A stretch of 64,000 bases of DNA from Sphingomonas brevis (lineage in GTDB: Bacteria; Pseudomonadota; Alphaproteobacteria; Sphingomonadales; Sphingomonadaceae). The stretch is from the NCBI RefSeq assembly GCF_023516505.1, contig NZ_JAMGBB010000001.1:1922001-1986000 (forward strand), read 5' to 3'. The position numbers and the translations under genes are program-made. Position 1 is the stretch's first letter. Each line of letters starts with the position of its first letter. Below the pieces are notes generated by a model, which made no database searches, had not been told where the DNA came from, and saw only the letters and a program-made list of their open reading frames with translations. Shown one piece after another: positions 1 through 64,000 of this stretch.

Positions 1-274
1 TGGCGAGGTTGAGGCCGAGATAGGTATGCGCCGACAGGCAATAGTCGCAGCCATTCGCCTGAGCGATGGCGAGAGCGATCCGTTCGCGGGTTTTGGCGTC
101 GAGCGTCCCTCCGAGCGCGCCGTTTAGGCCAAGATAGCCTTCGAGTGCTGCAGGGCTGTTCCCCACGAGGCGGAAAAGATTCGGGACGATGCCGAGCTGC
201 TTCCCGACCGCGTCGAGCAACGGCTGTGATTCGGCGGGGGCGTCTTCGCGGGATGGGATGGTGATGCGGGACAT
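1..274 (-). CDS. AhpD-like carboxymuconolactone decarboxylase-family protein (partial)
   Basis: The N-terminal 91 residues are present; the C-terminus lies beyond the left edge of the window. The stretch 'NGCDYCLSAH' carries the CxxC plus downstream histidine that forms the redox-active site of AhpD-like alkylhydroperoxidases, preceded by 'RERIALAIAQ'. Family members reduce peroxides or act as oxidative-stress accessory proteins in the cytoplasm. Translation starts at the ATG at 272-274, with a GAAGGAGAT ribosome site just upstream. The gene is divergent from a LysR-type regulator 116 bp away, a common arrangement in which the regulator controls its neighbour. The substrate cannot be told from sequence. 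Confidence 0.85.
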   Translation of the reverse strand, partial: MSRITIPSREDAPAESQPLLDAVGKQLGIVPNLFRLVGNSPAALEGYLGLNGALGGTLDAKTRERIALAIAQANGCDYCLSAHTYLGLNLA

Positions 275-390
275 TGAGATATCTCCTTCTCGGGCCGCGG
301 GATGCGGCCTCCCAACAACGAATGCCATTCGCGCACTTCTGTGATAATCCGGTCATTGCCCACTTCACTCATGCGAATAACGGGATAATC

Positions 391-1377
391 ATGGACCGAC
401 TGGATATGCTTCGGACCTTCGTGGCGGTCGCGGACAATGCCAGCTTCGCCGAAGCTGCGCGGCGCTTGCGGATCTCGCCGACAGCTGCAAGTCGTGCGGT
501 CGCTGTCCTTGAAGCCTCGCTTAGTACCGTTCTGCTTCGTAGAACAACTCGTTCAGTTCGGACTACGGCCGAGGGAGCCATCTATCTAGATAAGTGCCGC
601 GCGGTGCTCGCTGATCTCGACGACGCGGCGCTTGCCTTACGCGGCGACGCCGCGACGCCAGGCGGAACCCTGGTCGTCACCGCGCCGGTCACGTTCGGGC
701 GGCTCCATATCGTCCCAATCGTGACCGCAATGCTACGTGCTCACAGTACGCTCAGGGTCGAGCTAACTCTGGTCGATCGGGTGGTTCGGCTGGTTGATGA
801 AGGGATCGACGTCGCGGTTCGGATTGGAGATCTATCGGATAGTGCCCTTTACGCGCTTAAGGTTGCTGAAGTGCGTCGCATCCTTGTCGCCAGCCCCCGT
901 TATCTCGCAGTACATCCAGCGCCTGCTGGTGTCGCCGGCCTGCACGGCCATTCTTTGATTTCGTTTGACGAACTGGATCGCACTCAGGAGTGGCGGTTCG
1001 GCTCCAGCGGCAAGCCGGCTATACGGGTCGGGCCGCGACTTATCGTAAATGCCGCCGATGCGGCAATCTCGGCGGCCATCGACGGCTTGGGGATAGCGCA
1101 TGTGCTTTCATACCAGGCTCTCGACGCGATTTCTTCCGGGCAACTGGTGACATTGCTTGACGACCTCGCACCGCCTCCGATCCCTGTCCACTTAATCTAT
1201 CAGGCCAACCGTCGGACGTCGGTGAACGTCCGCGCTTTCAACGACGCCGCGCGAATGCATTTCGGGCGGCTGGACCTTTCCGGACGGCTGACAACTGCGT
1301 CCACCAGGGGCAAAAGAAAAATCGCTCTGACGACCGCAATCGGTGGAAAGCGGCCACTAGTTCGAGGCCGCACCTAA
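391..1377 (+). CDS. LysR-family transcriptional regulator
   Basis: A 328-residue protein with an N-terminal winged helix-turn-helix (start 'MDRLDMLRTFVAVADNASF', recognition region 'ISPTAASRAVAVLE') and a LysR substrate-binding domain. I chose the ATG at 391 over an upstream in-frame ATG because the family begins almost exactly here. It probably senses a small inducer and regulates the divergent AhpD-like gene; this is inferred from gene order. The last ~17 residues ('TTAIGGKRPLV' and what follows) are encoded by a copy of the intergenic repeat described below, so the C-terminus looks extended. The 3' end overlaps the convergent immunity-type gene by 21 bp. Confidence 0.9.
   Translation: MDRLDMLRTFVAVADNASFAEAARRLRISPTAASRAVAVLEASLSTVLLRRTTRSVRTTAEGAIYLDKCRAVLADLDDAALALRGDAATPGGTLVVTAPVTFGRLHIVPIVTAMLRAHSTLRVELTLVDRVVRLVDEGIDVAVRIGDLSDSALYALKVAEVRRILVASPRYLAVHPAPAGVAGLHGHSLISFDELDRTQEWRFGSSGKPAIRVGPRLIVNAADAAISAAIDGLGIAHVLSYQALDAISSGQLVTLLDDLAPPPIPVHLIYQANRRTSVNVRAFNDAARMHFGRLDLSGRLTTASTRGKRKIALTTAIGGKRPLVRGRT
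1329..1360 (+). repeat. Palindromic repeat family, copy 1
   Basis: First of six copies of a ~32 bp element with core 'ccgcaatgggtggaaagc' and outer arms resembling aatgtccgc / gcggacatt. This copy reads 'ccgcaatcggtggaaagc' and lies inside the 3' end of the LysR gene. Confidence 0.75.
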
Positions 1378-1779
1378 GTCGGGGAGATTGAGGCTTTCAC
1401 GGAACGCGTCGTTCTCATCGGCCGGCCGCTCCAACGCTCGATGATACAATGCCGGGAGCACGGCAGCATACTCAGGCCGCTCCCTCCATACGCCCGGCTC
1501 AGCCCGAATGAGGGAAGAAAGCACATCGCCGGGATAATAGCCGCCTTCGAACAATGGGTCAGCTTCAAGCTTGGGCATGACGAAATCAAGCACGCATGGG
1601 AACCCATCGGATTGCGCGACCAGACACCCGATTTCCGCATTGGTGAGTTGGTAAAGTGGCTTCTTCCAGGACTGCCAGACTGCCTTGACCAATGGCATCG
1701 GCGCCTGTCGCGGGTCACCCGCGCTCAAACCCGTCAGTTCCTCTAGCGACAATGAAAAGTCGGTCGGTTTCTGTTTCAT
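1357..1779 (-). CDS. CdiI-type contact-dependent inhibition immunity protein
   Basis: A 140-residue acidic protein. Segments 'LSLEELTG', 'PLVKAVWQSWKKPLYQLT', 'LVAQSDGFPCVLDFVMPKL' and 'EADPLFEGGYYPGDVLSSL' follow the pattern I recognise for contact-dependent growth inhibition immunity proteins of the CdiI_3-like group ('KPL..LT', 'P.A...L..DP..EGD.YPGDLL'). Such proteins bind and neutralise a CdiA toxin tip in the cytoplasm. No CdiA or CdiB gene is present here, so it would be an orphan immunity gene or a member of the family with another role. A repeat copy lies 26 bp upstream of its start. Confidence 0.6.
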   Translation of the reverse strand: MKQKPTDFSLSLEELTGLSAGDPRQAPMPLVKAVWQSWKKPLYQLTNAEIGCLVAQSDGFPCVLDFVMPKLEADPLFEGGYYPGDVLSSLIRAEPGVWRERPEYAAVLPALYHRALERPADENDAFRESLNLPDLGAASN

Positions 1780-1804
1780 TGGTCGCCGTCATCGCAGCAC
1801 GACC

Positions 1805-1837
1805 TATTGTCCGCAATGGGTGGAAAGCTGCCGTTAG
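1805..1837 (+). repeat. Palindromic repeat family, copy 2
   Basis: Carries the consensus core 'ccgcaatgggtggaaagc' followed by 'tgccgttag'. It sits in the 65 bp between the immunity-type gene and the RidA gene. Confidence 0.85.
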
Positions 1838-1844
1838 CTCTTGC

Positions 1845-2294
1845 CTATTTCTGCCTCGCGTGTGCCCAGCATTCGAGTTCAATCAAGGCGCCACCAGCCA
1901 AGCCATTCGCGCCGATGGCGCTACGGGCCGGTAGCTTGCCGATCGGGAAATAGGGAACGTAAATTGCGTTAAATGCGGGCCACTTGCTCATGTCGGAAAG
2001 CATCACCGTGCATTTTACAACGTCGGCAAAGCCAAGGCCTCGCTCCTTGAGAACAGCCCCGACATTTTCCATCGTCTGCCGCGCTTGAGCCTCGAACCCG
2101 TCCTTCAGCTGCCCATCAACGTCCCCCGTCTGCCCTGACAGATAGAGCATGTCTCCAACTCTGACCGCATTCGCATACGGAGCGGGCTGACCGCCCGCCG
2201 CAGGTGCGGGAAAATACTCAACGACGGGCCAGTCCAGCGGAGCCGCCCCCGCGTCGGCGCTCAAAATCAGAACAGCTGCTGCTATGCCCCGCAT
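1845..2294 (-). CDS. Secreted RidA/YjgF/UK114-family protein
   Basis: A 149-residue protein. A short hydrophobic N-terminus ('AAAVLILSADAGAA') looks like a signal peptide, so export to the periplasm is likely. The rest is a single RidA fold: 'PYANAVRVGDMLYLSGQTG', 'QARQTMENVGAVLKERG', 'DVVKCTVMLSDMSKWPAFN' and 'PARSAIGANGLAGGALIELE'. The arginine of 'PARSA', which in RidA binds the substrate carboxylate, is present. RidA hydrolyses reactive enamines and imines, but periplasmic relatives are poorly characterised, so only the family is assigned. A second, cytoplasmic RidA protein is encoded at 57957-58418. Confidence 0.85.
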   Translation of the reverse strand: MRGIAAAVLILSADAGAAPLDWPVVEYFPAPAAGGQPAPYANAVRVGDMLYLSGQTGDVDGQLKDGFEAQARQTMENVGAVLKERGLGFADVVKCTVMLSDMSKWPAFNAIYVPYFPIGKLPARSAIGANGLAGGALIELECWAHARQK

Positions 2295-2341
2295 CGGACT
2301 ATCTCCTGCCTAATGCTATCGGGCGAGTTTCGCGCAAGGCG

Positions 2342-2374
2342 CTAATGTCCGCAACGGGTGGAAAGCGACATTCC
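2342..2374 (+). repeat. Palindromic repeat family, copy 3
   Basis: Reads 'aatgtccgcaacgggtgga' then 'aagcgacatt'. Placed between the divergent RidA and kinase genes, 48 bp upstream of the RidA start. Confidence 0.8.
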
Positions 2375-2422
2375 AGCAACGTGCACTGCCTGCTAGATTT
2401 TGTTTGAGACTAGGGGGAACTC

Positions 2423-2916
2423 GTGGTGACCGATTCAGGGATGTTGCATGCATTTTGTGGGAAAATTGCCTCGGGCAAATCTTCGCTGGCGGCTTCGCTC
2501 GCCAATGCGCCACTTACTGTCTTGATAGGCGAGGACGAACTTCTGTCGCGCCTTTATCCGGCGAAATTGCTACGATCGACGATTATATTCGTGCCGCGAC
2601 ACGGCTGCGCCGGGCCATCGGACCTCATTTGGAGAAGCTTCTCCGAACCGGCCTCAATGTTGTGTTGGACTTTCAGGCGAATACGCCAACGGCGCGAGCC
2701 TGGATCAAAACGGTCGTCGAGAGCGCAGGTGCGGACCACCAATTGCATTACCTCGATGTCTCCGACGAGGTATGCAAGTCGCGCTTGGCGGAGCGCAACG
2801 CGTCTGGAACTCATGAGTATCAGGTCAGCGAGGCGGACTTTGAATTATTCAACAGCTACGTTGTGCCCCCTGCGTCGGCTGAGGGTTTCAACGTCGTGAT
2901 TCACCCAATGTCATAG
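2423..2916 (+). pseudogene. P-loop AAA-type kinase/ATPase, frameshifted
   Basis: Two overlapping frames together make one protein. The first frame starts with GTG at 2423 after an AGGGGGA ribosome site and gives Walker A 'GKIASGKSS' and 'LIGEDELLSRLYP'. The second frame continues with 'GEIATIDDYIRAATRLR', 'VVLDFQANTPTARAWI' and 'CKSRLAERN', ending at 2916. Restoring one G in the ccgg run at 2558-2562 would rejoin them into a protein of about 165 residues typical of cytoplasmic small-molecule or nucleoside-kinase-like P-loop proteins. This is either a true single-base deletion (pseudogene) or a sequencing error. Confidence 0.75.
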
Positions 2917-2942
2917 GAAAGTGCCTGCAACTGCGATTGGTC

Positions 2943-2988
2943 GCTAATGACCGCAATGGGTCGAGGTCGATCGACAGTGGTCATTCGC
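2943..2988 (+). repeat. Palindromic repeat family, copy 4 (diverged)
   Basis: Begins 'ctaatgaccgcaatgggtc' and continues into 'acagtggtcatt', keeping outer arms aatgacc / ggtcatt but with an altered centre. Lies 26 bp after the kinase gene and 20 bp beyond the stop of the next minus-strand gene. Confidence 0.65.
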
Positions 2989-3007
2989 TACCCGCCGCAG
3001 AGACAAA

Positions 3008-3589
3008 TTAGACGACCAGCAGGCGAGCAGGCAGAACCCTGATGCACAGCCAAATGAAGAGGAGCGGGACCGCAATACGGTGAAGCTTCCGGTTGGGCCA
3101 GATGGCCAGCGCCAGAACGATGGGAAATCCAATCAGCCCTGCCAGATACATATCGCCCTGGGCGGACAATCCCCGCGTTACGAAGGAAAGCCCACCCATA
3201 AACACCACAGCGCCATATAGGACGGCTATGGCCGACCACAGGTAGCGACCAACGAAGGCGTAGTGTTCGCCAAGATCGAACGGCTGCCCGACGACTACGT
3301 TGTCAGGAAGGGCTGCGCGGGCAGCGAGATACAATGAAATCATCGGCGCCAGGATCAGGAGGAAAATCCAGATGTGGGGGCCCTTCACCGATCCCTCGAA
3401 CGCCACGTATGTCATCCGCCAGCTGTTGATAATCAGAAGGAACACGAAGGCGGCGGCAAGCAGAGCCAGCCAGTCCCACTTTACCAATCGGCGATTGATC
3501 AGAAGGCCGTGCAGGCTAACGATCATGTCACTGACTGCGAGACCCGTCACGATTGTCAGCAGGCCAAGGATATAGTCTGTGCCGCTCAT
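3008..3589 (-). CDS. Integral membrane protein of unknown function
   Basis: A 193-residue protein with about six hydrophobic segments ('YILGLLTIVTGLAVSDMIV', 'LALLAAAFVFLLIINSW', 'IWIFLLILAPMISLYLAA', and others) and short basic loops, so it is an inner-membrane protein. I prefer the start at 3589 ('MSGTDYILG'), preceded by a GGGGAA stretch, over an in-frame ATG 33 bases further upstream. No catalytic or transport signature is recognisable. It faces away from the frameshifted kinase and is bracketed by two repeat copies. Confidence 0.65.
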   Translation of the reverse strand: MSGTDYILGLLTIVTGLAVSDMIVSLHGLLINRRLVKWDWLALLAAAFVFLLIINSWRMTYVAFEGSVKGPHIWIFLLILAPMISLYLAARAALPDNVVVGQPFDLGEHYAFVGRYLWSAIAVLYGAVVFMGGLSFVTRGLSAQGDMYLAGLIGFPIVLALAIWPNRKLHRIAVPLLFIWLCIRVLPARLLVV

Positions 3590-3638
3590 GCCCCAATTCC
3601 CCGGTGCCGAGACTCCCATCAAGACTGACAGCGCAGCG

Positions 3639-3670
3639 AAGTGTCCGCAATGGGTGGAACGCGGAAATTG
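3639..3670 (+). repeat. Palindromic repeat family, copy 5
   Basis: Reads 'gtgtccgcaatgggtggaac' then 'gcggaaatt'. Between two minus-strand membrane-protein genes, 50 bp upstream of the start of the one on its left. Confidence 0.8.
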
Positions 3671-3708
3671 TGGGTGCGGGCAAAGGGCGGAGTCAACGTC
3701 GCTACCGA

Positions 3709-4398
3709 CTATAAATAGGGCTTGCAGGCCGCATCTTGAATCCGTGGGATAATCGGGTTGGCGGCTTTCAAAAGCTGGGGATCCGGTTTTAGCCCAAGCT
3801 CGCGGGCGTGGCGGTCGATCGTTGTCTTGAACGCCGGAAGTATCTCGGCCATTCCTTGAAGATCCTTCGTAGCTAATATGATCTTGCGGATGTCTGCTTC
3901 TTCAAGCCGAGTGCTCCCATCGAACTCGGCGATTGTTACCCAGGTATCGCCCGTGCGGTCCTTCACGTCGCGAAAGGTTCGCATGCTCGAATAGAGACCG
4001 GCGTAATTAAGCCGCGGCTGCAATGGGATTCGCGACGCAATCTCGCCATCGATGATTTCCCAGGCTTCGGTTCGAACCATGAAGCCCGGAAGCGGGATGA
4101 TTTCGTGTTTAAGCCGCAGAGGCTTCCCGGTTCGGAAACTTTCGGCCCATTTCCGCAGCTCCTCGGTGCGTCCATTGATGCAGGGAATCTGGGCCATTGT
4201 GAAGTCGAAGACCGCTAGGTTGCGTGAAAGTTCGGCATCCAGCGCCTCTTGAGTCTGACTTACTTCGCGCTTCCAGTGGAGGCTTTGCACCAACTCCTGT
4301 GCACCTAACGCTATGAGAACACCGAGTGTGACGATCGCCAGTTCCCATCCGACAGCATTCCAACCGTTCGGCGGCTTCAGCTTTAACAGGCGGAACAT
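3709..4398 (-). CDS. Membrane-anchored protein of unknown function
   Basis: A 229-residue protein. One N-terminal transmembrane helix ('LAIVTLGVLIALGAQELVQ', about residues 20-38) is followed by a charged domain with predicted helices and a cysteine pair (one near residue 73, one four residues from the end). The layout resembles short sphingomonad proteins that start with 'NAVGWELAIVTLGVLIALGAQ', none of known function to me. The C-terminal domain is probably periplasmic. It shares orientation with the membrane gene at 3008-3589, but a repeat copy separates them and there is no evidence of a joint operon. Confidence 0.7.
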   Translation of the reverse strand: MFRLLKLKPPNGWNAVGWELAIVTLGVLIALGAQELVQSLHWKREVSQTQEALDAELSRNLAVFDFTMAQIPCINGRTEELRKWAESFRTGKPLRLKHEIIPLPGFMVRTEAWEIIDGEIASRIPLQPRLNYAGLYSSMRTFRDVKDRTGDTWVTIAEFDGSTRLEEADIRKIILATKDLQGMAEILPAFKTTIDRHARELGLKPDPQLLKAANPIIPRIQDAACKPYL

Positions 4399-4440
4399 TC
4401 GTCATCCCCCCACAAAGATGCTGAAGTTTGCAGTTGTTCG

Positions 4441-4474
4441 CCAATGACCGCAATGGGTCGAAAGCTGCCATTAG
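4441..4474 (+). repeat. Palindromic repeat family, copy 6
   Basis: Reads 'caatgaccgcaatgggtcga' then 'aagctgccattag'. Located 43 bp upstream of the membrane-anchored gene. A short inverted fragment ('attgcggtca') follows near 4530. Confidence 0.8.
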
Positions 4475-4623
4475 ACGGTAAGCTTCTTTTTGTCGGCAGC
4501 GGGTCGGCCTGATGGAAGCTACAGCCAATCATTGCGGTCAGCACTTGCCTAATGAAACAGAAATTTCCCAATGATTGAAGTGCCCATCATTTTATGTTGG
4601 GTGCGCCAGTTTGCAGCGCAGTG

Positions 4624-5814
4624 TCAAATGCGCCGCGCCGGCGCCCCTGCAGGCAAGTCGACACAGTCTTGCACGGAAAGCGGCGGGGGTGCGTCCCCGC
4701 GCAGCCGCAGCCGATCCGTCATCCCTGCCAAACGGCGCACATAGATGTCGGTGTAGACGGTCCTGCAGCCGGCACTGAGGTGAGACAGTTCCGGAAGCAC
4801 CCATGGCTGCGGCCCGAAGTCGTCCGCATGGATTCCCTCGGAATGCGTCAGCCGCAACAATGAGTCCCAACCCTCAGCCTTGGGAATTCGCTGCTCTTCG
4901 TTGATGCGAAGTCGAGCCGCGGACGGCGGGCGTAGAAAGATCACATCGCCCCCTCGCGCCCGAATGGCCTCTACGGCTTTAGCGCTTTCCTTCAGCGTTT
5001 TTGGTACATTGAACGGCGGCTCTCCCGGGTCCGCCTTGAAGTCATTCCAGACGAAGGTCGCGTGGGCCCTCAAAAAGGGATCGGTCTCGATCCGGTCCCA
5101 CATCACATAGGCGCGCCGCCGATCGTTTGTGCTGATCTTCCAGACGTCCTCATATGGGCCAAAGACGCCCTTGCGCCATCCGCGATCTATCCGGAACAAC
5201 AAGGTGCTCAGCCGATAGTCCTTTGATGGAAAGGCCAAAGCCTTTTCCAATGCATCGCCCAGCCAAAGCCGCGTCCGCTGTGATGGCAGCCGGTATTTAT
5301 GCGGTTCCATGAGATAGAGGCCGGCAAATCCAGGCTCGCCGAAGTAAGATGTGTCGGCCATGCCGACCAGTACCAGTCCATTGACCGACGGATCCTTGGC
5401 GAGGTCCTTGAGCAACGCGAGCGCGCTCGATCCGACGACGCCGAGCTGGACTGGTTGCTTGCCTGTCAAGGCAGAAAAACGGTCCAAGTCCGTGTCGAAC
5501 ATTAACCTGCTGTCGCTCACCAGGATAACCTTGTCCTTGCCGCTGGCCTGGGCGCGCGTCTCGACCCATCGGGCGATGCTATCGTCGACATCACCCGCAA
5601 CGAGACCGAGTGAACGCATCTTCATTTCCCACCCGACCGTCAGCAGAAGAACGACGATCGCAACGATGAATGCCATTGTGCCCCATGGCCGGTTCGGAAT
5701 GTCGCGGGTCGGAACAGGCTGCGCCTGGCCCGGCCGGTCGGACGCAGTGAGCCTCAGCCCTGCGGGCAGTGCGCCCTCATGGATGGCTTCAGAAGGCGAA
5801 GTAGATGAAGGCAT
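4624..5814 (-). CDS. SGNH/AlgX-DltD-like protein paired with an MBOAT acyltransferase
   Basis: A 396-residue protein with a cytoplasmic N-terminus, one transmembrane helix near residues 46-64 ('MAFIVAIVVLLLTVGW') and a periplasmic domain. 'VILVSDSRLMFDTDL' resembles the first SGNH block and 'LPELSHLSAG' the C-terminal block with its histidine, so an SGNH-like esterase or acyl-acceptor fold is likely. The start overlaps the MBOAT gene by 26 bp, indicating translational coupling. In known pairs (AlgI with AlgJ/AlgX, DltB with DltD) the MBOAT moves an acyl group across the membrane and the partner places it on a polymer. The polymer here is unknown, as no polysaccharide genes flank it. Confidence 0.65.
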   Translation of the reverse strand: MPSSTSPSEAIHEGALPAGLRLTASDRPGQAQPVPTRDIPNRPWGTMAFIVAIVVLLLTVGWEMKMRSLGLVAGDVDDSIARWVETRAQASGKDKVILVSDSRLMFDTDLDRFSALTGKQPVQLGVVGSSALALLKDLAKDPSVNGLVLVGMADTSYFGEPGFAGLYLMEPHKYRLPSQRTRLWLGDALEKALAFPSKDYRLSTLLFRIDRGWRKGVFGPYEDVWKISTNDRRRAYVMWDRIETDPFLRAHATFVWNDFKADPGEPPFNVPKTLKESAKAVEAIRARGGDVIFLRPPSAARLRINEEQRIPKAEGWDSLLRLTHSEGIHADDFGPQPWVLPELSHLSAGCRTVYTDIYVRRLAGMTDRLRLRGDAPPPLSVQDCVDLPAGAPARRI

Positions 5815-7210
5815 TGCCTTGCCCCTGCTCGATGATCACCGCGAATAACATTGTGGCCCACGCCAAGGTCAGTGCCCAAGCGGGCGTCCGTTCGACCACC
5901 GCCTCGATGGTGGTCAATCGCATCGCCCAGTGAGTACCAACGATCGCGGCAACTATGGCCGCCGCGCATATCATCGGAACGATTGCCACTAACGGCTTGC
6001 CGCCTGGCGCATGACCGATCATGGCGCCCAGGATCGTCCATGCCTCTCCAAAACTGTCCGAACGAAAGAAGACCCAGGTCACGTCGATCAGCAGGAAGGT
6101 CAGCAGCATCAACGCAAGCAGCTGGCCCCGGCCCGGCTTAAAATCGCCAAACCTCCCCCTCAACCATCGCTCGGCCGAAAGATAGATGCCGTGCAGCCCG
6201 CCCCACGCCACAAATGTCCAGCTGGCGCCGTGCCATAACCCGCCAAGCAACATCGTGCCCATCAATGCCATATAGGTTCGCGCCGGGCCGTAGCGGTTGC
6301 CGCCCAGAGGAATGTATAGATAATCGCGGAGCCAGGCCGACAATGTGATGTGCCAGCGCCGCCAGAAATCGGAAAAACCGACGGCGCCGTAGGGAAAGCG
6401 AAAATTGTCGGGCATTGCAAAGCCAAGCGACAGTGCAACCCCGATCGCCGTGGTCGAATAGCCGGCGAAGTCGCAGAAGATCTGCCCTGCGAACGCCAAT
6501 GTCGCAATCCACGCGTCGAGCAGTAGCGGTACCGTTGGCCCACGCGGATCATAAACGGCTTCGACCACCGGGGCGAGAAAGCCGTCGGCCAGTACCACCT
6601 TCTGGAAGAGCCCAACCGTGATCAGGAAGAGCCCGAACAAGAGCATGACCCGCGTCGCCCTTTTCGGCTCGGCGAATTGGGGAACCAGCTCGGTCGGTCG
6701 CATGATCGGACCCGCCACCAAGTGGGGAAAGAAGGTGACGAACAATGCATAGTCTAGGAAATGCGCTGCCGGCTTTGAACGCTTGAGATAGACGTCGAGC
6801 GTGTAGCTAAGTGTCGCGAAGGTGTAGAAGCTGATCCCGACCGGCAGGACGATATCGTATTTCGCTGGCACATAACGGACGCCGATACTGCCTGCGATCA
6901 CGACGAAATTGTCGAGCAGGAACTGGCCATATTTGAAAAAGGCCAGCATTCCGAGATTCACGACGAGCGATGCAATCAACCAGGACCGACGCACTGATTT
7001 TCGGTCGGATTTCACCATCGTCTGTGCAGCCCACCAATCGACCACAGTGGAGGCCCACAGAAGCAGTACGAACGGTGGATTCCACGCGGCGTAGAAGAGG
7101 TAGCTGGCGATCAGCAGGAAGACCTTGCGCCCCGTCCAGGGCAGCCGCAACTGCCAGACGCCAAGGACAATGGCGAAAAAGACGACGAACGTCAGCGAAT
7201 TGAAGATCAT
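5789..7210 (-). CDS. MBOAT-family O-acyltransferase (AlgI/DltB-like)
   Basis: A 473-residue inner-membrane protein with roughly ten or more transmembrane helices. Hallmarks of the membrane-bound O-acyltransferase family are present: 'SFYTFATLSYTLDVY', 'HLVAGPIMRPTELVPQF', 'DFWRRWHITLSAWLRDYLY' and the catalytic-histidine block 'LGGLWHGASWTFVAWG'. It would take an acyl (probably acetyl) group from a cytoplasmic donor and pass it to an extracytoplasmic acceptor together with the overlapping downstream gene. The start at 7210 ('MIFNSLTFVVFF') matches the family. The 226 bp beyond it, towards 7436, shows no gene. Confidence 0.92.
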   Translation of the reverse strand: MIFNSLTFVVFFAIVLGVWQLRLPWTGRKVFLLIASYLFYAAWNPPFVLLLWASTVVDWWAAQTMVKSDRKSVRRSWLIASLVVNLGMLAFFKYGQFLLDNFVVIAGSIGVRYVPAKYDIVLPVGISFYTFATLSYTLDVYLKRSKPAAHFLDYALFVTFFPHLVAGPIMRPTELVPQFAEPKRATRVMLLFGLFLITVGLFQKVVLADGFLAPVVEAVYDPRGPTVPLLLDAWIATLAFAGQIFCDFAGYSTTAIGVALSLGFAMPDNFRFPYGAVGFSDFWRRWHITLSAWLRDYLYIPLGGNRYGPARTYMALMGTMLLGGLWHGASWTFVAWGGLHGIYLSAERWLRGRFGDFKPGRGQLLALMLLTFLLIDVTWVFFRSDSFGEAWTILGAMIGHAPGGKPLVAIVPMICAAAIVAAIVGTHWAMRLTTIEAVVERTPAWALTLAWATMLFAVIIEQGQGNAFIYFAF

Positions 7211-7436
7211 CGCGCGCGCATCCTATGCGCGGCCCGAGCACAATGCATATGACAGCCCCCTGTCTTACCCGACGCGATTCGCCTGTCTCCGCCCCAGATG
7301 CTGGACGTTAGCCAGATTTCTAGGGTGTGCCAGCGCCAGGTTGCCGGACATCGTTCAGGATTTCCGCAAAGCGGGTCGGCCAAGCGCTTGTCTGATGCCC
7401 ATCGACGACGCGGTGATCATTAGGTCTGTTCACAGA

Positions 7437-7778
7437 TTAGCGATCTGCCAGGACTCGTGCGTGCGGCGACCGGCGAGCGAACAGCAGCGCCAGATCTGCC
7501 AAACTCAGGCCATACCTCCTCTCAAACCTCCGTTCCCCGAGCCGGTGCTGCTCTGCGTGGTGGTAGGCGCAAAGACTGATGCACCATCGGTCGGAGGGCT
7601 TGAGCGCCGTTCCGCCATCGGCCCCGTTGCGGACGTGGGCGCATTCGATCGGCAGGCGCTTGCAGCCGGGCACCGAGCAGCGATGCCTGCGGACCCAGGC
7701 GCGGTGGGCCGGGCAGCAGCGTGACGGCTGGCGGAATTTCTCGCGTCGCAGTCGGTCGGGAAGTCGCAGGTCAGGCAT
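7437..7778 (-). CDS. HNH-like zinc-binding phage protein (DUF968-type)
   Basis: A 113-residue basic protein. Cysteine and histidine ligands occur as 'RHRCSVPGCKRLPIECAHVR' and 'CISLCAYHHAEQHRLGE', the pattern of DUF968/HNH-type phage proteins, sometimes linked to recombination. A 'GGTALKPSDRW' link separates the halves. It overlaps the end of the ERF gene by 8 bp, so it is the last gene of a three- or four-gene phage recombination operon. Whether it cuts DNA is not shown by sequence alone. Confidence 0.75.
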   Translation of the reverse strand: MPDLRLPDRLRREKFRQPSRCCPAHRAWVRRHRCSVPGCKRLPIECAHVRNGADGGTALKPSDRWCISLCAYHHAEQHRLGERRFERRYGLSLADLALLFARRSPHARVLADR

Positions 7779-8487
7779 CGACCGTCTCCAGCGGCCTTGC
7801 CTTCTTCGCCCTAATTTTCGTCTTGGCCGCCGGCCTCGGTCTGGCCAGTTCCTGCCCGCGTAGCGTGAACCCTTCGCCGATCCTGGCGTAAAGCTCGGGC
7901 CGCTCGCGTTTCAGCGCGACCAATGAACTTCCATGACGCGTCCGCACCCGGTCGAGCGCCGGGCAACTCTCGCAAGCCTTGATCATGTCGAGGATGCCCT
8001 CGCTCCAGGCCTGCCAACCCTCGACCGGCTCGACCTCGCGGACCTTGAGCCGGTGGCCGGATGCCTCGGGATCGTCATTGGCGACGGGGATGCAAAATGT
8101 CTGCAGCATGGCACCTTTGTAGGCCGAGGACATCGCCTTGGCGGTGCCCTTGTCGCTGGCATCGAGCGCCTCGCCCCAACCTTGCACGGTGTGCGAGCTG
8201 CCGTCGCGCGCGCTCACGACGTCGAACGCGGCCAGCAGGCTGACGCTGGTGAGCAGGCCGTCCTGCTCGCCGACACATTGGTTTGTTCGATGTTTCAGCA
8301 CCCGCGGCAGCACGCACAGCCGGTGTTTTGCAAGCAGCGGCCCAAGCCGGTTCAGAACATCGTCGATTGAGCGATACTGGTACTGGTCACGAACATTGGT
8401 GTGGGTCTTGGCGATGCCGTCACGCGCGAACGCCGCGGTGATGGCGTTGATCGCTCGGTAGACGTGAGGGCAGGCAGGCGAGGTCAT
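7771..8487 (-). CDS. ERF-family single-strand annealing protein
   Basis: A 238-residue protein. 'VYRAINAITAAFARDGIAKT' followed by 'YQYRSIDDVLNRLGPLLAKH' and 'SSAYKGAMLQTFCIPV' match the ERF superfamily of phage annealing proteins, which anneal complementary single strands during phage recombination. The C-terminus is basic and probably disordered ('TKIRAKKAR'). The start at 8487 overlaps the end of the YqaJ exonuclease gene by 4 bp (ATGA), so the two are translationally coupled, as expected for an exonuclease-annealase pair like Red or RecET. Confidence 0.85.
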   Translation of the reverse strand: MTSPACPHVYRAINAITAAFARDGIAKTHTNVRDQYQYRSIDDVLNRLGPLLAKHRLCVLPRVLKHRTNQCVGEQDGLLTSVSLLAAFDVVSARDGSSHTVQGWGEALDASDKGTAKAMSSAYKGAMLQTFCIPVANDDPEASGHRLKVREVEPVEGWQAWSEGILDMIKACESCPALDRVRTRHGSSLVALKRERPELYARIGEGFTLRGQELARPRPAAKTKIRAKKARPLETVDA

Positions 8488-9371
8488 GCGCCAATCTCCC
8501 GGATGCTGAGCGCGCCGGCCTTGCTGCGCTTGGCCTCGATGCCATGGCCAAACGCCCGGGCCACGTCCGGCTCGACCAAGCCCTTCAGGCTGCTGCAGGC
8601 AGCGGCGTGGAGTTTGGCCGCCTCGCGGTGGGCCAGCCAATCTGCGGCAGCGGCTGCCCAGGCGTTGCTTCCCTCGAGGCAGACCTCGCGCACCCCGACT
8701 GGCTTGGGTGGCGCCGGCGGCACTGCCGGGACCGGCCGGCGGCCGGTCTCGACGCAGTCCCAGAACTCGGCCTCGGCCTGCAAGAGCTCGATCTGGTAGA
8801 TCCAGTCGGAGGCCACCTCGAACAGCTCATACTTGTGGTTGCCGAAGATCACCGAAAGGACCGCCCGCTCGACCCTGGCGACGGCCATGTTGTGCTGCAG
8901 CTGAGGCATGTAGCGCTCAAGCACCTCTTCATTCTTGGCAAAGGCATTGGTGTGCTTGGCCTCGAAGATGCAGTCAGTTTCAACGATGTAGCCGTCGAGC
9001 GTGCAGCGGCGCCACTCGTTGGTTGGGCAGGTCAGGGCCAACGACAGCCGGTCGACCTTCCGGCCGCTGAGCTTCTCATACCATTGCCGGTTGAACTCCT
9101 CGGTCCAGCAGCCGAGCATCACCGCGAACTTGTCGCCGAGGTCGGCCGACTCAACTTCGCCGCGCTTCTCGCGCCACAAGCCCAAGATCCTGTCCGCATC
9201 GCCCGACAGGATGACGTTGGCATCGCTGCCCCCGATCCCTTTGATCCGCTCGGATCGCTCACGCTCGCCGAGTCCAAGCTCGCCGAGCACCGGCCAGGGA
9301 AGCAGGCGGATCGCTTCGCGTTCCCTGTTCCCGCCGGCAAACAGCGCCGGCCTGTCAACGATTTCGCCCAT
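8484..9371 (-). CDS. YqaJ-family viral recombinase exonuclease
   Basis: A 295-residue protein. 'IGGSDANVIL' (substrate-entry motif of YqaJ/lambda exonuclease), then 'LGCWTEEFNRQWYEKLSGR', 'CTLDGYI' and 'CIFEAKHTNAF' supply the PD-(D/E)XK nuclease residues (glutamate, aspartate and E-x-K), with 'YMPQLQHNMAVARV' in the usual QxQ-helix position. It would resect double-strand ends 5' to 3' and hand single strands to the ERF annealase. I chose the ATG at 9371, seven bases after an AAGGAG site, over an in-frame ATG 33 bases upstream. Confidence 0.88.
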   Translation of the reverse strand: MGEIVDRPALFAGGNREREAIRLLPWPVLGELGLGERERSERIKGIGGSDANVILSGDADRILGLWREKRGEVESADLGDKFAVMLGCWTEEFNRQWYEKLSGRKVDRLSLALTCPTNEWRRCTLDGYIVETDCIFEAKHTNAFAKNEEVLERYMPQLQHNMAVARVERAVLSVIFGNHKYELFEVASDWIYQIELLQAEAEFWDCVETGRRPVPAVPPAPPKPVGVREVCLEGSNAWAAAAADWLAHREAAKLHAAACSSLKGLVEPDVARAFGHGIEAKRSKAGALSIREIGA

Positions 9372-9549
9372 CGTCCTCTCCTTCATCCTGCACTGCGAGC
9401 GCACCCAGCAGCGAAATTGCCAGGCCGAGCCGCCGTAGCCGCGCGACCACCGGCAGCAGCCCCTTCACTCCCGCTCGACCAAGCTCGCGCACGGCAAGGC
9501 CGATGCTGCTCTCGGCGAGGTCGGCGAGGCGGTCGAGTCGGCAGTCCAT
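9355..9549 (-). CDS. Small ORF at the head of the recombination operon
   Basis: A possible 64-residue protein rich in leucine, arginine and alanine, whose end overlaps the YqaJ start by 17 bp. Position and strand fit a first operon gene, but there is no clear ribosome site and no recognisable family. A competing 87-residue frame covers the same bases. Treat as tentative. Confidence 0.3.
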   Translation of the reverse strand: MDCRLDRLADLAESSIGLAVRELGRAGVKGLLPVVARLRRLGLAISLLGALAVQDEGEDDGRNR

Positions 9550-9636
9550 AAGGGTGGACCATTGCTCTGTTGGCGGCGGATTTGGAGAAAAAAATGAAGC
9601 GAGTTATTGTGTATTTAGAAGGGGTTAGAACACATC

Positions 9637-10200
9637 GTGACGACAAGCGGAACGTCCTACGACCAGCTCACCATGGCCGAGCTCGACGAGCGCATCGGTG
9701 CTGGCGAGATCACGTTAGGCGACCTTCCGAAGCACCTCATCTCGGCGTGGGCGGCATGGGAGCCGGACCCGGTACCGCTGACGAGTTTTGTCCTGTCCGA
9801 CGCCGCCCATCGCGAAGCCTTCCTCTACGAATATTGCGCCCAGGGTGAGCCCTCGCTGTTCACCGCCGTGGCGCATATCTGGGACTCGCTGGCCGAGCCG
9901 CGCGAGCTGCGATGCACCCTGAAAGGCGCGGCCTGTGGCTCGGGCGGAAAGGGCAAGGTGGCCCTCGTGCTGATGCTCAGGCAGTTTCTCGACCAGTTCC
10001 TGGAAGCGGGTGGGCCGATGCCGCGTGCAAAGGATGGCCAAAGCATCGGGGAGCACCACCAGCTGGCCATGGCCCACTTCGACAACATGGCCGCCGAGGA
10101 AGCGGCGCTGGTCAAATATTACGCGGCGGTGCTGGATGGGGCGGCGGGATTGGTCGCAATTAAATCAGGCAGTCCCGGCGCTCCCAGCCGAAGGAGGTAG
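9637..10200 (+). CDS. Hypothetical protein divergent from the recombination operon
   Basis: A 187-residue acidic, mostly helical protein starting at GTG 9637, or possibly ATG 9673 ('MAELDERIGAGEI'). It contains 'SLFTAVAHIWDSL' and a helical C-terminus ('HHQLAMAHFDNMAAEEAALV'). No known domain is recognised and no helix-turn-helix is obvious. It faces away from the phage recombination genes across a notably A/T-rich 87 bp gap (9550-9636), a position often held by phage regulators or accessory genes; that role is only inferred. Confidence 0.55.
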   Translation: MTTSGTSYDQLTMAELDERIGAGEITLGDLPKHLISAWAAWEPDPVPLTSFVLSDAAHREAFLYEYCAQGEPSLFTAVAHIWDSLAEPRELRCTLKGAACGSGGKGKVALVLMLRQFLDQFLEAGGPMPRAKDGQSIGEHHQLAMAHFDNMAAEEAALVKYYAAVLDGAAGLVAIKSGSPGAPSRRR

Positions 10201-10213
10201 CTATTTGTGTGGA

Positions 10214-10840
10214 TTAATCACACGAGCGCGGAATGAGATGCCGCCGCTCTGCCTCCACAATGTCGATCCATTCGGCAGTAATAATCGGTTGGTGTTGCTC
10301 GCTCGCTTGCAGGCGTGGCTCACTGCTCAGGCGGCTGCGGAGGAAGTCGCGCTCCCTCAGAAGGCGATCGGCGGTCACCTGCCGCATGCGATGAGGCTTC
10401 CCGTTTTCAAACTGCTGCACCAGCTGCTTCCAGCGGGCAAACCGGTTTTCGCGCGCCCGCACCTCGCGGCTGACATACTGGCTTCTAAACCCCAGCCGGT
10501 GGCAATCCCCGCATGCCCACCAGCCCCTATAGAACAGGGTAATGAGCTGGCGCTCACATTTGGGGCAAATCAGCAGGTGACGGTTCGGGTTGGCATGAAG
10601 CGGTGCAGGGATAAATTTGAGCAGGGCAGCGCCGGCATGCGACGGGAAATATTCCGCAAACAGATCGTACATCGCAATCAAGCGATTGCCGTCCTCGATT
10701 TCTACCAACAGCCAGCCCTTCGGATTCCCGTTTTGATTGGTGAACTCGCACACCGGCCGCTCTCGCTCCATGGCCGCTGCAGCCTTGACGATATCCAGCC
10801 GCGGGTAGGCCTCTCGATACAGCGGCGGGTTTGCAGGCAT
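10214..10840 (-). CDS. Zinc-ribbon protein of unknown function
   Basis: A 208-residue protein with a central zinc ribbon 'CPKCERQLITLF' followed by 'WWACGDCHRLGFRSQY' (two CxxC pairs), then a long charged helix likely to form a coiled coil ('RENRFARWKQLVQQFENG', 'RLLRERDFLRSRL'). The N-terminal part has a 'NPKGWLLVEIEDGNRLIAM' strand pattern. Similar zinc-ribbon proteins occur near phage and island genes in alphaproteobacteria, without known function. It converges on the unknown gene to its left with a 13 bp gap. Confidence 0.6.
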   Translation of the reverse strand: MPANPPLYREAYPRLDIVKAAAAMERERPVCEFTNQNGNPKGWLLVEIEDGNRLIAMYDLFAEYFPSHAGAALLKFIPAPLHANPNRHLLICPKCERQLITLFYRGWWACGDCHRLGFRSQYVSREVRARENRFARWKQLVQQFENGKPHRMRQVTADRLLRERDFLRSRLSSEPRLQASEQHQPIITAEWIDIVEAERRHLIPRSCD

Positions 10841-11207
10841 ATTGAGTTTCTTTTTTTATAATCCTGAAGTTTTGGTGTAATTGATCGAAAATCTCGGAAA
10901 AAAGCCAAAAATGTTGAGAGACATGCACAAGGCCTTCAAATTTCTAACGCCTGATTCGAAGTTTGAGTAGCTAAACAGCCAATTCGCCCCCGGCTGCAAT
11001 CATTGTTCGCCACCAATCAACCTTGGAATTCCGCGCAGTGAAGGAGTGGCGATCCCCCACATTGTTTGATTGGGAACTCAGGCGCGGACGATGGCAGCAG
11101 CACTGGCCGCGGATAATTGCCGACAAGAATGGCTGCCCCCTGCTTCAAGCGCGTTCGGTGCCTTGGTTTTGACGCCCTTTTGGGGCTAGCGTGCCGCCAG
11201 AGCACGC
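10841..11207. other. 367-bp intergenic region, A/T-rich on its left side
   Basis: No gene, tRNA or clear attachment repeat is visible. The first ~140 bp is A/T-rich with poly-T and 'tttataat' stretches, fitting the promoter of the leftward zinc-ribbon gene. The rest probably carries the promoter of the rightward sulfite-exporter-type gene. This is the right edge of the phage-like block. Confidence 0.5.
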
Positions 11208-12116
11208 ATGGACATTTACCTTCCCATTGCCGGCATGTCGGTCAACGCGGTGCTGATCATCGCGCTGGGCGGGCTGGTTGGGGTATTGTCGGGAATGTTC
11301 GGGGTAGGCGGCGGCTTCCTGACTACTCCCCTGCTGATCTTCTACGGAATCCCGCCGACGGTGGCGGTTGCCTCCGCGACCACCCAGATAACCGGCGCAT
11401 CGGTTTCGGGGGCTTTTGCCCATATGCGGCGCGGCGGGGTCGACCTGAAAATGGGCGCGGTGATGACCGCCGGCGGAGCATTGGGCAGCCTGGTCGGCGC
11501 GGGCCTGTTCCGGCTGCTGCAGAACACCGGACAAATCGACCTGGTGATCGGCTTTCTCTACGTCGTCCTGCTGGGCGGGATCGGCGGCCTGATGCTGAAG
11601 GATGCGATGGTCGCGCTTGGCTGGATCGCGCTGGACGAGCCCGAGGAGCGGCCGCGCCACAATCGCTGGGTCGCAAGCCTGCCGCTGCGGTGGCGCTTTT
11701 ACGCCTCCGGCCTTTACCTGTCGCCGATCGCGCCGCTCGCGCTTGGATTCGTAGCCGGCATAATGACTGTCCTGCTGGGCATCGGCGGCGGCTTCATCAT
11801 GGTCCCCGCCATGATCTATCTTTTGGGCATGGCGCCGCGCGTCGTGGTCGGCACCAGCCTTATGATGATCCTGGCGATCAGCGCGGTCACGACCATGATC
11901 CACGCAACCACTACCCAGGCAGTCGACATCGTGCTGGCCGGGCTGCTGCTGATCGGTGGCGTGGTCGGCGCTCAATATGGCGCGATTCTGACGACCCGCT
12001 TGAAGCCCGACCTGCTTCGGTTCGCGCTGGCCGGGATTATCCTCGCCGTCGCGCTACGCATGCTGCTCGGGCTTACCTGGCGGCCAGACGAGATTTTCAC
12101 GATAGCCTATCTGTGA
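11208..12116 (+). CDS. TSUP/TauE-SafE family membrane exporter
   Basis: A 302-residue protein with about eight transmembrane helices in two repeats, each with the family's glycine-rich motif: 'LSGMFGVGGGFLTTPLL' and 'MTVLLGIGGGFIMVPAM'. The family exports sulfite, sulfoacetate or other organosulfur anions. The downstream overlapping partner is a TIGR02186 protein, a pair repeatedly seen together in alphaproteobacteria, which supports a sulfur-compound or related anion-efflux role. The precise substrate is unknown. The N-terminus 'MDIYLPIAGMSVN' fits the family start. Confidence 0.9.
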   Translation: MDIYLPIAGMSVNAVLIIALGGLVGVLSGMFGVGGGFLTTPLLIFYGIPPTVAVASATTQITGASVSGAFAHMRRGGVDLKMGAVMTAGGALGSLVGAGLFRLLQNTGQIDLVIGFLYVVLLGGIGGLMLKDAMVALGWIALDEPEERPRHNRWVASLPLRWRFYASGLYLSPIAPLALGFVAGIMTVLLGIGGGFIMVPAMIYLLGMAPRVVVGTSLMMILAISAVTTMIHATTTQAVDIVLAGLLLIGGVVGAQYGAILTTRLKPDLLRFALAGIILAVALRMLLGLTWRPDEIFTIAYL

Positions 12117-12871
12117 GGCGCGCAATCATCCTTCTCGGCCTGACGCCGATCCTTATGGCGCAAGCCGAGCCGCGGCTGGTGCCCGACATCAGCGCGCGGT
12201 CGATCGAGATCCGCTACAGCTTCTCTGGCGCGCAGCTGCTGCTGTTCGGAGCGATCCTCTATCCGGGCGGCCGCACGCCGAGCAAGCCAGCGGACGTCAT
12301 TGTCGTGCTTAAGGGACCGGTCGAACCGATCCTGGTCCGCGAAAAGCAGAAGATTGCCGGGATCTGGATGAACGCGGATTCCAATCGCTTCCGCTCGGCG
12401 CCGAGCTTTTATGCGGTCGCCTCGTCGGCGCCGGTCCGGCAATTGGTCGATGAGCGGACCGCGGCAATATATGAGCTTGGCCTTCAGGATCTTCAGCTTT
12501 CACCTGGCGGCGGGGCGTTACCCGAAAAAGAGAGACGGTTCGAAGCCGGGCTGCTCGACTTGAGAGAACGTGAGGGACTTTACGCCGAGCATCCCCACGG
12601 CGTCGAAATAAGCCAGGGCGTCCTTTATCGCGCCCGCATCACGATCCCCAGCCAAGTGCCGGTCGGCGACTATACCGCCGAAACCTTCCTCGTCGCCGAC
12701 GGCAAGGTTATCGCCGCCGCCACGAGGGAAATCCAGATTGGCAAATCGGGATTTGAGCGGTTCGTTGCACTCGCCGCGCGTCAGCACGGCTTCCTCTACG
12801 GCCTCGCCTCGGTAATTTTGTCATTGGGCCTGGGCTGGGCGGCCGCATTGGCGTTCCGCCGCCGCTTCTAA
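12113..12871 (+). CDS. TIGR02186-family membrane-anchored protein
   Basis: A 252-residue protein starting with GTG at 12113, overlapping the exporter stop by 4 bp (GTGA). It has an N-terminal signal-like segment ('AIILLGLTPILMAQAEP'), a periplasmic beta-rich domain ('ISARSIEIRYSFSGAQLLLF', 'VIVVLKGP', 'RFRSAPSFYAVASSAP') and a C-terminal transmembrane helix ('GLASVILSLGLGWAAALAF'). This matches the uncharacterised TIGR02186 family, regularly found beside TauE-type exporters. It is probably an accessory subunit facing the periplasm; that role is inferred from the conserved pairing. Confidence 0.85.
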   Translation: MRRAIILLGLTPILMAQAEPRLVPDISARSIEIRYSFSGAQLLLFGAILYPGGRTPSKPADVIVVLKGPVEPILVREKQKIAGIWMNADSNRFRSAPSFYAVASSAPVRQLVDERTAAIYELGLQDLQLSPGGGALPEKERRFEAGLLDLREREGLYAEHPHGVEISQGVLYRARITIPSQVPVGDYTAETFLVADGKVIAAATREIQIGKSGFERFVALAARQHGFLYGLASVILSLGLGWAAALAFRRRF

Positions 12872-12938
12872 AGCGTATTTTAACCCGTCTCGGCTAATCC
12901 CGCTTCAACCGTAATTCTCAAGTGGGGTACGCGCGTCG

Positions 12939-14621
12939 ATGACCGAGCAACCGAGCCTGAAGCAGTTCCTCGACGAACTGAGCAACTACAGCGACACGGA
13001 TGAGGCCTCGTCGGCCTCTGCCGGGCAGGCGTCCGTTCCGCCGATCGGGCGGGTTCTGGAAATTGCCGGCTCCGGCTCGCGGGTTTGGATGGACTTCGAG
13101 CGGCTGCAGATGTTGCTGAAACATGCCGACCCGTCGGTCGCCATGTCGGGGCAGGTCGGCAGCCAGGTCAAAATGATGGTCGCCAACAGCTGGCTGATCG
13201 CCAATGTCCGCACCCTGCAGACCGGCAATGACGGCAAGATCATCGGCCAGATCGACTTCCTTGGCGAAGGCCAGGCCGTTTCGGGCGGACGGATGTCGAA
13301 CTTCCGCCGCGGCGTCACCCGTTACCCGATTCCAGGTTGCGAAGTGCTGCCGGTCACGACCGAGGACATGCGCGCGATTTTCGCCGCGGCCGACGATCCG
13401 CACGTTGAGATCGGCACCGTCTATCCGACCGACGATATCCGCGGGACGCTCTACATCGACCCGATGCTGTCGAAGCATTTCGCGGTGCTGGGATCGACCG
13501 GTACCGGTAAGTCGACCTCGGTTGCGCTGATCCTGCATCGAATTTCGCAATATTCGCCCGAAGGTCACATCGTGATGATCGACCCTCACGGCGAATATTC
13601 GGCCGCCTTCAAGAGCTGCGGCGAGCTGTTCAACGTCGACAATTTGCAGCTGCCCTATTGGCTGATGAATTTCGAGGAACATTGCGAAGTGTTCCTGACC
13701 ACGGACGGATCCGAGCGTCAGCGCGACGCCGACATCCTCGCCAAGTGCATTCTCGCCGCCCGGACCAAGTCAAAGGCCAGCGAGCAATATGGCAAGGTAA
13801 CGGTGGATTCGCCGATCCCCTATCTGCTTACCGACCTAACCTCGATCCTGGTCGCGGAAATGGGCAAGCTCGACCGAGCCGGCGACACGACTCCCTATCA
13901 GCGCCTCAAGAACAAGCTCGACGAGCTTCGTGCCGACCCGCGCTACACCTTCATGTTCTCCGGGATGCTGGTCAGCGATTCCATGGGCAGCTTCATCGCC
14001 AAGCTGTTTCGCCTGCCGAGCCATGGCCGGCCGATCTCGATCGTCGACGTGTCGGGCGTCCCGTCCGAAGTCACCTCGGTGGTGGTCTCCGTGCTCGCCC
14101 GAATGGTGTTCGACTATGCCATCTGGTCGCGGACCGAAGCGCAGCGCCCGATCCTGCTGGTGTGCGAAGAGGCGCATCGCTACGTGCCAAAGGACGAAAG
14201 CTCGGGCGGCCAGGCGGTTCGCAAGATCCTCGAGCGTATCGCCAAGGAAGGCCGTAAATATGGCGTGTCTTTGGGCTTGATCACGCAGCGTCCGTCGGAC
14301 CTTGCCGAAGGCGTCCTGTCGCAGTGCGGCACGATCATCTCGATGCGTCTGAACAACGACCGCGACCAGGCCTGCGTGCGGGCGGCAATGCCGGAAGGCG
14401 CGCGCGGCTTCCTCGATGCCATTCCGGCGCTCCGCAACCGCGAATGCATTGTCTGCGGCGAAGGTGTCGCCATCCCGATCCGCGTCCGTTTCGATGACCT
14501 TGAGCCGGAAAAGCGCCCGGCGTCGTCGGACCCGAGCTTCGCCACCTCATGGCGCGAGCATGGCGACGAGGAAGGCATCATCCAGCGCACCGTCAAACGC
14601 TGGCGCGGCCACGGAAAATAA
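12939..14621 (+). CDS. HerA-like hexameric ATPase (DUF87)
   Basis: A 560-residue protein with an N-terminal beta-barrel-like region, Walker A 'GSTGTGKST' at about residues 185-193, 'MIDPHGEYSAAF', Walker B 'ILLVCEEAHRY' and 'QRPSDLAEGVLSQC'. This is the arrangement of HerA/VirB4-FtsK-type bacterial translocases, which pump along double-stranded DNA. In archaea and some bacteria HerA works with the nuclease NurA, but none is adjacent. The gene stands alone after the TIGR02186 gene (67 bp gap). Sphingomonad genomes often carry such a stand-alone copy. Confidence 0.88.
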   Translation: MTEQPSLKQFLDELSNYSDTDEASSASAGQASVPPIGRVLEIAGSGSRVWMDFERLQMLLKHADPSVAMSGQVGSQVKMMVANSWLIANVRTLQTGNDGKIIGQIDFLGEGQAVSGGRMSNFRRGVTRYPIPGCEVLPVTTEDMRAIFAAADDPHVEIGTVYPTDDIRGTLYIDPMLSKHFAVLGSTGTGKSTSVALILHRISQYSPEGHIVMIDPHGEYSAAFKSCGELFNVDNLQLPYWLMNFEEHCEVFLTTDGSERQRDADILAKCILAARTKSKASEQYGKVTVDSPIPYLLTDLTSILVAEMGKLDRAGDTTPYQRLKNKLDELRADPRYTFMFSGMLVSDSMGSFIAKLFRLPSHGRPISIVDVSGVPSEVTSVVVSVLARMVFDYAIWSRTEAQRPILLVCEEAHRYVPKDESSGGQAVRKILERIAKEGRKYGVSLGLITQRPSDLAEGVLSQCGTIISMRLNNDRDQACVRAAMPEGARGFLDAIPALRNRECIVCGEGVAIPIRVRFDDLEPEKRPASSDPSFATSWREHGDEEGIIQRTVKRWRGHGK

Positions 14622-14724
14622 GGTGCGAGGGTGGTCCTCCGGACTGGCCGACTCCCTACTCAATCATTGACCCGGTAACAGCCTTGGCCCCATGCTCCCG
14701 CCTTCGGGTTGGGGGGTATGGCCA

Positions 14725-16620
14725 ATGGGCATTTCCGGCCGATTCAAGCTGGGTGCGCTAGGCGCCGTGCTGATGTCGTCGGCCGCGGCCGCCCAGCAGC
14801 CTGTGGCCGCGCCTTCTCCGGTTCGGCCCGCTACCGTCAATTTGCGGCTGAGCCCGGACCTTGGCGATGCGCTGCCCGAAGTTCGTGCCGCGTTGCTGGG
14901 CTTGCCCTCGCTGCGCATCGCTGAACCATCCGACTATGAGATCACCACCAAGAAGGACTTCCCGTTAACGCTGATCGCCGTCGACGCCCAACAGCCGAAG
15001 AGCGACTGGGCAAATGACTTCAAGGCCGATCCGGTTCGGCCGGCGCCGCGAAAGGTCGAGCTTGGCAATCTCGACCTGAACGATTTTTCGGGCCGCCTCC
15101 GCCTGTTGATCGATCGACGTGACCGGGCAAACCAGTTGCAGGCATTCGGATTCGCCCGGGCAATCGTCTCGCACGCAGAGCTCGACACCTGTATTGATGC
15201 GGCGACGGGCTCCGAACCTCAGTTGATCTGCCGACCACGGCCTGCCCCGCTCGGCCCCAAAGGGGAACCACAGGTTCAGTTGCTGGATGGCAGGGACTCC
15301 ATGGTGGCGAGCGTTCGAAACCGATCCCGCGAGCCGCTCTATTTTGCGTTATTGGCCGTCAATCCCGCGTCCGGGATAAGCCGCATCAGCTTTGATGGGG
15401 CCGATCGAGGGCCATTGGCGCCAGGCGCGTCGGCAGGCACCCAGACACTGTACAGCTTCAGCCAATCATCCGGCTTCGTGCAGCTGCTGACCATAACCTC
15501 CAGCCAGCCGATCGACACCGCCGCGATCGAACAATTGCCGTTTGACGATCCCGATTGGGACAAATGCCTGGGCGAAGCTTCGGGCTGTTCCCGGGCGTCC
15601 GTGACCATTCCGGCCGATTGGGCCATCTCCCTCACCGAATATTTTTACATGGCGCCGACGCGCCTCGGAATCGGCGGCGGCTATGACGTCACCGAAGGGA
15701 TGGCGCCCTGGATGGTGGAAATCTATTCGACCGTGCCCTTTAAGCCGGACGAGATAGCAGCGGATGCGCTGCTGCCTGACTCCGACAAGGACAAGAAGCA
15801 TCTCGCGCAGCGCAGCCAGCGGGAGCGAGACCACCGCTGCGGCGGAACTCTGATTGGCCCTAGGCTTGTGCTGACCGCCGCGCATTGCGTCGCAAGCGCC
15901 CCGTTCGCCGGCGCCGACTACGCCAAGGTGCTTTCCGATCGCCGCGTCCGGGTGGGCACCAAGCGGCTTGGCCGGGGCGGATCGACATTGGCCATCGACG
16001 GTGTCGCCGTGCCGGCGAGCTATACGGCCGGCAAGCAGGATGATGACATTGCACTGCTGCTGCTACGGTCGGACCGCGACACCAGTAGATATGACGAAGC
16101 GGGTGCCCGACTCGGCGAGAAGCCGATCGCCGCCGGGACCAACGTCACCGCCTTTGGCTGGGGCTATACCGGCACGGTTGCGCCCGGTGCCGATCCGCTG
16201 TTCAACATCGCGGACGAATTGCAGCGTAATCCCGACCAGCTGCAATATGGCCAGTTGGCAGTGCTTAACTGGAATGCCTGCAAGCGCCGGCTCAAGGCCA
16301 AGTTGGGGACGGGCATGGTATGCCTCGTCGCGCCGGGCGCGGACCGGGGAGCGACCCCGGACAAGAATGTGTTCAGCTGCCGCGGCGATAGCGGAGGGCC
16401 GCTGGTGCGAAAGGTTGGCGATGTCGAGGAATTGATCGGAGTGACCAGCTGGTCGCTCGGTTGCGGCTACAAGGATATTCCGTCGGTCTATACCGACGTC
16501 ACGAAATACCGCCGCTGGATCGCCGCCGCCATGCAGCAAATCAGGCCAGGGCAAGCGCTGCGGGTGGATGAAAAAGCGGCGCCCTCCCGCCAGGAAGGAC
16601 GCCGCCAGTCGACTCAGTGA
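14725..16620 (+). CDS. Secreted trypsin-like serine protease
   Basis: A 631-residue protein. An N-terminal signal peptide ('FKLGALGAVLMSSAAAAQQ') precedes a ~300-residue domain of unknown fold, then a chymotrypsin-fold (S1) domain with the catalytic triad His387 ('LTAAHCV'), Asp441 ('DDDIALLLL') and Ser556 ('CRGDSGGPLV'). Cysteines flanking His and Ser suggest disulfides. I chose the ATG at 14725, seven bases after a G-rich ribosome site, over one 33 bases upstream. It should act in the periplasm or outside the cell; substrate unknown. Its last codons contain the terminator of the convergent lipoprotein gene. Confidence 0.88.
   Translation: MGISGRFKLGALGAVLMSSAAAAQQPVAAPSPVRPATVNLRLSPDLGDALPEVRAALLGLPSLRIAEPSDYEITTKKDFPLTLIAVDAQQPKSDWANDFKADPVRPAPRKVELGNLDLNDFSGRLRLLIDRRDRANQLQAFGFARAIVSHAELDTCIDAATGSEPQLICRPRPAPLGPKGEPQVQLLDGRDSMVASVRNRSREPLYFALLAVNPASGISRISFDGADRGPLAPGASAGTQTLYSFSQSSGFVQLLTITSSQPIDTAAIEQLPFDDPDWDKCLGEASGCSRASVTIPADWAISLTEYFYMAPTRLGIGGGYDVTEGMAPWMVEIYSTVPFKPDEIAADALLPDSDKDKKHLAQRSQRERDHRCGGTLIGPRLVLTAAHCVASAPFAGADYAKVLSDRRVRVGTKRLGRGGSTLAIDGVAVPASYTAGKQDDDIALLLLRSDRDTSRYDEAGARLGEKPIAAGTNVTAFGWGYTGTVAPGADPLFNIADELQRNPDQLQYGQLAVLNWNACKRRLKAKLGTGMVCLVAPGADRGATPDKNVFSCRGDSGGPLVRKVGDVEELIGVTSWSLGCGYKDIPSVYTDVTKYRRWIAAAMQQIRPGQALRVDEKAAPSRQEGRRQSTQ
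16576..16605 (-). terminator. Rho-independent terminator of the small lipoprotein gene
   Basis: Inverted repeat GCGGCG..CTCC / GGAAGG.CGCCGC with a four-base loop. Its two C-A mismatches on the plus strand become G-U pairs in minus-strand RNA, giving an unbroken stem, followed on that strand by a TTTTT run. It lies entirely inside the 3' coding end of the protease gene. Confidence 0.8.
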
Positions 16621-16629
16621 CGAATCAGA

Positions 16630-16878
16630 TCAATGGTCGGTCGAACCTTGCTCGGTGGCATTGGCATCGGCCGCATTGGCGTCTGTCGTGGCGTTGGCGT
16701 CGGTAGCTTCGGTAGCATTCGCGTCAGTCGCGGTCACTTCCGTGGCGTTGGCATCCATCGCCTCATTCGCCATCGGCTCCTCGGCGACAGTCTCATTGGC
16801 TGCCGTTTCGGTCTTGTTGCACGCTGCGATCGACATGCTGATCGCGATCATTGCCACGCCCGTCAGATACTTGCGCAT
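16630..16878 (-). CDS. Small low-complexity lipoprotein
   Basis: An 82-residue protein. The N-terminus 'MRKYLTGVAMIAISMSIAAC' is a lipoprotein signal ending in a lipobox cysteine at residue 20. The mature part is built almost wholly from repeats of DANAT-like units (Asp, Ala, Asn, Thr, Glu), so it is acidic and probably disordered. Comparable 'entericidin-like' or low-complexity lipoproteins are common in sphingomonads; function is unknown. It is monocistronic, with the terminator 25 bp past its stop. Confidence 0.8.
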   Translation of the reverse strand: MRKYLTGVAMIAISMSIAACNKTETAANETVAEEPMANEAMDANATEVTATDANATEATDANATTDANAADANATEQGSTDH

Positions 16879-16918
16879 AGTCCCCTCCCTGTTGTGGGGT
16901 TCATCCCCTGACCATTCC

Positions 16919-18853
16919 CTAGACGAAATGAAGTTGCCTTAGAAGCGATTTGAATCGTTCGTCGCCATGCAAAGACAGAAGGAAGGGATCGCTGGCCAGA
17001 TAGACCAGGCCCGAGTCTCCCACGCTTAGCGCATGCATGAGCACATCCAGCGCCTCGGAACGCTTGCCCCACTGCGCCAAAATCTGCGCTTGCTGGTAAA
17101 GGCCGTTGTCGCCCTCCTCACGGCGGAGCAATTCAAGCTCCCGCGCGGCAACAGCCATATCCTTGCGCCGAATTGCGACAATTGCCCGCCCCGGAATTGC
17201 CAGTAGCGCAACGCCTTCGGCTCCAAACTCGCGGGCGGCATTGTCGATCTGCCCCAGCATCAACTGGGCATTGCCGATGTCGCCGTGGACTCCGCCCAGC
17301 TTGGGATTGAGCTCGAGCGCGCGACGGGCAGCGACAATTGCGCCCGTATAATCGCCGGAAGCGAAGCGTATGCGTCCCTGTGTCTTGAACAGGCTGGGAT
17401 TGAGCGGGTCCAGCGCCTGCGCCCGTTCGATCGCCGCGGTAGCCTGGTCGAACTGGCGACGGCGAGCGCGATAGAGCGCGCACAAGCTCTGCACCTCGGC
17501 GCTTCCTCCGCCAAGTTCGAGTGCCCGACGATAGGGACCGTCGGCCGCGCCAATATCCAGCATCCCGTAAAAGAGGGCGTAGCCGAGCGCCGCATGTCCT
17601 TCGGGAAATTGGCCGGCATTGGCGATCGCCAGCCGGGCCTCGTCGACCGCTTGACCGTAAAGCCGCCGGCGTTCGCCTGCCTGGGCGTATTGGTTGGCGA
17701 TTACCGCCAGCGCCCGTGAGCGGGCGGCATGGGCAGCTGCATAGTCCGGGTCATGCCCGATGGCGTTGGTGAATTCGCCGAGTGCGGCACGGTCGCTGGC
17801 TTCGTCGCGCTGGGAATCGAACAATTCCTTGCCGCGGAGATAGGAATCGAACGCCGCGACGCTTGTTGTGCCGCCGCTTCGCTCGGTCGGTTCCTTGCCG
17901 GCGCTGCCTAACTGGGCCGCAAGCGCCGACCCGACCGCGTCTGCCACTTCTGACTGGAGGTCGAGCAAATTGGCCATCGGCCGATCGAATGTCCGGGACC
18001 ATTTGCTGAACCCTGACTTGCCGTCGATAAGCTCGACACCGATCCGTAATTGCCCGCCCGCGGCGCGGATGTTGCCGTCGAGCACATTGGCAACCCTCAG
18101 CTTGCGAGCGATCGCCGGAGCATTTTCATCACGGTCCCGAAAAGCATTGGAAGATGCCTGGCCGACGACGCTGAGCAGCGAGTTTCGAGAAAGCCTGGAC
18201 CGAAGCTCGGCGGCCAAGCCGTCCGATAGATATTGCTGGCGAGGATCGCCGCTCAAATTCTCGAACGGCAGGACGGCTATGCTGTTGGCATCCGCCTTGC
18301 CTGGCGCGATCAGGGTGCGCCAGGCGGCAAAGCCGCCCCCGACCACCGCCACGGCTGCACCAGCGGCCAGCGCCGATCGACGGTTGATTCGTGGCAGGCG
18401 GCTGACTGGGCCGACCTCAACCGGATCCCGGCCCATGATGTCGGTAATCGCCCGGAGCGCGCGTTGCATGGCGGGATTGCCGGCCTTGGGCCCGCCGCGC
18501 GAAATGTCGATGCACTGGAACTGGCGAAATCCCAGTGGAGGCTCGCACCCGTCGAGCGATAGCGGGACAAGCCGGTGACGGTCCCGGGCCCAGCTGGCCT
18601 CATCCTGCACCCATGCAGATTCGACCGATTGCCTGGACCAAAGGACAACCACGGCACGGGCACCTTCAAGCGCCTTGCTGATCAGGGTTCCGAACCGTTC
18701 TCCGCCGGGGATCAGGCCGTCCCACCAGACATGGAAGCCCGCGCGATCGAGCAAGTCGATAATTGCCGTGGCGGCCCGTTCGTCAGAGCGACAGTAGCTG
18801 ACGAAGACATAGTCCTCCCCAGGTCCGGCTCCTTCGATGGCGTGCGGATCCAT
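16919..18853 (-). CDS. TIR domain - FlgO/TolB-like - TPR membrane protein
   Basis: A 644-residue protein. Residues ~12-130 form a TIR domain ('YVFVSYCRSDERAATAIIDL', 'FHVWWDG', 'WSRQSVESAWVQDEASWARD', keeping the glutamate expected at the NADase site). A transmembrane helix near 160-180 ('SALAAGAAVAVVGGGFAAW') leads to a 'SIAVLPFENLSGDPRQQYLS' domain like that of class III adenylate-cyclase-associated and FlgO-type proteins, then TPR-like repeats to the end. The TIR faces the cytoplasm and the TPRs probably the periplasm. I chose the ATG at 18853; a GTG at 18880 is possible. It lies 45 bp (18 bp if GTG) after an M23 peptidase gene, probably one operon. Confidence 0.8.
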   Translation of the reverse strand: MDPHAIEGAGPGEDYVFVSYCRSDERAATAIIDLLDRAGFHVWWDGLIPGGERFGTLISKALEGARAVVVLWSRQSVESAWVQDEASWARDRHRLVPLSLDGCEPPLGFRQFQCIDISRGGPKAGNPAMQRALRAITDIMGRDPVEVGPVSRLPRINRRSALAAGAAVAVVGGGFAAWRTLIAPGKADANSIAVLPFENLSGDPRQQYLSDGLAAELRSRLSRNSLLSVVGQASSNAFRDRDENAPAIARKLRVANVLDGNIRAAGGQLRIGVELIDGKSGFSKWSRTFDRPMANLLDLQSEVADAVGSALAAQLGSAGKEPTERSGGTTSVAAFDSYLRGKELFDSQRDEASDRAALGEFTNAIGHDPDYAAAHAARSRALAVIANQYAQAGERRRLYGQAVDEARLAIANAGQFPEGHAALGYALFYGMLDIGAADGPYRRALELGGGSAEVQSLCALYRARRRQFDQATAAIERAQALDPLNPSLFKTQGRIRFASGDYTGAIVAARRALELNPKLGGVHGDIGNAQLMLGQIDNAAREFGAEGVALLAIPGRAIVAIRRKDMAVAARELELLRREEGDNGLYQQAQILAQWGKRSEALDVLMHALSVGDSGLVYLASDPFLLSLHGDERFKSLLRQLHFV

Positions 18854-18898
18854 GCCGAATGTGCCCCCCACCCCGCGCACCGACGGAGCAGCGCAATC

Positions 18899-20368
18899 CT
18901 AAGCGCCGTGGTTCGGCTTGTCATCCTTGGGTGCGGCGGGGTTACCGATGGCCATCAGTTGAGCGAGGCGCGCCTTGAACCGGCCCAGTTCCTCGCCCGC
19001 CAGCAACGCCTGGCTGGCGAAGCGGACACTCAGCGGATTGACCGCCACCCCGTTGCGGTAAACTTCATAGTGGAGGTGAGCTCCGGTCGACAGGCCGCTG
19101 GTGCCGACATAACCGAGCAGTTGGCCCTGACGAACGAAGCTGCCGGGCGCGACCACGATCCGGCTCATATGGCTGTAGCTGCTGCCCATGCCGCCGGCAT
19201 GAGCCAGCCGGACCTGCTCGCCATAGCCGCCCGCCCAGCCGGCACGGCTGACCTGCCCGTCTGCGGCCGCGACGATCGGCGCTCCATAATGGGCGCCGAA
19301 GTCGATGCCCTTATGCATCCGGGCGAAATGCAGGATCGGATGGAAGCGAATGCCAAAGCCCGAGGTGATTGGCGCCGACACCGGCCAGGCCATGGTCGCA
19401 ACCTGGCGGCCCGCGCCATTGGTGTCGATCCAGTCGGTCCGGCCGCCGATCGCCCACTTCATCAATCTTACCGGCTGTGCCCCGGCGCGATCAATTCCGG
19501 CGTAAAGCAGCGGACCTTCCTGGCTCTCGCCGGTCGAGGCGCGACGGTTGGCAATGACCAGATCGAATTGATCGTTGGGCCCGACCTGGCTCCCGACGTC
19601 GATTTGTGTGGCAAGCGCGCGAAGATAGTCGCCGGCGGCTTGCGGCGAGACGCCGGATGCGCGGAGCGCCCAGTAGAGGCCGTCGCCGACCCGCCCGCGA
19701 ATACGCAAGGGGGTATTGTCCACCGCGATGCGGCCGGTCGACAACTGCAGGCCGTCCGTGCCGGCGGTCAGTGCGACATTCAGGTCAAGGCCGGCGCGAA
19801 AGGCGATGCGCTCGATCGGCCGCACGCCGCTCGGCGAGCGGCGCCCCAAGGTTAGAGCAATACTGGTTCCTGGGGCGACTCCCGCCGGAAGAGCTTCGGA
19901 AATCAATTTGGCGGCAGTGCCGGCATCGGCGAAGGACGCGCCCGATCGGCGCAGCAGGGCGGCAATATTGTCACCGGCGCCGAGGCGCGCGAACAAATCG
20001 ATCGACGGCCGCTCAGGCGCCTGGGCGAGAGGCTCGACCAGCGCGCTGGACGCCATGCGTCCACCAGTGCCGGAACCGGACCCGAGCGGAGCGATCGCCA
20101 TTTCCCGAAATTGCTCCGCTTCCGTCGCTTCAATCCGATCGCCCAACCCGGCAGGCAGCGGCTCGAACGGATTTGGCGCGATGAGGGCAAGCGCGGCACA
20201 AAGCAGGCTCAGGGTCGCGACGCCACGCCACCAACGCAGTGACATGGGCTCGTCGGCGAGATCGACGATCAGGTCGATGTCGCGCCAGCTTTTCCGGCGC
20301 CTCCCGAAGACAGGAGCAGGGCCGTTGACGACCGCAAAGGCCGCTTCATTCCGCCACTGTGCACGCAT
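18899..20368 (-). CDS. M23-family peptidoglycan endopeptidase
   Basis: A 489-residue protein. A cytoplasmic N-terminus, one transmembrane helix ('GVATLSLLCAALALIAP') and a long periplasmic linker precede a LytM/M23 domain with all zinc ligands: 'RMHKGIDFGAHYGAPI' (H and D) and 'GAHLHYEVYRNG' (HxH). It should cleave peptide cross-links in peptidoglycan, as in NlpD/MepM-type enzymes. A TTG nine bases upstream (20377) is an alternative start. It is the upstream partner of the TIR-TPR gene, which suggests a link between wall turnover and that signalling protein. Confidence 0.9.
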   Translation of the reverse strand: MRAQWRNEAAFAVVNGPAPVFGRRRKSWRDIDLIVDLADEPMSLRWWRGVATLSLLCAALALIAPNPFEPLPAGLGDRIEATEAEQFREMAIAPLGSGSGTGGRMASSALVEPLAQAPERPSIDLFARLGAGDNIAALLRRSGASFADAGTAAKLISEALPAGVAPGTSIALTLGRRSPSGVRPIERIAFRAGLDLNVALTAGTDGLQLSTGRIAVDNTPLRIRGRVGDGLYWALRASGVSPQAAGDYLRALATQIDVGSQVGPNDQFDLVIANRRASTGESQEGPLLYAGIDRAGAQPVRLMKWAIGGRTDWIDTNGAGRQVATMAWPVSAPITSGFGIRFHPILHFARMHKGIDFGAHYGAPIVAAADGQVSRAGWAGGYGEQVRLAHAGGMGSSYSHMSRIVVAPGSFVRQGQLLGYVGTSGLSTGAHLHYEVYRNGVAVNPLSVRFASQALLAGEELGRFKARLAQLMAIGNPAAPKDDKPNHGA

Positions 20369-20465
20369 ATCGAGCAAGTCCGCCCCCCGCTCAGGGTTTC
20401 TTGCCGTCCGTCATGGTTAAAAGAGGTTAAGGTCCAATAAACGGCGCCGGACGCAACTGGCCGAA

Positions 20466-23030
20466 ATGCCGCTTGCGCTTCCGAGCCGAAGTGCCAAATT
20501 GCAGTGCATGGCAGCGCGCGGTGACGGCCTAGTCCGGGCCATTCTTGGTCCCACCAACACCGGCAAGACTTACTTGGCGATCGAGCGGATGTGCGCCCAT
20601 TCGTCCGGGGTCATCGGCTTCCCGCTGCGTCTCCTGGCCCGCGAAGTCTACGACCGCGTTATCCAGATCAAAGGCGCCAATCAGGTCGCGCTGATCACCG
20701 GCGAAGAGCGGATCGTCCCCCAGGGTGCGCGCTACTTCCTCTGCACGGCGGAAAGCATGCCGGTTCAGGGAGACAGGGGCGACGATCCCGATTCCGGGCG
20801 GGACTTCGCCTTCGCCGCGATCGATGAAGCTCAGCTCGGGATCGATCCCGAGCGCGGTCATGTGTTCACCGACCGGATGCTGCGCGCCAGGGGTCGCGAG
20901 GAGACGCTGATTCTTGGCTCCGACACGTTGAAGCCGCTTATTCGGAAACTGCTGCCCGAAGCCGAGATCGTCAGCCGGCCGCGCTTCTCGACCTTGCGTT
21001 ACGCGGGGGCAGCCAAGCTGTCGCGCCTGCCGCCGAGATCCGCCGTGGTCGCCTTCTCCGCCGAGCAAGTCTATGCGCTGGCCGAGATGTTGCGTCGCTT
21101 CAAAGGCGGCGCGGCCGTGGTGATGGGCGCCCTCTCGCCTGCCACTCGCAATGCCCAGGTTGCCATGTTCCAGCGTGGCGAGGTCGACTATCTCGTCGCC
21201 ACCGATGCGATCGGCATGGGCCTCAATATGGATGTGTCCCACGTCGCCTTCGCCGGACTGGAAAAGTTCGACGGTCGCCGCGATCGCCGACTGACCATCG
21301 CCGAAATGGCTCAGATCGCCGGACGCGCCGGACGCCACCAGCGCGACGGCAGCTTTGGAACGCTCGGCTTGGGCGGTGAAACTGCACCCGAGTTCAGCGA
21401 GGAAGAGGTCAATGCGATCGAGGAGCATCGCTTTCGCCCGCTCGACCATCTTTACTGGCGCAGCGCCGAGCTCGACTACACCAGCGTGACCGAGCTGATC
21501 TCCAGCCTCGAGGTGCGGAGCGACGATCCGCTCCTCCGGCCTGCGCCGCTGGCGATCGACCTTGCCGTGCTGAAGTTGCTGGCCGAGGACCCGTCAATCG
21601 CCGCGACCAAGGGCGGCAAGGCGCGCAAGCTGTGGGCCGTGTGCGGCCTGCCGGATTTCCGCAAGGTCGGTCCGATGCACCACGCACGGATGATCCGCCG
21701 GCTATTTTCCTATGTCGGCGAAGGCGGGCACATCCCGCACGAATGGTTTGCCGCCGAAGTCGCCCGGCTCGACAATGTTGCCGGCGATATCGAAGCGCTG
21801 GCCGATCGGCTCGCCGGCATTCGCAGCTGGGCCTACATCGCCCAGCGCTCCGACTGGCTCGCCGATCCTGCCAAATGGGCCGAGCGGACTCGCGCGGTCG
21901 AGGCGCGCCTGAGTGACGCGCTGCACGAACGTCTGACCCAGCGGTTCGTCGACCGGCGCACCGCGGTGCTGGTCCGCGACATCGGTGCCAGAGGCGCCGA
22001 CGCCCTGCCAGTGACCGTCGCGGCAGACGGCGAGGTCAGCGTCGGGCCGGAGCCAATCGGCCATCTCGCCGGATTTGAGTTCCGGGTCGATCCGACTGCG
22101 CGCCTGGCAGACAAGAGATTGCTGCTGGCCGCAGCCGAACGGCGCCTGGGCGAGGAGCTGGACCGCCGTGCCGCGAAACTCTGCGAAGCCCCGGACGTCG
22201 ACTTCCAGCTGGTCGAGGAAGGCGGATCCGGGCTGGCCATCGGTTGGGAAGGCCATATCCTGGCGCGCCTTGCTCCTGGCCGGTCTCTGCTTGAGCCGGC
22301 AGTTCGAACCGCGCGGGCGCTCGACCGGCTGTCGGCGGAGCGTCGCACCAAGCTGCGTGGCAGGCTGGAGCGGTGGATAGAGAGCCAGGTGAGCCGGCAT
22401 CTCCCGGCGCTGAAGGCGTTGGCGAATTCGGCCGCGGACCGCGGGGCCAGTCCAGGCATTCGTGCCTTGTCGGCGATGCTGGTCGACGCGGGCGGGCATC
22501 TGCCACGCCGCTCGATCGCATCCCAATTGGCTCAACTGGACAAGGCGGATCGCCATTCGCTGCATCGGCTCAGAGTGCGGCTTGGAGCGCTCGACGTCTA
22601 TGTCCAGTCGTTGCTGAAGCCCGCCGCTCAGCAGTGGCGCGGAGCATTGTTGGCGGTCCGTTCCGGCCAGCCAATGCCGCGCCTGCCGCAGCCCTCGGCG
22701 GCGACTCTCGATGGCAGCGCGGACCCGCGCGGCGCGGCGCTCGCATTCCGCCGCATCGGCAATGACTGGCTGAGGATCGACCTGGCCGACCGGCTGGCCA
22801 GCCACGCCCATCAGGTCCGCCAGCACGGCGGCGAAGACCCGGTCGACCGGGCGTTCGCCACCAGCCTCGGCCTCGACGAGGCGACCATCCGTCATTTGAT
22901 GGCAGAGATCGGCTTCGTCCCGTCAGGCGAAGCCTGGGCCTGGCGTGGCCATCGCCGACCACGGCAACGGACTACTCCGCAGCCGCGCCCGGGCAGCGCC
23001 TTCGCCGCGCTGGCCGGCCTCAAGCGGTAG
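20466..23030 (+). CDS. SUV3-like DEAD/DEAH-box RNA helicase
   Basis: An 854-residue protein. Walker A 'GPTNTGKT' at about residues 28-35, Walker B 'IDEAQLG' near residue 120, 'TDAIGMGLNMDV' and 'QIAGRAGRH' are the motifs of superfamily 2 helicases of the mitochondrial SUV3 type. These unwind RNA with the degradosome in mitochondria; the alphaproteobacterial homologue is less studied. The C-terminal half is long and poorly conserved. It is followed immediately by an S4 RNA-binding gene and by fdxA, a gene order typical of alphaproteobacteria. An ATG at 20508 is an alternative start. Confidence 0.88.
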   Translation: MPLALPSRSAKLQCMAARGDGLVRAILGPTNTGKTYLAIERMCAHSSGVIGFPLRLLAREVYDRVIQIKGANQVALITGEERIVPQGARYFLCTAESMPVQGDRGDDPDSGRDFAFAAIDEAQLGIDPERGHVFTDRMLRARGREETLILGSDTLKPLIRKLLPEAEIVSRPRFSTLRYAGAAKLSRLPPRSAVVAFSAEQVYALAEMLRRFKGGAAVVMGALSPATRNAQVAMFQRGEVDYLVATDAIGMGLNMDVSHVAFAGLEKFDGRRDRRLTIAEMAQIAGRAGRHQRDGSFGTLGLGGETAPEFSEEEVNAIEEHRFRPLDHLYWRSAELDYTSVTELISSLEVRSDDPLLRPAPLAIDLAVLKLLAEDPSIAATKGGKARKLWAVCGLPDFRKVGPMHHARMIRRLFSYVGEGGHIPHEWFAAEVARLDNVAGDIEALADRLAGIRSWAYIAQRSDWLADPAKWAERTRAVEARLSDALHERLTQRFVDRRTAVLVRDIGARGADALPVTVAADGEVSVGPEPIGHLAGFEFRVDPTARLADKRLLLAAAERRLGEELDRRAAKLCEAPDVDFQLVEEGGSGLAIGWEGHILARLAPGRSLLEPAVRTARALDRLSAERRTKLRGRLERWIESQVSRHLPALKALANSAADRGASPGIRALSAMLVDAGGHLPRRSIASQLAQLDKADRHSLHRLRVRLGALDVYVQSLLKPAAQQWRGALLAVRSGQPMPRLPQPSAATLDGSADPRGAALAFRRIGNDWLRIDLADRLASHAHQVRQHGGEDPVDRAFATSLGLDEATIRHLMAEIGFVPSGEAWAWRGHRRPRQRTTPQPRPGSAFAALAGLKR

Positions 23031-23288
23031 GTGCGGCTCGACCGCTATCTGTTTTTCATCCGGCTGCTGAAGAGCCGCACATTGGCGCAGGCACTGATCG
23101 GGGAAGGTCATGTCCGTGTCGACGGCAAACGGGTCGGCAAGGTTTCCGAGGACATCCGCATCGGCCAGGTCATCGCACTGCCCTTGCACGGTCAGGTTCA
23201 CATCATCCGCGTCACCGGCCTGCCCACCCGGCGAGGCCCGCCGCCGGAAGCCCGGCGTCATTATGAGGAGATTGAAGCCGAGCGTTGA
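23031..23288 (+). CDS. S4-domain RNA-binding protein (HSP15-like)
   Basis: An 85-residue protein consisting of one S4 domain: 'MRLDRYLFFIRLLKSRTLAQ', 'IGEGHVRVDGKRVGK', 'VIALPLHGQVHIIRV'. S4 domains bind structured RNA, and HSP15 binds free 50S subunits carrying nascent chains. Translation starts with GTG directly after the helicase stop (no gap), so the two are coupled and probably co-functional in RNA metabolism. The basic C-terminus is typical. Confidence 0.9.
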   Translation: MRLDRYLFFIRLLKSRTLAQALIGEGHVRVDGKRVGKVSEDIRIGQVIALPLHGQVHIIRVTGLPTRRGPPPEARRHYEEIEAER

Positions 23289-23340
23289 CTGGGGCACCGT
23301 CGCAACCTAGCGACTGCAGTGGAAAAGGGAGCTTGTTAAC

Positions 23341-23682
23341 ATGACTTACGTCGTCACCGACGCATGCATCCGCTGCAAGTATATGGACTGCGTCGAAGTG
23401 TGTCCGGTCGACTGTTTCTACGAGGGCGAGAATATGCTCGCCATCAATCCCAACGAATGCATCGACTGCGGTGTATGCGAGCCTGAATGCCCGGCGGAGG
23501 CGATCCTGCCCGACACGGAGGGCGGCCTCGAGAAGTGGCTCGAGCTCAATTCGACATTCTCGGCGCAATGGCCCAACGTCACACGAAAGAATGAGCAGAC
23601 CCCCGCCGATGCCGATGAGCACAAGGGCGAAGAGGGCAAGTACGACAAATATTTCTCGCCGGAGCCCGGCAAGGGCGACTGA
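23341..23682 (+). CDS. fdxA: 7Fe ferredoxin FdxA
   Basis: A 113-residue protein with the [3Fe-4S][4Fe-4S] ferredoxin signature: 'CIRCKYMDC' plus 'CPVDC' and '[12 protein letters not shown]', followed by the long family C-terminus ('[17 protein letters not shown]'). It carries electrons at low potential in the cytoplasm. It is the third gene of the helicase-S4-ferredoxin group; in many relatives carD follows, but here an MlaA-type gene follows instead. A GGAAAAGGGAG ribosome site precedes the ATG. Confidence 0.95.
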
Positions 23683-23717
23683 ATATAGCTCTCATCGCAG
23701 CCGCGCCTGCGCTTCCC

Positions 23718-23743
23718 GAATTATTGTATTGAGTTAATAATTC
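23718..23743. promoter_or_regulatory. A/T-rich inverted repeat before the MlaA gene
   Basis: GAATTATT and AATAATTC form a perfect 8-bp inverted repeat around a 10-base centre, 45 bp upstream of the MlaA start. It is not G/C-rich and has no following T-run, so a protein-binding site is more likely than a terminator. The regulator is unknown. Confidence 0.4.
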
Positions 23744-23787
23744 TGGTGCAAAAAGGGGAGGGCTCACCGGGCACGAAGGATAAATGA

Positions 23788-24879
23788 ATGAGCGTGACGG
23801 CACTGACTACTGCAATAGCGGTGGCGGCTACGCCTTTACCCGGCGGCGAAGCGCCGGCGCCAAACGCTGCATTCAGCTTCGCATTGACCGCGTTGGATCA
23901 GGCCCCGATCAAGGTCGAACCCGCCGCCGGATCGATTGAAGTACCGCCGCCGATCGTACCGGCCAATTCGACGGAACCGTCACCGTCCAACCAAGCCGCG
24001 CAAGCGGCGGAGCCTGAAACCGGCGCACCGGCGTTACCTGCCCAACCCGAATCTCGGGCCCTTCCATCCGCCATGGGCCAGACGGACATCGTGGTTACCG
24101 GCCGGCGCCCCAGTCCGGACGATCCGCTCGAAGAGCTTAACGCCACGTCGTTCGAGGTTACTCAATCGGTCGACAAGGCTATCGTCGCGCCCATTGCGTT
24201 CGTCTATGTCGACGTCATGCCGCGCCCGATCCGTATGGGCCTGCGCAACTTCCTCCGGAACCTAGGCGAACCGGTCGTCTTCCTGAACTATTTGCTGCAA
24301 CTGAAGCCGGGCAAGGCAGCGGAAACGGTCGGACGTTTCGTCATCAACACTGCGGTCGGGGCCGCCGGAATCGTCGATGTCGCCAAGCGCAAGCCGTTCA
24401 ACCTGCCGCATCGCCGTAACGGCTTCGCCAATACGCTTGGCTATTATGGCGTTCCGCAGGGACCCTATTTCTATCTGCCGGTTATCGGCCCGACGACCCT
24501 GCGCGATTTCATCGGCAACCGGCTGGATGTCTTGGTATTTCCGCTGGCCTTTGGAAAGCAGTTCAGCCGACCGGAAGTCATCGTGCCGATTGCGACGCTC
24601 AACGAACTCAACAGCCGCATCGAATATGACGACGAGGTGCAACAGATTAGAGCGGCGGGGGATCCCTATGTGGCCTCACGCTCCTATTATCTCAGAAAGC
24701 GGCAGGCCGAAATCGAGGCACTTCACGGCCGCGGAAATGGCAAGGTTCCCGTGATCCTACCCCCTTCGGAACCGAAGCAGCCAGCGCCCGTTCCGGCGGC
24801 GCCGGATTCCGAGCAAGGTCCGTCGTCCGGCGCGGAGCCTGTCAGCCCCGCGACACCTAGCGCCGCTCGAACTCCGTGA
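23788..24879 (+). CDS. MlaA (VacJ)-family outer-membrane lipid-transport protein
   Basis: A 363-residue protein. After a proline/alanine-rich N-terminal ~95 residues comes the MlaA core: '[20 protein letters not shown]', '[20 protein letters not shown]', '[18 protein letters not shown]', '[20 protein letters not shown]' and '[10 protein letters not shown]'. MlaA removes phospholipid from the outer leaflet and passes it to MlaC. The N-terminus has no cysteine, so the usual lipid anchor is missing; a plain signal peptide ('[13 protein letters not shown]') is weakly visible. No mla transporter genes are nearby. The 3' end overlaps cysNC by 23 bp, convergently. Confidence 0.85.
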
Positions 24880-26788
24880 TCGCGGCGACGATTTCCTCGG
24901 CGGCCTGTTCGGCGCTGAGCTTGGTCGTATCAATCCACAGTTCGGGATTTTCAGGCGCTTCATACGGGCTGTCGATGCCAGTAAAATTGGGCAGTTCACC
25001 GGCCCGGGCTTTTGCATAGAGTCCCTTGACGTCGCGCTTCTCGGCCTCGTCGAGCGGCGTGTCGACGAACACCTCGATAAATTCGCCGTCACCCATCATC
25101 CGCCGGACCATGTCGCGCTCCGCCCTGAACGGCGAAATGAAGGCAGTCAGCACGATCAGGCCGGCATCGGCCATCAGCTTCGCCACCTCGCCGACGCGGC
25201 GAATATTCTCGATCCGGTCGGCCTCGGTGAAGCCCAAATCCTTGTTGAGGCCATGGCGGACGTTGTCGCCGTCGAGCAGGAAGGTATGGCGACCCATTGC
25301 CGCCAGCTTCTTCTCGACCAGATTGGCGATGGTCGACTTGCCGGCTCCGCTAAGCCCGGTGAACCATAGCACCGCCGGCTTTTGGCCCTTCAGCTTGGCG
25401 TGGGTTTCGCGGCTGACATCGAGAGCTTGCCAATGGACGTTCTCGGCCCGGCGAAGCGCGAAGTGCAGCATGCCCGCTGCCACGGTGGCGTTGGTCAGCT
25501 TGTCGATCAGGATGAAGCCGCCAAGTACCCGGTTGGGCGGCCCGACATGGTCATCCCGATAGGGTTCGAACACCAGGGGCCGATCAGTCGTCAGCTCCGC
25601 GACACCGATCGCGTTCAGCTCAAGCGTCTTTGCCGCCAATTCCTCGAGCGAGTTGACATTGACCTGGTGCTTGGGGTGGGCGACCGTCGCGGTCACCGTC
25701 TGGGTGCCGAGCTTCAGCCAATAACCGCGCCCCGGAGTCATGGCTTCGTCAGCCATCCAGACGATCGTCGCCTCGAACTGGTCGGCGGCATGGGGCGGGT
25801 CCTTGGCCGTGGCAATGACGTCCCCCCGCGAGCAATCGACTTCCTCGGCGAAGGTCAGCGTGACCGATTGCCCCGCGATTGCCCGGGGAAGATCGCCGTC
25901 CATGGTCACGATCCGCGCCACCCTGGTTGTGCGCCCGGAAGGGAGGATGCGCACTTCATCGCCTGCCGCGATGGCGCCGCCGGCGACCAGTCCGGCAAAG
26001 CCGCGGAAATGCTGATCGGGCCGGCTGACCCATTGCACCGGCATGCGGAACGGCTTGGCTTCCTGCGCCGCGCTGTCGACCGGCACCGCTTCCAGATGAT
26101 CCAGCAACGCCGGGCCGTCATACCAGCTCGTTGCTTCGCCCCGCTTCGCGACATTGTCGCCGGTAAGGCCGGACACCGGAATGGCGATCCAGTCGTCGAT
26201 GCCGATCACATCGGCGAAGGCGCGATAGCCGGCGACGATGGCATCGAAGGCTGCCTGGTCGAAATCGACCAGGTCCATCTTGGTCACGGCGAGGACCATG
26301 CGCCGAATTCCGACCAGGTTACACAAAATCGAATGCCGGCGAGTCTGCTCCAGCACCCCCTTGCGGGCATCGACCAACAAGAGGGCGAGATCGGCGGTCG
26401 AGGCGCCGGTGACCATGTTGCGGGTATATTGTTCATGGCCCGGCGTGTCGGCGACGATGAACTTGCGCTTCGAGGTGGCGAAGAAACGGTAGGCGACGTC
26501 GATGGTGATGCCTTGCTCGCGCTCGGCGGTAAGTCCGTCGACCAGCAGCGCGAAATCGATGTTTGCGCCCTGGGTTCCTACGCGCTTGCTGTCGGCCTCC
26601 AGCGCCGCCATCTGGTCATCGAAAATCTGCCTGGTTTCGTACAGCAACCGGCCAATCAGGGTGGATTTGCCGTCATCGACGCTGCCGCAGGTGATGAACC
26701 GCAACATTTCCTTCGACGTCTGCTTGGCGAGGTAAGCACTGATATCCGAAGCGATCAGGTCGCGCTCTTCGGCGTGGGGCAGGGCCAT
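24857..26788 (-). CDS. cysNC: Bifunctional sulfate adenylyltransferase large subunit / APS kinase
   Basis: A 643-residue fusion. The N-terminal ~440 residues are CysN, an EF-Tu-like GTPase: '[15 protein letters not shown]', '[12 protein letters not shown]' and 'VTKMDLVDF'. It drives ATP sulfurylase with CysD. The C-terminal ~190 residues are CysC, APS kinase: '[19 protein letters not shown]', '[12 protein letters not shown]' and '[13 protein letters not shown]'. Together they convert sulfate to APS and then PAPS in the cytoplasm. The start overlaps the cysD stop by one base (TGATG), so the genes form a translationally coupled operon. The length is normal for the fused form. Confidence 0.96.
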
Positions 26789-27690
26789 CAGAAATAGCCC
26801 TCTTGCTTCTTCTTCTCCATCGATCCTTCGCCGGCATCGCGGTCGATGATCCGCCCCTGCCGCTCGCTGGTGGTGGCGAGCAGCATTTCCTGCACCACCT
26901 GCTCGATGGTGTCGGCGTCGCTCTCGATCGCGCCCGACAGCGGGTAGCAGCCAAGCGTTCGGAAGCGGACCGAGCGGGTCTCGACCTGTTCGCCATCATT
27001 CAGCCGGAAGCGATCGTCGTCGACCATGATCAGCAGCCCGTCGCGCTCCACCACCGGCCGCGGCGCGGCAAGATAGAGCGGCACGATCTCGATCCGCTCA
27101 CGCAGTATGTAGGTCCAGATGTCGAGCTCGGTCCAGTTGGAGAGCGGAAAGACCCGCATCGATTCCCCGGCATTCTTGCGGACATTGTAGAGCGACCAAA
27201 GCTCCGGCCGCTGCTTCTTGGGATCCCACCGGTGGGTGGCGGTGCGGAAGGAGAAGATCCGCTCCTTGGCCCGGCTTTTCTCCTCGTCGCGGCGGGCGCC
27301 GCCGAACGCGGCGTCGAAGCCAAATTTGTCGAGCGCCTGGCGCAGGCCCTCGGTCTTCCACAGGTCGGTGTGGAGCGGGCCATGATCGAACGGATTGATG
27401 CCTTGGCGCTCGGCCTCGGGGTTTTTGTAGACGAGAAGATCGATCCCCTCCTCCGCCCCGACCTTGTCGCGTAGCGCATACATGTCGCGGAACTTCCAGG
27501 TCGTATCGACATGGAGCAGCGGGAAGGGCAGCGGCGCCGGATAAAAGGCCTTGCGGGCGAGGTGCAGCATCACCGCGCTGTCCTTGCCGATCGAATAGAG
27601 CATTACCGGGCGCGCGGCCTCGGCCACGGTTTCGCGCATGATGTGGATGCTCTCGGCCTCCAGCCGGTCGAGATGGGTCAGGCCACTCAT
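26788..27690 (-). CDS. cysD: Sulfate adenylyltransferase small subunit
   Basis: A 300-residue protein starting '[20 protein letters not shown]', the usual CysD beginning; an upstream in-frame ATG would add 35 residues unlike the family. '[20 protein letters not shown]' is the PP-loop-type nucleotide site, '[19 protein letters not shown]' is a conserved block, and the C-terminus ends 'EKKKQEGYF'. It adenylylates sulfate to APS, driven by the GTPase CysN encoded next. A perfect inverted repeat lies 63 bp upstream of the start. Confidence 0.96.
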
Positions 27691-27752
27691 CGACTGCCAC
27701 CAAGCCGCACCGCACGCAAAGGTCAAGCCGTTGAACAGCCGAGGAGGTTCAT

Positions 27753-27778
27753 CCTGCCGCAATCCGGCTTGCGGCAGG
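27753..27778. promoter_or_regulatory. Perfect inverted repeat between cysD and the EF-hand gene
   Basis: CCTGCCGCAA and TTGCGGCAGG form a perfect 10-bp inverted repeat around a 6-base centre. It is midway between two divergent starts, has no T-run, and is better explained as an operator or structured leader for cysD than as a terminator. Confidence 0.5.
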
Positions 27779-27834
27779 GATGCCTGAAGGTGCACTGATT
27801 GCTAGAAATCGGGTTTTCCCGAGGGGAGTAGGAA

Positions 27835-28395
27835 ATGAAATTCATGAGGTTTGCGGCCCTGGCGCTGGCTACGGCAATACCGGCCTCGGCGATGGCGGCG
27901 CAGAGCGGCGCCAAGGAAGAGGCGCCCAAGGCGGTCACCAGGGCGGAAATCAGCGACAAGCTGGACGCCGACTATGCCGACATGGACGCGGACAAGGACG
28001 GCAAGGTCACCGCCGCCGAAATCGACGCCCGGCTGGTCAAGAGTGCCGAAGCCAAGATCGAGGAATATAAGAAGGAGCGCGACGCGGCTTTCGCCAAGCT
28101 CGACCTCAACGGCGACGGCAACATCAGCCGCACCGAATTTGACGAGAAGGCCAAGCTGCCGACCATGAAGCAGCCCGACGCGGCGCCATTCCTGGCCCGC
28201 TTCGACGTCAACAAGGACGGCGCAATCACCTTGGAGGAATTCCGCGGGCCGACCCTGGCCAATTTCGCCAAGCTGGACGTCAACAAGGACGGCACGATCA
28301 GCCCGGCCGAAGCCGAAGGTCCGCCGGCCAAGACCGCCGCGGCGCCGCCGGCCAAGAAGCCGGCCTTCAAGAATACGCCCTCCATCTCCCGCTAG
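27835..28395 (+). CDS. Secreted EF-hand calcium-binding protein
   Basis: A 186-residue protein. Signal peptide 'FAALALATAIPASAMAAQ', then four EF-hand loops: 'DMDADKDGKVTAAEID', 'KLDLNGDGNISRTEFDE', 'RFDVNKDGAITLEEFRG' and 'KLDVNKDGTISPAEAEG'. Each keeps the Dx[DN]xDG pattern for calcium, and a proline/lysine-rich tail follows. It should bind calcium in the periplasm or outside; small EF-hand proteins of this type are frequent in sphingomonads, function unknown. It is divergent from cysD. Confidence 0.88.
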   Translation: MKFMRFAALALATAIPASAMAAQSGAKEEAPKAVTRAEISDKLDADYADMDADKDGKVTAAEIDARLVKSAEAKIEEYKKERDAAFAKLDLNGDGNISRTEFDEKAKLPTMKQPDAAPFLARFDVNKDGAITLEEFRGPTLANFAKLDVNKDGTISPAEAEGPPAKTAAAPPAKKPAFKNTPSISR

Positions 28396-28425
28396 ACGGC
28401 AGCGCGGAGCGGGCCTAGAGCAGAG

Positions 28426-28557
28426 ACTTCCCTGGGGAGCCGCAACCCCGGGTTCCATCGAAATGAAATTTTGATGGATGCCCAAGCCGCGGCTGAGATC
28501 GGCAGGCAGTGCCGGGACCCATCGAACCTGATCCGGTTAATACCGGTGGAGGGAGTG
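28426..28557 (+). ncRNA. TPP riboswitch (THI element)
   Basis: The conserved parts of a thiamine pyrophosphate aptamer are all present: 'cctggggagcc' near 28431, 'ggctgagatc' near 28493, 'acccatcgaacctgatccgg' near 28517 and 'taataccggtggaggga' near 28538. The ends 'acttccct' and 'agggagtg' pair as P1. The P3 region between 28441 and 28492 is long. It ends 2 bp before the next ATG, so it probably controls translation initiation of the membrane gene and, through it, thiC. Confidence 0.93.
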
Positions 28558-28559
28558 GC

Positions 28560-28970
28560 ATGACGACTGCAATCCCGCTGACGCTTCACCTGCTGGTCCT
28601 GATCGGCCTTTACGAACTGGCCGCGGGCCTGGCCGGGTTTACTCGGCACATCGACTGGCCGGCTCTGCTCGACGAGTTCGAGCGGTCGCCCGCCCTGACC
28701 TTCGTTACCGGTTTCGCGGCCTTCGCGATCGGCGCGGCGATCCACCTCGGCCATCACCACTGGACCGACACTCTGGCGATCATCGTCTCGGCCATTGGCT
28801 GGATGGTGATGGCGGAGGGCTTGCTGATCATGGTGTGGGCGAAGCCGCTATTGGCCTTCTGCCGGCCGCTGGTCAGCCAACAGCGAATAATTTCGATCAT
28901 AGCAATCCTGTTTGGGATTGCGCTCATCTTGCTCGGCGTAACTGGCCGGGCCGACCCCCATCTCATTTAG
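28560..28970 (+). CDS. TPP-riboswitch-controlled membrane protein of unknown function
   Basis: A 136-residue protein with four predicted transmembrane helices ('LTLHLLVLIGLYELAAGLAG', 'LTFVTGFAAFAIGAAI', 'AIIVSAIGWMVMAEGLLIMV', 'IISIIAILFGIALILLG') and a 'HLGHHHW' histidine cluster. The C-terminal half faintly resembles short YjeT/DUF2065-like proteins, but I do not recognise a known thiamine transporter family. The ATG lies directly after the TPP riboswitch, whose 3' GGAGGGAG serves as ribosome site, and thiC follows after 9 bp. Thiamine-related transport or membrane function is inferred from this placement only. Confidence 0.8.
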   Translation: MTTAIPLTLHLLVLIGLYELAAGLAGFTRHIDWPALLDEFERSPALTFVTGFAAFAIGAAIHLGHHHWTDTLAIIVSAIGWMVMAEGLLIMVWAKPLLAFCRPLVSQQRIISIIAILFGIALILLGVTGRADPHLI

Positions 28971-30863
<1,893 letters not shown>

Positions 30864-30866
30864 GCC

Positions 30867-31214
30867 CTATGGCTGCTTTCGCGTAAATCGGAAGTGGAGC
30901 AGTAACGCCACGCCGACAAACAATGGGGTCAGCGCGAACTGAACCGTCGGCACGCGGGCCGATTCTTCCTGGAACGCGGCGCCGGCGGTTATGCCCAGCC
31001 CCATTGCCACCGCGCTCCATCCGACGACATCCTGCCGCCATCCAGAGTTGGCGGCCTCAAGCTTTTCCAGGAGAATCGGCAGCTTTTCCGGATGCTCCGC
31101 CATCGCCATTCTGACGGTACGGTTCAAAAGCAGGCTCTTCAAAAACTGCAATAGCATGTGGAGCCCAAGCAGTGGGACGAAGAACAATCCCAGCGTCATT
31201 AGAACCTGGGCCAC
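30867..31214 (-). CDS. Small membrane protein of unknown function
   Basis: A 115-residue protein with two or three hydrophobic segments ('LMTLGLFFVPLLGLHMLL', 'VGWSAVAMGLGITAGAAF', 'FALTPLFVGVALLLHF') and an amphipathic charged stretch between them. I prefer a GTG start at 31214, preceded by AGGGGAAAG; the ATG at 31199 is also possible, and the longer in-frame extension to 31343 looks non-coding. It converges on thiC with a 3 bp gap. No family recognised. Confidence 0.6.
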   Translation of the reverse strand: MAQVLMTLGLFFVPLLGLHMLLQFLKSLLLNRTVRMAMAEHPEKLPILLEKLEAANSGWRQDVVGWSAVAMGLGITAGAAFQEESARVPTVQFALTPLFVGVALLLHFRFTRKQP

Positions 31215-31367
31215 CCGATCTTTCCCCTGCTTTTCTGGAGAACGGCGGTACTGAATATATCCAGCCGAGGGGCAACGCGACGTCTCTCGCGACGAAGCGT
31301 TGAATTTTACCAGCTGACGGCGCGATCTTGCGATGAACAGCAAAATAATGCGACCAATGGAGAAACG

Positions 31368-31823
31368 CTACCTCGCCAACTGCCCCAACGCCTCGTCGAG
31401 CGCCTGCAGGAAGCGTGACCGGTCCGCCTTGGCGAATGGCTTCGGTCCGCCGGTAATTCCGTCGGCGCCAACGCGCAGGTCCGCCATGATCGCGCGAGTG
31501 GCGATGGCGCCGCCGATGCTTGCGGAGGTGAACGGCTTTCCATCGTGGCCGATCACCGTCGCACCCTTCTTCAGGCAGCGGTCGGCGAGCAAAATGTCGC
31601 CGGTGATCACCACGGTTTTCGCGTCAGCGCTTTCCGCGATCCAGTCGTCGGCTGCATCGAACTTGTCCGACACGACCACTCGAGCGATCAGCGCATGTTC
31701 CGGTACGCGCATCGCCATGTTGCTGACCACCGTCACCGGCACCTCGCGCCGCCAGGCGACCTTGTACACCTCGTCCTTGACGGGACAGGCATCGGCGTCG
31801 ACCAAAATTCGGATTTGGCTCAT
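31368..31823 (-). CDS. YaiI/YqxD-family protein (DUF188, UPF0178)
   Basis: A 151-residue protein with the family's signature beginning 'ILVDADACPVKDEVYKVAWR' and blocks 'DDWIAESADAKTVVITGDI', 'LADRCLKKGATVIGHDG' and 'GGPKPFAKADRSRFLQALDE'. DUF188 proteins have a PIN-like nuclease fold with conserved aspartates; their biological role is not established. It is single, with a REP-like palindrome directly upstream of its start. Confidence 0.9.
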   Translation of the reverse strand: MSQIRILVDADACPVKDEVYKVAWRREVPVTVVSNMAMRVPEHALIARVVVSDKFDAADDWIAESADAKTVVITGDILLADRCLKKGATVIGHDGKPFTSASIGGAIATRAIMADLRVGADGITGGPKPFAKADRSRFLQALDEALGQLAR

Positions 31824-31827
31824 GCTT

Positions 31828-31903
31828 CTTCATTGCGAGGAGCAAGGCAACGAAGCAATCCCGCGGCGAATTGGATTGCATCGCTGTGCTCGCATTGACG
31901 AAA
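31828..31903. repeat. REP-like palindromic repeat
   Basis: Left arm 'cattgcgaggagcaaggcaa' then 'cgaagcaatcc'; right arm 'ggattgcatcgctgtgctcg' then 'cattgac'. The arms pair with a few mismatches. This is a familiar intergenic palindrome type in alphaproteobacteria. It lies between two minus-strand genes. Confidence 0.75.
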
Positions 31904-31920
31904 GCGTGACCTTGCGCAGC

Positions 31921-32193
31921 CTAAACTGAAGGACGATCCCCTGCGCCTTCATCTTCCTCCGGCGGCAAGTCGAAGCCCTCCTCGACTCCCGCCTCCGGCA
32001 GGCCGGCCGAATGGTCGACCGGTTCGGCGTTGCCCTCGGCCACTTCGCGCTCGCGCTTGTCGAAGAAGGCAGCGCGTTTGAGTCGCGTCTTGAGCGAAAG
32101 CGAAGGATTGTCGGGCGTCGGGCCGGCCATCGCGCGGTCGACATAGCTCTCTTCGGAGCTGCTAGCCACAGTGGGCGTGTCTGTCGTTTCCAT
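31921..32193 (-). CDS. Small acidic protein with a GPTxDNPSLSL motif
   Basis: A 90-residue protein, starting 'METTDTPTV'. The centre 'GPTPDNPSLSLKTRLKRAAF' plus 'FDKRERE' closely matches a stretch in the larger membrane protein at 41848-42816 ('GPTTDNPSLSLRHRLRRASF' plus 'LDQQERR'). The rest is acidic and probably disordered. No signal peptide or transmembrane helix is seen. The function of the shared motif is unknown. Upstream ATG at 32229 is an alternative start. Confidence 0.65.
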   Translation of the reverse strand: METTDTPTVASSSEESYVDRAMAGPTPDNPSLSLKTRLKRAAFFDKREREVAEGNAEPVDHSAGLPEAGVEEGFDLPPEEDEGAGDRPSV

Positions 32194-32326
32194 GAAGGTG
32201 CAACGGCCAGGACGGCCTGTCGGGTGCAAAGAAATCGACGGGGGTCAGTGGGTGGCACTTCGCTCGGCCCCGATTGCCGATCCGCGGCGTTGACCTTGCC
32301 CGCCCCCTCCCAACCAAAGGAAATTT

Positions 32327-32617
32327 ATGACCCGTCCCAACAGCACCGACGATTGGTCGCGCCTGATGTTCGACGCATCGCGGCTGTGGGCCGACGCCGG
32401 CATGGTCGTCGCGCTTCGATCGTGGCGGATGATGGCCGGAGGCCCGGCCACGGCCCGGCGCGAGGCCGAGCGGATGGTCAGCGAAAAGATCGAGGCCGGG
32501 TCGGAACTGGCCGGTGCGCTGGCCGGCGGGGCAGTAAAAAGCCCCAAGGCCGCGGCGCGCAAGGCGCTCTCCGTCTACGGCAAGCGCGTTCGCGGTAACC
32601 GCCGCCGCCTCGCTTAG
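32327..32617 (+). CDS. Small helical protein of unknown function
   Basis: A 96-residue basic, helix-rich protein: 'SRLWADAGMVVALRSWRMMA', 'ARREAERMVSEKIEAGSELA' and a basic tail 'KRVRGNRRRLA'. The heptad-like pattern of the centre resembles phasin-like or polar-helix proteins of sphingomonads, but I cannot assign a named family. An AAAGGAAA ribosome site precedes the ATG. A bidirectional terminator follows 15 bp after the stop. Confidence 0.65.
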   Translation: MTRPNSTDDWSRLMFDASRLWADAGMVVALRSWRMMAGGPATARREAERMVSEKIEAGSELAGALAGGAVKSPKAAARKALSVYGKRVRGNRRRLA

Positions 32618-32631
32618 GACGAACAAAAAGA

Positions 32632-32657
32632 CGGCCCGGTCCCGTCGGGCCGAGCCG
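32632..32657. terminator. Bidirectional Rho-independent terminator
   Basis: CGGC.CGG.CC / GG.CCG.GCCG stem with a four-base loop. On the plus strand it is followed by CCTTCCTTTT, on the minus strand by TCTTTTTG, so it can end both the small helical gene and the convergent secreted-protein gene. Confidence 0.8.
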
Positions 32658-32737
32658 CCTTCCTTTTCGGCGGACGATCATTGCTAACCGTTCCGCCAAA
32701 TCTTCGTAGGCTAGGTTTGGCTATTTGCCGGTACCAT

Positions 32738-33241
32738 CTAGCTTTTCACGTTGATGTTGCCCGAGACGATCGTCTCCAGCGGCAAATCGGTCAGCGTCGC
32801 GCCGAGGCACAGGGCCGGATCGCCGGTGGTGGCCGGATCGCCGTCGAAGAAGAAGGCGCGGCTGACCTTGTCCTTACCGGTGCCGGGCTCGCCATTGTCC
32901 TGTACCGAGAAATAGACGGTGTCGACCAGGCTGGGGTCGTTGGTCCGCTTGACCGTGCCGCCGAAGATGGCGGTGTTGGCGTCGACCATCTTGCCGCACT
33001 TGATGTCGAGCTTCAGCAAATAGGGCGCCTTGCCGTTTTCGCCGGTGAAGGCCTTGTTGATCAGCGTTGCCTGGCCGGTGGCGGTGCCGTCGGCGTTAAT
33101 CTTGGCGCTGACCGAGAAGTTGCGGCGAGGGTCGCTGGACAGAGCGCCCTGGCCGCTGACCGTGCCGCTGGTGGCGGCAATGGCGGGGACCGAACTGACG
33201 AGGGCAATAATGAGGCTCGCGGCCCCGATGGGAATCCGCAT
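32738..33241 (-). CDS. Secreted protein of unknown function
   Basis: A 167-residue protein with a clear signal peptide ('AASLIIALVSSVPAIAATSG'). The mature part is predicted beta-rich ('GTVSGQGALSS', 'NFSVSAKINADGTATGQATL', 'AIFGGTVKRTN'), containing two cysteines that could form a disulfide. Similar secreted beta-rich proteins of unknown function occur in sphingomonads. It stands between two hairpins and is probably monocistronic. Confidence 0.75.
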   Translation of the reverse strand: MRIPIGAASLIIALVSSVPAIAATSGTVSGQGALSSDPRRNFSVSAKINADGTATGQATLINKAFTGENGKAPYLLKLDIKCGKMVDANTAIFGGTVKRTNDPSLVDTVYFSVQDNGEPGTGKDKVSRAFFFDGDPATTGDPALCLGATLTDLPLETIVSGNINVKS

Positions 33242-33353
33242 GGGCTTACTCCTTGATTGGGTTTAGGTTTTCGTGGGTAGACTCAGTCAACGTCCGGGAA
33301 TCATTGGATGTTCCGGATTGAGCGAAACAAGCAGGCGCGGGCGAGCGCAACAA

Positions 33354-33380
33354 CGGCCCGGCCCCAATGGGACCGAGCCG
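33354..33380 (-). terminator. Terminator-like hairpin after the DUF2383 gene
   Basis: CGGC.CGG.CCC / GGG.CCG.GCCG around an AAT loop. The two C-A mismatches become G-U pairs on the minus strand, giving a 12-bp stem 26 bp after the stop of the DUF2383 gene. Only a weak T-run follows. Confidence 0.65.
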
Positions 33381-33405
33381 CTTTCCATTCTTCTCGCGTC
33401 CGAGC

Positions 33406-33876
33406 TTAGCCGGTCGGCTGGCCCTCGAGCGAATGCTTCAGCGCACTCACCCGGTCATGGCCTTCGCGAACCGAGGCGAACGCACGCTCGACGATGCCGC
33501 CTGCGTCGCCCTCCAGCGTATCGCTGCCGATGGCGGCTTCGAACTTCTCCTTGAGATAGCCCTCACCGCGCTCGACCTCGTTGATGACCGCCTTGTCGTC
33601 GTTGCCGGTAACGCTGGCCTTGAAGTCCAGCCAGCGCTGATGAAGCGTGCCCATGGTGGTGCCGTCGCGGTCGGCGGGAGCTCCGCCAAACCGGCCCAGC
33701 TCCGCGTCAAGGTCGCTCAGTACCTGGCTGCGCTCGTCGCCAAGCTCGGTGAACATCTGCTTGAACTCGGCTGAGTCGACATGCTGCGCCGCATCGCGAT
33801 AGCCATTGACGCTGTCGGCAAGCGTGTCGGTAAGAGTCTTGAGGGCAGCCAGGCCGCCCTTGTCAGTTTCGAACAT
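33406..33876 (-). CDS. PA2169-like four-helix-bundle protein (DUF2383)
   Basis: A 156-residue ferritin-like helical protein: 'ALKTLTDTLADSVNGYRDAA', 'FKQMFTELGDERSQVLSDLD', 'WLDFKASVTGNDDKAVINEV' and 'ERGEGYLKEKFEAAI'. This matches the DUF2383/PA2169 family, often found with stress genes, function uncertain. The ATG at 33876 follows a GGAGA site; the longer in-frame extension lacks support. The gene is flanked by two hairpins of the same design and lies near a GlsB-type stress gene. Confidence 0.85.
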   Translation of the reverse strand: MFETDKGGLAALKTLTDTLADSVNGYRDAAQHVDSAEFKQMFTELGDERSQVLSDLDAELGRFGGAPADRDGTTMGTLHQRWLDFKASVTGNDDKAVINEVERGEGYLKEKFEAAIGSDTLEGDAGGIVERAFASVREGHDRVSALKHSLEGQPTG

Positions 33877-33985
33877 ATTGATTCTCCAAAAGAAAGTAGT
33901 GTGCGGTCTCAACGCGGGCCGAGGCTGAACGATGCCGGCTAAATCGCGCCGGCGGCTCGCGTGCGACGAGCGGGCCGGATAGCAA

Positions 33986-34018
33986 GGCGGCCCGACCTCC
34001 TTGAGAGATCGAGCCGCC
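33986..34018. other. Long hairpin upstream of the DUF2383 gene
   Basis: GGCGGC.CGA.CTC / GAG.TCG.GCCGCC around a five-base loop; in minus-strand RNA the mismatches become G-U pairs, giving a 14-bp stem. It has the same design as the terminators at 32632 and 33354, but lies 110 bp upstream of the DUF2383 start, so it may be a leader hairpin or end an unseen transcript. Confidence 0.5.
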
Positions 34019-34136
34019 AAATTCGGTCACCAGGGCCAAGCGTTCGTTACGGCGCCGGGTTTGTCCCGATGGTGCCCCGCCATTGTCGAGGGCAGCTAGG
34101 TTGTTCCGTTCGCGTCACACAGGCAGGAGGACCTCC

Positions 34137-34394
34137 ATGGAATATGGCATTATCGGCTGGATCGTCGTCGGATTGATTGCCGGCATCCTTGCCAAATGGA
34201 TCATGCCCGGCGACGATCCCGGTGGCATCATCGTGACGATCCTGATCGGTATCGCCGGCGGCCTGCTCGGCGGCTTCGTGGCCAGCAAGATGGGCATTGG
34301 CGGCGGCAATATCGTCAACATCCTGGTCGCGACAGCGGGCGCCATCCTGCTGCTAATCATTTACCGGGTCGTGGGGCGACGCCGGGTTAGCTGA
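34137..34394 (+). CDS. GlsB/YeaQ/YmgE-family stress membrane protein
   Basis: An 85-residue protein with three transmembrane helices and the family's glycine-rich pattern: 'IIGWIVVGLIAGILAKWIMP', 'TILIGIAGGLLGGFVASKMG' and 'NIVNILVATAGAILLLIIY'. Members are stress-induced inner-membrane proteins once called transglycosylase-associated; the molecular function is not settled. The ATG at 34137 follows a perfect AGGAGG site at six bases. Confidence 0.93.
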   Translation: MEYGIIGWIVVGLIAGILAKWIMPGDDPGGIIVTILIGIAGGLLGGFVASKMGIGGGNIVNILVATAGAILLLIIYRVVGRRRVS

Positions 34395-34505
34395 GCGACG
34401 CAACAGCCAATTTTCATGGCCGGCAGACCATGTCCGCCACGGGCGGAGAGCGCATTCGTTTGCGCTCGCCGAAGCCAGCATCGGCATCGCTGCGATCGGT
34501 AGTGC

Positions 34506-34634
34506 CTAGCTGTTCTTGAAATTCTCAAGCCCTTGCTGGCCGCCCTTGTTTGACGGATTGGCCGCGATCGTCTTCGGCTTTTCCTTCTTGGGCTTGCGGG
34601 CTTCCTTGTTCTTCCTGACCTGGCCCTTGGCCAT
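34506..34634 (-). CDS. Short lysine-rich conserved protein (MAKGQ type)
   Basis: A 42-residue very basic protein starting 'MAKGQVRKNKEARKPKKEK'. Proteins beginning like this are widespread in sphingomonads and other alphaproteobacteria; their function is unknown, and nucleic-acid binding is a guess from charge. A GGAGGGAGA ribosome site lies just upstream of the ATG. It is too short for ordinary gene finders. Confidence 0.75.
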   Translation of the reverse strand: MAKGQVRKNKEARKPKKEKPKTIAANPSNKGGQQGLENFKNS

Positions 34635-34749
34635 GATGCTTCTCCCTCCGCGGCGACGATGCGCCACATGGGACTGTCATAGCCGCTGAACGCAAAGGCT
34701 CAAGAGGCCGGGGCCGTCACGCGAGTGAATCGCGTGACGCCGATCCGGT

Positions 34750-34770
34750 CCCCCGGAACAGGTCCGGGGG
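34750..34770. repeat. G/C-rich palindrome downstream of the metallothionein-like gene
   Basis: CCCCCGGA and TCCGGGGG form a perfect 8-bp inverted repeat with a 5-base loop, a motif common between sphingomonad genes. It is 83 bp past the metallothionein-like stop and has no T-run, so termination is uncertain. Confidence 0.5.
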
Positions 34771-34852
34771 CCGGTCGGCCGGCTGGCACCATCTCTTCGC
34801 GCTGCTTCGGCGGCGCTACGCGCCGGCGTCGCTGCGATCGGTGGCGCTCAGC

Positions 34853-34930
34853 TTAGCAAGCGCAGTTCTTGCAGGTGCAGGGCTTGCACTGGCAGCCGCG
34901 CTGAGCGGCGAGCGGGGTAACCGAAACCAT
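34853..34930 (-). CDS. Mini-metallothionein-like cysteine-rich peptide
   Basis: A 25-residue peptide with a perfectly regular cysteine pattern CxCxxCxCxxCxC in its last 13 residues ('CQCKPCTCKNCAC'; Cys13, 15, 18, 20, 23 and 25) and no other metal ligands. This pattern is typical of metallothioneins, which chelate zinc, cadmium, copper or mercury through thiolates. An AAGGAG ribosome site lies seven bases before the ATG. The gene is divergent from a MerR-type regulator, with a canonical MerR promoter and operator reading toward it. Metal choice is unknown. It is far below the size limit of most gene callers. Confidence 0.8.
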   Translation of the reverse strand: MVSVTPLAAQRGCQCKPCTCKNCAC

Positions 34931-34966
34931 GATGATTCTCCTTCTGTCCAAGAGCGGACAAAGGGC

Positions 34967-34997
34967 TTATGCAGTCCGTACCATGGTACGGAATCAA
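34967..34997 (-). promoter_or_regulatory. MerR-type promoter of the metallothionein-like gene
   Basis: On the minus strand, -35 TTGATT (34992-34997) and -10 GCATAA (34967-34972) are separated by 19 bp. This over-long spacer is the hallmark of MerR-activated promoters. The predicted transcript starts about 30 bases before the ATG. Confidence 0.8.
34975..34992. promoter_or_regulatory. MerR-family operator, perfect 18-bp palindrome
   Basis: 'tccgtaccatggtacgga' is a perfect dyad filling the 19-bp spacer between the -35 and -10 boxes. It closely resembles the mercury-operator pattern with GTAC half-sites separated by four bases. Confidence 0.85.
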
Positions 34998-35396
34998 GCA
35001 TTAAATCGCGATACGATCAGCGGCCTCGCCAAATCGGCGGGCGTAGGGGTCGAAACGGTGCGATATTACCAGCGGCGCGGGCTGCTCCCCGAACCGGCGC
35101 GGCCGCCGGGCGAGATTCGGCGCTACGGCGAGGCGGACGTCAAGCGGATGAGGTTCATCCGATCCGCCCAGGCGGCCGGCTTCACGCTGGCCGAGATCGG
35201 CGAGCTGATCGCGCTCGATGCATCCGACGACCGGGCGCGGGCGCGGGAACTGGCGCAAAGCCGGGTGGCCGCGATCGACGGAAAGATCGCGGAACTGCAA
35301 GAGGCGCGGGATGCACTGGCCGGACTGGCCCGGGCCTGCGCGTCCAGCCAGAAAGGCCCCTGCCCGATCCTGCGAGCTTTCGAGCGAGAGAAGTAG
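34983..35396 (+). CDS. MerR-family metal-responsive regulator
   Basis: A 137-residue protein. The N-terminal winged helix 'ISGLAKSAGVGVETVRYYQR' and 'IRRYGEADVKRMRFIRSAQA' are typical of MerR. A long dimerisation helix follows, and the C-terminus 'RACASSQKGPCPILRAFE' resembles the metal-binding end of mercury-type MerR, with two cysteines; the third cysteine of true MerR (in the helix N-terminus) is missing. So it probably senses a thiophilic metal, not certainly mercury. The best start, ATG 34983, lies inside the operator; ATG 34929 is an alternative that would overlap the divergent gene. Confidence 0.82.
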   Translation: MVRNQALNRDTISGLAKSAGVGVETVRYYQRRGLLPEPARPPGEIRRYGEADVKRMRFIRSAQAAGFTLAEIGELIALDASDDRARARELAQSRVAAIDGKIAELQEARDALAGLARACASSQKGPCPILRAFEREK

Positions 35397-35445
35397 GGGT
35401 TTGTTTACCTGCGCGGGAGCAGAATCCGCAGTCGGGAGACTCGGA

Positions 35446-35922
35446 ATGACTGTAACCGTACCATTCCAGCAACCGGAGCGCCGGCGATCGGCGCGGACGG
35501 CGCTGCACCTCAATGCCACGATGCGCGACGGCAATCGCAAGGTGCCCGCGCGGGTGATCGACATTTCACCGCATGGCTGCCGCATCGCCTGTTCGACCGT
35601 GGTCGCCGACGACCATATGGTGTGGCTGAGTCTGCCCGGGCTAGAGGGCCTGCGCGGGCGCGTCGCCTGGCATTGCGAGGAATTCATCGGCCTGGAGTTC
35701 GAAACGCCGCTTAACGACGCGGTGTTCGACCGGCTGGTCGCCCAGCACCGCCAGCTTCCCGAAGGCGAGATCAAGGAGCTGCGCTCGATCGCCAGCCGGA
35801 CGCACTGGCTGGCGCGGCAGGCGGGCGACGACGACATCGCCATCCTGGCCGACATCAGCCGCCAATGCGCCGAGAATGCGGTAGTTGAGGGCCTGAAGCT
35901 GACCAGCCCGAAGAAGGGCTAG
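35446..35922 (+). CDS. PilZ-domain protein
   Basis: A 158-residue protein. 'RRRSARTALHLNATM' and 'ARVIDISPHGCRI' match the PilZ c-di-GMP motifs RxxxR and [DN]xSxxG, and 'GLRGRVAWHCEEFIGLEFE' continues the beta barrel. A helical C-terminal region of ~60 residues is added. It probably binds c-di-GMP and acts on motility or surface functions; partner unknown. The ATG at 35446 follows a GGGAG site. It lies 49 bp after the MerR gene in the same direction. Confidence 0.88.
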   Translation: MTVTVPFQQPERRRSARTALHLNATMRDGNRKVPARVIDISPHGCRIACSTVVADDHMVWLSLPGLEGLRGRVAWHCEEFIGLEFETPLNDAVFDRLVAQHRQLPEGEIKELRSIASRTHWLARQAGDDDIAILADISRQCAENAVVEGLKLTSPKKG

Positions 35923-35944
35923 GCGCCCCGCTTCGGCGCAGGAA

Positions 35945-37468
<1,524 letters not shown>

Positions 37469-37594
37469 AACTTCCTCCGCGTTTTATTGGCGTGCAGTCT
37501 GCGCCGTGGTTCTTAAGAAAGGCTAACTTTCCGGGAACTAAGCAGCTTTTGGTGCGCCTTGATCGCCGGCGCGCAATCATGAAGTCTTTGCGCC

Positions 37595-38809
37595 ATGTCC
37601 CGCCAACCCCGCGCCGTGCCGATCGTCCTGCTGGTATTGCTGCTCGACGCGATGAGCTTCGGCATCGTGCTGCCCGTATTGCCCGGGCTGGTGGTTCACC
37701 TGACGCACGTGTCGATGGCCGAAGCGACGCGGATTGCCGGCTATATGCTGCTGGTCTTCGCCGTGACCCATTTCCTCGCCGGACCGATCATCGGCAATCT
37801 CGGCGACCGCTTCGGCCGTCGCCCGGTGCTGCTGATCTGCGTCGCCGCCTTTGCCATCGACTATGCGTTGATGGCCGCCGCCCCGACGATCGGCTGGCTG
37901 TTCGCCGGGCGAGTGGTAGCCGGTATCGCAGGGGCGACCTACGGCCCGGCCAACGCCGTCCTGGCCGACGTTACGCCAGGCAAGGACCGGGCGCGGGTGT
38001 TCGGCCTGATGGGCGCGGCGTTCGGCGGCGGCTTCATCCTTGGCCCGGCGCTGGGCGGACTGCTTGCCGGGTTCGGGACGCGGGCTCCGTTCATCGCCGC
38101 GGCGGCGCTGGCCGGGTTCAATTTCCTGTGGATCCTGGTCAGCCTGCCCGAGACGCTGCGCCCCGAGGACCGGCGCCAGTTCGAATGGAAGAGGGCTAAT
38201 GCGTTCGGTACGTTTGCGCCTCTGCTGAAAGAGTCGAAGGCGGTACCGCTGATCCTCGCGTCGTTGCTGTGGCAGATCGCCCATCAGGTCTATCCGTCTA
38301 CGTGGGCCTTCTGGGCGGAGCTGAGGTTCGACTGGTCCGCGGCCCAGATCGGCTGGTCGCTGGCGGCGGCGGGCCTGTCGATGGCGATCGCCCAGGCTCT
38401 CATCACCGGACGGGTGGTGGCCCGCTTCGGAGAGGAGCGGAGCATCGTCACCGGCATGCTGGTCGGCGGAGTCAGCTTCACGCTCTATGCCTTTTTGTCC
38501 GAGGGCTGGATCTATCCGATCATATTCTTCAGCGCACTGCAGGGCCTGGTCTATCCGTCGACCAACGCCTTGCTGTCACGGATGACCGACGCCTCCAACC
38601 AGGGGGCGCTGCAAGGCGGAATGGCATCAGTCGCGAGCGTCGGCGCGATCATCGGACCGCTGGCGATGACCCAGGCACTGGCGCTGGGCGCGGAGCGAGG
38701 CTTCCCCGGGTCAGCGTTTTTGCTGGCGGCGACGATGGTCGGCGCCGGGCTGCTGGTCATTGTCTTTGGAGTGATCAGGCGAAAGGGTGAGGCAGCCCCT
38801 CAGCCGTAA
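37595..38809 (+). CDS. TCR/Tet-type MFS transporter
   Basis: A 404-residue protein with twelve transmembrane helices. 'GNLGDRFGRRPVLLICVAAF' is the major-facilitator motif A, 'AFGGGFILGPALGGLLAGFG' motif C, and 'DAMSFGIVLPVLP' is typical of the tetracycline-efflux (TCR/Tet) subfamily. It would be a proton-driven exporter in the inner membrane. Many chromosomal members export unknown compounds, so tetracycline resistance should not be assumed. No TetR-type repressor is adjacent. Confidence 0.88.
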   Translation: MSRQPRAVPIVLLVLLLDAMSFGIVLPVLPGLVVHLTHVSMAEATRIAGYMLLVFAVTHFLAGPIIGNLGDRFGRRPVLLICVAAFAIDYALMAAAPTIGWLFAGRVVAGIAGATYGPANAVLADVTPGKDRARVFGLMGAAFGGGFILGPALGGLLAGFGTRAPFIAAAALAGFNFLWILVSLPETLRPEDRRQFEWKRANAFGTFAPLLKESKAVPLILASLLWQIAHQVYPSTWAFWAELRFDWSAAQIGWSLAAAGLSMAIAQALITGRVVARFGEERSIVTGMLVGGVSFTLYAFLSEGWIYPIIFFSALQGLVYPSTNALLSRMTDASNQGALQGGMASVASVGAIIGPLAMTQALALGAERGFPGSAFLLAATMVGAGLLVIVFGVIRRKGEAAPQP

Positions 38810-39036
38810 CGCCGTTCCGGAAACGCCGGCGAAGTGCCGCATAATTCATGCAAATGATCGTAGGCGATCAGCTGCCTGCCGCTCGCATCCTCAATCCCGT
38901 CAATCTGAAACCGCGCTTCGCCGTAAAGTTCTCGACCATAGGCAATGGCCTCCTCGAGCGACGGAAATTCAAGGAAATCATTCTCGCCTTCGCGCGAGCC
39001 GGTGAGCACCAATAGAACGAGCCGAACCGGCTGCAA
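38800..39036 (-). CDS. Small conserved protein of unknown function
   Basis: A 78-residue protein: 'LVLLVLTGSREGENDFLEF', 'EAIAYGRELYGEARFQI', 'GIEDASGRQLIAYDHLHELC'. The pattern suggests a small alpha-beta protein; no named family is recognised. I chose a TTG start at 39036 because GGGGAGGGG lies six bases upstream; a GTG at 39060 is possible. The 3' end overlaps the MFS gene by 10 bp, convergently. Confidence 0.6.
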   Translation of the reverse strand: MQPVRLVLLVLTGSREGENDFLEFPSLEEAIAYGRELYGEARFQIDGIEDASGRQLIAYDHLHELCGTSPAFPERRYG

Positions 39037-39240
39037 CGCGATCCCCTCCCCAAGCGCCACCGCCGCCAGGCGGACGGTGGCTCATGCAACCAATTTGTCA
39101 CCAAACAGGCTAAGCTGCAACGGTCCGCGATTAAGCTGTCCCAAAACCGTTGCGCGCCTGCATCTATCGTCGGGCTATTGCCAGCCATTGAATCCGCGTA
39201 ACGTCGGCATTGCGACTCATCCGGAAGGTAAGGTGACCCT

Positions 39241-40128
39241 ATGACCCCGACCGCTGCCAGCGCCGCGTCCGAACATTGGCTTGACGGCACAGGAGGCCGG
39301 ATATTCTGTCGCCACTGGGAACCGTCGGGTGAAGCGCGAGCCAATCTGGTGATCTGCCACGGGGTCAATTCCCACGGCGGCCAATATATTCGCGCGGGCC
39401 AGGAATTTGCGGCGCGCGGCTATTGCGTCACCGCGCTCGACCTGCGCGGTCGCGGACGGTCGGACGGCGAGCGATTCTACGCCGATTCGGTCGACGATTA
39501 TGTTTCGGACCTGTCCCAGGCGATCGAATTCGCCCGGTCGAGACATCCCGGCCTGCCGCTGTACCTGCTCGGCCACAGCGCCGGCGGAGTGACTTCGGTT
39601 AGCTATGCGCTCGATTATCAGGACCGGCTGGATGGCCTGATTTGCGAGAGCTTCGCCTTCCGCGTCTATGCGCCCGACATCGCACTGAAGGTGCTGGAGG
39701 GAGCGAGCCATGTCGCGCCCCATTTCCATGTGCTGAAGCTGAAGATGGAAGATTTCTCGCGCGATCCCGAGTGGGTCGCCGAGCTCAATGCCGACCCGCT
39801 GACCAAGGACGAAGTGCAGCCGGTGGCGACCGTCGCCGCGCTGGCCCGCGCCGGCGAAAGGTTCGTGCGCGAATTTTCGCGGATCACCTTGCCGGTGCTG
39901 ATTCTACACGGCACCGCCGACAAGGCGACCCGGCCCGACGGAAGCCGGCAATTCTTCGACGAGGCAGGATCGGCCGACAAAACGCTGAAGCTCTATGACG
40001 GCTATTATCACGACCTGCTGAACGATTTTGGCCGCGATCAGGTGTTTGACGACATCGCCGGGTGGATCGATGCTCGGCTGCTCGCGAGGGCCGACGCCGA
40101 GGTGCCCAAACCGGTGGTGACTGTCTAG
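39241..40128 (+). CDS. Alpha/beta hydrolase, monoacylglycerol-lipase-like
   Basis: A 295-residue protein. 'LVICHGVNSHGGQYI' forms the oxyanion strand, 'LDLRGRGRSDG' is typical of lysophospholipase/monoacylglycerol lipases, 'YLLGHSAGGVTSVSYA' gives the nucleophile serine near residue 115, 'LILHGTADKATRPDG' the aspartate and 'YDGYYHDLLND' the histidine. It should hydrolyse a small lipid ester in the cytoplasm. No signal peptide. It stands alone behind a 200 bp upstream gap. Confidence 0.88.
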   Translation: MTPTAASAASEHWLDGTGGRIFCRHWEPSGEARANLVICHGVNSHGGQYIRAGQEFAARGYCVTALDLRGRGRSDGERFYADSVDDYVSDLSQAIEFARSRHPGLPLYLLGHSAGGVTSVSYALDYQDRLDGLICESFAFRVYAPDIALKVLEGASHVAPHFHVLKLKMEDFSRDPEWVAELNADPLTKDEVQPVATVAALARAGERFVREFSRITLPVLILHGTADKATRPDGSRQFFDEAGSADKTLKLYDGYYHDLLNDFGRDQVFDDIAGWIDARLLARADAEVPKPVVTV

Positions 40129-40266
40129 CGGGCCAGGCGATGGCGGACCCGCGCCGCAAGTCGCCGCCGATAGCGAAATGGCCAGCTAAGCGGGAATAAG
40201 CTGGCCTTTTGGCGGGCGCCGGGAATCCGGGGTTCGCAGCGCGCGCGGCACGCCTATATTCAAGCA

Positions 40267-40728
40267 ATGAAGTGGGCGCTCGATTTCGCCTATCGCGTGC
40301 AAAAGTGGCTGTGGAAGCTGTTCCGGCCGCACACGCGAGGGGTCAAGGTGTTGGTGTTCAACCAGGCCGGCGAGGTCCTGCTGATCCGCAACAGCTATGG
40401 CCGAAGCGACCTGTTCGTGCTCCCGGGCGGCGGTATCAGGCCGTTCGAACAGCCTGCCAGCGCGGCCCGCCGGGAAATAGGCGAGGAGCTTGGCTGCGAC
40501 GTCGGCGAGCTGACCGCCATATCGACCTACTTCTCAAACGCCGAAGGCAAGCGCGACACGATCCACCTGTTTTCGGGACGGGCAGGCGGGGATCATCGCG
40601 CGGACAATTTCGAGGTGGAGGAAGCGCGATATTTCCCGCTCGACGCGCTGCCCGCCAATATATCCGCGGCAACACTGCGGCGGATCGAGGAACAATCGGG
40701 CAAACGAAAGAGAGACGGCACATGGTGA
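40267..40728 (+). CDS. Nudix hydrolase
   Basis: A 153-residue protein with a complete Nudix box ('GGIRPFEQPASAARREIGEE' followed by LG), matching GX5EX7REUXEEXGU. The N-terminus has an amphipathic, basic stretch ('FAYRVQKWLWKLFRPHTRG') that may touch the membrane. Substrate unknown; family members hydrolyse nucleoside diphosphates linked to other groups. It starts a four-gene overlapping operon (Nudix, YciI, GFA, GGCT) to 41792. Confidence 0.9.
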   Translation: MKWALDFAYRVQKWLWKLFRPHTRGVKVLVFNQAGEVLLIRNSYGRSDLFVLPGGGIRPFEQPASAARREIGEELGCDVGELTAISTYFSNAEGKRDTIHLFSGRAGGDHRADNFEVEEARYFPLDALPANISAATLRRIEEQSGKRKRDGTW

Positions 40729-41042
40729 AGCATTTCCTGCTCTTCTACGAAGCCGGGCCGGATTATCTGGAGCGCCGGCCCGAATTTCGCGCCGAACATC
40801 TGACCTATGCCTGGGAAGCCGCCGACCGCGGCGAGTTGCTGGCCGGAGGTCCTTACACCGACCCGGTCGATGGAGCGGTCCTGCTGTTCGTTGGCGACGA
40901 TCGCAGCGTTGCAGAAGAATTTGCCAGCGGCGATCCCTATGTCGCCAATGGCCTGGTCGCCCGCTGGCATGTGCGTGAGTGGAACACGGTGGTCGGCGAG
41001 TTCGCCGCGAGCCCGCTCTACCCGGCGGACGTCCAGGCGTGA
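40722..41042 (+). CDS. YciI-family protein
   Basis: A 106-residue protein of the YciI/YCII dimeric alpha-beta barrel family: 'KHFLLFYEAGPDYLERRPEF', 'HLTYAWEAADRGELLAGGPY' and 'FASGDPYVANGLV' with the conserved H-D pair. YciI relatives act as small hydrolases or dehalogenase-like enzymes; the function here is unknown. Its start overlaps the Nudix stop by 7 bp and its stop overlaps the next start by 4 bp. Confidence 0.88.
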   Translation: MVKHFLLFYEAGPDYLERRPEFRAEHLTYAWEAADRGELLAGGPYTDPVDGAVLLFVGDDRSVAEEFASGDPYVANGLVARWHVREWNTVVGEFAASPLYPADVQA

Positions 41043-41449
41043 GCGCGGAGGGTGGCTGCCTGTGCGGCGCGGTCCGGTACCGGGTGACGGGCGAGCCGGT
41101 CGCGGCGACGCTGTGCCATTGCGGCGACTGCCGCCGGGCAAGCGGTGGCACCAATGTCGCCTGGGCGGTGTTCGATGCAGCCGATTTCGAATGGCTGGCG
41201 GCCGAGCCCGCCGACCATATTAGCTCACCGGGAATCCACTGGCGGTACTGTCCGGATTGCGGAAGCACCGTCGGCTACCAGCGGTCCGAGCGGCCCAATC
41301 ACATGGACGTGACCACCGGCACACTCGACGATCCGGGCCGCTTTCCGCCGGATGTCGAGATTTGGGTCGGCGAGAGGATCGCCTGGGAGCCATTGCACCC
41401 CGACCTGCCCAAGCGCGAACGGAGCAGCCTCAATGACCCGGCCGGCTGA
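41039..41449 (+). CDS. GFA-family zinc protein (glutathione-dependent formaldehyde-activating-like)
   Basis: A 136-residue protein starting with GTG at 41039. Zinc ligands are arranged as 'GGCLCGAVRYRV', 'CHCGDCRRASGG' and 'YCPDCGSTVGYQ', the GFA/CENP-V pattern. The founding member was reported to join formaldehyde to glutathione, but most are uncharacterised. It overlaps the genes on both sides, so it is part of a tightly coupled operon. Confidence 0.9.
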   Translation: MSAEGGCLCGAVRYRVTGEPVAATLCHCGDCRRASGGTNVAWAVFDAADFEWLAAEPADHISSPGIHWRYCPDCGSTVGYQRSERPNHMDVTTGTLDDPGRFPPDVEIWVGERIAWEPLHPDLPKRERSSLNDPAG

Positions 41450-41792
41450 TGTCGCCCTCTTCTCCTACGGAACGCTGCAGCTGCGCGAAGTCCAGCTGGC
41501 CAATTATGGGCGCGAGCTCGACGGATCGCCTGACGCCTTGCTGGGCCATCGGCTGATCCGCCTGGCCGATCGCGATCCAAACGCCGTGCGGATCAGCGGC
41601 GCCAAGACCCACATGGTCGTCCGTCATACCGGCGATCCGGCCGATCGGGTGCCGGGTGTCGTCTATCTGCTGACCGCCGAGGAACTGGCCGAAACCGACC
41701 GCTATGAAGGCAGCGACTATGGCCGGGCCGAGTTGCCGCTGGAATCCGGCCGACGGGCGCTGGTTTATGTCGAGCCGGAGGCGGACGGCTGA
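41433..41792 (+). CDS. Gamma-glutamylcyclotransferase-like (AIG2/GGCT) protein
   Basis: A 119-residue protein with the family's N-terminal 'FSYGTLQLREVQLANYGREL' (the YGTL substrate loop), 'VPGVVYLLTAEELAETDRYE' containing the catalytic glutamate, and 'YVEPEADG'. It may release 5-oxoproline from gamma-glutamyl peptides. Together with the GFA gene it hints at a glutathione-related operon, though this is inference. It overlaps the GFA gene by 17 bp. Confidence 0.88.
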   Translation: MTRPADVALFSYGTLQLREVQLANYGRELDGSPDALLGHRLIRLADRDPNAVRISGAKTHMVVRHTGDPADRVPGVVYLLTAEELAETDRYEGSDYGRAELPLESGRRALVYVEPEADG

Positions 41793-41800
41793 CGAAAAGA

Positions 41801-41825
41801 CCGCCGCCCCTTCACGGAGCGGCGG
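41801..41825 (-). terminator. Rho-independent terminator (mainly minus strand)
   Basis: CCGCCGC.CC / GG.GCGGCGG around a five-base loop, followed on the minus strand by TCTTTT. It ends the membrane-protein gene at 41848 and may also stop the operon entering from the left. Confidence 0.8.
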
Positions 41826-41847
41826 CCGAGGTTGAAGTTAAGCGCGG

Positions 41848-42816
41848 TTAGTTCTGCATGGCCGTGCCGGCGGGCCTGGCTACCCGGCGGAACATGAAAT
41901 CGGCATCGGAGCGCGATTCCCAATTGCCCTTGGCCGGAATGTCCCGCGGCTTGGCCGGGGCCGTCTCCATTGCGCGGCGCTCCTGCTGGTCGAGGAAGCT
42001 GGCCCGGCGCAGGCGATGCCGCAGCGACAGCGACGGATTGTCCGTGGTCGGCCCGCGATAGGCGGCCTGGACGTGCGGTCCGAAGCGCGACAGATCGAAG
42101 CCTTCCGGCAGCCTGGTCGTTGGGGCGCCGGCGATCGGCGTCTTGCCCGGGACCGGATCATGCCGTGGCGTTTCGGCCCACGCAAACGCCGGTTTCTCGA
42201 CCTGTTGCGGCTGATCTTCCTCGGCATGGCTTTGGATGAAGGTCCATTTCGCGGCCTCGTCGGCCTGCTCCTGCTTGCGGCGTTTGCGGCGGCGGACAGC
42301 GGCCGCGCCGCCCAGCAAAATCAATCCGAGCGCGCCGGCGCCGGCAATCGGCAGCGCGGCATCCGGATCAAGCTCGGCGAAGCCCGACTGGGATTCGTCC
42401 GCCGGAACGGCCTCAGGCTGGGCGACCGGCATCGGACCCGGCGCGACTGGAACTGCGACCAGCGCGTCCGCCGGAGCTGGCGCGGCAGCGGGCGCCGCGG
42501 GTTCGGCTGGGGGCGCGGCAGGCGCGCTACGCGTCGCAGTGCGCGTTACGGTGCGCGTCGCCGTCCTCGTGGTACGCTTGGCGGCCGTTGCCGCCTTCGG
42601 CATGGCCGGGGCAGCGGTCGTTTCCGTCGCGGTCGGCTCGGCCGGGGCCGGCTCGGCAGCGAGAGGATCGGCAGCCGGCGGAGTCGAGGTCGGCGCCGGA
42701 TCGCTTACCGGCAGCGGTGATGTCGCCTCCTGGGCGAGCAGCGGAGTTGATGACAAGGCGAAGACCGCGGCAATCGCAGTCATGGCCATGCGAGCATGTT
42801 CGGGATGTTGGGTCAT
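41848..42816 (-). CDS. Membrane protein with Ala/Pro/Thr-rich periplasmic stalk and GPTxDNPSLSL motif
   Basis: A 322-residue protein. An N-terminal signal ('AMTAIAAVFALSSTPLLAQE') is followed by ~110 residues rich in Ala, Pro and Thr with repeated 'TRTATRT' units, a transmembrane helix ('LPIAGAGALGLILLGGAAAV') and a basic, then mixed cytoplasmic tail. The tail contains 'YRGPTTDNPSLSLRHRLRRA' plus 'SFLDQQERR', nearly the same as in the small protein at 31921-32193. Topology is therefore stalk outside, motif inside. Function unknown. I preferred the start 'MTQHPEHARMAMTAI' over one 87 bases upstream. Confidence 0.72.
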   Translation of the reverse strand: MTQHPEHARMAMTAIAAVFALSSTPLLAQEATSPLPVSDPAPTSTPPAADPLAAEPAPAEPTATETTAAPAMPKAATAAKRTTRTATRTVTRTATRSAPAAPPAEPAAPAAAPAPADALVAVPVAPGPMPVAQPEAVPADESQSGFAELDPDAALPIAGAGALGLILLGGAAAVRRRKRRKQEQADEAAKWTFIQSHAEEDQPQQVEKPAFAWAETPRHDPVPGKTPIAGAPTTRLPEGFDLSRFGPHVQAAYRGPTTDNPSLSLRHRLRRASFLDQQERRAMETAPAKPRDIPAKGNWESRSDADFMFRRVARPAGTAMQN

Positions 42817-43066
42817 GCCAAATCCAACCCGCGTCAGCGCCCTCGGGGTCCCTGTTTCCGACGAGCCGAGACCTTCCGCCGATGAACCGACCCACCTGGT
42901 CAACGAGCCTAAGGTTTTGATTTAAAGCCTTTTTCAAATTGCTCGAAAAGCACGCGTTCGATCATCGAACGTGCCCGCAAGCTGCTTCCTTCATTAGTCG
43001 AAAACTCGCCGAGTTTGGCTCGACAGGGTTATCGAACGGGCGCAAGACGGCGCGCGGAGGCTCCCG

Positions 43067-43936
43067 ATGTTCAGCTTCATTTTGCTTTCGTCCATGCTCG
43101 CCGCGGCCCCGGATGCCGCCGCTCCGCCCCCTCCCCAACCGGCCGACGACATCGTCGTCGAAGGTGTGAGGCAACAGCGGGAGCGAGTGCACCAGTTCGT
43201 CAAGGCGCTCGACGATGTGGCCAACCTTGGCCAGATCGGGAAATTCCATTCGCCGGTATGCCCGGCGGTAATGGGCCTTCCGGCCGAGCAGAACCGGCGG
43301 ATTGCCGAGCGGATGAAGCAGGTTGCGGCCGCCGCCGGAATTCGCACCGGCGAAGCGGGCTGCGCGCCCAATGTTTTCCTGATCGCAACCGTCGGGAAGA
43401 AGGACACGATCGAGGCGCTCTACGAAGGTTTCCCAACCTATTTCCGGGACCTGTCCAGCAAGGAAGTGCGCAAGCTGGCCATGGCCAGGACCCCGTCGGT
43501 GGCGTGGCAGATCAAGAATCTGCTGAGCGCCGACGGAACGATATTGAAGAAGACTCCGCTGAACGGCTTTACGATCAACGAAGGAATGAGCTCGGGATCG
43601 CGGGTTCGCGCGGGGACGATGCCCCAGTTCGTCGCCTCGATGGTGGTCGTGGAGCGCTCCGCGCTGACCGGCCTGACGATTACCCAGGTTGCGGATTTCG
43701 CGGCCATGCGGGCATTCGCCGACACCGACCCCGAACGCGCCGCCGGGTCGGGTGCGCCGACGATCCTGACGATCCTCGACAAGGGTGATGATGAGCCGCT
43801 GCCCGTGACCCTCACTCACTGGGACTTTGGTTACCTGAAGTCGCTCTACGCCACGTCGAACGATTATTATGCCAGCTACCGGCGGGGCGAGATGGAGCAG
43901 GTCGTCCGGAAGGAATTGGAAAAGGCCGGGCAATAG
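43067..43936 (+). CDS. Secreted protein of unknown function
   Basis: A 289-residue protein with a signal peptide ('MFSFILLSSMLAAAPDAAAP') and 'DDIVVEGVRQQRERVHQFVK' right after it. The rest is mixed alpha-beta, with two cysteines ('SPVCPAVMGL', 'EAGCAPNVFL') probably in a disulfide and a tyrosine-rich C-terminus ('YLKSLYATSNDYYASYRRGE'). Such proteins beginning with 'DIVVEG' or 'DIVVTG' after the signal are common in sphingomonads and uncharacterised. No catalytic motif recognised. Confidence 0.75.
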   Translation: MFSFILLSSMLAAAPDAAAPPPPQPADDIVVEGVRQQRERVHQFVKALDDVANLGQIGKFHSPVCPAVMGLPAEQNRRIAERMKQVAAAAGIRTGEAGCAPNVFLIATVGKKDTIEALYEGFPTYFRDLSSKEVRKLAMARTPSVAWQIKNLLSADGTILKKTPLNGFTINEGMSSGSRVRAGTMPQFVASMVVVERSALTGLTITQVADFAAMRAFADTDPERAAGSGAPTILTILDKGDDEPLPVTLTHWDFGYLKSLYATSNDYYASYRRGEMEQVVRKELEKAGQ

Positions 43937-44068
43937 TCGGGCTGCGCGGCTCTTCGCGAGCGTCCGCCGTTTGTCGAATCGTCGACCTCAGCCAAGCGCC
44001 AGTCGAACCGTGGGTGCGGACCAGGCGGAGCCCCGCCTAGGGCGCCGGCACATCCCCTGGAGTCATTC

Positions 44069-44230
44069 GTGATCAGCCTGACCATCTTCGATGCCGTGCG
44101 CAGCGCCGCGGCCGTCCCCATCCGCGCCGCGACTGCGATCCGGGCGCGAAGCCACGGCGCCGGCTTCGAATTGCTTCCGTCCGGCGATCGGCCGGACGAG
44201 GCGGTGCGCCCATGTTTCAAGCGGTACTAG
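44069..44230 (+). CDS. Possible small protein (tentative)
   Basis: A 53-residue frame starting with GTG at 44069, six bases after GGAG, with a mixed hydrophobic and arginine-rich sequence ('ISLTIFDAVRSAAAVPIRAA'). It overlaps the end of the convergent DUF1810 gene by 14 bp. No family is recognised and the start is weak. Confidence 0.3.
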   Translation: MISLTIFDAVRSAAAVPIRAATAIRARSHGAGFELLPSGDRPDEAVRPCFKRY

Positions 44231-44627
44231 CTGCTTGAAGCACCTGCCCGAAAACTGCTTCGCCGGGGACCGCCTCGGCGAAGATCTGCATCGAGGATTT
44301 CAGTTTTAGCGCGTCGACCGGGCCGAGGATCGCGTCCGCGCCGACTGTCGCCAGCTGGCTCAATATGGCCGCCGCGCATTCGCGTATCCGGATGCCGAGG
44401 ATCGGGTGGGCGGCATAGGCATGCGCCTCCTCGACCCCGCTGAGCCCATAATATTTCGCGGTCTCGCTGCGCCCGAGGTCGCGGTGCTGGGGAAAGATGA
44501 ACCACATCCAGTGGCTGCGCTTGCGTCCATCGCGCAGCTCGCTGAGCGCCTGCTCGTAAACGCCGCCGGCCTGCGCCGCGACGAAGCGATCGAGATTGAA
44601 GGGATCGTCAGTCACGCCCGCGCGCAT
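44217..44627 (-). CDS. DUF1810-family protein
   Basis: A 136-residue protein with the family's characteristic 'NLDRFVAAQAGGVYEQALSE', 'RSHWMWFIFPQHRDLGRS', 'YGLSGVEEAHAYAAHPILG' and 'KLKSSMQIFAEAVP'. DUF1810 proteins are widespread small cytoplasmic proteins of unresolved function, structurally linked to YbiA-like NADAR-related folds. A GTG at 44615 is an alternative start. Confidence 0.92.
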   Translation of the reverse strand: MRAGVTDDPFNLDRFVAAQAGGVYEQALSELRDGRKRSHWMWFIFPQHRDLGRSETAKYYGLSGVEEAHAYAAHPILGIRIRECAAAILSQLATVGADAILGPVDALKLKSSMQIFAEAVPGEAVFGQVLQAASTA

Positions 44628-44640
44628 AGCGCAGGCGGCT

Positions 44641-45396
44641 CTATTTGGCGTTGGCTTTCGCGCTGCTGGCGCTGGCCAGGCGCGGGTTGCCGCCTACCCG
44701 GCGGCCGTGGATCCAGCTCATCCCCTGGCCGATCGTCATCATCGGCGTGAAGCGGCTGTTCTGCGCGGCCGGCTGTAAACCTTCGCGATCGTCGAGTGAG
44801 AAGAAGCCGTTGGCGGTGCGCGCGAGGAGCAGGATATGGGCGCCGCGGGTCGAGTGACGTCCGATGCTGATATAGAGATCCTTTGGATCAAATCCCGCGG
44901 CCTTCAGCACCTGCATCTTGGCGATGGCGATATCCTCGGCATCGCCGGTGCCGCGGCGAAGCGTTTCGCCGGCATTCGCCCAGAAGTCGGCCACGCCCAT
45001 ATTGTCGAGATCATGCTGCCAGTGGACAGCCTCGCTGATTTCCTGCTGAACCATGCGAAGCTTGCCAATCGGATCAAGGTTGGCGGCCCCCGCCGCCAGC
45101 CGTAGCACCATCGGGTCCTTCGCATCGGCCGCAGCCACCCGACGGAATCGAGCGTCGTAGAAAGTCACGCCGGCGTTGAGCGCGACGGTGCCGAACGCAT
45201 TGGGGCTGGCCGGCCTGGCCAGGATCAGGGCCTGGTTGGACTGGTTGGTCGATGCGGCCGACCGATCAAGGATCAGCGGACGGTAAAATTCGGACTTGGA
45301 TGGGGTGGCGGCGGCTTCGGCGCTCATCGCCATGGCGGGCGCCGCGGCCGCCATACAGGCGCCGGCGACGGCAACTCCAATCGCTCTGATCATCAC
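44641..45396 (-). CDS. Transglutaminase-like periplasmic protein lacking the catalytic cysteine
   Basis: A 251-residue protein with a signal peptide ('GVAVAGACMAAAAPAMAMSA'). The remainder matches bacterial transglutaminase-like cysteine proteinases (BTLCP): 'GETLRRGTGDAEDIAIAKMQ', 'FDPKDLYISIG', 'RGAHILLLAR' (His) and 'FFSLDDREG' (Asp). In active members the first block reads GDCEDxA; here the cysteine is alanine. If correct, it cannot be a cysteine protease, and would be a binding or scaffold protein. Active relatives, such as LapG, act in the periplasm on adhesins. The gene is monocistronic with an unusual A/T-rich promoter region. Confidence 0.78.
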   Translation of the reverse strand: MMIRAIGVAVAGACMAAAAPAMAMSAEAAATPSKSEFYRPLILDRSAASTNQSNQALILARPASPNAFGTVALNAGVTFYDARFRRVAAADAKDPMVLRLAAGAANLDPIGKLRMVQQEISEAVHWQHDLDNMGVADFWANAGETLRRGTGDAEDIAIAKMQVLKAAGFDPKDLYISIGRHSTRGAHILLLARTANGFFSLDDREGLQPAAQNSRFTPMMTIGQGMSWIHGRRVGGNPRLASASSAKANAK

Positions 45397-45443
45397 CTTT
45401 CATTCTCCCACCCAACCATCGGATAAGATGACTCCATTGGGAC

Positions 45444-45469
45444 GTTAACGGAAGCGGTTAACGGAAGCG
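45444..45469 (+). repeat. Tandem 13-bp direct repeat in the BTLCP promoter region
   Basis: 'gttaacggaagcg' occurs twice head to tail without a gap, 48 bp upstream of the transglutaminase-like gene. TTAA occurs repeatedly up to 45640 (including 'ttaactttggttaa'), which might bind CtrA or another regulator; the spacing is not the canonical 7 bp. Confidence 0.55.
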
Positions 45470-45682
45470 CTTGAAAGTTAACCGATAAAATGTGCTCGAT
45501 TCGCTACGAAAGGTGCGAAAACGTTAGGAAAGCCGCCAAGTTCCGAGTCGGCGCAAATAATTTCAGATGCGAATCGTTTACCAAATTGGCTCAAAACCAT
45601 TAACTTTGGTTAATGCTGCGACTGACTATAGAAAATTAACGCCGGTCGCCGCCATGGTTCGAGTCGCGCCAACGATGCGCGG

Positions 45683-45997
45683 TTATGCGGTGAGTTTCAG
45701 AGCGGCGATGCAGCCGACGATGCCGAGGATCAGAAGCAGCCTGAGCGTGGTCGCCGGCTCGTCGAAGAAGGCCATGCCGACGATCACCGTGCCGACCGCG
45801 CCGATGCCGCCCCACACCGCATAGGCCGTGCCCATTGGAATGTTGCGCGATGCCAGTTCCAGCAGGCCCATGCTGATCGCGACGGAAACCAGGAAGGCCA
45901 TCGTCCAGGGGACGTTCCGGAATCCTTCCACGAACCGCAGCGAGGTGGTGAAGCCGACCTCGAACAGGCCACCCAGGATAAGCCAGAACCACGCCAT
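45683..45997 (-). CDS. SMR-family small multidrug/guanidinium-type transporter
   Basis: A 104-residue protein with four transmembrane helices and the family hallmarks: the membrane glutamate in 'WFWLILGGLFEVGFTTSLRF', 'MGTAYAVWGGIGAVGTVIVG' and 'FFDEPATTLRLLLILGIVGC'. It resembles the SugE/Gdx subgroup, which exports guanidinium, rather than drug-pumping EmrE, but the call is not certain. ATG 45997 follows a GGGAGGG site. It is divergent from the DUF1345 gene. Confidence 0.88.
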   Translation of the reverse strand: MAWFWLILGGLFEVGFTTSLRFVEGFRNVPWTMAFLVSVAISMGLLELASRNIPMGTAYAVWGGIGAVGTVIVGMAFFDEPATTLRLLLILGIVGCIAALKLTA

Positions 45998-46054
45998 CGT
46001 CGGCCCTCCCATTGGCGCTGGACGAGGCCAGCGAATGCCGTCACCTTCCCGCTC

Positions 46055-46702
46055 ATGGCGCGCGAAATGAACATCGGCAACCGGATTGGCCCGCCCCGCT
46101 TCCTGCTGTTCCTTGCGATACTGGCGGCCGGCTATGCGGCGTCGATGACGATGCTCACTCGGCCGCAAGCGATGATGGTCTCGTTTGATTTCGCGGCCTT
46201 GCTGTTTCTTCTCGGCTGCTTGCCCCTGTTCCGCCGCCATGCCCAGGACATGCGCAAGGCAGCGCTGGAGAACGACGCCAATCGCGTGATCCTGCTGATC
46301 GTGACGGTCGTCCTGTCGATGGTCATCCTGGTGACCGTCGCGGGGGAGCTGATCGGACCGCATCATCCGGCTCCGATCGAAAAGCTGATGATCATCCTTA
46401 CGCTGATCCTGGCCTGGCTGTTCGCCAACACGGTCTATGCGCTGCACTATGCACATCTGTTCTACAGCCGCGATGACGGCGGAAAGGATTTGGCCGGACT
46501 GATTTTTCCGGGTGAAAGGGCCGAGCCCGACTACAGCGACTTCGTCTATTTCAGCTTCACGCTGGGCATCGCGCTGCAGACGTCCGACGTCGCCATCACT
46601 TCGCCGGGCATTCGCCGAATCGTGATCGGGCAATGCATCGCGGCGTTCGTCTACAATATCGTCGTCCTGGCACTGGCGGTCAGCGTGCTCGCGTCGCGCT
46701 AG
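46055..46702 (+). CDS. DUF1345 membrane protein
   Basis: A 215-residue protein with five or six transmembrane helices: 'FLLFLAILAAGYAASMTMLT', 'LLFLLGCLPLFRRHAQDMRK' and 'YALHYAHLFYSRDDGGKDLA'. The conserved 'DFVYFSFTLGIALQTSDVAI' and 'YNIVVLALAVSVLAS' identify the DUF1345 family, uncharacterised inner-membrane proteins. An ATG twelve bases downstream is another start candidate. Its stop overlaps the convergent EamA transporter stop by 4 bp. Confidence 0.9.
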   Translation: MAREMNIGNRIGPPRFLLFLAILAAGYAASMTMLTRPQAMMVSFDFAALLFLLGCLPLFRRHAQDMRKAALENDANRVILLIVTVVLSMVILVTVAGELIGPHHPAPIEKLMIILTLILAWLFANTVYALHYAHLFYSRDDGGKDLAGLIFPGERAEPDYSDFVYFSFTLGIALQTSDVAITSPGIRRIVIGQCIAAFVYNIVVLALAVSVLASR

Positions 46703-47598
46703 GCCGTGGCCTCAAGCGCCGGATGCTCAACCTTGCGGGTGCGTGCAGCCATGAGGCAGCCGGCGACGATCAGCGAGGCACCCGCCATCGTGAATAGCGA
46801 GACGCTTTCGCCGAAGCGCAGCCAGCCGAGCAGCATCGCCCACAGGAACGACGTATATTCGGTGGTGGACAGATAGGCGGCGCCGGCTCGCGCATAGCCC
46901 CAGCCAAGCAGCATCAAAGAGCCGATCGCGAGGCTGGCCGCCAGAACCAGTTCGCCCCAGTGACCGCTCGGAAGCGGAGGCCATTCGCTGACCGCCGCCC
47001 ACAGCAGCAATGTCCCGCCGATCACGAGGTTCTGGAAGAATGCGATTTCGACCGGGCCGGCATGCTGTGCCTGGCGGCGCATGACGATGATGTTGAAAGC
47101 GTAGATGACGGCCGAAGCCAGGATTGCGAAGCTGCCGAGTAGCGCCGGTGGGCCGAGGTCGGCCTGGGCCTGTCCAGCGAAGATCACGACGACGCCGGCG
47201 AAGGCCGCGAGCGAACCGCCGACGGTTCGCTTGCCGATCGGTTCCTTGAGGATCGCCGCCGCCAGCACCAGCGCGATCAGCGGGGCGATAAACGTCAGCG
47301 CCACCGCCTGGGCCATCGGCACCCGCGCCAGCCCCCAGAAGAACAGGATCGCCATCGGCACCATCATCGTGCCGCGCAGCAGGTGGAGGCGCAGGGCGAC
47401 CCCGCGCGGCCAGGGATTGCGGGCAATCAGGAACGGAATGGAGGCCATCGCGATGCCGATCAGCGAGCGCCACAGCAGGGTCGGGAATGTGCCGATCGCC
47501 AGCGCGAGCCCCTTCATCACCATGTCCATGATCGAGAAAAGCGCGATTCCGAGGACCGCGGCGGCATAGGCAGGGAGGTGGCTTTGCGGTGCGCTCAT
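46699..47598 (-). CDS. EamA/DMT-family transporter
   Basis: A 299-residue protein with ten transmembrane helices in two EamA repeats ('GIALFSIMDMVMKGLALAIG' starts the first; 'LLGSFAILASAVIYAFNIIV' the second), with 'SFLWAMLLGWLRFGES' near the end. Drug/metabolite transporters of this type export amino acids, nucleobases or drugs; substrate not predictable. The gene is single and shares no obvious operon with neighbours. Confidence 0.9.
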   Translation of the reverse strand: MSAPQSHLPAYAAAVLGIALFSIMDMVMKGLALAIGTFPTLLWRSLIGIAMASIPFLIARNPWPRGVALRLHLLRGTMMVPMAILFFWGLARVPMAQAVALTFIAPLIALVLAAAILKEPIGKRTVGGSLAAFAGVVVIFAGQAQADLGPPALLGSFAILASAVIYAFNIIVMRRQAQHAGPVEIAFFQNLVIGGTLLLWAAVSEWPPLPSGHWGELVLAASLAIGSLMLLGWGYARAGAAYLSTTEYTSFLWAMLLGWLRFGESVSLFTMAGASLIVAGCLMAARTRKVEHPALEATA

Positions 47599-47650
47599 CG
47601 GCTTGGCCTTTAGCCGATGCGACCGCTCAATCCACCCCCGGGTCCTGTCC

Positions 47651-48175
47651 CTAACGGAGCACCATCATATTGCCGTGGATCTCGACCGAGCCGAACTGGG
47701 CAAGGAAAGTCTGCCCCAACAATGAGCGGTCGCCGCCTTCCAATATTATGGCCGGCGTGTCGCTGACTGTTTTCAGGCCGAGCTGGACGCGGTTCAAGCG
47801 AACCAAATGACCGAGCACGGCCCCTGACGCTCCGGAACCGACGACTTCCGGATGGGTGGGATCGAAGGCCAGTCCGGCGCGGCGCGCGTCGTCGACGTTG
47901 AGCGCTATCCCGGTGGCACCGGTGTCGATCAGGAAATGGACGGTCGCGCCGTTGACCTGCGCGTCGGCGTAGAAATGACCGTCGAACGAGCGCTCGAGCG
48001 TCACCGTCCCCGAACCGGGATCCGGCGAAGGCGCGAACGTGCCCTTCTCCTCGAGATCGTCGACCTGGATGACGCGCTCGCCGCCGCCTGGTGCCGTAGC
48101 CACCGTCTCCATCGACGGCATCAGCGCGCCGACCAGGGTCGCCGCGAAGATGATGAGGATCGCCAGCCGAACCAT
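47651..48175 (-). CDS. Retropepsin-like aspartic protease
   Basis: A 174-residue protein. An N-terminal transmembrane anchor ('LAILIIFAATLVGALM') precedes a clan AA aspartic protease domain: 'GHFYADAQVNGATVHFLIDT' continues to GATGIAL (active site DTGA) and 'SLLGQTFLAQFGSVEIHGNM' is typical of the TIGR02281 family. Like retroviral proteases it should act as a dimer, on the periplasmic side. Substrate unknown. Proteins of this family often occur singly in alphaproteobacteria. Confidence 0.9.
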   Translation of the reverse strand: MVRLAILIIFAATLVGALMPSMETVATAPGGGERVIQVDDLEEKGTFAPSPDPGSGTVTLERSFDGHFYADAQVNGATVHFLIDTGATGIALNVDDARRAGLAFDPTHPEVVGSGASGAVLGHLVRLNRVQLGLKTVSDTPAIILEGGDRSLLGQTFLAQFGSVEIHGNMMVLR

Positions 48176-48217
48176 GGGGCCGAGCTTAGGCGAGGAAGGT
48201 AAAGAGGGTTTGAATGG

Positions 48218-48445
48218 CTAATCGGCGCCGTCGCGAAGCGTGATCTTGCCTACCTCAAGCTCATCGATCCTGAGCTTGCGGATATGGGCCCGGCCGATCC
48301 ACAGTCGGCCGATCGCCAGCGCACCAAGGGCAAAGGCGCCCATTGCAACCGCGCCGAGCGCTGCCGAGCCAAGGAAGTTCGATCCGGTCGCGGAAACCCC
48401 GGTCGCCGAAGCGCCGGTGGCGGAGGAGCGGACCACGTTCTTCAC
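48218..48445 (-). CDS. Small Ala/Gly-rich protein coupled to ispG
   Basis: A 75-residue protein: '[20 protein letters not shown]' forms a Gly/Ala-rich hydrophobic segment and '[20 protein letters not shown]' a charged strand-like end. The repeating hydrophobic pattern '[17 protein letters not shown]' resembles pentapeptide/bactofilin-like strands, but no family is assigned. Its start overlaps the ispG stop by 4 bp (ATGA), so it is translated with ispG. Confidence 0.65.
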
Positions 48446-49578
48446 TCGGCTGCCTCCGAAGCGGCCTGACTTTCGCGCTCGATTTCCGCTGCCTTCTGCT
48501 CGACCAGCTTGACGATATGTTCGATCATGTCGGCGTCCTGGACATGGTGGTCGGTGACCCCCGACAGATAGACCATATGCTTGCCCTGCCCGCCGCCGGT
48601 AATGCCGATGTCGGTCTCACGGGCCTCGCCCGGTCCGTTGACGACGCAGCCGAGGACGGAGAGCGACATCGGCGTCTTGATATGCTGCAGCCGCTCCTCG
48701 AGCTTTTCGACCGTGCGAATCACATCGAAGCCCTGTCGCGCGCAACTGGGGCAGGACACGACCCGGACGCCGCGATTACGGATGCCAAGCGATTTCAAGA
48801 TTTCATAGCCGACGCGCACTTCCTCTTCCGGCTCGGCGGACAGTGAAACGCGGATGGTATCGCCGATCCCGGCCCAGAGCAGCGAACCGATGCCGATTGC
48901 CGACTTGACGGTTCCCCCAAGGAGGCCGCCGGCCTCGGTGATGCCGAGGTGGAGCGGGCAATCGACCTGGTCGGACAGCTGCTGGTAGGCGGCGACGGCA
49001 AGGAACACGTCCGAAGCCTTCACCGCCACCTTATATTGGTGGAAGTCATGGTCTTCGAGGATCTTGATATGGTCGAGCGCGCTTTCGACCAGCGCCTCCG
49101 GGCAGGGCTCGCCATATTTTTCGAGCAAATCCTTTTCGAGGCTGCCGGCATTGACCCCGATACGGATCGCGCAGCCATTGGCCTTGGCGGCGTTGATTAC
49201 TTCCCTCACCCGTTCTTCCGAGCCGATGTTGCCCGGATTGATCCGAAGACAAGCCGCCCCGGCATCGGCCGCTTCCAGAGCGCGCTTGTAGTGGAAATGG
49301 ATGTCGGCGACGATCGGAACGCTTGCCGCGCGGACGATTTCCTTCAGCGCCGCGGTCGATTCCACGTCCGGACATGACACGCGGATGATGTCGGCCCCGG
49401 CCTCCTCGCAGCGGCGGATTTGTTCGATCGTCGCCTTGGCGTCGGAAGTCGGGGTATTGGTCATGGTCTGAACGGTGACCGGCGCATCGCCACCGACGGC
49501 GACATTGCCGACCATGATCTGGCGGGACTGGCGGCGCGCGATATCGCGCCACGGGCGGATCGAGGACATTGCGGCCAT
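48442..49578 (-). CDS. ispG: 4-hydroxy-3-methylbut-2-enyl diphosphate synthase
   Basis: A 378-residue protein. IspG (GcpE) performs the penultimate step of the MEP pathway, reducing MEcPP to HMBPP. '[20 protein letters not shown]' and '[15 protein letters not shown]' are conserved barrel blocks, and the [4Fe-4S] ligands are in '[11 protein letters not shown]' and '[19 protein letters not shown]'. The length fits the two-domain bacterial form. A downstream ATG at 49569 is possible. It forms an operon with the small protein after it. Confidence 0.97.
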
Positions 49579-49674
49579 ATAGGCGCGAGCGTCAGTCGGG
49601 CCAAGGAAAAGGGCGATTCGCCGTCACCTATCGGCCATGTTATGGGGACTTCGGGGTAAACAGCGGGGTGGCCG

Positions 49675-51831
49675 ATGGCTGAGCTTGCCCAACTGGCGCG
49701 TACTATCCGCGGGGCGGCGTCCCGCGTTAGACGGCCGTCGGCTCATCTGCGCTACATGGCGTTCCTCAGTTACAGCCATAAGGACAGCGACACCGCGACC
49801 TGGCTCCACGAGGAGCTGGAGGAATTCCGCGTTCCCCAGCGACTGGTGGGCAAGCTAACCGAACAGGGGCCGGTTCCCCGCCGGCTCGCCCCGATCTTCC
49901 GCGACCGGCACGAACTGGCGGCTGCCAGCGACCTGGGAGAAGAAATTGAGGCCGCTCTGGGCGGTTCGCGCTTCCTGATCGTGCTCTGCTCGCCCGCCGC
50001 CGCCAAATCGCGGTGGATCGACAAGGAAATTGCCTGCTTCAAGCGGCTGCACCGCGACGACCGGGTATTGGCGGCGATCATCGAGGGCGAACCGTTCGCC
50101 AGCAACATCCCCGGCCGCGAGGATGAGGAGTGCTTCCCGCCCGCGCTGCGGACCCATTTCGACCGGCTTGGCCGCCCGACCAGCCAGCCGGCCGAACCGA
50201 TCGCCGCCGACCTTCGCGAGGAAGGTGACGGGCGGCGCATGGGCCTCCTCAAGCTGGCGGCGGGAATGATGGGCGTTGGCCTCGACGAGCTGGTCCAGCG
50301 AGAGGCGCAGCGCAGGCACCGCCGGCTGTATGCGATCACCGCCGCGTCGGTCGCGGGCATGCTGTTCGCCAGCGGCCTGGCTTATACGGCGATCGAGGCC
50401 CGCGACGAAGCGCGCGACCAACGCCGCGAGGCGGAAGGGCTGATCGGCTTCATGCTCGGCGACCTGCGGGAAAAACTTGAGCCGCTGGGCAGGCTCGATG
50501 TGCTGGATTCGGTCGGGGGGCGGGCGCTCGCCTATTACGAGAAACAGGATAAGTCCGACCTGTCCGACGAATCGCTGGCGCAGCGTTCGCGCGCGCTGAC
50601 CCTGATGGGCGAAATGGCGTTCACAAGAGGCGACCTCGATCGTGCGTTGCGACTGTATCGCGAGGCGATGGCGAGCACTGGCGAGGCCGTGCGGCGCGAT
50701 CCGGACAAGCCTCAAAATCTGTTCGACCACGCCCAGAATGTCTTCTGGACCGGCTATGTCGACTATCAGCGCGGGAGCCTCGACAAGGCTGCAACCGCGT
50801 TTCAGGAATATCGGCGGCTGGCCGACCGGATGATCGCGCTGGCGCCCAATGAGCCACGCTATCAATTGGAACGAATCTATGCCGATACCAACCTCGGCAC
50901 CGTGTTGGCCGACCAGCGCAAATATCGGGCAGCGGCCGCCGCGTTCCAGGCCTCGCTTGAGCCGGTTGAAGCCCTGGTAGCGAAGCATCCTGACAATCGC
51001 GACTATCAGACGCAGTTGGTCGATACGCTCGCATGGCTGGCCGACGAGCGCGAATTCTCCGGCCAACTGGATGAGGCGCTTGCGCATCGGCGACGCCAGC
51101 TGGGCCTCCTTGCCCAGCAGTGGCGAAGCGACGAAGGCAACACGACAATCAAGCGGATCGAGTTGACCGCTCGAAGAGCCTTGGCGCGCCTGCTTGCCCA
51201 ACGGGGAGATCTGGCGGGAGCGCTCGACCAGTCCCGGCAGGCGTCGGCGGTGGTGGATTGGCTGACCAAGACCGAGCCGGCCAATACCGAATGGTTGCAG
51301 GCTGGTGCCAATGCCAACTTCGATCGTGCCGATATCGAACTGGCTTCGAACCGGATTGCCGAAGCGCAGCCGGTGATCGAATCCGCTTGCGCCACCACGT
51401 CGCAACTGGTCGCCATGGACCGAAGTGTCGCGCGATGGCGGACGGACATGCAGCTAAGGTGCCTGGACCTCAAGTCGCGAAGCGCGCTGCTGAGCGGCCA
51501 AAGCGCCGATGCGACCGGCCTTGCCCAACAGGCGCTGGCGCTGGCCCGCACAATCCCAAATCCGGTCGAGCGCGGCCTCAGGATTGCATCGGCGGAACGG
51601 AATTTGGGAGACGCACTCGCATCGGGTGGAAACCGGGAAGCCGCGCGAGGAGCTTATGAGCGGGCGCTGGCCGCCTGGCCCCGCAATATCGAAGAACAGC
51701 CGCGCGAAATGGCGAGCCGCGCGATCCTGCTGGCCCGCCTTGGCCGGCGTGATGAATCGAATGAGCTGGCAGGCCGGCTGGCAAGCATCGGATATCGCCA
51801 CCCAAGTCTCAGGCACGATCGCCAACAATGA
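49675..51831 (+). CDS. TIR domain - transmembrane - TPR protein (cassette gene 1)
   Basis: A 718-residue protein. Residues ~28-160 form a TIR domain ('MAFLSYSHKDSDTATWLHEE', 'IFRDRHELAAASDLGEEIEA', 'LIVLCSPAAAKSRWIDKEIA', with the glutamate expected for NAD cleavage). A transmembrane helix follows at about 218-240 ('AITAASVAGMLFASGLAYTA'), then ~480 residues of TPR-like helices, probably periplasmic. Same architecture as the TIR protein at 16919-18853, but lacking its FlgO-like middle domain. Two small paralogous genes follow in the same direction with gaps of 7 and 34 bp, implying one operon. Function unknown; defence or signalling by NAD hydrolysis is a hypothesis. Confidence 0.82.
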   Translation: MAELAQLARTIRGAASRVRRPSAHLRYMAFLSYSHKDSDTATWLHEELEEFRVPQRLVGKLTEQGPVPRRLAPIFRDRHELAAASDLGEEIEAALGGSRFLIVLCSPAAAKSRWIDKEIACFKRLHRDDRVLAAIIEGEPFASNIPGREDEECFPPALRTHFDRLGRPTSQPAEPIAADLREEGDGRRMGLLKLAAGMMGVGLDELVQREAQRRHRRLYAITAASVAGMLFASGLAYTAIEARDEARDQRREAEGLIGFMLGDLREKLEPLGRLDVLDSVGGRALAYYEKQDKSDLSDESLAQRSRALTLMGEMAFTRGDLDRALRLYREAMASTGEAVRRDPDKPQNLFDHAQNVFWTGYVDYQRGSLDKAATAFQEYRRLADRMIALAPNEPRYQLERIYADTNLGTVLADQRKYRAAAAAFQASLEPVEALVAKHPDNRDYQTQLVDTLAWLADEREFSGQLDEALAHRRRQLGLLAQQWRSDEGNTTIKRIELTARRALARLLAQRGDLAGALDQSRQASAVVDWLTKTEPANTEWLQAGANANFDRADIELASNRIAEAQPVIESACATTSQLVAMDRSVARWRTDMQLRCLDLKSRSALLSGQSADATGLAQQALALARTIPNPVERGLRIASAERNLGDALASGGNREAARGAYERALAAWPRNIEEQPREMASRAILLARLGRRDESNELAGRLASIGYRHPSLRHDRQQ

Positions 51832-51838
51832 GGGAAAT

Positions 51839-52255
51839 ATGCCATCCAAAAATGTAAAGGTTAGGGCCACGCTGGACGATGCCGGCGGCATCGATTTCGA
51901 GATCGATGGAGTGAAGGCCAAGCATGCCCAGATGAAGCTGGACAAGGACAGCGGCGAGCATGTGCTCGACTTCATGCTGCAGGACCATACCGGCAAGGGC
52001 CTGAGGTTCGACGAACAGGACCCGATCTGGGTGGGCGAGGACTGTCCCTGTCCACCGCCGCAGGGACTCAATTCCGACCAGCTGACCGTAGTCGACTGCA
52101 AGGGCGGACGGCTGTCGGCGCGCAACGCCAACAACGGCCGCGAACGCGAGTTGCGGTATCAGCTGAACTTCGTCGCCAATGATGGGTCAAAGGCGGACTG
52201 CGATCCGATCATCCGCAATGGCGGGGGTACGACCCTGATAGGCGGCGACGTGTAA
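51839..52255 (+). CDS. DPIIRNGG-type small protein (cassette gene 2)
   Basis: A 138-residue protein without signal peptide or membrane helix. It is predicted beta-rich: 'KVRATLDDAGGIDFEIDG', 'EHVLDFMLQDHTGKGLRF', 'LTVVDCKGGRLSARNANN', 'ERELRYQLNFVANDG', ending in 'DCDPIIRNGGGTTLIGG'. The second half aligns with the next gene product. A CPCPPP segment and four cysteines are present. It is 7 bp after the TIR-TPR stop with its own GAGGGA site. No known family recognised. Confidence 0.75.
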   Translation: MPSKNVKVRATLDDAGGIDFEIDGVKAKHAQMKLDKDSGEHVLDFMLQDHTGKGLRFDEQDPIWVGEDCPCPPPQGLNSDQLTVVDCKGGRLSARNANNGRERELRYQLNFVANDGSKADCDPIIRNGGGTTLIGGDV

Positions 52256-52289
52256 GTGGGAGACAATCAACGACAGGGGAGGCAATGAG

Positions 52290-52814
52290 ATGGCGAATAA
52301 CGGAAAACAAGTAGAGCTGATTCCCAGCAACGGGTCATCCGGCTGGAAGGTCAAACATGGCACCAACGTCGGCACCGGGCCGAGCAACTATCCCAAGGTC
52401 GATCTTCCGGCGAATTCAGGACCGCACCTCGTCATATTCAAGATCACCGATAACAATGTCAGCTCAACCGCAACGTTCAACGCGACCCTTCCGATGTGGA
52501 TTCAAAAGGGAAGCACTTCCCCTACCGCGAGCGGAATGGATCCCCAGATCGCCGACTGGGCCATCTTCGACGGTGGCAAGACGCTCGTCGTGCTCGACAC
52601 CAACAGCCAGGCCGGCGATCTGTCGTACCGGTTGCAGGCCGACAATTACGCGCCGATCCTCGATCCGATCATTCGCAATGGCGGGACGACGACGCCGCCG
52701 CCGTCCGGCTACGCCTACACCACCACGGAAATTGCTTCGATTGCCGGCGTCGCACTGCTGGTCGGGTTCCTCGTCGGCTTCGTCGTCAATCGAATGTTCT
52801 TCGCGAAGAAGTGA
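52290..52814 (+). CDS. DPIIRNGG-type tail-anchored protein (cassette gene 3)
   Basis: A 174-residue protein, paralogous to cassette gene 2: 'GPHLVIFKITDNN', 'ADWAIFDGGKTLVVLDTNSQ', 'GDLSYRLQADNYAPILDPII' and 'RNGGTTTPPP'. Unlike gene 2 it ends in a transmembrane helix ('IASIAGVALLVGFLVGFVVN') with the short basic end 'RMFFAKK', so it is tail-anchored with the soluble domain in the cytoplasm. That would put the beta-rich domain on the same side as the TIR domain. Family unknown. Confidence 0.75.
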   Translation: MANNGKQVELIPSNGSSGWKVKHGTNVGTGPSNYPKVDLPANSGPHLVIFKITDNNVSSTATFNATLPMWIQKGSTSPTASGMDPQIADWAIFDGGKTLVVLDTNSQAGDLSYRLQADNYAPILDPIIRNGGTTTPPPSGYAYTTTEIASIAGVALLVGFLVGFVVNRMFFAKK

Positions 52815-52889
52815 GGATCTTAGGGCGGTCCGATCGCCAGAAAGGGCTGCCCTACTAAGATGTCGCGGATTTTCGGCTAAGGGCAAGTA

Positions 52890-53780
52890 ATGCCGAATCA
52901 GATTATTGCCGCGCTCGGCGGCCTGCTTGCCCTGTTCGCCTTTGCCGCGCCGGCCCAGGCCTATTGGGAATATGGCCATGAAAGCGTCGCGCGGATCGCC
53001 TGGCTGCAGATGCGTCCCGACAGCCGCGCCAGGGTCGCTGCGCTGCTTCGGCAGGGCAGGCTGCTGGAAACGCCCGGCTGCCCGGTGGCGACGCTGGAAC
53101 AGGCCAGCGTCTGGGCCGATTGCATCAAGCCGCTGGGCGACCGCTTCGCCTACGCTTACAGCTGGCATTACCAGAACGTCGACGTGTGCAAGCCATTCGA
53201 CCTGAAGTCGGCGTGCAAGGACGGCAATTGCGTATCGGCGCAGATCGAGCGCAACGCGCGGCTGCTGGCGGACAGGCAGGTGCCGGTACGCGAACGGCTG
53301 ATGGCACTGGCATTCCTGACGCATTTCGTCGGCGACCTGCACCAGCCGATGCATGCCGGCGATCATGCCGACCTTGGCGGCAACAAGGTCGCCGCGACCT
53401 ATGGCATCATCGCCGGCCGAACCAATCTCCACAGCATCTGGGACGGCTGGCTGGCCGAGCGCGCCATTTCGACCCCGCCGGGCGGGCCGGCGGAACTGCT
53501 CGCCCAGGTTTCAGCGGCGGATCGCGAGCGGATCGCCGGCGGCAGCGTCGAGGATTGGAGCCGGGAGATGTGGGCCAAAGCCAGGGACCTCGCTTACCAG
53601 ACGCTGGTCGGAGATCCGTGCGGCGCAGGACCGGTCGAACGGCCGGTGATGGACGAGGCCAAGGTCCGGGCGCTGATTCCGGAGGTCCGGCAGGATGTCG
53701 TCGAAGGCGGGATCCGTCTGGCCCGGCTGATCGACGATGCGCTCGGCCCCGAGGCCAGGGCGCCGGGGCAGAAGCGCTAG
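52890..53780 (+). CDS. Secreted S1/P1-type nuclease
   Basis: A 296-residue protein. Signal peptide 'ALGGLLALFAFAAPAQA', after which the mature protein starts 'YWEYGHESVARIAW'; the first tryptophan and histidines bind the trinuclear zinc site. 'SWHYQNVDVC', 'THFVGDLHQPMHAGDHADLG' and 'NLHSIWDGWLAER' complete the S1/P1 zinc ligands. It should degrade single-stranded DNA and RNA outside the cytoplasm. It is 75 bp after the TIR cassette in the same direction; a functional link is possible but not shown. Confidence 0.92.
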   Translation: MPNQIIAALGGLLALFAFAAPAQAYWEYGHESVARIAWLQMRPDSRARVAALLRQGRLLETPGCPVATLEQASVWADCIKPLGDRFAYAYSWHYQNVDVCKPFDLKSACKDGNCVSAQIERNARLLADRQVPVRERLMALAFLTHFVGDLHQPMHAGDHADLGGNKVAATYGIIAGRTNLHSIWDGWLAERAISTPPGGPAELLAQVSAADRERIAGGSVEDWSREMWAKARDLAYQTLVGDPCGAGPVERPVMDEAKVRALIPEVRQDVVEGGIRLARLIDDALGPEARAPGQKR

Positions 53781-54025
53781 TCGGGATCGCCGCCCCAGCG
53801 CCAGCGCATCCCGCCCTTGGTCGTCCTGGAGGCGATGACCAGGTAGAGGATCGTGGCGGGAGCGATGATCGACAACAGAATCATTGGCCGCCGGGCAAGA
53901 AAATAGGCCGTGCCAAGTACGACAATGAAATAGGCCGCCGTGACCAGCCAGCCCTGCCAGCTGATTGGCAAGGCGGTGCCATAGCCATAGCGCTTGGCTG
54001 AAAACCATTCCGGCGGGTCATCCAT
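53777..54025 (-). CDS. Small two-helix membrane protein
   Basis: An 82-residue protein: a polar N-terminus ('PPEWFSAKRYGYGTALPISW'), two transmembrane helices ('GWLVTAAYFIVVLGTAYFLA', 'MILLSIIAPATILYLVIAS') and a basic end. Its start overlaps the ribbon-helix-helix gene by 8 bp and its stop overlaps the nuclease gene by 4 bp. It is the last gene of the SPFH operon. Function unknown. Confidence 0.75.
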   Translation of the reverse strand: MDDPPEWFSAKRYGYGTALPISWQGWLVTAAYFIVVLGTAYFLARRPMILLSIIAPATILYLVIASRTTKGGMRWRWGGDPD

Positions 54026-54224
54026 CCTTCTTGTCCTTCGATGGCCGGCCGCGCTTGACCGGTTGAGGCGCGTCCAATTTCACGCCGCGGGCTTTCAGCG
54101 CTTCCCTGATCAGGCACTCGACCTGGGCGTTGACCGAGCGGAGGTCCGCCGCCGCCGCGCGTTCCACCGCCGCCCAAAGGGCGGGATCGACCCGCAGCGG
54201 GTAGGCCTTGCGCTCCTCAGCCAA
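54018..54224 (-). CDS. Arc-like ribbon-helix-helix DNA-binding protein
   Basis: A 68-residue protein: 'KAYPLRVDPALWAAVERAAA' and 'LRSVNAQVECLIREALKARG' give the beta strand and two helices of an Arc/MetJ-type ribbon-helix-helix, followed by a basic tail with an AT-hook-like 'KRGRPSKDKK'. It should dimerise and bind DNA, plausibly the A/T-rich dyad before the SPFH gene, as an autoregulator (inference). It overlaps the next gene by 8 bp. Confidence 0.85.
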   Translation of the reverse strand: MAEERKAYPLRVDPALWAAVERAAAADLRSVNAQVECLIREALKARGVKLDAPQPVKRGRPSKDKKDG

Positions 54225-54233
54225 CGCACCGGC

Positions 54234-55136
54234 CTATTGATAAAGGGTGCCGGTGTTGACGACGGGCTGGGTGTCGCGCTCGCCGCACAATACGACCATC
54301 AGGTTCGAGACCATCGCCGCGCGACGCTCGTCGTCGAGCTCGACGACCTTCTTCTCCGACAAGGAGGCCAAGGCCATTTCGACCATTCCGACCGCGCCGT
54401 CGACTAAGGTCCGGCGAGCGGCGACCACCGCCTGCGCCTGCTGACGGCGGAGCATCGCCCCGGCAATTTCCTGGGCATAGGCAAGATGGGTGAAGCCGCA
54501 TTCGTCGACCGTGATCCCGGCGATCGAGAGGCGTTCGATCAGCTCCTTGCGGAGTTCGACCGCGACCTCGTCCAAATGGCCCCGCAGGGTCACGTCCTGG
54601 TGATCGAAATCGTCATAAGGATAGCGAGCGCCGATCTTGCGGATCGCCGCCTCGACCTGGACCCGAATGAATTCCTTATAATCGTCGACGTCGAACAGAG
54701 CCTGCGCCGTATCGACCACGCGCCAGACGATCTGCGCCGCCATTTCGATCGGGTTGCCGCGCAGGTCGTTGACCTTAATCTTGTCGGAAATGAAATTGGT
54801 CGCGCGTACCGAGACCTTCTTGCGCATTAGCCAGGGCAGCACCCAGCGAAGCCCGGTCGCGCGGTCGGTCCCTTGATAGTCGCCGAACAGGGTAATCGCC
54901 GCGGCCTGGTTGGGCTGCAGCATGTAGAAACCGCAGGCGACGAACACCAGGACGATCGGCGCGGCGATAACCGCGACGATCGCCAGCAGGCCGTCCTGCT
55001 CGTTGGCCAGCTGGGCGATCCCCCAGATCTGCACGATGATCGACAGAAGCAAGATGAACAGCATCAGATAACCGCTAGCCGTCGAGGCGGTTCGCTCGCG
55101 GCTGCTGGTCAAGGCAATGACATTCGACTCGGTCAT
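54234..55136 (-). CDS. SPFH/band-7 domain membrane protein
   Basis: A 300-residue protein with two N-terminal transmembrane helices ('YLMLFILLLSIIVQIWGIAQ', 'IVLVFVACGFYMLQPNQAAA') and a band-7 domain ('GLRWVLPWLMRKKVSVRATN', 'WRVVDTAQALFDVDDYKEFI', 'GITVDECGFTHLAYAQEIAG'). SPFH proteins form large ring-shaped membrane scaffolds that organise proteases or microdomains. It heads an operon with the ribbon-helix-helix protein and a two-helix membrane protein, a trio seen in related genomes. Confidence 0.92.
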   Translation of the reverse strand: MTESNVIALTSSRERTASTASGYLMLFILLLSIIVQIWGIAQLANEQDGLLAIVAVIAAPIVLVFVACGFYMLQPNQAAAITLFGDYQGTDRATGLRWVLPWLMRKKVSVRATNFISDKIKVNDLRGNPIEMAAQIVWRVVDTAQALFDVDDYKEFIRVQVEAAIRKIGARYPYDDFDHQDVTLRGHLDEVAVELRKELIERLSIAGITVDECGFTHLAYAQEIAGAMLRRQQAQAVVAARRTLVDGAVGMVEMALASLSEKKVVELDDERRAAMVSNLMVVLCGERDTQPVVNTGTLYQ

Positions 55137-55154
55137 GAAACCCTCCCTTTAATT

Positions 55155-55171
55155 GATATCATATTTATATC
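55155..55171. promoter_or_regulatory. A/T-rich dyad and promoter of the SPFH operon
   Basis: GATAT and ATATC flank a 7-base A/T centre, 19 bp upstream of the SPFH start. On the minus strand the same bases contain a TATAAAT-like -10. An AAAGGGAGGG ribosome site follows. It may be the operator for the operon's own ribbon-helix-helix protein. Confidence 0.45.
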
Positions 55172-55225
55172 GTCTTCGATTTCCGTCAACTGGAATTGAA
55201 CGACAGAGCGCGCTAGGGCCGAACG

Positions 55226-56149
55226 ATGAGCTGGAAACTGGTGATCCACGGCGGATCGGGATCGATGAAGCGCGGCGGCCTGTCAGACGAGCTGGACGAG
55301 CTGGGCCGTGCCGGTCTCGACGCCGCCCTCGCTGCCGGATCAGCGATTCTCGGCGCGGGCGGCAGCGCGCTGGACGCGGTCGAGGCGGCGGCCAGGGTGC
55401 TTGAGGAAGACGCCTGCTTCAATGCCGGCCGGGGCAGCGTCCTGGCCTATGACGGCCATGTCGAGCTGGACGCGGCGATCATGGACGGCCGCGACCGACG
55501 ATGCGGAGCCGTGGCGGGACTCAAGTCGACCCGGGCTCCGATCAGCGCAGCGCGCGCAGTGATGGAGCAAAGCCCGCATGTTTTGATGAGCTATGACGGC
55601 GCCGACGATTTTGCCTGCGAGGCCGGGCTGGAGCAGGTGCCCAACCGCTGGTTCGTGACGCCCGAGCGGCGGCGGCAGCTGGACGAGCTTTTGGCCAGCG
55701 GCAGCCAGGCATTCGATGCCGACATCAAATATGGGACCGTCGGCGCGGTTGCGGTCGACCGGGCAGGCCATGTCGCGGCGGCAACTTCTACCGGCGGGCT
55801 GACCGCCAAGCGCTGGGGTCGGATCGGCGATTCGCCGCTGATCGGCGCCGGCACCTATGCCGACGACCGGGCCGCGGCGGTCAGCGCAACAGGACTTGGC
55901 GAAGTGTTTATCCGCGCCGCGGCCGCGCATGAGCTATGCGCTCGGGTCCGCCTGGGCGGTGCCGGCATCCGGGAGGCACTCGACGGCGTGCTGGCCGAGG
56001 TCAAGGCGCTGGGCGGCAATGGCGGGCTGATCGCTGTGTCACCGGCGGGCGATGCCGCCTGGGGCTTCACCACGCCGGGCATGTACCGCGGAATCGCCGG
56101 ACCCGAAGGCCGGCAGGTCGCGATCTATGATGAAGAGTCGGAGCGATAG
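55226..56149 (+). CDS. iaaA: Isoaspartyl peptidase/L-asparaginase (Ntn hydrolase)
   Basis: A 307-residue precursor. 'LVIHGGSGSMKRG' begins the family, 'CFNAGRGSVLAYDGHVELDA' binds substrate, and 'DIKYGTVGAVAVD' contains Thr171, the nucleophile freed by autocleavage before it. 'GLGEVFIRAAAAHELC' completes the site. The mature heterodimer removes N-terminal isoaspartate from damaged peptides and hydrolyses asparagine in the cytoplasm. The 3' end overlaps the convergent DUF482 gene by 25 bp. Confidence 0.93.
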   Translation: MSWKLVIHGGSGSMKRGGLSDELDELGRAGLDAALAAGSAILGAGGSALDAVEAAARVLEEDACFNAGRGSVLAYDGHVELDAAIMDGRDRRCGAVAGLKSTRAPISAARAVMEQSPHVLMSYDGADDFACEAGLEQVPNRWFVTPERRRQLDELLASGSQAFDADIKYGTVGAVAVDRAGHVAAATSTGGLTAKRWGRIGDSPLIGAGTYADDRAAAVSATGLGEVFIRAAAAHELCARVRLGGAGIREALDGVLAEVKALGGNGGLIAVSPAGDAAWGFTTPGMYRGIAGPEGRQVAIYDEESER

Positions 56150-57264
56150 GGCAGCGCGGCCCTCGCCCATTCAAATTCCAGTCGGACAGCTTCCCGCTCG
56201 CGGACCAGGAAATCCTCGACCGCGCGGTGAAAACCTGGGTCCGGCAGGAAATGGACCGATGGCGTCACCACCGGCTCATAGCCGCGAGCGAGCTTATGCT
56301 CGCCTTGCGCACCGGCCTGGATCGTCTTCAAGCCATGTTCGATCACCCAATCGATGGCGCGGTAGTAGCTTAGCTCGAAGTGCAGGAAGGGCCGATCCTC
56401 GGCCGCGCCCCAATAGCGGCCATACAAGGTATCCCGGCCGATGAAATTGAGCGCCCCGGCGATTGGCCGGCCTTCGCCAAGCGCAAGGAACATTAGCGCC
56501 GAATTGCCCATCGCGGCGCCGACCTCGTCGAAAAACGCCCGGGTCAGGTAAGGCCGGCCCCATTTGCGGGCGCCGGTGTGCTGGTAGAAACTCCACATCG
56601 CATCCCAATGTGTCCGTTCGATCTCGCCACCCCGCAGCGTCACGATCTCGAGGCCCTCGACCGCTGCCGCGCGTTCCTTGCGGATGGCCTTGCGCTTGCG
56701 GCTCGAAAGGACGGCGAGGAAATCATCGAAGCCGGCATAGCCGCGGTTGAACCAGTGGAACTGCAGCCCGTCGCGGCGCAGCCAGCCGCGCGTTTCGGCG
56801 GCCTTCGATTCTTCTGCCGTCAGGAAGGTGATGTGGGCCGACGACAGGCTGTTCTGGACCGTCACCGTTTCCAGCGCGGCGAGCAGCGCATTCTTGTCGC
56901 CGCCAAGTAGGCGGGGGCCGACGCAGGGCGTAAACGGAATCGCCACCTGCAACTTGGGATAATAATTGCCGCCGGCGCGCTCCCACGCATCGGCCCAGCC
57001 ATGATCGAACACATATTCGCCCTGGCTGTGGGACTTGAGATAGGCCGGTGCGGCGGCGGTCACGCGCCCTTCGCGTTCGACCATAACCGGGAGCGGCGTC
57101 CAGCCGCTGCCCTCGCCGACGCTGCCCGATTCCTCGAGCAGGGCGAGAAAGGCGTGGCCGGAAAATGGGTCGTCCGATCCGGCCAGGCCGTTCCATCGAT
57201 CGGCAGCGAGGCCGGCGACCCCAGCCGCAATCCGGGCAACGATTTCAGCTTCGCGGTCGGCCAT
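56125..57264 (-). CDS. GNAT-like protein of the DUF482 (COG3146) family
   Basis: A 379-residue protein: 'HAFLALLEESGSVGEGSGWT' near the N-terminus, 'KLQVAIPFTPCVGPRLL', 'RDGLQFHWFNRGYAGFDDFL', 'ALNFIGRDTLYGRYWGAAED' and 'IEHGLKTIQAGAQGEHKLAR' match DUF482, a GNAT-like acyltransferase family related to FemX-type peptidoglycan enzymes. Its reaction is not established. I chose the start at 57264, overlapping the preceding GDPD gene by 20 bp; an ATG at 57285 is possible. Confidence 0.9.
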   Translation of the reverse strand: MADREAEIVARIAAGVAGLAADRWNGLAGSDDPFSGHAFLALLEESGSVGEGSGWTPLPVMVEREGRVTAAAPAYLKSHSQGEYVFDHGWADAWERAGGNYYPKLQVAIPFTPCVGPRLLGGDKNALLAALETVTVQNSLSSAHITFLTAEESKAAETRGWLRRDGLQFHWFNRGYAGFDDFLAVLSSRKRKAIRKERAAAVEGLEIVTLRGGEIERTHWDAMWSFYQHTGARKWGRPYLTRAFFDEVGAAMGNSALMFLALGEGRPIAGALNFIGRDTLYGRYWGAAEDRPFLHFELSYYRAIDWVIEHGLKTIQAGAQGEHKLARGYEPVVTPSVHFLPDPGFHRAVEDFLVREREAVRLEFEWARAALPYRSDSSS

Positions 57265-57982
57265 CGCCTTCCCAGATAAGCGCATCGGCGTGAATTTCAG
57301 CTGTCTGACGATCGGCCGGGGTGCGAATGGTCCAGCTGTAAACCCATTTCGATCGACGTTGCCTGGCAACCCACGGTCGAGTGATCACACCGCAATCGAC
57401 CGCCAGGAATTGCGCCGAGCTGGCACGGATGCAGCGCCAACGATTGAACGCCGATGCTTTGCGCGAAATGACCAGACCGCGGCGGATATGTGGCGCGTGG
57501 CATTCAAGCCATTTGCCGACGGCAGGCTCGAAACTCATCACTCCGACCGGGCCGTCGTAAACCGCGAGGTCGGTGGCTACTTCCTCAGCGAGTTTCGCGG
57601 CGTTGCCTCCACGGCATTTCAACTCAATCAGCAACGGCGACTTGCCACGCACCACATCCAGCAATTGGTACAGCGAAGGAATATGCTCGTTAGTGCCGAG
57701 CAGGCGCTGACCCGTCAGCAATGCTCCAGGGGTCGCCTCGACAGAAAGGGCAGACGCGCAAAGCCGCTTCAGATCGTGGTCGTGGAAGATCACGACCTTG
57801 CCGTCGCTCGACAAGCGCACGTCGCACTCAATTCCCGCCCCCGCGTCGATCGCGGCGCGGAACGCAGCCAGGCTGTTCTCGGGAACGCCCGGACCGTGGA
57901 GCCCGCGATGCGCGAACCCCGGCGGCCCCGGATCTAACGGGTCGGTTTTTGACCCCCTATTGTTTGACGGCGACGACCGCAT
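57245..57982 (-). CDS. Glycerophosphodiester phosphodiesterase
   Basis: A 245-residue protein. 'FAHRGLHGPGVPENSLAAFR' gives the first catalytic histidine-arginine and glutamate, 'IECDVRLSSDGKVVIFHDHD' the metal ligands and second histidine, and 'PLLIELKCRGG' the later glutamate. It cleaves glycerophosphodiesters to sn-glycerol-3-phosphate and an alcohol. No signal peptide, so cytoplasmic. The start at 57982 overlaps the RidA stop by 26 bp. Confidence 0.9.
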   Translation of the reverse strand: MRSSPSNNRGSKTDPLDPGPPGFAHRGLHGPGVPENSLAAFRAAIDAGAGIECDVRLSSDGKVVIFHDHDLKRLCASALSVEATPGALLTGQRLLGTNEHIPSLYQLLDVVRGKSPLLIELKCRGGNAAKLAEEVATDLAVYDGPVGVMSFEPAVGKWLECHAPHIRRGLVISRKASAFNRWRCIRASSAQFLAVDCGVITRPWVARQRRSKWVYSWTIRTPADRQTAEIHADALIWEGDGRPRS

Positions 57983-58418
57983 CCACCTCGACCGCGACGC
58001 CGAGAGGCAGAACCGGCACGCCGACCGCCGAACGGGCATGGCGCCCGGCCTCGCCGAACACCTCCTGCATTAGCTCCGAGGCACCGTTGGCGACCTTCGG
58101 CTGGTCGGTGAAATCGCCATGCGAATTGACGAACACGCCGAGTTTGACGATCCGCCCGACCCGGTCGAGCGAGCCAAGCGCGGCCTTCATCTGGGCCAGC
58201 AGCATGATGCCGCAACGCCGCGCGGCCGCCTGGCCCGCATCCAGGTCAACGTCTTCGCCCAGCCGGCCTTTGATCAGGCTGCCATCCTCGGCAAAGCTGA
58301 TCTGGCCGCTGATATGCAGCAGGCCATTGGCCTCGACCGCGGGCACATAGGAAGCGACCGGAGCAGCCGGTTCGGGAAGGGTGATGCCGAGTTCGGCGAG
58401 GCGCTGTTCAATGCTCAT
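57957..58418 (-). CDS. Cytoplasmic RidA-family protein
   Basis: A 153-residue protein of the longer RidA subgroup: 'SIEQRLAELGITLPEPAAPV' starts it, then 'LLHISGQISFAEDGSLIKGR', 'RIVKLGVFVNSHGDFTDQPK' and 'ARSAVGVPVLPLGVAVEVDA' with the conserved arginine. It probably deaminates reactive enamine/imine intermediates or has a related role. It shares an overlapping operon with the GDPD and DUF482 genes, a triplet recurrent in sphingomonads as far as I recall. Confidence 0.92.
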   Translation of the reverse strand: MSIEQRLAELGITLPEPAAPVASYVPAVEANGLLHISGQISFAEDGSLIKGRLGEDVDLDAGQAAARRCGIMLLAQMKAALGSLDRVGRIVKLGVFVNSHGDFTDQPKVANGASELMQEVFGEAGRHARSAVGVPVLPLGVAVEVDAVVAVKQ

Positions 58419-58451
58419 GGCTTCGGCCTAAAGACCCGAAGCGGCGCCCGG

Positions 58452-59204
58452 TCAACCCTCGTTCCGGTGGACCGCGAAGCCGGCCCAACTCTGGTTGACC
58501 GGCATCAGCTCCAGAGCATTTATGTTGAGGTGCGGCGGAAGGGTCGCGACCCACCAGATGGTGCCGGCAATATCCTCCGCAGTCATCGGGTCCATATTGG
58601 CGTAGAGCGCGTCGCTCGCCGCCTGGTCTCCGCCGGTCCGGACCAGCGTGAATTCGGTTTCGACCATGCCCGGATCGATCGTGGTCACCCGGACGCCGGT
58701 ACCGGCCAGGTCACAGCGCAGCCCCAATGAGAATTGGCGAACGAACGCCTTGGTCCCGGCATAGACTGCGCCGCCGCGATAGGGGTAGGTCGCCGCGACC
58801 GAGGCGAGGTTGATGACCGCGCCCTTGCGGGCGATCAGCCCGGGCAGAAGCGCGCGGGTCAGCGCCACCAGCCCGGTGACATTGGTATCGATGGCAACAT
58901 CGAGCGGGTCCTGCTCTGCGTCTTGCAAATTGCTCATCGGCGGAGCGAGCCCGGCATTGTTGAGCAGCAGGTCGATTGCCCGATAGCGATCGGGCAACGA
59001 GGCCAGCGTGGTTTCGAAATCAGCCGGCCTCAGCATGTCCAGCGCCAGCGGATAAAAGAAATCGCCGAGTTCGGTAGCCAGCTCGTCCAGCCGGTCGCGG
59101 CGCCGCCCGGTGCCGACCACCTGCCAGCCTTCGCCGGCAAACTTGCGCGCGGCTGCTGCACCGATTCCGGCTGTGGCTCCAGTGATGAAGACAGTTTTCG
59201 TCAT
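58452..59204 (-). CDS. Short-chain dehydrogenase (YdfG-like)
   Basis: A 250-residue classical SDR. 'VFITGATAGIGAAAARKFAG' is the cofactor motif, with 'GTGRRRDRL' after strand 2 suggesting NADP(H). 'LLNNAGLAP', Ser in 'INLASVAATYPYRGG' and 'YAGTK' give the active site. It resembles YdfG, which oxidises 3-hydroxy acids such as L-allo-threonine and serine. It overlaps the HAD gene by 4 bp. Confidence 0.92.
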   Translation of the reverse strand: MTKTVFITGATAGIGAAAARKFAGEGWQVVGTGRRRDRLDELATELGDFFYPLALDMLRPADFETTLASLPDRYRAIDLLLNNAGLAPPMSNLQDAEQDPLDVAIDTNVTGLVALTRALLPGLIARKGAVINLASVAATYPYRGGAVYAGTKAFVRQFSLGLRCDLAGTGVRVTTIDPGMVETEFTLVRTGGDQAASDALYANMDPMTAEDIAGTIWWVATLPPHLNINALELMPVNQSWAGFAVHRNEG

Positions 59205-59815
59205 TCGCTAGTCAGCCTTTCCAAAATCCAGCCGCAAGCCGTCGGCCAATCGTCGATCCGGGCATGGGCCTGCTCGGCCGCCGGAACGGCCGGGGCAAGC
59301 AGCGGCTCCGCCACCATGTGCAGCCGATAGACCTCCGGCGCATGTTCCGCGACCGAAGCGTGATGGACCGGCAAATCGTCGACGAAGACCGTAGTTCCGG
59401 CATTGTAGCGGTCGATGATGGCCTTGGCGGGAACGCCCTTGCCGCCCCGGTTGCATACGACTTCGTGATTAATGCCGTGGCTGGCGAGCTGGTCGACCCG
59501 CCAGGGATGGGCCTCGTCGCCCAAATTGGTGAGGATGACGATGTTCGCTACTTCTCCGATCCGGCCCAGCGCCTCGAGCGCGCCCGGCACCAGCGTTTGG
59601 CGGTGCATCTCGCCCTGGAAGAATTCGGTCAGCAGCGGCCACACCCGGTCTTCGGCCACCAGCTCGCCTGTCGCGCGGTGAGTCAAAGCCTCGCGGAACT
59701 GGCCGGTTTCAAACGCGAAGCGGATGTCGTGCTTCTCGCCCAGCCAGGCGTCAAAATGGGACACCATGTGGAGCAGCACTTCGTCGCAATCGGTGATCAG
59801 GAGAGGTCGCTTCAA
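59201..59815 (-). CDS. HAD-superfamily hydrolase
   Basis: A 204-residue protein. 'LLITDCDEVLLHMVSHFDAW' carries the DxD nucleophile motif, 'VILTNLGDEAHPWRVDQLAS' motif II, 'GGKGVPAKAII' motif III and 'TTVFVDDLPVHHASV' motif IV. It should dephosphorylate a small molecule. Substrate unknown. It is coupled by 4-bp overlaps to the DUF3572 gene before it and the SDR gene after it. Confidence 0.9.
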   Translation of the reverse strand: MKRPLLITDCDEVLLHMVSHFDAWLGEKHDIRFAFETGQFREALTHRATGELVAEDRVWPLLTEFFQGEMHRQTLVPGALEALGRIGEVANIVILTNLGDEAHPWRVDQLASHGINHEVVCNRGGKGVPAKAIIDRYNAGTTVFVDDLPVHHASVAEHAPEVYRLHMVAEPLLAPAVPAAEQAHARIDDWPTACGWILERLTSE

Positions 59816-60090
59816 CGTTCCAGCTCCATCCGCGCAGTCACAAGCATTTCTGGTTTAGTTCCAATAGTTTGAGCTACTTCGACGAGGTCCGGCTCATGCG
59901 CTTCCAGAAAGGCCAGGGCGGCAGCCAGCAAGCGCCGCTCGCCGGCCCGGGCGCGAAGCTCGTCCGCATCCAATCCGGTTAGGTCAAGGAACCTCCGCGC
60001 GCGCCGTTCGTCGGTCAGTGTCGCTGCCAGCGCGGCAAGGGCCAGCGCTTCGGCATCGCCGGGTTCATTGTTTGTCCTGTGGCTTAACAT
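59812..60090 (-). CDS. DUF3572 protein
   Basis: A 92-residue acidic helical protein: 'EALALAALAATLTDERRARR', 'FLDLTGLDADELRARAGERR' and 'LAAALAFLEAHEPDLVEVA' match DUF3572, which is found beside divK in alphaproteobacteria. Its function is unknown. It is divergent from divK across a 36 bp gap, so both probably share a compact promoter region. Confidence 0.92.
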   Translation of the reverse strand: MLSHRTNNEPGDAEALALAALAATLTDERRARRFLDLTGLDADELRARAGERRLLAAALAFLEAHEPDLVEVAQTIGTKPEMLVTARMELER

Positions 60091-60126
60091 CGCCTATCTG
60101 CGGTTTTCGAGCATTCGGGGGTATGA

Positions 60127-60528
60127 GTGGCCAAGATCCTGGTTGTCGAGGACAATGCCCTCAACATCAAGTTGTTCTGCGACTTGCTGACCGCGCATGG
60201 CCATCAAACCGAGCCGGTAACCGACAGCCGCGAGGCGCTGCAAGCGGCGCTGGCATTTCTCCCTGACCTGGTCATCACCGACATTCAGCTGCCTTACATT
60301 ACCGGCATCGAGTTGATGGAGCTGCTCCGCGCCGAGGACGAATTGAAGAATGTGCCGATCATGGCGGTGACCGCCTATGCCGCCGCCGGCGATGAGGAGC
60401 GGATCCGCGCGGCAGGGGCGCAGGCCTATGTCTCCAAGCCGATTTCGGTGATGCGCTTCGCCGAAACGGTCGACCAGCTGCTGGCCGCGGGAAGCAACGT
60501 CGAAGGGTCGAGCCAGGACAACCAGTGA
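60127..60528 (+). CDS. divK: Cell-cycle response regulator DivK
   Basis: A 133-residue single-domain receiver: acidic pair in 'ILVVEDNALNIKLFCDLL', phosphorylatable Asp52 in 'LVITDIQLPYITGIELMELL', Thr in 'IMAVTAYAAAGDEERIRAAG' and Lys in 'YVSKPISVMRF'. It matches DivK, which in Caulobacter cycles between DivJ and PleC and, through DivL/CckA, controls CtrA. The start is GTG (60127), 12 residues longer at the C-terminus than expected. The 3' end overlaps the SRAP gene by 103 bp. Confidence 0.93.
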   Translation: MAKILVVEDNALNIKLFCDLLTAHGHQTEPVTDSREALQAALAFLPDLVITDIQLPYITGIELMELLRAEDELKNVPIMAVTAYAAAGDEERIRAAGAQAYVSKPISVMRFAETVDQLLAAGSNVEGSSQDNQ

Positions 60529-61013
60529 TCGGGCCGCGGCAGGATGATCTGCCGGTTATGAATTACGGCGACCTCGGGGCTGGGCTCGGCGGTTAGCAGG
60601 CTGAACGCCTCGCCTACCTCGGCATGAGTCTGGGTGACGGCCGCGATCCCCAGCAAGCCACCCTCGACCGGCGAGAACAACCATTTGTTCTTGCGCTTGG
60701 CCTTGGGATCGTCGGGCTTGGTGAATTCATAGAAGCCGTCGGCGATGGCCAGGCAGCGCCTGGTAAAGCTGCGCCCTTCGGAGCGGAGATTGAACACCGG
60801 CTTGCCGTGCGTACCCGGCCAGCTCCAGCGGCGGATGACCAGTTCCAGCCCGCCGTCCTTGCCCATACGCACGATCGGCGCGGGGTCGGTAATCCGGATG
60901 TCGGTCGGCTGAAGATTTGGGATTCCTTCAGGGAAGCCAAGCTGCAGTCCCTGCTCGGCAAACAATTGGCGGATCGCGTCAGCTCCCTTGTGCAAGCGGT
61001 AGAGATTGCACAT
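60426..61013 (-). CDS. SRAP (YedK/HMCES)-family abasic-site protein
   Basis: A 195-residue protein starting 'MCNLYRLHKGADAIRQLF', with Cys2 (after Met removal, the N-terminal cysteine) that crosslinks to abasic sites in single-stranded DNA. 'GTHGKPVFNLRSEGRSF', 'RCLAIADGFYEFTKPDD' (active glutamate) and 'VIHNRQIILPRPDHWLSWLD' (histidine) complete the family. The last ~34 residues are read from the antisense of divK's 3' end and do not look like the usual C-terminus. Gap to prs is 19 bp, so they may be co-transcribed. Confidence 0.88.
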   Translation of the reverse strand: MCNLYRLHKGADAIRQLFAEQGLQLGFPEGIPNLQPTDIRITDPAPIVRMGKDGGLELVIRRWSWPGTHGKPVFNLRSEGRSFTRRCLAIADGFYEFTKPDDPKAKRKNKWLFSPVEGGLLGIAAVTQTHAEVGEAFSLLTAEPSPEVAVIHNRQIILPRPDHWLSWLDPSTLLPAASSWSTVSAKRITEIGLET

Positions 61014-61032
61014 CGAAAGGGTCGCCCGCGGC

Positions 61033-61965
61033 CTAGTCGAACAGGCTGGAGACCGAAGTCTCGTCGGCGATGCGGTGGATCGCTTCACCGAACAGCGGCG
61101 CGATGGTCAGGCGGCGCAGCTTGCCGCCTTCTTCCATGCCTTCGCGGTAGATGGAGTCGGTGACGACCAGCTCGGTCAGCACGCTGGCCGCGACGCGGGC
61201 AATGGCGGCGCCGGACAGCACGCCATGGCTGCAGTAAGCGATGACTTCGGTCGCGCCCTGATCCTTCAATGCGGCGGCGGCGTTGCACAGCGTGCCGGCG
61301 CTATCGACGATATCGTCGACCAGGATGCAGCAATGACCCTCGACGTCGCCGATGATGTTCATCACCTCGGATTCGCCGGCCCGTTCGCGGCGCTTGTCGA
61401 CGATCGCCAGTGGGGCGTTGTCGAGCCGCTTGGCAAGGCTTCGGGCCCGAACCACGCCGCCGACGTCCGGAGAGACAACCATCAGCTTTTTGCCGCCATG
61501 GCGCGCCTGAATATCGGCGGCCATCACCGGCGCCGCCCACAAATTGTCGGTCGGGATATCGAAGAAGCCCTGGATCTGGCCGGCATGGAGATCCATCGTC
61601 AGCACCCGATCAGCCCCGGCGACGGTGATGAGGTTGGCGACCAGCTTGGCCGAGATCGGCGTGCGCGGCCCCGGTTTCCGGTCCTGCCGGGCATAGCCGA
61701 AATAGGGGATGACCGCGGTGATCCGCTTGGCCGATGCGCGCTTCAACGCGTCGATGCAGATCAGCAGCTCCATCAGATTGTCGTTGGTCGGGTAGCTTGT
61801 CGACTGGACCACGAACACATCCTCGCCCCGGACATTTTCCTGAATCTCGACGAACACTTCCTCGTCGGCGAAGCGGCGGACGCTGGCGTCGGTCAGCGGC
61901 AGCTCGAGATAGTCGGCGATCGCCCGCGCCAGCGGCAGGTTCGAATTCCCGGCGAGCAATTTCAT
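61033..61965 (-). CDS. prs: Ribose-phosphate pyrophosphokinase
   Basis: A 310-residue protein. PRPP synthetase makes PRPP from ribose 5-phosphate and ATP for nucleotide, histidine and NAD synthesis. '[20 protein letters not shown]', '[20 protein letters not shown]', '[13 protein letters not shown]' and the PRPP loop '[20 protein letters not shown]' are all in place. Length and start '[20 protein letters not shown]' are normal. It is divergent from nadE across 94 bp. Confidence 0.97.
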
Positions 61966-62059
61966 AAATGACGATCCCGTTTCGGCCCCGATAGCCGCCC
62001 CTTAGAAAGCGGGGCGAGATTGGGCAAGGTTGCGAAAGGGCGGCTGCGCGCTAAATCGG

Positions 62060-63727
62060 ATGCACGTGACCGACAATCTTCGCATCGCCCTATGCCAGAT
62101 AGGCCAGCGGATCGGCGACCTTGCCGGAAATGCCGAGGCAATGCTCGAATGGCGGGCGAAGGCCGCGGACGAGGGCGCCGATTTGGTTATGATGCCGGAG
62201 CTCCAGCTCGTCGGCTATCCGCCCGAGGATCTGGTGCTGAAGCCCGAATTCGTCCGCCAGACGATGGAAGCGGCGGAGCGGCTGGTCGACGCGACCGCCG
62301 ATGGCGGGCCGGCGCTGCTGTTCGGTAGCGTCCATTCCGACGAGGGCGTCAATTACAACGCGATGATTCTGGCCGAGGGCGGCAGGGTGGTCGGCCGGAC
62401 CTTGAAGCATGAGCTGCCCAATTACGGCACGTTCGACGAGAAGCGGATCTTCGCCCAGGGCCCGCTGCCCGAGCCGATCCAGATCGGCAATTTGAAGCTG
62501 GGCGTGCCGATCTGCGAGGACATCTGGCTGGAATCGGTCTGCCAGCATCTCGCTTCGGCGGGCGCTGACCTGCTGCTGGTCCCCAATGGCAGTCCGTTCG
62601 AGGTCGACAAGGACGACCAGCGGCAGCGGCTGGTGCGCGACAGGGTGGTCGAGACCGGCCTGCCGATGGTCTATCTGAACCGGGTCGGCGGGCAGGACGA
62701 GCTGGTGTTCGACGGGTCGAGTTTCGTCACCAACGATGACGGCCAGATCGCGGTGCAGATGCCCGATTTCGAGGAGGCGATGGCGCTGACCGACTGGGTC
62801 AGAACCGCCAACGGGTGGCGCTGCGAGCCGGGCGAGCGCGCGACGCTCTCGCCCTATCCCGAGGACATCTATCGGGCGATGATGGTCGCGCTGCGCGACT
62901 ATGTCGGCGCGAACGGCTTCCCGGGCGTGATCCTAGGCCTGTCGGGCGGGATCGACAGCGCGCTGTCGGCGGCGGTGGCGGTCGATGCGCTTGGCGCCGA
63001 CAAGGTGTGGTGCGTGATGCTGCCGTCGAAATATACCAGCGACGAGAGCCTGGAGGATGCGGCCGAATGCGCCAAGCTGCTGCGCGTGCGCCATGACGTT
63101 ATCCCGATCGTGCCCGGCGTCGGCGCCCTCGACGAGATGCTGGCGCGTTGCTTCGACGGCGACAACAGCGGGATCGCAGCCGAGAATATCCAGTCGCGGC
63201 TGAGGATGGTGACGCTGATGGGGCTGAGCAACAAGTTCGGCCACATGCTGCTGACCACCGGCAACAAGAGCGAGATGAGCGTCGGCTATGCCACGCTCTA
63301 CGGCGACATGGCCGGCGGCTATTCGGTGCTGAAGGACGCTTATAAGACCACCTGCTTCGCGCTGTCGCGCTGGCGCAACGCCAACCGGCCCAAGGACGGC
63401 CTGGGCCCGCCAGGCCCGGTGATGCCGCAGCGGGTGATCGACAAGCCGCCGACCGCCGAGCTTCGCCCCAACCAGAAGGATGAGGACAGTCTGCCGCCCT
63501 ATGCACTGCTCGACCGGATCCTGGAGGCGCTGGTCGAGAAGGAATTGTCGGTGCGCGAGACGGTGGCGGTGACGGGCGCCAGCCAGGAAGTCGTTGCGGA
63601 CATTGAGAAGAAGCTGCTGCGCGCCGAATATAAACGGCGGCAGGCCCCGCCCGGGGTCAAGCTCGGCACCCGCAATTTCGGCCGCGACCGGCGCTATCCG
63701 ATCACCAACGCCTTCCACACCAGTTAA
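62060..63727 (+). CDS. nadE: Glutamine-dependent NAD+ synthase
   Basis: A 555-residue protein. The N-terminal ~260 residues are a nitrilase-type glutaminase (Glu in 'LVMMPELQLVGYPPEDL', Lys in 'RTLKHELPNYGTFDEKR', Cys in 'LGVPICEDIWLES'), supplying ammonia. The C-terminal part is the NAD synthetase with PP-loop 'LGLSGGIDSALSAAVAVDA' and 'TTGNKSEMSVGYATLYGD'. It amidates deamido-NAD to NAD. I chose ATG 62060; an in-frame ATG 30 bases upstream is less family-like. Confidence 0.96.
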   Translation: MHVTDNLRIALCQIGQRIGDLAGNAEAMLEWRAKAADEGADLVMMPELQLVGYPPEDLVLKPEFVRQTMEAAERLVDATADGGPALLFGSVHSDEGVNYNAMILAEGGRVVGRTLKHELPNYGTFDEKRIFAQGPLPEPIQIGNLKLGVPICEDIWLESVCQHLASAGADLLLVPNGSPFEVDKDDQRQRLVRDRVVETGLPMVYLNRVGGQDELVFDGSSFVTNDDGQIAVQMPDFEEAMALTDWVRTANGWRCEPGERATLSPYPEDIYRAMMVALRDYVGANGFPGVILGLSGGIDSALSAAVAVDALGADKVWCVMLPSKYTSDESLEDAAECAKLLRVRHDVIPIVPGVGALDEMLARCFDGDNSGIAAENIQSRLRMVTLMGLSNKFGHMLLTTGNKSEMSVGYATLYGDMAGGYSVLKDAYKTTCFALSRWRNANRPKDGLGPPGPVMPQRVIDKPPTAELRPNQKDEDSLPPYALLDRILEALVEKELSVRETVAVTGASQEVVADIEKKLLRAEYKRRQAPPGVKLGTRNFGRDRRYPITNAFHTS

Positions 63728-63738
63728 AGAGGAAGTTC

Positions 63739-64000
63739 ATGTCGCGTTTCATGACGATTTGCGCGCTGCTGCTTGTTGCCGCCTGCGGCCGACAGGAAAA
63801 TGAAAGTCCGGCCGCGTCGAATGAGGTCGGGCAGACGCCCAGGGCCGAGCCTGCCCCGGCGACGCCGATGCTTGAAGGTGCCTGGCGGCTGGCCAAGATC
63901 GACGGAACGCCGGTTGAGGGTGGGTCGTCGGCGGTGGCCACTTTCGAGAACGGCCGGCTTCGCGTGGCGGCAGGCTGCAACGGCCGCGGCTGGACCTTCA
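63739..64000 (+). CDS. META-domain lipoprotein (partial)
   Basis: The first 87 residues are visible; the rest lies past the right edge. 'MTICALLLVAACGRQENES' is a lipoprotein signal with a lipobox cysteine. 'MLEGAWRLAKIDGTPV' and 'FENGRLRVAAGCNGRGWTF' match the META/HslJ domain, found in heat-inducible and periplasmic lipoproteins of unclear function. A GAGGA site precedes the ATG, 11 bp after nadE. Confidence 0.85.
   Translation, partial: MSRFMTICALLLVAACGRQENESPAASNEVGQTPRAEPAPATPMLEGAWRLAKIDGTPVEGGSSAVATFENGRLRVAAGCNGRGWTF

Follow-up and report, generated by a model that had tools for sequence, protein, structure and literature searches.

What does a gene of only 25 codons do, six of them for cysteine, when it stands back to back with a merR-type regulator gene in Sphingomonas brevis? 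The locus lies in the window, by which we mean the whole stretch of 64,000 nucleotides analysed here, and a preliminary description had read it as a metal-induced chelator under a textbook MerR promoter. We propose that it is probably a self-contained metal switch, in which a MerR-type regulator would control a thionein in miniature whose most likely metal is Cu(I)/Ag(I). The features concerned are the following.

34738-34779, minus strand, GC-rich strong hairpin 3' of the peptide stop, terminator-like, without a T-run (hairpin scan)
34853-34930, minus strand, coding sequence of the 25-residue cysteine-rich peptide MVSVTPLAAQRGCQCKPCTCKNCAC (sequence and homologues)
34938-34943, minus strand, ribosome-binding site AAGGAG, 7 bases ahead of the ATG (sequence)
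34967-34972, minus strand, -10 element GCATAA of the peptide promoter (sequence)
34975-34992, no strand, perfect 18-bp palindrome TCCGTACCATGGTACGGA, putative MerR-type operator (sequence and genome searches)
34983-35396, plus strand, merR-type regulator gene, 137 residues from an inferred ATG (open reading frame and models)
34992-34997, minus strand, -35 element TTGATT (sequence)

The peptide gene and its promoter

The minus-strand open reading frame, the AAGGAG, the promoter, the palindrome and the divergent merR gene of the preliminary description were all confirmed to the base by reading the sequence. The six cysteines of the peptide are arranged as C-x-C-x-x-C-x-C-x-x-C-x-C, a pattern that occurs once in the six frames of the window, compared with a mean of 0.0 in 200 order-5 Markov copies. 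An AAGGAG match of four to six of the six bases precedes a start in each of 27 homologues, their starts having been chosen by that same score. That this is a MerR-controlled peptide gene we regard as nearly certain, and sequence evidence bears out the gene and its recurrence as well as its operator and a shared regulon.

The half-sites of the operator presumably resemble those of mer operators. The -35 and -10 elements are separated by a spacer of 19 bp (34973-34991), with the palindrome between them; palindrome and -35 element overlap by one base (34992), which corrects the earlier description. A spacer of 19-20 bp with a palindrome between the two elements is given as a feature of the MerR family in PMC9909328.

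Beyond the peptide stop, a stricter scan places the strongest hairpin at the window's locus 73 nt away. A fold of -20 kcal/mol or stronger starts within 12 nt after the stop at 27 of 27 peptide loci, compared with 64 of 405 stretches drawn at random from these loci; because the T-runs are weak, we call these hairpins terminator-like only. Two strong inverted repeats follow in succession 3' of the gene in the window, at 34738-34779 and at about 34727-34751, the second recognised by eye. Directly downstream of the peptide, on the minus strand at 34506-34634, lies a basic 42-codon open reading frame (MAKGQVRKNKEARKPKKEKPKTIAANPSNKGG...), for which no Pfam match was obtained. Its relatives are found in 25 of 61 genomes searched, every one of the same genus and some of them without the peptide, and in four of 20 regions (the window, G062, G007 and G023) it follows closely on the peptide, in the same orientation.

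Recurrence of the peptide with its operator

The preliminary description had made its reading depend on the conservation of the cysteines in relatives; this was looked for and found, the six cysteines recurring among homologues for which the six-cysteine array was itself the criterion for retention. There are 28 distinct peptides in total, 25 of them found blind to the promoter and three by a palindrome search, and 18 lie within the genus, in 18 of its 71 genomes. The peptide is a recurring one, and its switch accompanies it in Sphingomonas relatives with small genomes.

A seven-peptide profile gave 17 matches at E <=0.01 in the 71 genus genomes, 15 of them true on reading, while the search of the order (396 genomes) gave 14, eight of them in the genus; beyond it L055-L057 proved true, and three further matches are due to chance. 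Scanning named genomes, which include Sphingomonas hankyongi, S. alba, S. cremea, S. daechungensis and S. horti, yielded 67 pattern stretches that came down to 14 loci (seven new, half in genomes already found), and all 14 carry the operator with zero to two mismatches. The palindrome search added L073, L154 and L200 in the genus. Searches of the class (385 genomes) and the phylum (398 genomes) gave no true homologue besides the window's own, and tblastn of the peptide against plasmids gave no match. Chance matches, recognised by the lack of the six-cysteine array, were L046 and L047 in the genus, L058-L060 in the order and L111-L114 in the wider searches. In many genomes no more than about 20 candidates were scored, and because the profile missed three of the 18 genus peptides the numbers of homologues are lower bounds.

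The homologues measure 25-40 residues with 6-10 cysteines (L045 counted in its 34-residue form); the window's peptide has 25 residues and most relatives have 28-35, the longer members gaining cysteine modules, as in CRCNPCTCSACSCNPCTCNPCKC (L057). The proline of C-x-C-x-P-C is present in 15 of 15 genus profile homologues, though it was not required. Tyrosine occurs in two of 27 peptides, and phenylalanine and tryptophan are absent. In their make-up the peptides resemble metallothioneins in the broad sense: small, rich in cysteine, built of C-x-C arrays and poor in aromatics. Over 26 aligned cores, with the motif columns, pN/pS is 0.34, and it is 0.68 at the six positions that the motif does not fix, so that purifying selection is seen mainly in the array. 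A non-coding RNA with a chance open reading frame was also considered and is held unlikely in view of these ratios, the in-frame conservation of the array and the Shine-Dalgarno-like sites.

The operator recurs in the same way. Its 16-bp core, at one mismatch or fewer, is found in 33 of 71 genus genomes at 42 sites, compared with one of 71 when the pattern is reversed; this genome has a single site. With zero to two mismatches, the core lies upstream of all 27 mapped peptides, its first base 137-183 bp ahead of the end of the stop codon, and the operator is equally present in 25 of the 25 distinct homologues that had been found blind to the promoter. In 22 of the 27 a divergent regulator, recognised by the motif ET[IV]R[FY]YQR, is located within about 350 bp. 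The five exceptions are L109 and G014, where merR is about 1 kb away with a second operator of its own; L103, where it is downstream; and G007 and G023, where the motif search found no regulator within about 6 kb and the operator is retained. In a 28th peptide, L200, which is absent from the 27-case distance measurements, the regulator adjoins. Since the operator is kept where merR is displaced or absent nearby, operator and peptide travel together, and the MerR-type promoter of the preliminary description is upheld for the 27 mapped cases, even those with merR elsewhere.

The regulator

The listed open reading frame of the regulator begins at 34929 and runs in frame to 35396; its start is probably at 34983, where an ATG falls within the palindrome, a second correction to the earlier description. 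At 34960-34985 of the window a TATGCA-like -10 stands about 10 bases ahead of this ATG, and about 18 bp further up there is a TTGATT that, by eye, is kept in several relatives. With the ATG inside the operator and the -10 so close before it, the message of the regulator may be leaderless.

The MerR helix-turn-helix and C-terminal models PF13411, PF09278 and PF00376 score above cut-off. The best NCBIfam model is that of mercury MerR, TIGR02051, at 118.1 bits, below its cut-off of 150.85; CueR (TIGR02044) scores 92.1 bits, below the equivalog cut-off of 147.4, and the equivalog cut-offs of ZntR and CadR are likewise missed. The best PDB chain is the mercury MerR 5CRL. With CueR and mercury MerR the regulator shares MerR domains, a long-spacer promoter and paired loop cysteines, and yet it falls under both NCBIfam cut-offs. 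Its loop is Cx7C as in CueR, in 91 of 91 regulators and by ungapped alignment against 6LDI, and not the Cx8C of mercury MerR, whereas the half-sites of its operator resemble those of mer.

What deciding residue, then, would set the choice of metal? According to the literature, the loop cysteines are Cys112/Cys120 in CueR, Cys117/Cys126 in mercury MerR and Cys112/Cys119 in CadR (PMC9909328), and selectivity is held to rest on a third residue, serine for +1 and cysteine for +2 ions (PMC11591864, PMC9909328). In the region of the third ligand (Cys82 in mercury MerR), taken as the part from the GFxL motif up to the loop cysteines, a cysteine is present in none of the 91 distinct regulators, and there is no conserved serine such as Ser77 of CueR. 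An invariant arginine is found instead, in all 80 loops that have the most frequent length and as an all-arginine column in the 91-sequence alignment; alignments differ as to whether it replaces the serine or cysteine or whether the loop is shorter. Peptide-linked members cluster in the regulator tree without forming one clade, with eight changes, at least two of which are forced by well-supported branches. What survives of the "textbook MerR" promoter is therefore the mer-like DNA site; the sensor behind it lacks the third metal cysteine, and merA was found above cut-off in none of the 20 peptide genomes.

Which metal

It is very probable that the peptide serves as a thiol metal chelator, and we lean slightly towards a monovalent ion, copper or silver. 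Copper-named genes occur in six of 13 plasmid regions around close regulators (5000 or 4000 bases on each side). Five of the others are without an obvious metal gene, one of these being scarcely annotated; of the remaining regions, one has DUF305 only and H13 has DUF305, DUF411 and a Co/Ni exporter. Mer-named genes other than the regulator were seen in none of the 13, in PLSDB gene tables that are incomplete. Control stretches on eight of the 13 plasmids contain copper-named genes in none of eight cases, and one names a cadmium P-type ATPase; because these eight plasmids were picked for having metal-related genes, the fair contrast is six of 13 against none of eight. Cu(I)/Ag(I) is favoured by this contrast, by the CueR spacing of a loop without the third metal cysteine, and by the lack of mer-named genes in the 13 regions and of MerA in the 20 genomes; on the last two results we also reject the idea that the peptide is part of a mer operon. 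Against copper or silver stand the best NCBIfam model and PDB chain, which are those of mercury MerR and not CueR, a loop with an invariant arginine and no conserved counterpart of CueR's Ser77, the seven of 13 plasmid regions without a copper-named gene, and a glutaredoxin partner of the regulon that could equally indicate thiol stress. At the window's own locus, copper genes were not seen among the listed open reading frames in a scan of the list without one-by-one annotation.

The same device could serve a divalent ion, chiefly Hg(II), with a mercury-type MerR in charge and the peptide mopping up mercury. The mer-like operator and the ranking of TIGR02051 and 5CRL would suit such a device, but the score remains under the TIGR02051 cut-off, all 91 regulators have Cx7C for Cx8C and lack the third-ligand cysteine, and neither MerA in the 20 genomes nor, within the incomplete tables, further mer-named genes in the 13 plasmid regions came to light; we consider mercury unlikely.

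Other targets of the operator

The 42 operator sites of the genus drive 18 peptides, 20 genes for a glutaredoxin-MauE membrane protein (one of which, L077 in G075, looks frameshifted), three other genes and one regulator alone; the three others are two histidine-rich membrane proteins, recognised by eye, and one more. Exact-core loci of the order number 39 (38 outside the genus, L127 inside it). Judged by motif, the gene they face is of the glutaredoxin type at 38, with a peptide preceding it at one of them, whereas the 39th, L140, has a CPSG variant on reading. One glutaredoxin-MauE partner protein matches PF00462 and PF07291. Among the 20 peptide genomes the partner is full-length in seven, split in one and not full-length in 12, some of which are drafts. 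This genome gave no match to the partner and, having a single operator site, shows the peptide as the only operator target found. Peptide and glutaredoxin-MauE gene occur together, each with a separate operator copy, in G014, G022, G087, G005, G091, G075 and at locus L109. The operator also precedes histidine-rich membrane proteins at L155 and L199 (by eye) and, with DUF4396, at L189, and these proteins are a possible third cargo of the regulon; DUF4396 is the only clear family among the genes beside the regulators of L188 and L189.

A partner of this type raises the question of whether the module answers redox or thiol stress, the MerR sensing disulfide or electrophile stress and the peptide acting as a sacrificial thiol buffer. 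The glutaredoxin-type genes at 20 of 42 genus sites and at 38 of 39 order loci (all save the CPSG variant) speak for this, but a dense C-x-C array nearly free of aromatics is typical of thioneins, and copper-named genes adjoin six of the 13 plasmid copies, so that we hold a thiol buffer to be rather improbable. Highly improbable is a cysteine-rich leader peptide (uORF), with translation-coupled sensing governing the gene behind it: the frame is short and cysteine-rich, a glutaredoxin gene directly follows the peptide in L055 and the 42-codon frame does so in the four regions named above, but that frame is found in peptide-less genomes too, most regions have no gene after the peptide, a longer downstream gene is common to two of 20 regions at most (G007 and G023; crude open reading frames of >=70 residues), and the hairpins follow the stop codon at all 27 loci.

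Proposed mechanism

For the metal switch that we prefer, a MerR-family dimer would occupy the palindrome within the over-long 19-bp spacer, and the cysteine pair in its C-terminal loop would capture a soft metal ion. The metal-loaded regulator would kink or untwist the spacer DNA and so turn on a short transcript encoding the 25-residue peptide, whose three C-x-C pairs would enclose the ion in a thiolate cluster and retain it in the cytoplasm. That the peptide is translated, that distortion activates the promoter, that the peptide binds metal and which metal it binds are what we infer here.

Comparison with known thioneins

The peptide matches no known metallothionein family tested and looks as if it works like the fungal Cu-thioneins. 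No metallothionein model of Pfam or NCBIfam was matched by the peptides; the lone weak Pfam match, which one of 18 members gave to a helix-turn-helix at E 0.18, is due to chance, and a PDB profile search gave no match at E 10. The C-x-C-x-P-C-x-C start of the peptide may be reminiscent of SmtA. Membership of PF02069 was rejected, as none of 71 genus genomes and none of 18 peptides match the profile. SmtA/PmtA (PF02069) and MymT are described, like the peptide, as small cysteine-rich bacterial proteins, and smtA, too, is divergent from a metal-responsive regulator (PMC7387436, PMC7558416). That regulator is SmtB, in contrast to the MerR type here, and MymT at 4.9 kDa (PMC7558416) is longer than the peptide. 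Closer in its control is Zrd of Pseudomonas aeruginosa, which PMC12301328 gives as a previously unannotated metallothionein-like cysteine-rich frame under a MerR-family regulator, CadR; Zrd differs in its two Cys4 metal sites and its CadR operator, the peptide having a single compact C-x-C array behind a mer-like operator.

The Cu-thioneins of Neurospora crassa and Agaricus bisporus have 26 residues and seven cysteines, according to PMC4755600, and agree with the peptide in size, in their C-x-C pairs and in having longer members made of repeated cysteine modules. Their spacing is CXC-X5-CXC-X3-CXC-X2-C, in contrast to CXC-X2-CXC-X2-CXC with proline, and the peptide, unlike them, is bacterial and MerR-controlled; the likeness is one of working, without demonstrated homology. 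Among the literature matches listed, as far as titles and abstract openings go, such a peptide, its MerR pairing and the glutaredoxin-MauE partner were not found.

Significance

One review of the matter counts only two bacterial metallothioneins whose biological function had been investigated as of 2020 (PMC7387436), and the 26-residue fungal metallothioneins were once held to be the shortest in all organisms (PMC4755600). It is possible, and we put this forward tentatively, that the peptides constitute a new family in prokaryotes, made up of minimal thioneins for Cu(I)/Ag(I) that grow by C-x-C-x-P-C-x-C repeats. They would be the portable, operator-borne cargo of a MerR clade that combines DNA reading of the mer type with a sensor for monovalent ions built on two cysteines, and an invariant arginine in place of the selectivity cysteine or serine, the peptide replacing the clade's usual glutaredoxin-MauE effector. 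With neither a cysteine nor a conserved serine at the place held to be decisive, the regulator offers a direct test of how MerR proteins choose their metal. If the proposal is true, the family would be about as short as the smallest fungal thioneins and far shorter than SmtA or MymT, and 25 residues with a ready-made MerR-type promoter would make a minimal model of a thionein, one that shows the modular growth of such peptides and provides a compact sensor part.
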